A DNA stretch of 64,000 nucleotides, taken from the NCBI RefSeq assembly GCF_027579695.1, contig NC_083571.1:85325888-85389887 (forward strand), given 5' to 3'. This stretch comes from Neoarius graeffei. Lineage: Eukaryota; Chordata; Actinopteri; Siluriformes; Ariidae. Positions 1 to 64,000 of the stretch are shown piece after piece (the first letter of the stretch is position 1; each line of letters begins with the position of its first letter). The notes beneath the pieces are model-generated. The model had not been told where the DNA came from and did no database searches. It saw only the letters and a program-made list of their open reading frames with translations. The translations under genes were made by a program, and so were the position numbers.

Positions 1-59
1 GTTTTCAGTATTTTTCGTATTAAACTGTGTTTCTTACGATTTGTAAATGATGGCGGAAC

Positions 60-410
60 CACACACGGACTGGCCATCGGGAGTAGCGGGAGTTTTCCCA
101 GTGGGCCGGTGGTTCAGTGTGGGCCAGCGGAGAAAAAAAAAAAAAACAGTTGCGCGCTGGCCTTTAATATGATAAGCAATGTTAACAGTTTCTTTAACAA
201 ACTGTTAACATTGCTTATCATATTAAAGGCCAGCGCGCAACTGTAATAAGCAATGTTAACAGTCTGTTAAAGAAACTGTTAACATTGCTTATCATATTAA
301 AGGCCAGCGCGCAACTGTTTTTTTTTTTTTTTTTTTTCTCCGCCGGCCCACGCTGAACCACCGGCCCACTGGGAAAACTCCCGCTACTCCCGATGGCCAG
401 TCCGTGTGTG
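60..410. mobile_element. Foldback (snap-back) DNA element with 8-bp target duplication
   Basis: The outer arms are inverted copies of each other: CACACACGGACTGGCC at 60 reads back as GGCCAGTCCGTGTGTG ending at 410. The flanks GGCGGAAC at 52-59 and 411-418 are identical 8-bp direct repeats, as hAT-type transposases leave. Poly-A and poly-T runs sit inside each arm. The core (about 137-318) is a second near-perfect palindrome with part of one arm repeated in tandem. There is no transposase, so the element is non-autonomous. The superfamily is inferred only from the 8-bp duplication. Confidence 0.75.
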
Positions 411-418
411 GGCGGAAC

Positions 419-811
419 ATAACTGGATTTATCGGATGACATGTGGGAGTATTCATGTGCGAAAATTTTCGGCATTATCGTCCGTTTCAGTATCCGTCTG
501 TGTGTATACTTGCCCGTTGAAATCGGCAATTGCCCGTCAAATTTACGGGTGGACGGGTCTCTGCCTAATACCTTAGCGCTAATCATCCGATACGTGCGCC
601 CTGTCATATTGCTAAACCTGCTTACAAAGTAGACGTTTTCATTCATCAAAGGGCTTTGGGTTAAGTTTTCAAGCGTGATGGAAAACCTGTAGAAGTGGTG
701 CACTTACATTTCTAACTGTGAAGAAAGAGCGAATGTCTCTTTTTTTGCGAGGGGGTCCGTCATCCATTGTCATTCACCGAAGTCCAGCTCAAGAGAAAGT
801 TATCGCCAGGA
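419..811. other. Unannotated stretch between foldback element and TC repeat
   Basis: No gene or repeat structure was recognised here. Short reading frames occur on both strands but show no family motif. Confidence 0.3.
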
Positions 812-833
812 TCTCTCTCTCTCTCTCTCTCTC
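812..833. repeat. (TC)n microsatellite
   Basis: An uninterrupted TC dinucleotide run of about 11 units. Confidence 0.9.
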
Positions 834-1083
834 GGAACTGATTTCCAGGCATGGGTTTCCTAACAAACGTAGGCTGATTTTGACACCTTGAAAACTGCTC
901 AAGTGCGCAGGAAAAAAAAAACTTTTGGCGATGGTGATGAACAACTGAAAACAACCGTTACGCTATATTAAAAATTTAGCGTAGCGGGGGGAAATTACCG
1001 TTGCGGTCTGAAATTTTAGCGTAGCGGGCCGCAACCATATAAAGCGCTGGCGAGAACCCTGCTAGTATAAACACTAGATAAGA

Positions 1084-1222
1084 ACTAGACATAGACTAAA
1101 CACTCAAACAATATAAACGGTATAAACACTCTAGATATAAACTAGACATAGACTAAACACTCAAACAATATAAACAGTATAAACACTCTAGATATAAACT
1201 AGACGTAGACTAAACACTCATA
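1084..1222. repeat. 57-bp tandem repeat, about 2.5 copies
   Basis: The word ACTAGAC recurs at 1084, 1141 and 1198, exactly 57 bp apart, with nearly identical text between. Each unit is itself built of short TAAAC-rich words. Confidence 0.85.
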
Positions 1223-1226
1223 TATA

Positions 1227-1232
<6 letters not shown>

Positions 1233-1257
<25 letters not shown>
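1233..1257. repeat. (AC)n microsatellite
   Basis: A pure AC run directly after a TATA-rich stretch and the 57-bp tandem repeat. Confidence 0.9.
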
Positions 1258-1626
1258 AATTGGTTCAAATAACCAAACAGTCAAGGGCACTTGAGGTATA
1301 GCAGGTAAACATGAAATAAGCAGAATAAACAAACTAGCAGCTGTTAAGATGAGGTAGTGCGGAATAGTAATATGTCATATTTAGCAAAATTACTCGTGTC
1401 ATTTAGAAAAAGTGCTTTTTTGACCACAGGTAGCTCCAAAAGGGATGCACTTAAATCAATCTTTATACCATAAAACAAATATTTGGTTCCATATCATTGG
1501 AAACATAGTTAAGTTTAAATGTTGAATGCTAGTAAGTTTTCAGACTATTTTGATTAAATTAGTATGTAATTGTGTCAAAAAAATGTCCTCTCCAAGACAG
1601 CTAATTTTTCAATATAAAATAACATA
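1258..1626. other. Unannotated AT-rich stretch
   Basis: No gene is visible. A phrase near 1575 (GTGTCAAAAAAATGTCCTCT) is echoed near 2280 on the other side of the Tc1 element. The Tc1 copy may therefore have landed inside an older repeat spanning both sides. Confidence 0.3.
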
Positions 1627-2154
1627 CACTACCGTTCAAAAGTTTGGGGTCACTTTGAAATGTCCTTATTTTTGAAAGAAAAGCACTGTTCTTTTCAATG
1701 AAGATCACTTTAAACTAATCAGAAATGCACTCTATACATTGCTAATGTGGTAAATGACTATTCTAGCTGCAAATGTCTGGTTTTTGGTGCAATATCTCCA
1801 TAGGTGTATAGAGGCCCATTTCCAGCAACTCTCACTCCAGTGTTCTAATGGTACAATGTGTTTGCTCATTGCCTCAGAAGGCTAATGGATGATTAGAAAA
1901 CCCTTGTACAATCATGTTAGCACAGCTGAAAACAGTTGAGCTCTTTAGAGAAGCTATAAAACTGACCTTCCTTTGAGCAGATTGAGTTTCTGGAGCATCA
2001 CATTTGTGGGGTCGATTAAATGCTCAAAATGGCCAGAAAAATGTCTTGACTATATTTTCTATTCATTTTACAACTTATGGTGGGAAATAAAAGTGTGACT
2101 TTTCATGGAAAACACAAAATTGTCTGGGTGACCCCAAACTTTTGAACGGTAGTG
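1627..2154 (+). mobile_element. Internally deleted Tc1/mariner element with TA target site
   Basis: The ends CACTACCGTTCAAAAGTTTG (1627) and CAAACTTTTGAACGGTAGTG (ending 2154) are perfect inverted repeats flanked by TA on both sides, the Tc1/mariner signature. This terminal sequence is typical of a widespread fish Tc1 family. Near 2028 a start-like ATGGCCAGAAAA remains, matching the usual beginning of that family's transposase. The rest of the coding region is missing, so this is a short non-autonomous derivative. Confidence 0.85.
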
Positions 2155-2786
2155 TATCTAAAATGATTATTTTCATCCTAAAATGTGGTCAAGATATCGG
2201 GACGTAAGTATTAAAGACAACTAACACAAAGCTTACAGCCTTATATTTAAAAGCACTATGGAAGTAGTGGATTCTGAATTGTCAAAAAAAAGTCCTCTCT
2301 GAGAATCACTTCATTTGTTTCTCCCAGCCAGGGCTCGAAATTAACTTTTTTTCCTTTGTGTCCCCCAGTGGTCCCGAATTCTGTGTTGTATTGTCCCGAA
2401 TGGAAGCAATAGTGTCCCCATTTTTTTCCTCTCTGAAATAACCAGTGGTTAATATTATCATATGAAGTTACTATTATATTTGTAACTATGCGATTTTGAA
2501 CTCTTTATCATTTTCACAATAAGTCACAAGCGACACATGTCCTATACATCATCTACTTCCAAATTACAGTTATTGCATTTTCAGTTTATTAAACTTCGGC
2601 GATCTCACTGTATGAATAGATACCCGTTTATTTAGCTCATTCAGAAAATGTTTCAACTCCCTACATCTGCAGTACACTTTAGTTGAAAATAAGACCCCTT
2701 TTATGTTCATTTCATCTACTTATACCTTGAATATCTGTTGGCACTTATAAGGCCAACTTATCATTTTCACCATTACCGTTATCCAT

Positions 2787-2919
2787 AGCCCTGTGATGAC
2801 CTGGCGACTTGTCCAGGGTGTACCCCGCCTTTCGCCCGTAGTCAGCTGGGATAGGCTCCAGCTTGCCTGCAACCCTGTAGAACAGGATAAAGCGGCTACA
2901 GATAATGAGATGAGATGAG
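2787..2919 (+). mobile_element. 5'-truncated tRNA-SINE inserted in hAT copy 1
   Basis: This is only the 3' part of the window's main SINE, ending in the GATGAGATGAG tail. It is flanked by ACCGTTATCCAT (2775-2786) and ACCGTTATTCAT (2920-2931), a 12-bp target duplication with one change. The other hAT copy at 55027 lacks the insert at the matching place, so this SINE is younger than the hAT copies. Confidence 0.88.
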
Positions 2920-2924
2920 ACCGT

Positions 2925-3066
2925 TATTCATTTTTATGAACTTTCCGTTATCCATTACCGTTATCCATTTTTATGAACTTTCTGTTACCCATTTTTATGC
3001 ACTTTCCGTTATCCGTTACCGTTACCCATTTTTATAAACTTTCCATTATCCATTTTTATGAACCTT
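2925..3066 (+). repeat. Degenerate 24-bp tandem repeat in hAT copy 1
   Basis: Words of the form CCGTTATCCATTTTTATGAA recur about six times with small changes. The same array appears reversed and cleaner at 55783-55872 in the other copy. Confidence 0.8.
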
Positions 3067-3757
3067 TCGCTGCCGAAACGTGGGTGCAAATGTTAGCAAT
3101 ATCAGCATAGTGGCAGGTCCGAGCCTAGTTGTGCTGCTGACTGACTAAACTTTCTGAACTAGAAAGACACCAAGAAAACTCACTTATTCTGTTGAACGGT
3201 ATCTTCCGTCAATATCATCCACATCATTCCTGTTGTATTTTATAACGTGTCTAACAGTGTTCATTCAGTTGCTAGCGTTGCCTGCAGACCAGGCGATGAC
3301 ACTTTGGATCCTGAAGGTCCCGGAGACGTTATGTCTGGGCTTTCAGTTTCTTCCCCGCGGTCGGTCCGCTTCAACCACTTCAGCATTTTTGTTCTGGCAA
3401 GAGTCGGCGCAGCGTGTGCGCTAGCAATTCCATTCCAAGTCCATATAATGCGGACACCGGCCGAAGATTCTAGAACAGAATGCGCTGCTCTGTAGCCTAC
3501 TGATGCAGGTGCATCGAAAGTGTAGCTACTAATGTATTTTTCGCTGTTAACGTTTTAAAATTAAAATTGACAAATTAGGTGAATGTCTACGTATGTGTTA
3601 CGGCTTTGTAAATAATATTAATGTAGAACTTTTTTTCTAGATCTATTTTTTTCCATTGTCCCGGGATTGTCCCAGATATGATAATTTTGTGTCCCGATGA
3701 CATTTTTATGGTCCCTGGGACGTCGGGACACCGTTAGTTTCGAGCGCTGCTCCCAGC

Positions 3758-4079
3758 CCTGCTTAAAGCTACACTTAATCTTCATCTTATAGCAGATTAC
3801 ACAAAACTACCATACACATGTCAAAAAATTACCTGAAATCTGTTCTTCAACTTGTCCTTCACTTAAAAACTGGTACAAGAACCAGTTTGAATCAATTTGA
3901 ATTTTGGACCCCTGTGATACAAACTTTGTACCCTGATTGGAAAACAACCCTTTTGTTTTGGGTTGTCATTTTAGAAATGGGCTATTTCTCTCAATCACTC
4001 CAATCCCATAAATCAGTGTTCACCTTAAACCAGAGGAAAGCCTCAGGAGCTTTTCTAAAAGCTGATGTAGGTGAAATAA
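3758..4079. other. Unannotated stretch between hAT and LINE remnant
   Basis: No gene or clear repeat was recognised. The only reading frames are short. Confidence 0.3.
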
Positions 4080-4912
4080 TGGTTTGACGAATAGTTTGAA
4101 CTTGGTTAATGGTGCGTCTGTAATCCCAGTTGGAACGACTGAATGGGTGAAGGTGGGACTCCGTCAAGGACCTGCTTTGAGTCCTTTCTTGTTTGATAGC
4201 TAGCTTGACGGACGAAGTGAGGCAAGAGTCACCGCGGATGATATGTGGTGAAAGGAGGTTGAGTTGGGGATGGAGGGATGCATTGGAACAAAGAGGAATG
4301 AAGATGAACAGTAGCAAAACAGAATACGTGTGCGTCAATGAGAGTGTGGCGAAGATGCAAGGAGTAGACGTAAAGAAAGTTGGTGAATTCAAGTACCTGG
4401 GGCCAACTGTGCAGGAAAATGGGGGCTGCAATAGTGAGGTGAGAGAGTGCAGGCAGCGTGGAGCAGTTGGAGAAGAATTTTGGGAGTCCTGGCAAAAGTG
4501 AAAGGTAAGATGTATAAGACGGTAGTGAAACCAGCTGTGATGTATGGATTGGAGACCGTACCCTTAACAAAGAGACAGGAGGTAAAGTTGGAGGTGGCGG
4601 AGTTGAGGATGTTAAGGTTTGCGATGGGAGGTTGGACAGGATAAGGAACGAGCACATCAGAGGGACAGCACATGTGGAGAGCTTGGGAATTAAGCTAAGA
4701 GAGATGAGACTGAGATGGTATGGGCACATCCTGAGAAGAGATGCAGAGCATGTTGGAAGGAGAATGTTGAGGATGGAGCTGCCAGGCACAGGATGTGGTG
4801 AGAGAGGAGGACATGAAAGTCATGGAGAAGGATGCAGAAGACCGGGAGCAATGGAGATGAAAGATCTGCTGTGGCGACCCCTAATTGGGAGCAGCCAAAA
4901 GATGATGATGTA
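4080..4912 (+). pseudogene. Decayed non-LTR retrotransposon reverse transcriptase, C-terminal part
   Basis: Broken frames on the plus strand spell LINE reverse-transcriptase text in order: a thumb-like SSKTEYVCVNESV, then VGEFKYLGPTVQENGG, KVYKT-like KGKMYKTVVKPAVMYGLET, then DRIRNEHIRGTA and RLRWYGHILRRDAEHVGRRM. At least two stops or frameshifts separate the pieces (near 4500 and 4642). The clade looks RTE-like from this C-terminal text, but that assignment is uncertain. The catalytic FADD/YADD block is not recognisable. Confidence 0.75.
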
Positions 4913-4939
4913 ATCCTAGTGACGTGTACTGAATTCTTG

Positions 4940-5180
4940 CCATCCATCTCTTCTCTGTACTGCTTATCCTGGACCTGGAGCCAATCCCAGCTGACATTGG
5001 GTGAGAGACTGGATACACCCTGGACAGGTCACCACAGACAGGCATTCACACCTACAGCTACTCTAAATTGGCTGTTTTACCTAATCCACATGTTTTTGAA
5101 TTGTGGGAGGAAACCCATGCAGGCAAAAGAAATGCTCTGGTTGAACCAGTTGGCCAAACTCCAAACCTGCTTGCTGTGAG
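4940..5180 (-). mobile_element. Old, diverged tRNA-SINE remnant
   Basis: On the minus strand this follows the order of the main SINE body (GACTTGTCC-like, TCAGCTGGGAT-like, CTCTAAATTG and ACATG words) but with many changes, and it lacks a clean head or tail. Confidence 0.6.
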
Positions 5181-5189
5181 GCGATGGTG

Positions 5190-5484
5190 CAAGCTATTGC
5201 GTCACCATGTCTCCCTGGGGTGCAGCCAATGTTCCCAGTGGGGTTCAGATCAGGGGTCTGTGCAGGATACTTGAGTTCTTCCACTCCTGCCTTGGTACAC
5301 CATGGAGCTTGCTTTTGTGCATGGGGCATTGTCACACTGGAACAGGTTTGAGCTTCTTAGTTCCAGGGAAGGAAAATTATAATGCATCCAGATACAAAGG
5401 CATTCTCTGTAATCGTGTGCTTCCCACATATGGGTATGATGGTCAGGTGTCCACATACCTTTGGCCATATAGTTTGCTGCTGGA
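5190..5484. mobile_element. Tc1-like element end, decayed
   Basis: The stretch ends near 5484 with GTGTCCACATACCTTTGGCC, a well-known Tc1-like terminal sequence of fish. The text before it resembles the 3' part of the transposase region read on the minus strand, with frames broken. Confidence 0.6.
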
Positions 5485-5972
5485 ATGATGAATGAATGAA
5501 ACGTAAATTAGCAAATGGTTTATCCTGGAGTTTGAATATGAACTGTAACTCGAATTGGTTAATAATTGTGTCTCTATAAGGGCAAAGGTGCCTAACTGTA
5601 ATCTTGAAGAGTTTTACTGAACCCATACAGGTCTTTCTCCTATTTTGAGTCACCAGACTGAACTTGAATGAATAATGCTTTCCTTGTTTCACGTCCTCAT
5701 ACTTTAATTTGTGTAGAATTGAGCAAATTTCAGTTTGAATGTCACTTATTACACTCTCTCGTTTTGATATTGTGAACATGGGGTCAATGGTGTCGGGTCT
5801 GATTTGGTTGGAAATTCATCCTCTGATATATCACATGTAATTACGCCAAAGCTGAAAGAAGTCTGGCTACACTGTGACTGGCAGGAGCTGCAGCCAATCA
5901 GAAGGGAGGAGTGGAAGTGCATGAGTGTCCACAAGTTGCAATGAGAGTGAAATGGCGCGTCCAACATTTATA
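5485..5972. other. Unannotated stretch
   Basis: No gene or repeat was recognised. It ends at the target duplication of the following SINE. Confidence 0.3.
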
Positions 5973-6369
5973 TTCTCATCTCCTCTCCTTATCTGTAGCC
6001 GCTTTATCCTGTTCTATAGGGTCACAGGCAAGCTGGAGCCTAGGCAAGCTGGAGCCTATCCCAGCTGACTACAGGCGAAAGGCGGGGTACACCCTGGACA
6101 AGTTGCCAGGTCATCACAGGGCTGACACATAGACACAGACAACCATTCACACTTACATTCACACCTACGGTCAATTTAGAGCCACCAGTTAACCTAACCT
6201 GCATGTCTTTGGACTGTGGGGGAAACTGGAGCACCCGGAGGAAACCCATGCTGACACGGGGAGAACATGCAAACTCCGCACAGAAAGGCCCTCGTTGCCC
6301 ACGGGGCTCGAACCCGGACCTTCTTGCTGTGAGGCGACAGCGCTAACCACTACACCACCGTGCTGCCCC
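5973..6369 (-). mobile_element. tRNA-derived SINE, full length, minus strand
   Basis: The SINE is complete from the tRNA head (at the right, with A-box and B-box) to the GATGAGA tail (at the left). It is flanked by the 9-bp duplication ACATTTATA at 5964-5972 and 6370-6378. It carries an internal 16-bp duplication (GGCAAGCTGGAGCCTA twice, near 6030), probably a replication slip. Confidence 0.92.
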
Positions 6370-6448
6370 ACATTTATAAGAGCTAAAATAATTCGGGACT
6401 AATTAAGATTTGGGTTTTTCCTGGACTATTATTTAACGAAGAAAAACG

Positions 6449-8026
6449 TATAATCCTTAATTCTACCATTCATTGGGAAAATCCTTGAAAAAATTGTCTT
6501 CAGTCAATTAACTGCCTTCTTGATATCAAACAGCTGTTTTGATAACTTTCAGTCAGGATTTCGTGCCAATCATAGCACTGAAACAGCGCTGATTAAAGTT
6601 ATAAATGACATGCGTCTTAATACTGATGCAGGCAAAACATCGGTCCTGGTGTTACTGGACCTCAGTGCAGCTTTTGATACTGTTGATCACAACATACTGC
6701 TATATCGACTTGAACACTGGGTTGGGTTGACTGGTAAAGTTATCGATTGGTTAAAATCATACTTAGAAGCTTCTTTGTTACCATGGGAAATTGTACCTCA
6801 ACATCAATGTTCTTGACCTGTGGTGTTTCCCAGGGGTTGATTCTTGGACCATTACTATTCAACCTTTTATATGCTCCCACTTGGACAAATTATCAAGAAC
6901 AACTCAATTTTGTATCACTGCTATGCAGATGACACCCAAATTTATTTTGCTCTATCACCTAATGATTATGCCCCCTTTGAATGTCTCTACCAGTGTATCG
7001 ACCAAATCAACAACTGGATGTCACAAAATTTTCTTCAGCTGAACACAGATAAAACAGAAGTAATTCTATTTGGGAAAAAAGATGAAAGACTCAGGATTAC
7101 CACTATTCTTGACACAAAGGGGATTAAAACAAAAGATTTGGTTAAAAATCTTGGTGTTTTCATTGACAGCGAGCTAAATTTTGACAGTCACATGAAAGCA
7201 ATCACTAAAACGGCATTTTATCACCTAAAAAACATTTCCAAACTAAGAGGACTTGTGTCAAAAAATGATCTGGAAAAACTTATACATGCCTTCATCTCTA
7301 GTAGGGTTGATTACTGCAATGGCCTTTTCACAGGCCTGCCAAAAAAGACCATCAAACGACTTCAGCTGGTTCAAAATGCAGCGGCTAGGGTTCTCAGAAC
7401 AGGGCACGTTACTCCAATTCTAAGGTCCCTTCACTGGCTTCCAGTAAGCTACAGAATTGACTTTAAAGCATTGCTGCTGGTGTACAAATCTCTAAATGGT
7501 ACAGGGCCCAATTACCTCTCTGATATGTTGCAGCGGCCTAACCCAATCAGATCTACCAGATCACAGCAGCAAAATTTACTGTTAAAACCTGTTGTTAAAA
7601 CAAAGTGTGGCGAAGCAGCTTTTAGCTACTATGCAGTACAGCTATGGAACCAACTGCCAGAGGACATTAAAAATGCTCCTGCTGTTGGCAGCTTCAAATC
7701 TAGACTAAAGACCAAGCTGTTCTCAGATGCTTTCTGCTAAATTATTAACATTGTCATCTCTACATGTTTTAAACTTTCTTAACTTTTACAGTCTCTGCAT
7801 GTTTTAAACTTTACTTAACTTTTTTATTCTATTTTATTCTGCTGTTTTTTAACTGAATTTTTACTTTATTTTATTTCTACTATTGTTTAATTCTTATTTT
7901 TCTTCCCCATTTATTTTTATGCAATTTTATTTTCTATTGTTTACTGTTTTGCTTTTACTTCTGTAAAGCACATTGAACTGCCACTGTGTATGAAATGTGC
8001 TATATAAATAAACTTGCCTTGCCTTA
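6449..8026 (+). mobile_element. 5'-truncated L2-type LINE, plus strand
   Basis: The copy encodes the reverse-transcriptase palm and beyond: SGFRANHSTETAL, LLDLSAAFDTVDH (motif A aspartate), GVSQG, then YADDTQIY (catalytic YADD, near 6925). A long open C-terminal frame runs 6844-7740 (298 codons to the stop). One extra base in the T run near 6868 and other changes near 6770-6830 break the frame between motif A and YADD, so it is not functional. The 3' end is an AT-rich UTR finishing in TTGCCTTGCC-type repeats, usual for L2. A reversed relative lies at 30631-31782. Confidence 0.88.
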
Positions 8027-8465
8027 ATATGATGATTTTCTGTTAGGAGACGTTTATGGAAAGGGTCTCGGGCGTCAGCACTTTTTAACATCATCAAATG
8101 TAACCTATAAACTGTTAAGTGTGATGTTCATTAATGGGTTATAAAATTGTAATCTTTGGCAAATTGCTGTGATTATGGAAAAATGTACTTAAGGTTGCTC
8201 TCTTGTATGGAATAAATATCATAATTTTAATATGAATATAAAAGTGGATTATTTTGGTGCCGCTTGCATGACCTGTTCTGTTATTGCATCCTTAAATGCT
8301 GGTTTGACTGATTATCACCGACTTCACTTGTGCAGTGCATGAATTGCTGGAGTGTATAATTTGTGAGAAGTGTGTGCACGCGTGCACTTAATAAACTGGC
8401 AACTCAGTGTATAGGAGTAATCATGATTTTAGAGCTTCCTATTTACCCAATTTGATTTATTTCAG
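8027..8465. other. Region upstream of the scrn2 start codon
   Basis: The first coding exon begins at the splice acceptor TTTATTTCAG (ending 8465), so the 5' UTR exon and promoter must lie further upstream. I could not place them. The stretch is not GC-rich and shows no convincing core promoter. Confidence 0.35.
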
Positions 8466-8466
8466 G

Positions 8467-30419
<21,953 letters not shown>

Positions 30420-30630
30420 GAGAGAGCAGGTAAATATACCACGTTCCAAACTGCTGATCAGTTAACATAAAGCGCAAGTGTTGAACAGAGAGCCTGCTGT
30501 TTAACATTATAGGAGAATTATTAATTATAGAATAAGTTATTCCATGAAATCGAGTCATGCATGAGCTGATAGCCGACGAGGCACATAGCGTTGAGTTGGC
30601 TATAAGCCATGTATGATGAGACTGAGAGGA

Positions 30631-31782
30631 ACAAGGCAAGGCAAGTTTATTTATATAGCACATTTCATACACAATGGCAGTTCAATGTGCTTTACAGAAG
30701 TAAAAACAAAAACAGTAAACAATAGAGAAATAAAATTACATAAAATAATTTTATCTTTATTCTAAAATAATTAATTAAAAGAATTAAAAGAAAATAAGAA
30801 TTAAACAATAGTAGAAATAAAATATTAAAATGCCAAAAAGAAAAAGGAGAAAAAGAAAGAGAAAGAGAAGAAAAAAAAAACCTAGCAGAATAAAATAGAA
30901 TAAAGTTAAAATAAATTTAAAACATGCAGAGAAAAAGATTATAAAAAATGTAAAAATATTAATTATTTAACAGAAAGCATCTGAAAACAGCTTGGTCTTT
31001 AACCTAGATTTGAAGCTGCCAACAGCAGGAGCATTTTTAATGTCCTCTGGCAGTTGGTTCCATAGCTGTACTGCATAGTAGCTAAAAGCTGCTTCACCAC
31101 ACTTTGTTTTAACAACTGGTTTTAATAGTAAATTTTTCTGTTGCGATCTGGTAGATCTGATTGGGTTAGGCCGCTGCAACATATCAGAGAGGTAATTGGG
31201 CCCTGTACCATTTAGAGATCTGTACACCAGCAGCAATGCTTTAAAGTCAATTCTGTAGCTTACTGGAAGCCAGTGAAGGGACCTTAGAATTGGAGTAATG
31301 TGCTCTGTTCTTTTTGTTCGTGTGAGAACCCTCGCCGCTGCATTTTGAACCAGCTGAAGTCGTTTGACAGTTTTTTTTGGCAGGCCTGTGAAAAGGCCAT
31401 TGCAGTAATCAACCCTACTAGAGATGAAGGCATGTATTAGTTTTTCCAGATCATGCTTTGACATAAGTCCTCTTAGTTTGGAAATGTTTTTTAGGTGATA
31501 AAATGCCGTTTTAGTGATTGCTTTCATGTGACTGTCAAAGTTTAGCTCGCTGTCAATGAAAACACCAAGATTTTTAACCATTTCTTTAGTTTTAATCCCT
31601 TTTGTGTTAAGTATAGTGGTAATCCTGAGTCTTTCATCTTTTTTTCCAAATAGAATTATTTCTGTTTTATCTGTGTTCAGCTGAAGAAAATTTTGTGACA
31701 TCCAGCTATTGATTTGATCGATACACTGGTAGAGACATTCAAGGGGGGCATAATCATTTGGTGATAGAGCAAAATAAATTTG
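30631..31782 (-). mobile_element. 5'-truncated L2-type LINE, minus strand
   Basis: The 3' end (left side) is CAAGGCAAGGCAAG followed by TTTATTTATATAGCAC, the L2-type tail. The minus-strand frame 31701-30967 encodes MSQNFLQLNTDKTEIILFGK through WNQLPEDIKNAP and SRLKTKLFSDAFC with a stop (244 codons). It is closely similar to the copy at 6449-8026 and one base change from its frame in the ARVLT stretch. The YADD motif is lost by truncation. Confidence 0.9.
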
Positions 31783-31840
31783 TAAAATAACTGTTTTACT
31801 CTATCCACATTCACTGGATTTTGAGAAATGGAGCATTTTT

Positions 31841-32047
31841 ATCCCCCGCTGGATGAAAGGCCCGAAGGGGGATTATGTTGTTGCGATGTCCGTCCGTCCC
31901 GGGAAGCGTCCTCACCTTCTGAAATCAACCAGGAATTTCACGAAACTTGGCAGGATTCTTTGGTGTATGTCGGTAATACACATATTGTAATTTCGTTCAA
32001 TTCAGTCGCATTTTACCAGAGTTATGGCAGAGTTGCCAGCGGGGGAT
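31841..32047. mobile_element. Short TIR element with TCCG repeats, copy B
   Basis: ATCCCCCGCTGG at 31841 and CCAGCGGGGGAT ending 32047 are perfect 12-bp inverted ends. The inside carries a small hairpin (CCCGAAGGGGGAT) and GTCCGTCCGTCC. Same design as copy A. Confidence 0.65.
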
Positions 32048-32317
32048 ATTGTGCTCTCGGAGCACTCTTGTTGTTTTTTGCAAATTCAAGAAATAATAAC
32101 TTTGATACAAAACGTCCAACAAAATAATTTCTGCTTGGAATACAAACAAACTGGCGAAATGATGGTAGCAATTTGTGAAAAATAAAAAAAGATGGGCTCT
32201 TGCCATCATACTTTTATTCCATATTTTGTTACGTGCTTTTCTCTCTTTTTTTTTTTTTTTTTTTGAGGGGCGTGTCTTCCTCTTTAGGGTTTTTTGGTGG
32301 TTGGCGAACAGACTTAA

Positions 32318-32522
32318 CCTCCTAAGACCCAAGCTGTTTTTTTACATGCATTTTTTATTTCTTTTTGCTATTTGGGCTTATTAGAACCTGATTAGAATAA
32401 AAACTAAGCATCATCTTTGATAAGATGTACTTTTTGAGAAAAAGTATGTCCACATATGTGGATTCTTGTTCTGAATTTCTAAAAAGTGCTGTCCACGTAT
32501 GTGACCGCTAGGCCCTAGGAGG
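32318..32522. mobile_element. piggyBac-like MITE with TTAA targets
   Basis: CCTCCTAAGACCC at the left and GGCCCTAGGAGG at the right form inverted ends. TTAA stands at 32314-32317 and 32523-32526. It is 205 bp and non-coding, with an inner near-repeat GTCCACATATGTG / GTCCACGTATGTG. Confidence 0.8.
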
Positions 32523-32526
32523 TTAA

Positions 32527-34059
32527 AGGTGCATTACTGCCACCGACTGGGCTGGAGTGGACAGTTTTTTGTTTTGTTTTGTTTTTTGCCGGGGGGGGGG
32601 GATGTATTCTTTTAGCCATTTCTGTCAAATACTTGATGATTTTTGGGGTTTTGTTTTCGAGTAGAGTTCTTATTTTGTCCTCGGTTGGTTCAGCAACATG
32701 CTCCGCCATTTTGTTTTTCTCTACTCCCAGTATATGAGCTGATGGCCAAGTAGTCGAGTAGCCAATCAGAGTGCGACAATTGCTCATCTACAGTGTCCCA
32801 TTCGAACAATGTTTTTCCTATACTGATGTCTTCACAGTTTTATTTTCCTCCAGAAATGAGTTTTAAAAATGTTATTTTACTTTATTGCAAGAAGGTATGG
32901 GTACACTTTGGAATGACGTGATTGACAGGCTAGACCTCAGTTCTGGGAGAAGGGGGTGGGTCTATGAAACAAGTAGGTGTACTTTGAGATATTGTATAAG
33001 AATCTGACTTCGAAGCTCTTCTCTATTGCGCAGACTCTGGCTCCAAATTTGACACTGTGGAAAAACTTTGGCTTCATTCCTATAGAGCGGAAGGGCATGG
33101 AGCCACGCCGTGTGTGTGTGTGTGGTTTTTAAATTAAGTCATTGATCAAAAGGATTCACTTGTGGCTAATCACGTCCTATCAGTTTGAGAACATACAGTA
33201 TACTGACTTGAAGAAAAAGAATTTGCAACATGTCGTCCACCCCGATACTGTGAGTAATTTGGCAGATAAACCAGATGGCTGGTTCATTGCTGGACCTTTT
33301 TCTTCCCTCAGATATACTACACTGCAACCTCACTCTCTGACAAACTCTTTTACTACAAACTAAGTTTGTCCCCCTCACCTTTTAATGACTGAGTCACAGT
33401 CTTTTAAAAAAAAAAAAAAAATCACTTAAGGCCCCCCCCCCCCCCCCCCCCCGCCCCCGTCCTCGGTCAAGTTAACAATACGTGTTAACACCATAAAAGG
33501 CTTAACGAGCCTCATTTAGGAGTCGATCACTAACATTTATTGAGTATGGCAATCATTGGCTTCAAAAAAAAAAATCCCTGAAAAGGACTTTGAGCTAAAA
33601 GCAGTTTTCTTTGAGTCTTTACTCTGTAAGCATTGTCATGTCTACTCGTAAATGTAAGATACTCTCCATCTGTCAGAAAATGCAGGCAATAGACGGATGT
33701 AATCACTGGAAGAGTTTTTTATTTAAAAACATGCTGGCAAACAGATTCAAATCGGTCATCAAAAATTAGATTTGAGAAACGGGCAATGATCAAGCGAGGC
33801 ACAGACAAGATATCAAAGTACAAGGTACAGCGTGGATGCTTCAAAGTCTGTGTGTAGTGAGAGTCCTGACAAGTGCATGCTGTGATTGCACTCTAATCTG
33901 GAACAGGTACATAGTAATTAGTCCTAATGATGCTGCACGTGTACATGAGTAGCAGTTTGAGGCGTGTGTGGATGCGACACCGTCGAAGATGAACTTCATA
34001 TCCTGGACCATCTAAAGTCTGGAGAGAAAGCAATGAATTTTTGTCTAAAGAATCCTTGA
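32527..34059. other. Unannotated intergenic stretch
   Basis: No gene was found. It contains a TTTTG repeat at 32560-32590, a G run at 32591, A and C homopolymers at about 33406-33452 and otherwise unique AT-rich sequence. Confidence 0.3.
33432..33452. repeat. Poly-C tract
   Basis: About 21 cytosines, then GCCCCCG. Such runs often vary in length and are prone to assembly errors. Confidence 0.85.
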
Positions 34060-35080
34060 CTTGCAAGTGACATCAAAGCAAAATAGAAACCCTGATGTCG
34101 GCCATGTTGGTGGATATACAAATGCGGGGCCAAGCGACATTGCGTACAAAACATAGTCTCGTGTCTGCAGCTCTCTTTGTTTTTCCACTGCTTTAAGCGT
34201 CCTTTTAGATATGCCATATCTTTGCTGTATATGGTTGTGGTTACAACAGTACTCGTGACCATGGCATGTTCCAATTTTTTTTTTTTTATAAGAGTTCCGT
34301 ATGTGATTTGGAAAGAGGGCGAGGAAAAACTGAGTACGGAGAGGAGACGAGGGGATCAGGATGCTTCGTCCAGTGACCATTTCATCCAATGACCATTTTG
34401 TCCAAAGCCTTTTTCAGACACACAATTATTTTATATTTCAGGTGTTCCTGTGTTCTTGAATGAAAGCCCCAGATTTAACGCGATCCATCCGACTTTAAAA
34501 ATTAATAACTCTGCCAACGGAGCTCGCAGCAAAGCCAAATTTGACAGTCACCTCCTTCTAAGCCTCCCGCTTGGAAAGCGCACGGTCTCGGGTCGGTAGG
34601 ACCGCGCCTCGGTCCGGGATTCGCGAACGAAGCCCCTGTGAGAGCGCTTCTCAGCACCTTAAAGCTTTAACATGATCCATACTATGGCACTCATTTGCTT
34701 TACAAAAATGTGTTTTGCTTCAGTCAAATTCCATGAAGAATTCCTCCTTTTTTCGAACAAACAAATACCTGAAATATAAAATGACTGATGGTGCATATGA
34801 AAAAGGCTTTGGACGAAATGACCTGTATTGGTCCTCGATGGTCGGTAGAAGTGTTTTATCTTCAGACAAGTCTGACTCTTTTTAAGTAATATGGGTCAAA
34901 ACCACACATCTGTCTTCGCTTGATCGTTCAAATCATGGTAATACTGAGAAAATTCAGCATTGTTTACAGGTACGCTTTCAGCGGCTGCCATCCTAGTTGC
35001 TTTGTATATCCACCATCATGGTGGATACTCATGGCGCAGCACATTTTGATCACGTGGTTGCAAGTCCTCTACATGGTATC
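34060..35080. mobile_element. Probable DNA element with long degenerate inverted ends
   Basis: TGTTGGTGGATATACAAATG at about 34106 is mirrored by TTTGTATATCCACCATCATG at 35001. The similarity extends outwards to GACTTGCAA on both sides. Boundaries and target site are not resolved. The element at 34391 is nested inside. Confidence 0.45.
34391..34823. mobile_element. MITE with 26-bp inverted ends
   Basis: GACCATTTTGTCCAAAGCCT at 34391 mirrors AGGCTTTGGACGAAATGACC ending 34823. A second GACCATTTCATCC stands just outside the left end, so the end may be duplicated. The inside is non-coding. Confidence 0.65.
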
Positions 35081-35815
35081 CTGAAAATTTCAATTTTAAC
35101 TGTTAAAGCAAAAAAAAAAAAGAGCTCCGAGACTTTGTCCATCACTGCAATCAACGTGAAAGGAAAGACTTGGCAAGCAAACAACGACAAGAGTGACTTA
35201 TTTCTCGTACTTCACAAATATGTAAGTGAACGAAGTGTATAAATAAATTAAACACGGTTGGTCTTATTTTACGCAAGAGTGAGTTTGGTGTGACAAGTTG
35301 ATTCATTTCAGTATTATGAACTTTTCGGTATAACAAACTATTTGGCCGTCCCCCAAGGAGCAGGGTTGCAGTGTATTAGGCTTCCGGGAAGCTGTTTTGT
35401 TGGGAGTTAATTTCAGATATGCAATCAACCAGTGACTTAATTTAACAACACTCATTGGTCTTCATTGAGCAGTGAAGCATGAAAAGAGGCACCAATATAA
35501 TAATTAGCACTTTAAATGGAAGACCGTTTTAAACCCGCAATAATGGAATTAAAAGAAAACTATACTCCATAAGTTGTTCAGTTCTGCGTTTTTTTTTCCT
35601 TTTCTTTTTGTAAAGAAAAGACATTTCAGAATTTTCATGAATATATCCAAATCTGCATCCTACCATACGAATAATCTGTTGAACAAGAATGATCCCATTT
35701 TCTGCTTTATTAGTAAATGGTTTGGGATGTAAGCCATGACTGCTCAGAACTGTTTTGCATTTGTGAAATAACAGTCGAATCTTAAATGTAAGAATTGTGA
35801 ATCATTCGGATGGAA
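35081..35815. other. Unannotated intergenic stretch
   Basis: No gene or bounded repeat was recognised. Confidence 0.3.
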
Positions 35816-36106
35816 CGGTGTTGTTGTCGAGTCACTAAACCTCGAGTCCGAGTCCAGTCTCGAGTTCAAGTCCAAGTCGTTAAAGAAAATTTCGAGTCGA
35901 GTCCAGCACAAGCCCCGCTATGAACAGGGCAAATAACATGAGCGGGTTAACACTGGCTAGTTCATCAGTTAGCAAGTCAGCCCTGCTATGAACAGAGCAA
36001 TGGACACAGCGTGTCGCTTACTTCCTTCTCTGGGTGGAGTCTTACCAAATGGCGATTGAAGTTGGAGGTTGTCCCTGTCATCTCCTCGATGGTTCTTCTA
36101 CATATG

Positions 36107-36852
36107 TAGCCTGGGCCCGCCCATCCTAAGTGTGACGCAACACGAGGGCCTGTTGCAAACTTAGTCTGGCAAGGCAAGCTATCTCCAGCTCTTCCAAGCT
36201 CCCGAAAAATCGGGAGCCAATCAACTTTGAGCATCTCCAACGGCCCTGGGTAGAGGCCTGTTCAAGGCAGTGACGTAGTAGAACTGCGACCGGAAGCCAT
36301 AGATTGTTTACAGAATCTATGCCGGAAGCGCTTCATTCACTAGAAACATTACGAACATGGAGCAGCGGCAAGCCTTTGACACAGCGGTAGATGCTGTATT
36401 GAAAGCATTCAACGGGAAGTTCTCATTGAAAACGGAGCAAAGAGCAGCCCTGGAGGTATTTATTGAAAGGAAGGACGTTTTCGCCTTGCTCCCGACCGGC
36501 TTCGGTAAGAGTTTAATCTACCAGTTAGCCCCGCTGGTAGCCAAATCAATGGGGCTCAGTGAGAATCCTATCATTGTGGTCATCTTGCCTTTGATCGCGC
36601 TATTATCGTCCTCTTCCTCTTCAGCTCCTCCTTCTTCCTGTTACTCAAGCAGTTTCCGTCGCGTCACATACGTCAGAGGAAAGAGTGATGTGATTGGTTT
36701 AAGCTTTGTCACAGCCTTTTCTGGCTTCGACCAGTAGCAAACTGAGGCATTTCAGGGAGGCGGATCAACCACGCGCTTTGGGAAACGGTTGGGCTTAATA
36801 TCTATGCCAGACCAAATGCTCGCAGAGCTTTGAAGTTGCGTTAGCCAGACTA
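36107..36852 (+). mobile_element. Element with 9-bp duplication carrying a RecQ-like helicase ORF
   Basis: It begins TAGCCTGGGCCCG and ends CGTTAGCCAGACTA, short inverted ends of the form TAGYCTGG. CTACATATG at 36098-36106 and 36853-36861 is a perfect 9-bp duplication of the host hAT sequence. It encloses one ORF (36357-36737). The 9-bp duplication argues against hAT (8 bp); the superfamily is open. Confidence 0.75.
36357..36737 (+). pseudogene. RecQ-like helicase N-terminus, transposon-borne
   Basis: The 126-codon frame starts MEQRQAFDTAVDAVLKAFNG. It contains a RecQ-type approach (SLKTEQRAALEVFIERKDVF), a Walker A loop LLPTGFGKSLIYQL (GFGKS) and motif Ia-like IIVVILPLIAL. After that the text turns into a serine-rich tail and stops, so motifs II (DEAH/DEVH) to VI are missing and no active helicase can be made. 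Full-length relatives are repeated in fish genomes, which suggests a mobile helicase family. A host RECQL gene is unlikely, because the frame lies wholly inside the 746-bp insertion. Confidence 0.7.
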
Positions 36853-37480
36853 CTACATATGGAGTGCATAGCAGTATTTTTCCCCTCCCCCCCACTGCAC
36901 GAGAAGTCTGTATAAGCAAAGCGGACAATATATATAGATACCGGTATAAATATCTTCTGGCAAATTATGACATTACAAAAAAATAAAGAAAAAATCCGAG
37001 TCCTCGTCTCCAATTTACAATTCCAAATGCAGTTAACACACGAGTCAGAGTCAGCAGTGCTCAAGTCACGTCACGAGTCCTTAAAATTAAGGCACAAGTC
37101 AGACTCAAGTACTACAAGCCTGGGATGGAAATGTAGCTTCTGCCTTTAAAGTGCATATCACGGGTGAATTCAGGAGCAAGATCGGTGTAATTCTTCTATT
37201 TTATATTAAACTTTGGTCAGATATCTGTAACATTCTGCATTCTGTGCAATTTTTTTACCTTGCACAATACCAGAAAAATTCAGTTGAAATCAAGCCATTT
37301 GAGGCGAATTGGTCCGCCTCTGAAAAAACTTGGCATTTGGATTTCCAGGGAAACATTGATTTTCGTGACATTGCATGCAGGATGCCTCCCTCTGAATCCT
37401 ACGTCAGCACTGGTTTGTTATGAGAAAATGACCTGGTGGTTTTCTGCAAATTTCTTCAACGTTATCGCATAATTATTAAA

Positions 37481-37650
37481 ATGGTTAACAGATGTATCGT
37501 AGGAGGGGGTAGCAACACCAATCTTGATGGGATTAGTACTCATCGTTTTCCAAAAGGCCGGACAATGAGAGAGAAATGGGAGCGCTTGGTCTACACAGGC
37601 TGTGCACTGAAACCGTGCAAAGCTCTCACAGCCTGCTGGCGCTTCCGCAG
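37481..37650 (+). pseudogene. THAP-domain exon of Kolobok-like copy 1
   Basis: [20 protein letters not shown] then [20 protein letters not shown] is a THAP domain start: first Cys, HRFP and the conserved Trp are present. The second zinc-binding Cys of the usual C-x4-C is Gly (CIVGGG). The same Gly is present in copy 2. The exon ends at a donor CGCAG|GTGACG. Confidence 0.7.
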
Positions 37651-38340
37651 GTGACGTCACGAATCTGGCTCCAGACTCCCTTGGGATTTTTCCAGACACG
37701 TTTTGTTAATTTTTTTCTGCTGTAGACAGGGTTCCCGCGGGTCCTTAAAAAGTCTTAAATGCAACTTTCGGTTTTCAAGGCCTAAAAACGTCTTAAATTG
37801 TTTGGAATGGCTGGAATTTTCGAAAGGGAGGTATTAAATTTAATATTGGACCGAACGAGTGAAATGTCTCCATCTGGGGTTTGGGTATTTTTTTAACCGT
37901 AATTTTAAAAGGGACCAGTGCACCTTTTGGGGGCAGCATTGGTTCTGTGCATTCCGTAGATCAAGAGCTAACGTTAGGAGGCTACTGGAGGAAGTGTGGT
38001 GTGGTGCAGTGGTTGTGAAGAGTGAGAGATGCGCGGGTAGCTTATGTGGGCGCGAGAAAGCGTTGATAATTATGGGAAGATGTCTGTTTAACGACAAGTG
38101 GTTGGGGGATGACAAATACCCCCAAAATAAGGAGAAGAATCATTTGTGATAAAAAGCGCTGGATCGCACAAATGTGTTTTGAAGACGGTAACGCAGCGCT
38201 GGGGACACGGCGGACTGGGAAACTGGCTTTTCACAGACATGAGGCGCGTGCGTATGTTAGAGGTCAAGCACTCCGGAGTGAAACGCAGGGGGGTTCGCGC
38301 ATACGCACAAGAGTCAGGTGGAAAATGGGACTTGGAGGAC

Positions 38341-38371
<31 letters not shown>

Positions 38372-38385
38372 TGATGATGATGATT
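38341..38385. repeat. (ATA)n then (ATG)n trinucleotide repeat
   Basis: About ten ATA units pass directly into five ATG units. Confidence 0.9.
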
Positions 38386-38399
38386 AGCCTCATTTTTTT

Positions 38400-39340
38400 T
38401 ACATAATTAATATTGTACCAATTTTAATATAAATATATAAACAATTTTTATTTCAAAACTCAATTAAAAAGAACTACAGAAAATACAATAATTCTAAATA
38501 TAGTACAATATAAATAATTTGTATAAAAAGTTTGTTTTATTACCTATCGTCTACAACAGTGTTTTTAATATAATAATAAGAATAATATTAACAACCACTA
38601 ATAATAATTAGTAGTAATGGTAATTATTATTGATTATTAATCATTACTACTTATGAATTAGTGATTAATAAGTACTAGGGATTATTAAATTTTATAAAAT
38701 TAAGTTATTAAAATTATTACAAATAATTATTAAAAAGTAGTAATTGGTAGAATACAAACAAATTAAATAGTGAACACTGATATAAAATAACTGTACTAAT
38801 ACTACTACTACTACTACTAATAATAATAATAATAATAATAAAAAACAATAACACTACTAGTAATACTTGTTAATGTTATCAGTACAATTGTTATATCAAT
38901 GTTCACTATTAAAAACAAATTATCTATAATCCATGAATAATTGTTTGTATCACTACTACTAATAATAATTACTACTTTTTTAATAATAATTTTAACTAAT
39001 CTTATCTCAATTTTATATCATTTTAATCACTAATTATAGTATAATTAAGTAGTTGATAATTACTACTTATTAATTAAATTACATTTTGATAATCACTGCT
39101 CATTAAGTAGTAATTAATAATACTGAATTATAATTGCTACTCTATTAATTATTAATTAATATAGCTAATAAGTAGTGATTATTAAAATGTTATAAAATTG
39201 AGTTAATTTTTGTTGTTTATTATTAATACAGACAATTATTCATGGATTATAGATAATAATGATTATTTTTGAATAATGAACATTGATATAACAATTGCAC
39301 TGATGATAATTAGTTTAGTTATTACAACACACTGATTAAT
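38400..39340. repeat. AT-rich TAATAATT low-complexity tract
   Basis: About 940 bp almost without G or C, built of TAATAATAATT and TACTACTA words in both orientations, hence rich in local inverted repeats. Confidence 0.85.
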
Positions 39341-40039
39341 ATTGATAATGGTTATGAAAGGTGACAGTTGTTTTTCTGTGTTTTAATGTAACGCTCTGAT
39401 GATTGTATGACTGCATAAACAGGTTTATGCTGTTACCTGCTATAATGCAGAAGATACTCGAGAACTTCCTCAGCCAGCTGTATACTGTACCACACTCAGA
39501 CTGATTTTGCCGTCGGACACAAAATCGCACATCAAAGATAATCTTTGGGGATTGAAATAATGCCGGCTAAGGTTGTTCAGCTGGTTCTACTTGCCGTTTT
39601 ATTGTTTTGGTTTTTGAAATGATTCATGGTGTTTTCTCCAGTAAACCCCAGTCCTCTCCTTGCTGCTACAGTAGTTCTGCAGGCCCAAAACACACGACTT
39701 TGCTTCAGCTGTTTGCATGTCTAACAGTTGCCATTGATGCACCCTGTTGTTCACCAATTGGGTGCATTCTTCTTAAAGTTAGTAAAAAAAAAACTATTGC
39801 AGAAAACAGTTTTAAGTTGTCGTATTTCTTTGCCATAGTACAGTCTTAATTTTTCCATTTAGAGGTCTTGAAAAAGTCTTAAAAGTCTTTAAATTTGTAC
39901 TTGAAAAATGTGCAGATACCCTGTGTAGACAGATGGCCTTGTGCAAAATTACCCTTCTGGATGAGTGTGTAAAGGGACATACTTTCATATTTAAAAAAAA
40001 AAGAGAGAGAAATTGGTCCAGAATATGCCCTTTAACATG

Positions 40040-40311
40040 CTGCTGTTTCTGCTGTTTTGCAGTTGTCTTGTGAACGTCGTTAATGCTTGCTGATCTGCTC
40101 CGGAGAGGGACGGGCCTGTCTGCTCCCATACACCTCTCTTAGTTCCCCTGATGCAGTGCAACATATCGTGATGTCCATTAACATGCCACACTAAATGTAA
40201 CTGTATAAAACAGGTACTAGATGTTCATGCTCCATAATCGTGTGTAATTGTCGCACCAGGCGGTGTGTGTGTGTGTATACGCACCACATTAACGAGCAAG
40301 TGATAGATTGC

Positions 40312-40342
<31 letters not shown>

Positions 40343-41110
40343 AGAGAATAGAGTATGTGAGAAAAGAATAGCAGAGACATACTCTGATCATTCCTGTATA
40401 CGTTTACGAGGGTTCGGCTACCTGGCTGGTCCTCAGGAGAATGTGAATAAAGGTAACAACTTGACACTGGATTACCGTCTGGATTTCTGTTGCTTTGCTT
40501 ATTCACTAGCATTGCCTACCTTTTTTGTGTATATGTCAGCAATCACCACCACGCTCCTACGATCTCAGTTCCTGCTGCATCCTGTTCCAACAGACCTGGA
40601 TAATCAAGTAAGTACAGTAAATATCTGGAGCAGGAAAAGGGCTGGTGATCTCTATGGTATATCCTCATGGACAGTTAATGTAAATTATATTTATTATGAG
40701 GTATGCATTATACGTTTATGGCCAGATATGTGCACTCGAGCAAACTGAGTAAGCTTCAAGAAAGGATAGATCACAACACTAGGGGCTCGCTCGTGAACAG
40801 CACTACACATTCGTTATGCCACATAAAACATTACAGAGAAGAACAAACTCAACAAAACACAATATTTAGAGAAGGCCACTTAATATTGTAAGTAATAAGA
40901 CACCGAGTAAAAATTGGAAGATGCTACAACATGCTTTATATAAAAGAAATAAAGCAGTCGGTGTGTGATGCTTTTAGCTCCCTGAAATGGATTATTTTCC
41001 CATAACAGGATGCTCTGAAAATGTTTCATCTCTTTTATACTACAGCAGTTTCCCAACACTTAAAGAAAAAAAAAAAGGTCGCACAATACTTTTTATCTGT
41101 TTATAATTAG
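40040..41110. other. Unannotated intergenic stretch with GT repeats
   Basis: It holds (GT)n runs at about 40264-40276 and 40316-40342. An open frame at 40308-40748 contains a donor-like CAA|GTAAGT near 40609 but no recognisable protein family, and I do not call it a gene. Confidence 0.35.
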
Positions 41111-41114
41111 GTTT

Positions 41115-41338
41115 GGGTGGCACGGTGGTGTAGTGGTTAGCACTGTCACCTCATAGCAAGAAGGCTCTGGGTTCGAGCCCAGTGGCCAACGGGGGCCTTT
41201 CTGTGCGGAGTTTGCATGTTCTCCCCGTGTCTGCATGGGTTTCCTCCGGGTGCTCCGGTTTCCTCCACAGTCCAAAGACATGCAGGTTAGGTTATTTGGC
41301 TACTCTAAATTGCCCATAGGTGTGAATGTGTGTGAAAT
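41115..41338 (+). mobile_element. tRNA-SINE, 3' part diverged or missing
   Basis: Head and central body match the other copies. After CTCTAAATTG it switches to CCCATAGGTGTGAATGTGTG and ends without the GATGAGATGAG tail. Confidence 0.8.
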
Positions 41339-41478
41339 GCACAGAAAGGAAATGGCCACCCTACTGCTGCAGTTCTGGTCAAGTCAACCAAGCTCAGATC
41401 GCATTCGGCAGTGATGGCGATGATGGTCATGTTTGTTGTTGTGGAACTTCCATGAAACAAGTTATTTTCTGTCGTCAC

Positions 41479-42044
41479 TGTTAGGGTTTTGCTGGGATTC
41501 GAACCTGGTTCGTTGGTGTAATAATCCAGCAAACCCCCACTAGGCCACCAGGGGGATGACTCAAATGCAGAGGTGTGAGGCAGAAGTAGAAAAAAGTATC
41601 AAAAGGTTTATTTACAATATATACACAAGAAAAATCCAAAAAGTAATCCAAAAACGCTCAGAAGATATAAGGGAAAAAATAAAAAATCCAAAAGTACAAA
41701 ACAAAAGCCAAAAAAAAGAAAAGGCAAAAATACCAAAGCTCAGAAGATCCAAAAACACAGTAACTACTAGGTCCAAAAGCAAAGCAAAGTGCAAAACAAA
41801 GAACACGGTACAGAGGAAACTGGAGATAAACATAACAGCTCAAGACTCCGTGACAAGAGGACTGAACTCAGGGGGTATAAATACACAAACTAAATTGAAC
41901 ACAGGTGAAGATAATCAGGACTAAACAGGCAATTAACACAAACACAAAACACAGGAACAGTGGCGGCCTCTAGAGGCCAAAATAAACGACACGAAAAGGA
42001 AATAACAGCGGCCTCTAGAGGCCAAAACAGTCCTAGTCCTAACA
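41479..42044 (+). mobile_element. Solo LTR of an LTR retroelement
   Basis: It starts TGTTAGGG and ends CCTAACA, giving TG...CA termini. GTCAC at 41474-41478 and 42045-42049 is a 5-bp duplication. It is 566 bp, with a TATAAATA box at about 41876 and two copies of GCGGCCTCTAGAGGCCAAAA near the 3' side. No internal region or second LTR is present, so this is a recombination relic. The clade is not assigned. Confidence 0.72.
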
Positions 42045-42234
42045 GTCACTTGTTTTATGAAGGCTATAAACAGTTGTTTGTTCACATCTCGTGCGTGTGT
42101 GGTGTGTCGTGTCCCCCCCCCCCAAAAAAAGAGATTTTCCAGTGTTGGTAAACTTGAAGTTAAAGCTTTACATCTGACTGTTTTATAAAGAACTGACCCT
42201 GGAGACTCCTCCCCAAAAATAATAAATAATACAT

Positions 42235-42610
42235 TCATTATGAACAATAATGGTAGTAGTTATAACAGTAGCAACAACAATAGTAGAGGTGGTGGTGGTA
42301 GTTTTTATTAGATGATGGTCACGAGAACAATAATAGTAGTGGTAGTAGTTTTTATGATTTTATTCTTATTCTTATTATTAACAACAATGGTAATGTAGTT
42401 TTTTTATTAGTTGATAATAGTTGTGGTAGTTTATTAGTTTTATTATTTACAACAATGGCAGTAGTAATAGTTATAATAGCAATAGTAGTAGTATTTTTTA
42501 ACGTGATAGTTATAGTAGTAATGATAATAGTTGTACTTTTTATGAGATGATAAAAATAGTAGTAGTATCAATAATAGAAGTAGTGGTGCTAGTATTGATT
42601 GATTCATTGA
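42235..42610. repeat. Degenerate TAG/TAA trinucleotide tract
   Basis: Scrambled TAGTAG, AACAATAG and GTGGTGGT words occur with no unique sequence. Confidence 0.75.
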
Positions 42611-42649
42611 TTTTTTTTTTTTTGGCAATAAATACTTGTACATAAAACA

Positions 42650-43165
42650 GACATTGCCGAGGATACAAATACAAAATCTTTCTTAATCCTTCATGGAGAA
42701 TTTCTTCCAGATTAATTTACAAGGTAATAAAAAAAATTACAATATTAAAATTTACATTGGTACAATAATTAAAAAAAACTAGTTACTTAAAAATTTAGAC
42801 AATAATAACTTATTTAAATTGCCCTGAAACGCATGTGGGCTAGAGCTTGACTTGATGTTTGGGGGAACAGTGTTCCACGTTCTGGCGCCAAGATATATAA
42901 AGGACTGTTGTGCAAGTGACGTGCGGCATTTGGTCTCTGTTCCTGGTGTTCTACCTGTGAACCTCTGATCTCAGATGATAAAGTTGAGTTAAGTACAGAG
43001 GTGCTAAATTATTTCTGATCTTAAACATCATTGTAGCTTCCCTGATGTAAAGAAGGTCAGATACAGGAAGTAGCCTAAGCGGTTTCATAATTGGAGTGAT
43101 ATGGTCAAACTTCCTTTTGCCACATAAGAGACGGCCAGCAAAGTTTTGCACGAGTTGTTTACTTG
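42650..43165 (-). pseudogene. LINE 3' fragment, minus strand
   Basis: The minus-strand frame 43151-42951 reads QNFAGRLLCGKRKFDHITPI then LRLLPVSDLLYIREATMMFK and NNLAPLYL, the C-terminal region of an L2/Jockey-type reverse transcriptase. It is truncated on the 5' side at the SINE that follows. Confidence 0.75.
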
Positions 43166-43180
43166 TTTATGTTTACTTGC

Positions 43181-43560
43181 GGGGCGGCACGGTGGTGTAG
43201 TGGTTAGCGCTGTCGCCTCACAGCAAGAAGGTCCTGGGTTCGAGCCCCGGGGCCGGCGAGGGCCTTTCTGTGCGGAGTTTGCATGTTCTCCCCGTGTCCG
43301 CGTGGGTTTCCTCCGGGTGCTCCGGTTTCCCCCACAGTCCAAAGACATGCAGGTTAGGTTAACTGGTGACTCTAAATTGACCGTAGGTGTGAATGTGAGT
43401 GTGAATGGTTGTCTGTGTCTATGTGTCAGCCCTGTGATGACCTGGTGACTTGTCCAGGGTGTGCCCCGCCTTTCACCCGTAGTCGGCTGGGATAGGCTCC
43501 AGCTTGCCTGCGACCCTGTAGAACAGGATAAAGCGGCTAGAGATAATGAGATGAGATGAG
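43181..43560 (+). mobile_element. tRNA-derived SINE next to the mysm1 promoter
   Basis: Full length from the GGGGCGGCACGG head to the GATGAGATGAG tail. No target duplication is visible. Its 3' end lies 139 bp before the mysm1 ATG. Confidence 0.92.
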
Positions 43561-43699
43561 AAGTCCTGGAAGAAGGTGGTACAGTATTTACGCTCTGGGC
43601 TGCAGTATCGCCTCCCGGCCACACGGTGTCGCTCTGAAAATGCAACCCGGAAGGAACGTCGTCTCTCTGCCTCTTTTCAGCCGCTTCTTCACCAGAATC
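43561..43699 (+). promoter_or_regulatory. mysm1: Probable mysm1 promoter and 5' UTR
   Basis: This short stretch between a SINE and the start codon must hold the core promoter unless an upstream exon exists. It has an ETS-like ACCCGGAAGG at 43645-43654, no TATA box, and a pyrimidine-rich run GTCTCTCTGCCTCTTTTC (about 43660-43678) that resembles a terminal-oligopyrimidine start. ATCATGGCGG spans the start codon and resembles a YY1 site. All of this is inference from motifs. Confidence 0.5.
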
Positions 43700-43761
43700 A
43701 TGGCGGACGAGGTGGATGTTGTTGACATCGAAGGAGACGAGGAGTGTGATGGAGATGAGGG
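43700..43761 (+). CDS. mysm1: mysm1 coding exon 1
   Basis: The ATG at 43700 begins [20 protein letters not shown], the acidic family start. The donor is GG|GTAAAC at 43762. The in-frame codons before 43700 lack family similarity. Confidence 0.88.
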
Positions 43762-43947
43762 GTAAACGTAACTCCTGAATAAATTTTTGAGCTTTTAAAG
43801 GATTGTTATGGAGGACAATTTGTTTTCAAAAGCCCAGGATTCAGGCATGACACGAAAGTAAGGCTGCGTTCCAAGTCGTGCACTTTAACACCCTTTAAAG
43901 CATGAGTTCAGGCCCCTGTTACTGCACTTGGAGCAGGGACACTATAG

Positions 43948-43978
<31 letters not shown>

Positions 43979-46900
43979 CTTTATTGATCCCTTTGGGCGG
44001 GTTCCCTCAGGGAAATTAAAATTCCAGCAGCATCATTACAGGATAAACAGAGAATAGAAAAAATAGAAAACTTGTAGGTAAATTAAGTATTAACATCTGC
44101 AAATATAAAACATTAAATATGAAAAAAGGTCCAGCAGGAGAGATATTGCACTTTATATTGCACATTGTCCGGTATTGCTTATCGTCAGGCTAGGCTACTG
44201 CTCCTTCCCGTCCTCTGTCCTCCTGTTCCCCCTCCTCCCCCCCAGAGAGGAGCTGTACAGTCTGATGGCGTGAGGGACAAAGGAGTTTTTGAGTCTGTTC
44301 GTCCTGCACTTGGGAAGGAGCATTCTGTCACTGAACAGGCTCCTCTGGTTGCTCATGACGGTGTGCAGAGGGTCACTGGCATCGTACATGATGTTCAGTA
44401 GTTTGTCCATAGTCCTCTTCTCTGCCACCGTCACCAGAGAGTCCAGCTTCACGCCGACCACAGAGCCGGCCCGCCTGATCAGTTTGTCCAGCCTGGATGT
44501 GTCCTTCTTGGATGTGCTGCCCCCCCAGCACACCACGGTGTAAAACAGGACACTGGTGACCACAGACTGATAGAACATCCACAGGAGTTTCCTGCAGATG
44601 TTAAAGTGCATATTCTGGACCAATTTCATTATTCTTTTATATGAAAGTATGTCCCTTTACACACTCATCCAGAAGGGTAATTTTGCGCAAGGCCGTCTGT
44701 CTACAGCAGAAAAAAATAAAACGCGTCTGGAAAAATCCCAAGAGAGTCTGGAGCCAGATTCGTGACGTCACCTGCGGAAGCGCCAGCAGGCTGTGCGAGC
44801 TTTGCACGGTTTCAGTGCACAGCCTGTGTAGACCAAGTGCTCCCATTTCTCTCATTGTCCGGCCTTTTGGGAAACGATGAGTACTAATCCCATCAAGATT
44901 GGTGTTGCTACCCCCTCCTACGATACATCTGTTAACCGTTTTAATAATGACGTGATAACGTTGAAGAAATTTGCAGTAAACCACCAGGTCGTTTTCTCAT
45001 AAACAAACCAGCGCTGACGTAGGATTCAGAGGGAGGCGTCCCACACGCGACGTCACAAAAATCAGTGTTTGCCGGAAATCCAAACGGCAAGTTTTTTCAG
45101 AGGCGGACCAATTCGCCTCAAATGGCTTGATTTCAACTGAATTGTTCTGGTATTGCTCAAGGTAGAAAAAAAATTGCACAGAATGCAGAATGTTACAGAT
45201 ATTTGACCAAAGTTTAATATAAAATAGAAGACTTACAGTGATCTCGCTCCTGAATTTACCCGTGATATGCACTTTAAAGGACCGCAGCCTCCTCAGGAAG
45301 TATAGCCTGCTCTGTCCCTTCCTGTACTGGTGTTTGGTGTTGCAAGTCCAGTCCAGCTTGTTGTCCAGCCACAGCCCGAGGTACTTGTAGGAATCCACAG
45401 CCTCCACCTCGACTCCCTCGATCAGAACTGGTCTGGACCTTCCAAAGTCAATGACCAGCTCCTTGGTCTTTGAGGTGTTGAGCTGCAGATGGTTCCTGTT
45501 GCACCAAACGGCAAAGTCCCTCACCAGGCTCCTATATAGTTTCAGACATTTCTGTGTCTTGTTTATTGGTTTATCTTGTTTATTGACTCATACATTTAAG
45601 CAAAAGGGCTGGATTGTTATTTAGTGATTTTTATCATCATGATTGAAATGAAATGAAACGAATGCATTTACTGCCTGAGATTCATCTCATCTCATTATCT
45701 CTAGCTGCTTTATCCTGTTCTACAGGGTCGCAGGCAAGCTGGAGCCTATCCCAGCTGACTATGGGCGAAAGGCAGGGTACATCCTGGACAAGTCGCCAGG
45801 TCATCACAGGGCTGACACATAGACACAGACAACCATTCACACTCTCATTCACACCTACGGTCAATTTAGAGTCACCAGTTAACCTAACCTGCATGTCTTT
45901 GGGGGAAACCGGAGCACCCGGAGGAAACCCACGCGGACACGGGGAGAACATGCAAACTCCACACAGAAAGGCCCTCGCCGGCCCCGGGGCTCGAACCCGG
46001 ACCTTCTTGCTGTGAGGCAACAGTGCTAACCACTACACCACCGTGCCGCCCCTGCCTGAGATTTTGTGAATAAAATGAATCCTGATGCTCTTACCTACGA
46101 TGCTGATCAGGTTAAACATGTAACCTGCTTGATTTTCCAGTGATCTTACCAGAGCAGTGATGCTCCAGGATCAGTACTTACAGTCAGCATGGAGGACTGA
46201 CCCTGCTGTCCTGGTAAGAGAGAGTTTTAATTTGAGCCAACACACTGAGAAGAACATGAACTCTTTTATTGGGTTTGATCTGATCATTTAGATTCCACAT
46301 GTTTTGTTTTTTCTCTCTCAGCCCTGGACTCTGGATAACTCAATCAGCGCTGAGAACCGAGAGATCATTGAGAGCATGCTGTTGGAAGAACAATATCCTT
46401 CTTCAAAATGACACAAGGTTTCCTTTTGAATTCACTTTCATTCATTCATGATCTATACCGCTTATCCATCACGAGGTTCATCCTGGACAGGTAGTCAGTC
46501 TCTCACGGGGTTAACACAGCGAGACGGACAGCCACTCACTCACTCACTCACTCACTCACTCACTCACTCACATTCACACCGATGGCAATTTATTGAAGCC
46601 TAATCTGCATGTCTTTGGATGGTAGGAAGGAATTTTTTGTTGTTTTGTTTTTTAATATAACACTTTATTGAAAATGTACAAAACCAATATGGCAACATCC
46701 TGATGTTATCCTATTAAATATAGGGAAGAACAAACAAATTATCAAAGGGAACAATCTGATCAAAATCTAGTATAAATAACTTGTCATACAAAATTGAAAT
46801 GATGTAGGAAGTGCTGTCGTTAAATATGTACGTGGATAGAAAGGGGGAAAGTAAACAAGCAAGAAAAATGATAAAAAAAAATGAAACTAGATAGAGACTG

Positions 46901-49900
46901 TGACTAAAGTTACAGTAATTTGCGCTAGCTGTTACAAACTGGCAGAGGTGGACAGTAACGAAGTGCATTTACTTGAGGACTGTACTTGAAGCCTAGGTCA
47001 CAACTGGACGTACAATTTTTTTGGCCGTGCGATTTTTGGCGTTTCCCAAATCGCTGCGTTTTTTTTTTTGTTCGTGGAGAAAGACGCACGTTGGCCGTAA
47101 GTTTGTCTTGCAACCTGAAAAAAACTTAAGCACCCGTAGTTTGTTTGACATGACAAAGAACCTCTGCAGCCAGTCTACGGCTCGAAAATCAGCACATCAC
47201 ACGCGCGCCCTCCGTGCGTTTCTTGCGTTTTTTGCACGTAGACCGGCCGTAGGAGCACGTACGGCCGGTTGTGACCAAGGCTTAAGTACACTTTTTGAGT
47301 ATCTGTACTTTACTTGAGTATAATTTTTTTTGGAAACTTGTGACTTTAACTTCATTACATTTGAAAGGCAAATATCGTACTTTGTACTCCACTACATTTC
47401 TATCAAGGTCCTCGTTACTCTGAAGCAGCTTTGAAAGTGGATGTTTTTTTTTTCTTTTCTAAGGGCCCGTTTACACGAGGATGCTGTCGGGTAAAAACGA
47501 CTAAATATTTTATCAGAAGTGCCTTTCGTTTACACGGGGACGGCGTTTCCAAGGCTGAAAAACGGATAAAATTGAAAACGCCTTCCAGAGTGGATAAGTT
47601 AAAAACAGCCCCCGTTGCATATCCGTCTAAACTACCCAATACGCGAAACTCTGCTCGGATCTGCTCACGTCGGGTATGCGTTTATGTCATACATATGTCA
47701 TATACTGTACATGCCAGCCCGGGAAGTAAGAAAGTAAGTAAAAAAGTATGAGCATGTCTGATTACATCGATCCAACGGACCTTCAAGCTGCTGTGTGTTT
47801 TAATGCAGTAGATGTGTTTTCCTGCTCACCTGCCCAGCTGGAGCTCCTCAGTTTGGTGTCGCCAAGTTACACGCACGCACGCGCGCGCCGCCTATTCAAG
47901 CCGCTCGTGAAACCATAAACCCGAGACTGAAAACAAAACTAGCAGCCGAACGGGTTTATTTTGCTGAGATGGACACTGCCTTTTCTCTTCTTCACCGAAA
48001 CAAGAGTGAGTGTTACTTAATAAAGGCAGATTAAAAGAGTTTCGGTTTGCTCCTGCTCCTCCCTCGAGCACTACAGTACCTCAGCCGGACCGGTGTTCTG
48101 TGAAGTTATCCTAGCAAGTTCTCATACAGACCGTTTTATTATTCAAAACAAGTCGTTACAAATTATTTGACTCAGCCAAAGACTCGACCAATACGCACAA
48201 AACATAAAAATCGGCAAATGCGTGAAATTCTAACCGATTTTCTATCAGCCCAGCTGATCGGTGGGACAAAACTACTGTTGAATTTTCCTACCCTCCTGGA
48301 TTTCGCGCATGCGCAGTAGGCTTGGTAGGATAACTTGACAGAACAGCAGCGCAGATGTGCAGATCAGACAAGACGGAAGACGTTGCGCATGCGTGCAGAC
48401 ATAGCGGAGACATTTATGCGTCACCGTATAGACGCAGATTTCCTCCTTGAAAATGGTCGTGTAGACGCGGAAAAAAGTGAGAACGAAAACGGACTTTTGC
48501 GTTTTTGTTTTATACCGTCCCCGTGTAAAGTGGGCCTAAAATGTGATTGGTTTTTTCGCAGGTGACACTGAGGCAGCCCATCAGTAATCACTAGGGTCAT
48601 TTCACGTCCATAGACTATAAAATCAAGTTCAGTGATTTCTCAGCAGCTTTATTTGAACACAATCCGTTGATGGCTGAATGTAAGGAGGCGGTTCTTCTGG
48701 AGATTGCACGCACCCATGGCCATTTCGTTTTAAATGTTTGCTTTGTTTGCCGAAAACGAACCACATCACAGCCTCCAAAAACTCGCCGTCCGACCTGCGG
48801 AAGCATATTGAGGTATATAAACGTTTTATTCCAAGAGAAAGCTTGTAATGAAGTTGTCTGTGCTTTTAGAGCTCGCGATAATGTTGCAATAGCTATGCAG
48901 TCTGGTTCGTCAAATGATTTTCTATGGATTTGCCCGCCAATTTGCCGTAGCCTTGTCCATGGCTAAGGTTAACACACAGCTAGTTAATTTGGACACTGTT
49001 AGTTAGCATGTAAAAACAGAGTTATGCTAACATGAATAACATTTAACTTATCCAAAGTCCTTTCAGAAATATGTTTCAGCATAATCTTGCCAAATAAACA
49101 GAATGTAGAAATCTTTCTTTTCTAGTAGCGTTAGCTACCCAATATGATTTCGAGTTTGAAAAGAGTTTGCTAGCATGTCAGGTGGAGCTTCACTGACTAG
49201 CTAGCTTAACGTTAAACCACCATAATGGCACAGCATGCGTTCATTTTGTGAATTCACATTTCTGTCTTTGGTCACTGCATTAGGTTTTGTTTAGCGTTGT
49301 GGCAATAATACAACAATGCGTTGACAGAAAATGTATTTTTAATACTTAAGCATTTTTAAAAGCAAGTACTTCAGTACTTTAACTTAAGTAAAAATTTGAC
49401 TGGACAACTTTCACTTGTATCGGAGTAACATTTGACCAGTGGGATCTGTAAGGAATGAAGTTGGGTACTTTGTCCACCTCTGCAAACTTGGAAGTCTGGT
49501 CACCGTACCCTATAGATCTGGGTAGATAAAGAATGACGCTTAGTGAGGAAAAGTTGTGCCCTGCTGTCCTGAACAAAATTGGAAAAAAAAAATCATGAAA
49601 ATTGACAGTTATATGTGATTTGAAAAAAATCCCATTTTTCATGGATCATTCCGGATCAGTGATCCAGATCACCACCAAAAGTCATAGCAATGTAATTCAG
49701 CCCAGAGGTTTTCTTCATGTGAAATTTGGTGGTGATTGGCTGAAAACTGAGTCGATAAGTGTCCTATAAACGTTAGGAGAATAATAATAAGAGGAATAAT
49801 AAAATAGAAAGATCCTGAGTGAGAGTAACCATTTGCACCAGTGCTGCTAGCACAAATAAAACGCCCAAAAGGGGAAAAACAGTTTTATCTTGATTATCTA

Positions 49901-52900
49901 ATTCAGTGGGGAAATGTTTTAAAATATCATCCAATCTTTTTGCTTTTGCTCCTGTTACAAATTTTAAGGGTCTTAAATATAATTTAAATACAGTCAAGAA
50001 AGAAAGAAATTTGGGGGATGATTTTAGGATTCTATTCTTGTGTATTTAAAAAAAAAACCTTAGCCAGACATAGAATTACAACTATGGCAAGAAATTGTAG
50101 AAAACCCACACAGTCACGAGGAGGACATCCACACGCCACAGCGTGCCATCAGTTCACTTTTAATTGTCCATATTGTCCGAAAGCACGTGTGTACATCCTT
50201 AATTTTGCTCACATATTATTTTGCTGGGAAGAAGGTTCCGAAAGTGGCATGGACGGATGAAAAGCCGAAAGTAAAAAAGTGAGTAAAGAATGAAGTGTAA
50301 TGTTTTCAATTTTGTGTCGAGATGATTATCTAGAACAAATGACCTTGAAGTGATTTAAGTGCTGTTGCTGAATCTAATAAGCTATTGTCAGCTTTTTGAA
50401 CAAGAGGAGTCTAGAAAGTTTGTGTAACCCTGCGCAGGTCGCCAGTGAAGAGCTCTGGAGCTTCGGCTCGTTGGGCACAAGAGGAGAAAGAGCTCTTTGA
50501 GAGAGGACTGGTATGGTTTTGTTACACCTTAGTTTTCAACAACGGCTAACATACGAGTGTAATCGTGTTAAAAACGTATAATCACTTCTGTGATTTTCCT
50601 GAACTAGGCTCAGTTTGGCCGGAGGTGGACCAAAATCGCAAAGCTGATCGGCACTAGGACTGTCCTTCAAGTGAAGAGCTACGCCAGGCAGTACTTTAAG
50701 AACAAGGTACGGCGTGACAGCGTGGACTCTTTTTTTTTTTTCTGGATCTTCTCAGGATTTTTAATGCCACGTTTGTACCTTTCGAGATTCTTGAGATGTT
50801 TGGAAATTTGGGTTTAAAGGAGAACTGAAGTAATTTTTAAACTTGCTTTATTTCTGAATTGACGTGTTCTTCAATTACGTTTTCGGTTTTAGTAACCTTG
50901 TGTCGTGACTCGTATTGGCAACTAATTGCAATTAAATATTATACTTATCAGCCTATTCGGTTTTTAGCCACATTGAATTTAGTTTATTTGATCCATGGCA
51001 AGCGTCGCTTATCCGCGCGATTTTCACGAGACTTGTGCGAGACTTCGAAACGTGAAGCGTCAGTGCCGCCATTTTGAAAACTGTTTTCCAAATGAAATAT
51101 TGCACAAAAACGAGTTTAAATGACGAGTACTGCCTACTTTTTTCAAACTTTCCTGATTGCTATCAAAACAAAAACAAAACTTCCGGCTTGATTACGTCAG
51201 CATTCGAAAGAGGCCGCGCACATCTTTTGACAGCGTTGGCAGATGTCGGTCACTTTGATTTCCGCTGTACGTTTTACATCCGTCTTACGATGTCTTGCAC
51301 AGGTCTCAGCGAATCTCGTTTACGCCCATTGCTTTAACTTATGGACTGATATATTACAGAGCATATTTCAAACACTAACTTGCTATTGCAGTGACAAAAT
51401 AGCTATCAAAAATGCATTCCTATATTTAATAAAATGAGAAATAGAATTTTGATAAAACACTTAGCCTTCAGTTCTCCTTTAATGTGTGCAAGGTGCCGTG
51501 TGCACATCAGCACATGAACATTTTAAAGATATTTAAGACTACGTTCAGACTGCACCCTGAAACGACCCATATCCGATTTTTTTTTGCCCATATGCGACCT
51601 GTATCCGATTTGTTATTGACAATCTGAACGACACAGATCCGATTTTTTCACATGCGACCCAGGCCGCTTGGATATGTGGTCCTAATTCCGATGCATATCC
51701 GATATTTTCACATGCGACTGCAGTCTGACCGGACAGGTCGCATTCATGCGACCTACACGTCATCAACAAGAGACAAACGTCACTATTCTGCGTTGGCTAA
51801 TCCCGCCTCTTTGGTGGAAAACAACAACATTTTATACAGTTTTCAGAATTTAAATAGACTTTTATAGAATTGATCAAGCTAATGGTGGCTTTGGTAGGGA
51901 CCTGGATGTTTATCTGTTAGCCTGATTAAATAAAACAGTTTCTAGAACTGATTTATAACTTAAACCATCCTGTATTACAAGATTATAAGATTGTTCTGGA
52001 AATTTCCAGTAATTTGACACCTTCGGTCTCATTACTCTGCTGCCCACATTAATCAGATTATTGTGTGAGTTCCGCCGCCGCCACAAAAACCACATCGCCA
52101 GGTCTCGCCTCATCTCCATAGCAAACTGCACTGGTGTTTCTGCACCTTGAGCCAGCGCTGAGAGAAGTTGCAGAATTCAGCTGGCTATAAACAATCTAAA
52201 TAAATATTTATAAAAATGTAGAAAAAGTTTATTAATATGACGAAATAAATATGTGCAAATTATTAAGCCTGAATTAAGAGTTTGGTAATACAGCGGCCGT
52301 ATCCCAAATGACTGCCTGCTGAAGCTCGAGTGCACTATATAGAGTTTAAAAATCCATTACTTCCTAGTAACATGTAGTGCACTTATATAGAAATTAGAGA
52401 GACATTTAGGAGTCAACCCTCGTTACCAGGCTACACGTTTTCATTTCAGTTCAGAAACAAAAACACACACGAGACCTCACACTTTAACACTAACCAGATA
52501 ATTAAACAAACAAACCAAAAAAAATCATTAAACGTGAAGAGTGCGCTTTTTTTTTTTTGTTTACGTATTATGTAGATGTGCTTATTACGTGTCAATTTGC
52601 GCATGCGGGACACTTTTGGGTCGTTTTCCGTTCATATTGGAGATCGCACACAAGTCTCATATAATTGGTAATGTGAACGGCCTAACAAAAAAATTCGGAT
52701 TTCACAACAAATCGGATATGGGTCGTTTCAGGTTGCGGTCTGAAGGTAGTGTAAGATGCGTTTGAAGCGTTTCTCGAGACCTACAATTATTACACAATTT
52801 CAAAGATGCCTTGGAAAAACTGATCTGCGATATGTTTCTTTATTTTCATGCTTTTCTGTATGTTTTCCAGCCTATAAGTTGGCATATCAGGTGAAAATTC

Positions 52901-55900
52901 AAATTCAGTCCAGATTGGTTGAAACCGGTCTCATTGAATTCAGAAATGATTGCAGAACAATGTACTTTTTACAGAATGAAAACGTTTATCCGTTCTTGAG
53001 ATGTTACAAATCAAAGATTGAAAAAATGGTGTCGTTTTTAGAAAACTGTATGTTTTCTAAAACTATGTATGAGAATCACATGGTCCAAAATGGGCCTCAT
53101 TAATGAATGAGCTCAAATGCTTTTTCTTAATAGCTTTTTTTTTTCCAAGATATTTACATGGAAGTTGGCAGATACATAGATGGTTGTATACTGAATACAA
53201 AGTTTCAAAAATTAGTAACAAAAAAAAGTGCAAATTAGTATTTAATTAGTATTAATTATGCTAATTCGGTAAAAATGTTAAATCTGTACACTCAGTAAAA
53301 AAGTAATAAAAGATTATTCCTAATACCCTCTTTGTGCTCTGTAGGCCTTTGTATTTCTCAAAAGTAGGGCCTACTAGTGTTTATATTAAAGAATAAAAAT
53401 GCTAATATTCACAGCTTGCAAGGCGAACCTCGAAAAAACTGAGAGCCACATATAATAAACAATTCCAGTTAACTGAATTGAAATTGACACTCTCGTTTCT
53501 GACTTCTGGTTTTTTAAAATCTCATTCCAACCATTAAGATCTCAGTATTTTTCATCACAACAACTACAGTTCTATTCTAAAATATTTATTTACAGGAAAC
53601 AGTTTGATTTAAAAAAAAAAAGTAGGTAAAGCTGTGAAAACTTGCTTCAAAGTCTCCTGTGAATCATAACATCAAAACTAGCTGACGGAAAATTTTGCTG
53701 AATACTTCATCAGAAACAGTGAGAGCGAGAGAACATCCCTATAAAAGTTGTCTGATTGATATTCACGAGCAATCCAGTCAGAAACTGATCAGGAGAGAGA
53801 GAGAGAGAGAGAGAGAGAGCCTGAGCTCTTAAAAAGCACCGGCAGTTTCCCAACGTCCCGCGAGCAGAGTGTGAACTCTTTTGTACCAACTTCAACCTGC
53901 CGTTCCTCCCAAAGTACTGAACAGATCTTAACAAGAGAAATTTCTTTGGAAAGCAGAGATTATAAGCTTTTTTCGTAATAGTGTTCACCATAGAAAATAT
54001 TCAAGAGTTAAGCAATGACAGATTTGGAAACTTAGATGAGCGTCTGCATGGACAATTTTCGCAGCACCGCCAGCGAGCGTCTGATATGCTTAATATAAGA
54101 AGTCTAGAAGTTACATACTGTCGCTTTAACTTTTAAATTCTTTTCCGTCCCCTTTAATTATTAGGAATGACTTCTGATAGACTAGGTATAGTCGTTGTAA
54201 TCACGGTACTTTTACTACTTTTTGCGTCAGTGTTACGGAGATTATTGTAAATTGTTGTCGTTTATTCTGCTTGTGGCTGCAACAAACAATCAGCGCGGTT
54301 ACGCTAGTTTTCTCGTCACTGATCAGTTTATTCTCTTCTTAATCAGCTCTTTCTTCTGTTTCGTTTTTTAACCTAAAGGCTAAAGCTGAAGGTCATACTG
54401 AAGTGTCTGCCACTAAGCCCCAGAGTGCACTGCTTCCTGCACTACCGTCTGGATCCAGCCCTCCGTCTGTCCAGCCTCAGGCTGCTGCTCTGACCAACGC
54501 CGTACGCATCGAACGACTGTCTGACGACGAGGACGTTGACATCACCGATGACCTGAGCGATGATGCAGTGAGTCAGCCTGAGAACCAGTTCGATTTCAGG
54601 GACGAGCCCAAAGGTTTGGATCCACCTCAAGACCAAACAGGTCAAAATCAAACACCGTCCTCTACAGGCAAACTAAACCATTACATCTCGGATGTAGCGG
54701 AAACATCTAATACACCTGCTGAGGGGAACAGCAGCTGCTTTCAGACTGGGACCGAGCCAGAACCTGGAGATCATAGAGAGTCCTGGGACACAAAAATACA
54801 GCCCCAGTATGGGGATGAGTGCGCTGACGGTACCTATTGCTTACTTTTAAGGCGTACATACAGTACTGTGCGAAAGTCTTGTAAAAGATGCATGTAAAGA
54901 ATTGCTGTAGAGCAAAAAAATGGCTTAAATATAATGAAAGTAAATGTTTCAACATGAAAAAAAAATACTATAAACAGCAGTCAGCCATAATAAATGAAAC
55001 AAAGTCGATATTTGGTGTGAGACGACCAGCGCTCGAAACTAACGGTGTCCCGATGTCCCGGGGACCATAAAAAATGTCATCGGGACACAAAATTATCATA
55101 TCTGGGACAATCCCGGGACAATGGAAAAAAATAGATCTAGAAAAAAAGTTCTACATTAATATTATTTACAAAGCCGTAACACATACGTAGACATTCACCT
55201 AATTTGTCAATTTTAATTTTAAAACGTTAACAGCGAAAAATACATAGTAGCTACACTTTCGATGCCCCTGCATCCGTAGGCTACAGAGCAGCGCATTCTG
55301 TTCTAGAATCTTCGGCCGGTGTCCGCATTATATGGACTTGGAATGGAATTGCTACCGCACACGCTGCGCCGACTCTTGCCAGAACAAAAATGCTGAAGTG
55401 GTTGAAGCGGACCGACCGCGGGGAAGAAACTGAAAGCCCAGACATAACGTCTCCGGGACCTTCAGGATCCAAAGTGTCATCGCCTGGTCTGCAGGCAACG
55501 CTAGCAACTGAATGAACACTGTTAGACACGTTATAGAATACAACAGGAATGATGTGGATGATATTGACGGAAGATACCGTTCAACAGAATAAGTGAGTTT
55601 TCTTGGTGTCTTTCTAGTTCAGAAAGTTTAGTCAGTCAGCAGCACAACTAGGCTCGGACCTGGCAGGTCCGTGTATCATCGTTTTCCAGATTGAATGGAA
55701 TACTTGAATGATCGGATGATACACGGACCCTGGCACTATGCTGATGTTGCTAATGTTTGCACCCGGCAGCGAAAGTTCATAAAATGGATAACGGAAAGTT
55801 CATAAAAATGGATAACGGAAAGTTCATAAAAATGGATAACGGAAAGTTCATAAAAATGGATAACGGTAATGGTGAAAATGATAAGTTGGCCTTATAAGTG

Positions 55901-58283
55901 GCAACAGATATTCAAGGTATAAGTAGATGAAATGAACATAAAAGGGGTCTTATTTTCAGCTAAAGTGTACTGCAGATGTAGGGAGTTGAAACATTTTCTG
56001 AATGAGCTAGTTGGCCCCTTTAAATAAACGGGTATCTATTCATACAGTGAGATCGCCAAAGTTTAATAAACTGAAAATGCAATAACTGTAATTTTGAAGT
56101 AGATGATGTATAGGACGTGTCGCTTGTGTCTTGTGACTTATTGTAAAAATGATATAAAGGGTTCAAAATTGCATAGTTACAAATATAATAGTAACTTCAT
56201 ATGATATTAACCACTGGTTATTTCAGAGAGGAAAAAAATGGGGACACTATTGCTTCCATTCGGGACAATACAACACAGAATTCGGGACCACTGGGGGACA
56301 CAAAGAAAAAAAGTTAATTTCGAGCCCTGGAGACGACTCTTTGCTTTTAAAAAAAAAATAGTAGTCTCAGGTACAGTGAGTGCAGTTCGATAAGGAAATG
56401 AGCTGTAGGTTTGACTGAGCATCTTACAGAACCAGCCACAGTTCTTCTGGACACTTTGACCGTCACACTCGCTTCTTCATTCTGCACCAAAACCCAGCAG
56501 CCTTCATTATGTTTCCTTTTTTTAATCTGAAAAGTCGTCTCTTCTGTCATATGCTGCTCAGATACAAACTTTTTTCTGTAACATTTAATTTTATGCTGGA
56601 AAACAAGCATTTGGAACTCCTCTCATTATCTCTAGCCACTTTATCCTGTTCTACAGGGTCGCAGGCAAGCTGGAGCCTATCCCAGCTGACTACGGGCGAA
56701 AGGCGGGGTACACCCTGGACAAGTCGCCAGGTCATCACAGGGCTGACATATAGACACAGACAACCATTCACACTCACATTCACACCTACGGTCAATTTAG
56801 AGTCACCAGTTAACCTAACCTGCATGTCTTTGGACTGTGGGGGAAACCGGAGCACCCGGAGGAAACCCACGCGGACACGGGGAGAACATGCAAACTCGGC
56901 ACAGAAAGGCCCTCGCCGGCCACGGGGCTCGAACCCGGACCTTCTTGCTGTGAGGCGACAGCGCTAACCACTACACCACCGTGCCGCCCGCATTTGGAAC
57001 TCTAAAATGTTTTTGTACTGACCTTGATAATGTAGAAGTCATAAAAAACAAATCTATAACAAAGTTTATATAAAAAAAAAATGAACAGTAAGACTTTTGC
57101 ACAGTACTGTATATGTTCGAACATGTCCATCACATGATTCTATGCTTATTCAGCATTAAACATGGATGCAAACGGCGCGCCTTTTGGCGGATGCCGCCTT
57201 TTTCACGGCTGTCTGGGGGACTTGTGTGAATCGCGCAGATCCGATGAGATGAGCTTTTTTTTTGGGGGGGGGGGGGGGGGAGTGTCTGATTATAATTTCA
57301 TCAAAGTAAGTTCTGTATTAAAATTACTAAATAAGCAAATGCCGTTACAGTCCATGAAACATAGGAAGTATAAGTATGAGAAGAAAACAGTAAATCAGAA
57401 AGCTGTGCATGTAAAGCCAATTACGTAACTTGCGTAACTTGCGTTGGACTGATGGGAAATCCTTGCGCGTGCAGTGAAGTGCAGCCAGCAGCTGATAATG
57501 GCGCGCAGCCAATTGGCTTTACGTGCGCAGCTTTCTGATTTACTGTTTTCTTCTCATACTTATACTTCCTATGTTTCATGGACTGTAACGGCATTTGCTT
57601 ATTTAGTAATTTTAATACAGAATTTACTTTGATGAAATTATAAGACACTCCAACGCCCCCTCCCCCCCAAAAAAACCCCCTCATCGGATCTGCGCGATTC
57701 ACACAAGTCCCCCAGACAGCTGTGAAAAAGGTGGCATCCGCCAAAAGGCGCGCCGTTTGCATCCATGATTAAAACTAGTGTTCTCCTTAACCACGGTGCA
57801 GTTATAACTGTTCAGAAATAGTGTTTTGGATAGTGACATTGGTATTTCTTTTGGGAGATAAAGTTGAGAAGAGTCCACTAGAAGACACCGAAGACCAGGA
57901 CGAAGAAGAGGAGCTGAAGCCCCCCGAACAGGAAGTGACGCTGGACACAAGTACCATCACCGAAGAAGAAAAGCAGGCCATCCCAGAATTCTTTGAGGGT
58001 CGTCTGTCAAAAACGCCAGAGCGATATCTGAAAATCCGCAACTACATACTGGACCAGTGGTGAGTGTGCGATGGATCCTGATGGATTTATGAGGCAAAAA
58101 TCACCAATATGTGCAGCTTCGAGTGCCTGTTTGTGTATGTGGTGTGTATTAGGGAGAAGAGCAAACCCAAGTACTTAAATAAGACGTCAGTGCGTCCAGG
58201 CTTGAAGAACTGCGGGGATGTGAACTGCATTGGCCGAATACACACCTACCTGGAGCTCATAGGGGCGATCAACTTCAACTGTG
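43700..58283 (+). CDS. mysm1: Myb-like, SWIRM and MPN domain protein (histone H2A deubiquitinase), 5' part
   Basis: The exons are 43700-43761, 46141-46213, 46322-46392, 50213-50278, 50438-50510, 50608-50706, 54379-54829, 57858-58059 and 58153-58283, with phases agreeing throughout (409 codons plus one base). MYSM1 removes ubiquitin from histone H2A in the nucleus and activates blood and immune genes. Visible in order: acidic start [40 protein letters not shown]; a SANT/Myb domain (about residues 99-148, [14 protein letters not shown] and [20 protein letters not shown]); the conserved [20 protein letters not shown]; and a SWIRM domain (about 325-409, [51 protein letters not shown]). The MPN+ (JAMM) exons are not in the window, which ends 5.7 kb after exon 9. 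Intron 3 is of U12 AT-AC type. Confidence 0.95.
43953..45540 (-). mobile_element. 5'-truncated LINE, minus strand, split by a Kolobok-like element
   Basis: The 3' end (left) is a (GATA)n run at about 43953-43978 followed by TCTTTATTGATCCC. The minus-strand frame 45524-45280 reads [20 protein letters not shown] and [15 protein letters not shown]. After the insertion it continues as [20 protein letters not shown] and [20 protein letters not shown] (44600-44195), a Jockey/CR1-type reverse transcriptase C-terminus. It lies in mysm1 intron 1. Confidence 0.85.
44605..45273 (-). mobile_element. Kolobok-like TTAA element, copy 2
   Basis: The ends AGTGCATATTCTGGACC and ACCCGTGATATGCACT are mirrored. 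TTAA at 44601-44604 and 45274-45277. Removing the element restores the LINE reading [11 protein letters not shown], which proves the target. The minus strand encodes a THAP start [19 protein letters not shown] then [11 protein letters not shown] before a frameshift. It is a near-complete reversed relative of the left and right parts of copy 1 (37150-40031). Confidence 0.88.
45683..46051 (-). mobile_element. tRNA-derived SINE, minus strand
   Basis: Full length. CTGCCTGAGATT at 45671-45682 and 46052-46063 is its 12-bp duplication. A short body deletion removes the GACTGTG word near 45900. Confidence 0.93.
46141..46213 (+). CDS. mysm1: mysm1 coding exon 2
   Basis: The acceptor GATTTTCCAG ends at 46140 and the donor CTG|GTAAGA is at 46214. 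It encodes [20 protein letters not shown], which aligns with the human QKDHYLDSSWRT stretch. Confidence 0.93.
46322..46392 (+). CDS. mysm1: mysm1 coding exon 3, ends at a U12 donor
   Basis: The acceptor TCTCTCAG ends at 46321. It encodes [20 protein letters not shown] then LEE and the first two bases of Gln. The next bases are ATATCCTT, a U12-type AT-AC donor, in place of GT. Confidence 0.93.
46440..46625 (-). mobile_element. Old SINE relic with (CACT)n
   Basis: The words CTTATCCATCACGAGG, CATCCTGGACAGGTAGTC and CTGCATGTCTTTGGA follow the SINE order on the minus strand. A CACT repeat has expanded inside it (about 46543-46572). Confidence 0.6.
46992..47280. mobile_element. Nested MITE with 20-bp inverted ends
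   Basis: CCTAGGTCACAACTGGACG and CGGCCGGTTGTGACCAAGG are mirrored. The flanks CTTGAAG / CTTAAG suggest a 6-7 bp target. 289 bp, non-coding. Confidence 0.7.
47463..48536. mobile_element. Nested Harbinger-like element with TAA duplication
   Basis: GGGCCCGTTTACACGAGGA at the left mirrors GTCCCCGTGTAAAGTGGGCC at the right, with a second inner copy (CGTTTACACGGGGACG) near 47527. TAA at 47460-47462 and 48537-48539. No transposase. Confidence 0.75.
48726..48812 (+). pseudogene. BED zinc-finger exon remnant in the hAT
   Basis: Twenty-nine codons, [14 protein letters not shown] then DLRKHIE, give the C-x2-C and the first His of a BED finger, ending at a donor-like GAG|GTATAT. The remaining transposase exons are absent. 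Confidence 0.6.
49491..50195. other. mysm1: Remaining U12 intron sequence
   Basis: No repeat with boundaries was recognised between the hAT and the branch motif at 50196. Confidence 0.35.
50213..50278 (+). CDS. mysm1: mysm1 coding exon 4, begins after an AC acceptor
   Basis: Starting after TTTGCTCAC (ending 50212), the exon completes Gln and encodes [20 protein letters not shown], matching the human EYYLSKKSQPEKVW region. The donor AAAAA|GTGAGT is at 50279. Confidence 0.92.
50438..50510 (+). CDS. mysm1: mysm1 coding exon 5 (SANT, first part)
   Basis: The acceptor CCTGCGCAG ends at 50437 and the donor CTG|GTATGG is at 50511. It encodes [20 protein letters not shown] then ERGL. Confidence 0.94.
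50608..50706 (+). CDS. mysm1: mysm1 coding exon 6 (SANT, second part)
   Basis: The acceptor GAACTAG ends at 50607 and the donor AACAAG|GTACGG is at 50707. It encodes [20 protein letters not shown] then [13 protein letters not shown], nearly identical to mammals. Confidence 0.96.
50818..51478. mobile_element. TTAA-target element with AGGAGAACTGAAG ends
   Basis: AGGAGAACTGAAG and CTTCAGTTCTCCT are perfect inverted ends. TTAA at 50814-50817 and 51479-51482. 661 bp, with no recognisable transposase (piggyBac- or Kolobok-like). It lies in mysm1 intron 6. Confidence 0.82.
51537..52751. mobile_element. Harbinger-like element with TAA duplication
   Basis: GACTACGTTCAGACTGCA and TGCGGTCTGAAGGTAGTG are mirrored, and the similarity continues through CTGAAACGACCCATATCCGA on each side. 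TAA at 51534-51536 and 52752-52754. Sub-terminal repeats of the form CATGCGACC occur. No transposase. Confidence 0.78.
52755..54378. other. mysm1: Unannotated mysm1 intron 6 sequence
   Basis: No exon or bounded element was recognised. A (GA)n run lies at 53792-53819. Confidence 0.35.
53792..53819. repeat. (GA)n microsatellite
   Basis: A run of about 13 GA units. Confidence 0.9.
54379..54829 (+). CDS. mysm1: mysm1 coding exon 7 (linker)
   Basis: The acceptor AACCTAAAG ends at 54378 and the donor GACG|GTACCT is at 54830. A proline- and glutamine-rich low-complexity linker surrounds the conserved block [20 protein letters not shown]. Confidence 0.92.
55666..55729. mobile_element. 64-bp hairpin insertion with 15-bp perfect inverted ends
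   Basis: GGTCCGTGTATCATC (55666-55680) and GATGATACACGGACC (55715-55729) are exact inverse copies. The flanks CTGGCA at 55660-55665 and 55730-55735 are a 6-bp duplication. Copy 1 of the host hAT has no insert at this place. Confidence 0.8.
55783..55872. repeat. 24-bp tandem repeat in hAT copy 2
   Basis: GGATAACGGAAAGTTCATAA recurs about four times with a 24-bp period. Confidence 0.9.
56620..56989 (-). mobile_element. tRNA-derived SINE, minus strand
   Basis: Full length. GCATTTGGAACTC at 56607-56619 and 56990-57002 is a perfect 13-bp duplication. Confidence 0.94.
57161..57767. mobile_element. Long foldback element (about 280-bp arms)
   Basis: The left arm (57161 to about 57425) and right arm (about 57505-57767) are near-identical inverted copies, with ends CATGGATGCAAACGG and CCGTTTGCATCCATG. 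ATTAAA at 57155-57160 and 57768-57773 flanks it. A G run and a C run stand at mirrored places. It ends 90 bp before mysm1 exon 8. Arm sequence recurs at 26640-26848. Confidence 0.82.
57858..58059 (+). CDS. mysm1: mysm1 coding exon 8 (SWIRM, first part)
   Basis: The acceptor TTTTGGGAG ends at 57857 (a weak pyrimidine tract) and the donor CAGTG|GTGAGT is at 58060. The exon encodes an acidic run, then [20 protein letters not shown] and the start of SWIRM. Confidence 0.94.
58153..58283 (+). CDS. mysm1: mysm1 coding exon 9 (SWIRM, second part)
   Basis: The acceptor GTGTATTAG ends at 58152 and the donor TGTG|GTAATG is at 58284. It encodes [20 protein letters not shown] and [17 protein letters not shown]. 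The next exon is not in the window. Confidence 0.95.
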
Positions 58284-58735
58284 GTAATGCTCCTAACTCT
58301 GGGCTGTAGTTTATCTATCGTTCTCTTACGCACCGGTATTGGAGTGTGTGTGTGTGGTTATGTTTAAAAGAGAATAAGTTATTTGGCACACAGTCCAAAA
58401 GTCTTTAGTTCCACTTGACCTTATAACTGCGTTCTAAAGAGAGAGGAAAAAAAAAATTCTTGGTGTATAAATACCAGCCATGCAGATGTTCTGTTGCATT
58501 TACTGCAAGTGTGATGGAGGAAAGTTCTGGGTTTATTTGCTTTTTTTTTTTTTTTCCCAAAAAAGTGACATTTTGTCATTCCTTTTGGACAAGTTATTGA
58601 TAAAATACAGTGCAATTGATGAACAATGCTGCAGCTCAATATGGGGCAGGAATGGTGCTAGGATTTTTTTTTTTTTTTTGTTCTGGGTCCAGAGATCCAC
58701 ATGACTGGCCAAATTGGGGTCCCTGGTATTTTTTT

Positions 58736-59013
58736 TTTTTCTTTCTAAGTCCCTTCTCATGCCATGTGGCGCATAGGGTGGCGCCGATCTCCGTTTCCGT
58801 AGCCCTCGGCCTCTCACCTATTACATAGCTAGGGTTACAGTGGGGAGCTAGTCCTCTGGTAACCACAAGAGTTTGACTCCCCACTCGCATCTGCCTTGCC
58901 AGACGGCAGTAGGCACCATTTTTATGATGGTCTTTGGTATGACCCGACCGTGAATAGAACTCGTGATCTCCCAATTGAGAGGCGGACACACTAACCACTA
59001 GGCCAACTCGCGG
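58736..59013 (-). mobile_element. Second tRNA-type SINE family, minus strand
   Basis: Read on the minus strand it begins CGCGAGTTGGCCTAGTGGTT (tRNA-like A-box), has a B-box-like GAGTTCTATTC and continues GGGTCATACCAAAGACC and GTGGGGAGTCAAACTC. It is distinct from the main SINE. T-rich runs flank it. Confidence 0.75.
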
Positions 59014-59047
59014 TGGCATTTTTTTTTTTTTTTTGTGGGTCCCAAAT

Positions 59048-59052
<5 letters not shown>

Positions 59053-59110
<58 letters not shown>
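59053..59110. repeat. (AT)n microsatellite
   Basis: A TA run with one TTTAT break, between two copies of the second SINE family. Confidence 0.9.
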
Positions 59111-59111
<1 letters not shown>

Positions 59112-59146
59112 TTTTTATATAAAAAAACCTCACGATCTCCTGCCTC

Positions 59147-59330
59147 TTGACTGGGAGACGCACTCAGGTCATACCAAAGACCATCATAAAAATGGTACCT
59201 ACGACCTAGGTTACCAGAAGACTAGCCCCCCCGTAACCCTAGCTATGTCATAGGCGAGAGGCCAAGGGCTACAGAAACCGAGATCGGCGCCGCCCTATGT
59301 GCCATATGGTGCAGGAAGGACTTTAGAATT
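59147..59330 (+). mobile_element. Second SINE family, internal fragment, plus strand
   Basis: GTCATACCAAAGACCATCAT and CCCGTAACCCTAGCTATGTC match the copy at 58736-59013 in the opposite direction. The head is missing. Confidence 0.7.
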
Positions 59331-60322
59331 TAGATGTTCAATGTAGCACCGTGGTCCTGGAGAAACGTAGTTTCGTTTTAACTGTGTGTACTGTACCAAC
59401 TGTATATGGTTGAAATGACAAACAAAAAGACCTTGACCTTATTCGGTCTGAGTGAAGCGATTGGACGAACTAACTGCATGTCTACCTGTGCGCTCTCTGC
59501 CCTTGCACTCATTGCACGTGACCAGAGTTTTCCACGAGGCTAGGCAGACGCATCAGACGTATCGCTGAAGCTTGCGAGCTAGTCGACAGCTGTGAGTACT
59601 AACAATAGCCGTGCTAGTTGTTTACATTCATTATGATATATATTAGGTCTTTTCTTACATGTGAATGAGAGATGAGGCAGTTGGATTGGACAACGAAGCG
59701 CGACACTTTTCCCCCACCGCTCTCTTCCATGGACTCCTCCACCAGCAGTAGTCAGGCAGTGCACGTTCATGTGTTTGGACGAGTGGCTTTGGACAAGGTG
59801 CAGGAGGGAGGGGGTGGGATACTTTCAAAATCTAGCTTACTCTTGTTGGTTTCTCCATTGTTTCAATTAGTTATTAAAAAAAATAATTAGTTTATCATTA
59901 CCATGGCAGTTTGCAGGTTAATCTGCATGAAGCATGCGTCGTCTTCCCTCAGTCTGCACCATGACCCTTCTCACAGAGTCAGACGACTCATCTAAACCAG
60001 CACGAGACAATAACACGCTCAAGGACTTGTATGCAACACGTGTAACTTGTGTAATTGTTAAGTTTTCTGTGAAGCGACGTTTATTTAGCATCATGTCAGC
60101 GCTTGATAACAGTCAGATATAAAGCTGGAACTAAGAAAACGTCTTTACGATGAAGGGCTTTGTGCTTTTTTTTATGGTCTTGTTAACTTCAGAAAAGAGA
60201 CAGAGAGGATGGTCAGAGAACGGTTGTTTATTTATAGCGATTGTAACAAGTGATAACTGGAACTAACGTGTTTTTGCGAAAATAAAACGTAATGTCTAAA
60301 AATGTATAATAAAACTGTAATC
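59331..60322. other. Unannotated stretch, probably mysm1 intron 9
   Basis: No mysm1 exon was found. A frame at 59672-59890 contains QAVHVHVFGRVALDKV, loosely like the expected next-exon words, but no acceptor gives the right phase, so it is not called. Confidence 0.35.
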
Positions 60323-60699
60323 GGGCGGCACGGTGGTGTAGTGGTTAGCGCTGTCGCCTCACAGCAAGAAGGTCCTGGGTTCGAGCCCCGTGGCCGGCGA
60401 GGGCCTTTCTGTGTGGAGTTTGCATGTTCTCCCCGTGTCCGCGTGGGTTTTCTCCGGGTGCTCCGGTTTCCCCCACAGTCCAAAGACATGCAGGTTAGGT
60501 TAACTGGTGACTCTAAATTGAGCGTAGGTGTGAGTGTGAGTGTGAATGGTTGTCTGTGTCTATGTGTCAGCCCTGTGATGACCTGGCGACTTGTCCAGGG
60601 TGTACCCCGCCTTTCGCCCGTAGTCAGCTGGGATAGGCTCCAGCTTGCCTGCGACCCTGTAGAACAGGATAAAGCGGCTAGAGATAATGAGATGAGATG
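60323..60699 (+). mobile_element. tRNA-derived SINE, full length
   Basis: AAAACTGTAATC at 60311-60322 and 60700-60711 is a perfect 12-bp duplication. Confidence 0.94.
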
Positions 60700-60994
60700 A
60701 AAACTGTAATCAGGAGCAAATGTCTTGGCTTTATTGTAAGAGGAATTAAAACACTCATTTGTTGCATCACATCACCCAGTCAATGATTATTTAACAATTA
60801 TCCGCTGAGGGTGAAGTGGATGTCGCTGAATAATAACTGAGACGAAGTCGAGGATTCACCGGTATTCACTGAGCCTGAGACGGATAATTGTTTTAGTATA
60901 AACACACAGGTGATTGATTTACAAAAAAAATCGTATTAAAAAAATTTCAATCTTCAAAAGCAGCATGCAAATGTAGAAGAAGAAACCTTTAGAA

Positions 60995-61110
60995 CAGGGG
61001 TGGCCAGCCAGTCGGAGCCCAAGAGCCACAATTCTTACTGTGTTACGGCAAAGAGCCACATTGGCACATGAACATGGGCACACAAATATTACCCTTCCTT
61101 CTGCGCGCGC

Positions 61111-61141
<31 letters not shown>

Positions 61142-62101
61142 GCCACATTGATGTCACACTCCAACTTAACCAATGCCCCACACCAACATGATGATACATT
61201 TACTGCAGTACCAAGACCACAGGCCAGTCATTTTCAACAGTGGCGACTGGTGAAGAAAATTGTAGGTGGGGCACAAAGGCAGACATTGTTTACATGTGGG
61301 GATTCCCCCCATTGGGGGGGTTCCGGGGTCCTCTCCCGAAAAATTTTGGATTTCTTAGATGCAATTTCCTGTATTCTAGTGCGTTTTGGAGTTACCTGTT
61401 TAACATCGAAAATGCAAAAGCCATTTTGATTCAGCTTGAATTCTCAATTGCATGACCTGCACAAGACCTGCATTCAAATAAATAAGTATTCAAATAAATA
61501 CAGTCAGTCGGAAAATGGAAATTACAAAGTGCTAATTTAATTTCCTCAAACAGTATGTGTTACTGTCTCTGTTTTGTAAACTTTTTGAAGAGCTGTACCT
61601 GCTTTTGTGATTGACTTTTTAACGTGATTAACTTGTGTTTACGAAGTTCACTCCCTTTCGGAAAGTCCTGGTCGATTTTAGCATGTAGTGAGCTGAAGTG
61701 ACGCTGAAGATTTGAAGCCTTGAAATGCGACAATGACGACTGACATAGAAGGCAGAATGGCTTGCCATAACGTTCAACGAAAAAATATAAATCCTCCCAC
61801 TCTGTTAAAAACGTCCTGTTTTCATCTTCATATTTTCTTTTTGAAGTGCATTTTTTCCCTGCCATTTTGAGATCTGAAATTTAGCATATCATCTCACGCA
61901 CCTGCGCATTTGTCATGATGTGAAAATACCGTAATGAAACCAAGCGAAGCACCTTTAATAAAATAACCGTAATTAACTGCAGTGAAGCGAAAACGCACAT
62001 AAAACCACAAACGAACACCAACTTGGACGTGAAGGTGAGAGCCGCATGACGCCAGGCAAAGAGCCGCATGCGGCTCGCGAGCCGCGGGTTGGCCACCTAT
62101 G
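60995..62101 (-). mobile_element. hAT-type element with BED-finger ORF (8-bp duplication CTTTAGAA)
   Basis: The ends CAGGGGTGGCCAGCC and GGGTTGGCCACCTATG are inverted, with sub-terminal AAGAGCCACA and AGAGCCGCAT words. CTTTAGAA at 60987-60994 and 62102-62109 is exact. It carries a transposase N-terminus on the minus strand (61865-61560) and a (CA)n run at 61112-61141. Confidence 0.9.
61560..61865 (-). pseudogene. hAT transposase N-terminus with BED finger
   Basis: The frame of 101 codons starts MAGKKCTSKRKYEDENRTFL and contains a BED finger, PFCLLCQSSLSHFKASNLQR followed by HFSSLHAK (C-x2-C and H-x4-H). This arrangement is typical of the transposase group that also gave rise to GTF2IRD2-type and ZBED host genes. 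It stops after FKKFTKQRQ, so the catalytic RNase-H-like core is absent. Confidence 0.8.
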
Positions 62102-62109
62102 CTTTAGAA

Positions 62110-62478
62110 GAAACCTTTGTCACATGCACACTTCAAGCACAGTAAAATTCATCCTCTGCATTTAACCCATCTGAAGCAGTGAACACACGTGTGTGCACAC
62201 ACACTCAGAGCAGTGGGCAGCCACACCAGAGCACCCGGGGAGCAGTCAGGGGTCAGGTACCTTGCTCAAGGGCACCTCAGCCCAAGGCCGCCCCACGCCA
62301 ACCTAACTGCATGCCTTTGGACTGTGGAGGAAACCGGAGCACCTGGAAGAAATCCACACGGACACGGGGAGAACATGCAAACTCCACACAGAAAGGGCCT
62401 CGCCGGCCACTGGGTTCGAACCCGGAGCCTTCTTGCTGTGAGGCGACCGTGCTAACCACTACACCACCGTGCCGCCCC
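62110..62478 (-). mobile_element. tRNA-SINE variant with alternative tail
   Basis: The tRNA head lies at the right end, with the shared body, then the tail CAGATGGGTTAAATGCAGAG and on to CACTGTGC-type text. It has the same structure as 9233-9538 and starts directly at the hAT target site. Confidence 0.8.
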
Positions 62479-62776
62479 GTAACAAAGGCGCGTGCAGACT
62501 TGTCGCTTATCTGTACCGACTTGCATAAAATACTTTTTGAAATAGATAATATAAATCACAATTCCACCTTACCTTTGAATAGTTTTAGACCAAACTTCGT
62601 CGGCTCTTTAGTGCTTTTAGGAGCAGTGTTTTCCTTCAGAATTTCTAATCCTTCCTCGCTTACGGTGACGAAGCAAATGGCCGCCATTTTGCCGAGTCGC
62701 TTGAGGTGATTATCAAGAAATAGTTTGAATTTCTCAACCAATCAACACGTGATTTTTCTATAATCAGCTGTGTATT

Positions 62777-62985
62777 TACAGTGTCTTGCAAAAGTATTCA
62801 TCCCCCTTGGTGTTTGTCCTGTTTTGTCGCATTACAAGCTGGAATTAAAATGGATTTTGGAGGGTTAGCACCATTTGATTTACACAACATGCCTACTACT
62901 TTAAAGGTGCACATTGTTGTTTTATTGTGACACAAACAATAATTAAGATGACAAACAGAAATCTGGAGTGTGCATAAGGCCATTA
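62777..62985 (+). mobile_element. Tc1-like element, 5' end only
   Basis: It begins TACAGTGTCTTGCAAAAGTA and continues TTTGTCCTGTTTTGTCGCAT, then ACAATAATTAAGATG, the known 5' end of a fish Tc1 family. It is cut off at about 62985 before the coding region. Confidence 0.82.
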
Positions 62986-64000
62986 TTAAAAATGTTCTGT
63001 TTCCGAGCCACCGGCCGGGTGAGTGCAGTTTGTGTGGTTGAAATTTTTTTTTTTTTAATGCCGGTTTTTCGACATTTTTTTCGGGTTCGTAAATCTAAAA
63101 TCAAACTTGACATTTACGCATTCCCAGGGCTTTCCACTAAGGCTCATACTAGCCAGCCATGACAAATAAGTAGCCAGTCGGGGGGAGTAAACACAAAATA
63201 AACTCCTGTGCACGCAGTTCCCAGGATTAAATGTATTTTCCACAGACCATTTATTTATTCACTTTACTCAAATACAAAGTAAAATGGCAGTAAATCTTTC
63301 TTTTCTTGCGTATTGCATCATGAGGCGTTCCTGGCTTGTAAATCTCTTATTTTCGGTGCATGACACATTCACGCAGCTGAGCATGCTATGAATTAACAAC
63401 GACAACGGTCTGCAGTGGGGCTACACAATTAAACACTCAGCGAACATTTCTCCATTTGTGTATGAAAATACACTCCAACCACTCAGTTTGGTTTCATTTA
63501 CAACCAACGGTGTCTTTTGATGCCAGCACGTAATTGAACGAGAGAAGACTGGTTTACCGGAGACAAAATAAGCGTTCTCTGCTTCTGTTCCCTCCGACAC
63601 ACTACTGCCTCCGCCGAGTGTGCGCGTACTCTGAACTGAATCAGCTCTGCGCATGCGCCGTGCGGCACAAAAAAAATGGCAGCCACCATGAAGGAAGGCG
63701 ATCCGGAGTTTTCAAACATTTGCTTAAGTGTGAAATTGCAAAATGGTATTCTAGCGAACAACAAAATAGTAAAGATTCAGACAAACAAATCATTCAGTGA
63801 TCATTTTAATAGTGTAATTTCATCCGAACTAGGCCTAACGGTCGATTTAGAACTACAAAAAGTCCGTGTGTCGGACATTTTAAGTACCTTTGTAAAAGTT
63901 TTGCAAATGTTGCAGTCAGCATTTAAAATGCTAACAAAGTTTTTGTACAAGTTTCAGTTGATTAAACTGTCATTTTATTAAATGTGTCTGCTTTTGTAAT
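62986..64000. other. Unannotated right edge
   Basis: No mysm1 exon was found. Small frames at 63534-63800 and 63676-63981 open near a CpG-rich stretch (63590-63680) and could be the start of another transposase-like gene running out of the window, but no domain is recognisable. Confidence 0.3.

Follow-up and report, generated by a model that had tools for sequence, protein, structure and literature searches.

Intron 3 of mysm1 in the catfish Neoarius graeffei is very probably a U12-type AT-AC intron that is removed by the minor spliceosome and has grown through the arrival of a hAT element with nested inserts, its exact junction being predicted from the sequence. It is a genuine and largely ordinary example of a known intron class. 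The anatomy of the sequence, the reading frame, the nesting of the elements and the occurrence in the genome of all four families of minor snRNA were established directly in an analysis of the window, i.e., the whole 64,000-nt stretch of DNA, and of the genome around it. From these we infer that the intron is indeed spliced and that its splicing depends on the minor spliceosome.

The mysm1 gene and its reading frame

The beginning of the gene comprises six exons:

43700..43761, + strand: exon 1 with the start codon; frame continuous into exon 2
46141..46213, + strand: exon 2; homology to human MYSM1 and frame
46322..46392, + strand: exon 3, 71 nt, ending in phase 2 (after CA); homology and frame
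50213..50278, + strand: exon 4, 66 nt, donor GTGAGT; exon score 50 among 306 candidates
50438..50510, + strand: exon 5, start of the SANT/Myb domain; homology to human MYSM1 and frame
50608..50708, + strand: exon 6, SANT/Myb domain (PF00249, E 4.7e-08; 2cu7 KIAA1915, E 8.2e-21)

Joined across the AT-AC ends, exons 1–6 read through 148 codons with no stop, and the remaining four introns among them are all GT-AG. The human MYSM1 reference for exon homology, exon 4 scores and MPN identity was an unverified sequence. Against this reference, the best unrelated candidate for exon 4 reached a score of 25. Three longer versions of exon 4, one of them with an AG acceptor (50152), score as high as the version that starts after the AC, because additional residues are not penalised in this scoring. 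Further downstream, the MPN exons are present with GWYHSHPAFDPNPSLRDID, the best segment sharing 90% identity with the human reference over 63 residues. As mysm1 continues into these exons, intron 3 would have to be removed.

Could the locus instead be a decayed copy of mysm1, whose exon 3/4 junction is free of selection? The abundance of transposons would suit such a copy, but the frame is open over six exons, conservation is good in the exon segments for SWIRM and MPN, and exons 2–5 matched only one locus when used as a genome query (2 of 2 candidates scored). The same search revealed no mysm1 retrocopy that could have stood in for a cDNA. We thus consider decay hardly credible, and the fish gene is apparently complete and intact. 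A comparison of the SANT segment with viral contigs returned 19 pattern matches, none of which was confirmed as a relative.

Splice signals and the exon 3/4 junction

The intron and its signals are as follows:

46393..50212, + strand: mysm1 intron 3, AT-AC, phase 2, 3,820 nt; frame, junction and motif tests
46393..46400, + strand: U12-type AT-AC donor ATATCCTT; 8/8 against [AG]TATCCTT
46409..46411, + strand: in-frame TGA starting at intron base 17; stops translation if the intron is kept
50196..50203, + strand: U12-type branch site TCCTTAAT; motif scan; second A at 50202
50211..50212, + strand: 3' splice site AC; sequence and motif scan

The first-pass annotation had described the donor as perfect, which holds at every position. 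It had also reported a perfect branch site 10 nt before the AC end; the distance stands (measured from the second A to the last intron base), but ATCCTTAAT matches the TTCCTTRAY consensus at only 8 of 9 positions, with one missed. This spacing lies just below the optimum of 11–13 nt stated in PMC3584512. Within the last 20 intron bases, 14 are pyrimidines (U12-type introns have no distinct polypyrimidine tract), a composition that could also serve the major (U2) spliceosome, which removes a few AT-AC introns. Such removal is very unlikely here: AT-AC ends make up only 0.02% of zebrafish U2-type introns (PMC7367187), and such an intron would have no reason to combine a full ATATCCTT donor with a suitably spaced U12 branch motif.

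Taken alone, neither motif exceeds chance in the window, with 2 donors found (2.1 expected, i.e., not above chance) and 5 occurrences of TCCTTRAY (10.4 expected, i.e., below chance). The probability of finding both by chance at a junction fixed by the protein is ~1e-8 under a first-order model if the two ends are independent (229 and 193 of 2,000,000 simulated ends, one figure per end). When both strands of the window were scanned for a donor, a branch site and a fitting terminal dinucleotide, two pairs emerged, both from the donor at 46393: the proposed intron (to 50212) and a second one ending at 57808. The latter uses a U12-like 3' site, TCCTTAAC, at 57784 (AG at 57801 or AC at 57808), for which 46393 is the only donor pairing in the window; by eye, the SWIRM exon starts further on, behind its own AG, and we rejected this candidate. 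The window yielded no matches with Rfam at gathering scores or with ARAGORN, and local RNA folds at both intron ends showed nothing notable (the first sequence was folded with one wrong letter).

The splice position itself is uncertain by 4 nt (ATAT at either end): five cuts are equivalent, of which AT-AC is one. The same 4-base overlap at the exon 3/4 junction appeared in the genome search. That AT-AC borders alone restore the EEQYY reading had been proposed before and is borne out by enumeration: each of the 21 in-frame, stop-free GT-AG or GC-AG pairs found breaks the junction, and none keeps EEQ-YY. Conventional splicing with slightly shifted exon ends could draw on one GT in exon 3 (46381), which precedes the in-frame stop and forms stop-free combinations with two AG sites. 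However, both products lack LEEQ and gain unrelated residues, the context of this GT, shared by the only two GT pairs, is poor (GCT/GTTGGA), and the other 19 of the 21 alternatives require a GC donor. A GT-AG junction is therefore extremely improbable.

Minor spliceosome RNAs and predicted consequences

Matches above the cut-off were found in the genome for all four minor snRNAs, namely U12 (122.8 bits), U6atac (130.1 bits), U4atac (87.1 bits) and U11 (114.6 bits). The U12 contains GAGUAAGGAAAAU and the U6atac contains AAAGGAGAG. The real sites do not stand out in duplex energy with these stretches: pairing as good with U12 was reached by 2,014 of 20,000 shuffled branch sites, and with U6atac by 9,289 of 20,000 shuffled donors.

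Most likely, the U11/U12-U4atac/U6atac spliceosome removes intron 3 and joins GAA GAA CA to ATATTATTTT, which would create EEQYY upstream of the SANT domain. If minor splicing failed and the intron were retained, translation would end at the stop at intron base 17 with 74 residues in all; skipping of exons 3 and 4 together would shift the frame. Judging from the sequence, it is sound to expect that MYSM1 output would depend on the minor spliceosome. mysm1 makes a clear and testable example: the frame of a chromatin gene rests on a single AT-AC intron, and the aberrant products can be predicted.

MYSM1 is a histone H2A deubiquitinase required for the formation of blood and B cells, and minor-spliceosome defects are associated with Roifman syndrome and ZRSR2-mutant myelodysplasia. 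If the human orthologue shares the intron, MYSM1 would become a candidate for connecting minor-spliceosome disease with defects of blood cells. An old U12 intron would be supported by ATATCCTT/AC or GTATCCTT/AG ends in mysm1 orthologues. The far-reaching version, in which intron 3 has been of the U12-type AT-AC kind since ancient times and in vertebrates generally, with MYSM1 as a direct target through which the defects in these two diseases harm blood cells, is speculative and, in our estimate, unlikely.

Transposons nested in intron 3

The mysm1 locus is very rich in transposons. Those dissected within intron 3 are:

46943..49482, + strand: hAT-type element, composite 2,540 bp; TSD and TIR; borders agree with a second copy
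46990..47282, + strand: foldback MITE in the hAT, 293 bp; absent from the second hAT copy
47463..48536, + strand: Harbinger-like element in the hAT, 1,074 bp, 3-bp TSD TAA; empty site in the second hAT copy
48094..48345, + strand: inverted-repeat unit in the Harbinger-like element; 25-nt arms, 92%

Elements of the hAT type are marked by an 8-bp TSD and short TIRs starting with CAG. Here, the TSD (CAAACTGG/CAAACTTG) is identical at 7 of 8 positions and the TIR (CAGAGGTGGACA) at 12 of 12. A genome search with the element gave 6,254 first-look candidates and 40 scored matches, all at E = 0 and including the element itself. The same hAT occurs again further down mysm1 (TSD AGTGTGAT/CATGTGAT, 6/8); this second copy lacks both the MITE and the Harbinger-like insert and displays their empty sites, in agreement with the nesting described in the first-pass annotation. 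The MITE is flanked by TGA and TAA, where the empty copy has a single TAA, and its TIR arms (46989–47013 and 47259–47283) are 88% identical. The larger insert has TAA on either side, corresponding to a single TAA in the second copy (empty site TCTAAAA); a 3-bp TWA TSD is a hallmark of PIF/Harbinger elements. We call it only Harbinger-like because a Pfam scan of two ORFs in 47463–48536 gave no family. The inverted-repeat unit at 48094–48345, an addition to the earlier description, is either a further insert or part of the Harbinger-like element; no empty site was seen for it.

Intron 3 grew when a probably non-autonomous hAT inserted mid-intron and later received the MITE and the Harbinger-like element; the splice signals, lying outside the inserts, stayed untouched. 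Their survival had been presented as remarkable, yet it is to be expected, since the hAT keeps clear of both: the donor is 550 nt away from it and the branch motif 714 nt. What remains is a small, well-delimited evolutionary case in which a minor intron absorbed 2.5 kb of transposons and kept its splice signals.

Comparison with known systems

In the main texts consulted, MYSM1 is not named as a minor-intron gene, and PMC8345071 treats MYSM1 and minor introns separately. The AT-AC share of U12 introns is 22% for zebrafish and 26% for human (PMC7367187); the earlier statement that they are a small minority of minor-class introns is correct as to minority but not as to small. The vertebrate U12-type AT-AC introns in IAOD, U12DB and MIDB share with mysm1 intron 3 the [AG]TATCCTT donor, the branch motif near the end, the pairing of AT with AC, phase 2 and the position as the single such intron among GT-AG neighbours, with no difference in kind. 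Like other fish hAT elements with nested MITE and Harbinger-like inserts, the hAT has a 12-nt identical TIR, an 8-bp TSD and a high copy number; it differs in that the one ORF scanned from its sequence (48670–48963) gave nothing above the Pfam cut-off and no transposase domain. At 3.8 kb, the intron is near the mean length of 3,556 given in PMC9501576 for zebrafish U12 introns that are not retained upon loss of Zrsr2. Compared with such long zebrafish introns, the source of its length has been dissected here, the hAT and its nested inserts making up 2,540 of 3,820 nt.

Borders of mysm1 intron 3

Intron 3 of mysm1 (46393-50212; 3,820 nt; phase 2; compare PMC10639083) begins with ATATCCTTCT and ends with ACATCCTTAATTTTGCTCAC; the remaining four introns among exons 1-6 are all GT-AG. 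Spliced in silico, these exons of the joined reading frame give 148 stop-free codons.

Exons of mysm1 in the joined reading frame
43700-43761, plus strand, exon 1
46141-46213, plus strand, exon 2
46322-46392, plus strand, exon 3
50213-50278, plus strand, exon 4
50438-50510, plus strand, exon 5
50608-50708, plus strand, exon 6

The transposons in the window (C3:85325888-85389887) and its mysm1 protein are in keeping with a fish. The gene identity is firm, because the SANT and SWIRM segments match the solved structures 2cu7 (E 8.2e-21) and 2dce (E 1.3e-24), both of KIAA1915, an older name of MYSM1, and because Pfam places Myb_DNA-binding and SWIRM above their cut-offs in these segments. The gene extends beyond the window to approximately window-coordinate 95604. 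Its downstream exons, located with a working version of the human MYSM1 protein sequence, contain GWYHSHPAFDPNPSLRDID, which includes the JAMM motif; some stretches of that version (e.g. residues 239-363) found no match in this downstream search.

When exon 3 is read through, an in-frame TGA appears at 46409, and any usable donor must therefore lie upstream of it. Between 46325 and this stop we counted five candidate GT/GC donors (1 GT, 4 GC), which form 21 donor-acceptor pairs with an in-frame, stop-free product. None of the 21 keeps the EEQ-YY junction, which rejects GT-AG or GC-AG splicing of exon 3 to exon 4 and upholds the first-pass annotation that the AT-AC borders alone restore the conserved EEQYY. 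Among 306 candidate exons (AG or AC acceptor plus GT donor), the claimed exon 4 scores 50 against the human segment of that working version and the best unrelated candidate 25; three longer forms of exon 4 tie at 50, because extra residues carry no penalty. A search of the genome (2.34 Gb, 38 contigs) with joined exons 2-5 matched the four exons alone, each at 100% identity, and yielded no mysm1 retrocopy usable as a cDNA. The exon 3 and exon 4 matches overlap by four query bases, corresponding to the ATAT ambiguity of the cut. The intron had been observed correctly and read well; it is an ordinary minor intron.

Splice signals and minor spliceosome RNAs

Taken singly, donor and branch motif are each no commoner than expected within the window, and the argument against chance rests on the position of both rather than on their frequency. 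With the intron modelled as a first-order Markov chain (2,000,000 trials per end; donor counted at any of five equivalent cuts), the donor arose in 229 simulated ends and the 3' signal in 193, a joint chance of ~1e-8 provided that the two are independent. Both signals had been described as perfect: they are indeed intact, but the branch motif fits the U12-type consensus TTCCTTRAY at only 8 of 9 positions. Its second A lies 10 nt from the intron end, compared with an optimum of 11-13 nt stated in a review (PMC3584512). A further U12-like 3' site, TCCTTAAC (57784-57801; AG 11 nt past its second A), sits in the intron preceding the SWIRM exon. In the scan of the window its branch motif has a single partner donor, 46393, with AC at 57808 as the end.

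The genome contains at least one match each to U12 (122.8 bits; cut-off 53), U4atac (87.1; 53) and U11 (114.6; 39), and at least 18 to U6atac (best 130.1; 33), these counts being lower bounds because only the best candidates were scored. The U12 match carries GAGUAAGGAAAAU, the stretch that pairs with the branch site, and the best U6atac match AAAGGAGAG, which pairs with the donor; duplex energies for these pairings did not discriminate. Separately, seven U6atac-like matches (50.8-59.9 bits) fall within 1.5 kb on contig C2 of the host genome (G000; 71796499-71797969). Far better single copies exist elsewhere, and the cluster appears to consist of degenerate copies that were amplified locally.

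Nested transposons and other repeats

Elements within intron 3
46943-49482, hAT with identical 12-nt ends and a target duplication of 7/8
46990-47282, MITE flanked by TGA and TAA; one TAA in the empty hAT copy
47463-48536, Harbinger-like element with TAA on both sides; single TAA in the empty hAT copy
48094-48118 with 48321-48345, inverted-repeat pair (92%) inside the Harbinger-like element

The strongest evidence on the nested inserts is another member of this hAT family, located outside the window (window-coordinates 68261-69423, L002 4261-5423; 1,163 bp), ~87% identical across a long right part. It lacks both MITE and Harbinger-like element, bearing out the proposed nesting; the inverted-repeat pair may be a further insertion or part of the Harbinger-like element. 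This copy occupies a later mysm1 intron (intron 11, provisional count) and begins 15 nt past the preceding exon end (GAG / GTAGTGGAGTGTGAT / CAGAGG), so that mysm1 carries the family twice, in this second case almost at a splice site. The family is abundant, with at least 40 scored matches (own locus counted; all E = 0) from 6,254 first-look candidates. Since the hAT in intron 3 lies 550 nt from the donor and 714 nt from the branch motif, the intact splice signals call for no special explanation.

Elsewhere in the window, an open frame at 36303-36734 matches a DEAD-box helicase (PF00270, E 3e-08); it may belong to a transposon or be a gene fragment. A pair of long open frames that look much alike by eye are probably LINE copies: 6841-7737, with a reverse transcriptase match barely above the Pfam cut-off, and 30970-31800, which matched no Pfam family. 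A DDE_3 endonuclease match at 24476-24859 (PF13358, E 6.5e-08) probably marks a Tc1/mariner-type remnant. In mysm1 intron 1, a minus-strand open frame (44997-45587) matches PF09004 (ALKBH8_N; E 8.3e-07), a label given to LINE tails in fish. A many-copy repeat with long spurious open frames was seen by eye at 12384-12737, 15151-15534, 43088-43825, 45647-46012, 56419-56964 and 60293-60697, one copy being immediately upstream of the mysm1 start codon.

Predicted splicing and outcome of failure

Judging from the intron class, the U11/U12 di-snRNP would most likely recognise both ends of intron 3, and the minor spliceosome would then remove it. Were the intron retained, EEQ would be followed by YPSSK, five residues, and translation would end at 74 residues; were exons 3 and 4 (137 nt) both skipped, the frame would shift. 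Olthof and others (PMC8034651) report that exons flanking minor introns are skipped when minor snRNAs are blocked, and an exon 2-5 product would therefore be the form to expect. Exon 4 (66 nt) could be skipped alone in frame; this would require a U12 donor paired with a U2 acceptor and is thus unlikely. Intron 3 may be among the less sensitive minor introns, because retained minor introns are shorter than non-retained ones in zebrafish zrsr2 mutants (PMC9501576) and likewise in mouse tissues (PMC6717393).

Comparison with known minor introns

The intron is of modest interest and offers a clean test case; a link to blood disease is speculative, and presupposes that human shares it. MYSM1 was not named as a minor-intron gene in the literature examined, the catalogue lists being in supplements outside that search. 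AT-AC introns had been called a small minority of the minor class, a description that is too strong given their share of U12 introns in zebrafish (22%), fugu (12%) and human (26%; PMC7367187, Table 2). Because U12 introns are lost or converted very slowly in vertebrates (PMC3584512), mysm1 intron 3 is probably old and probably already present in minor-intron catalogues.
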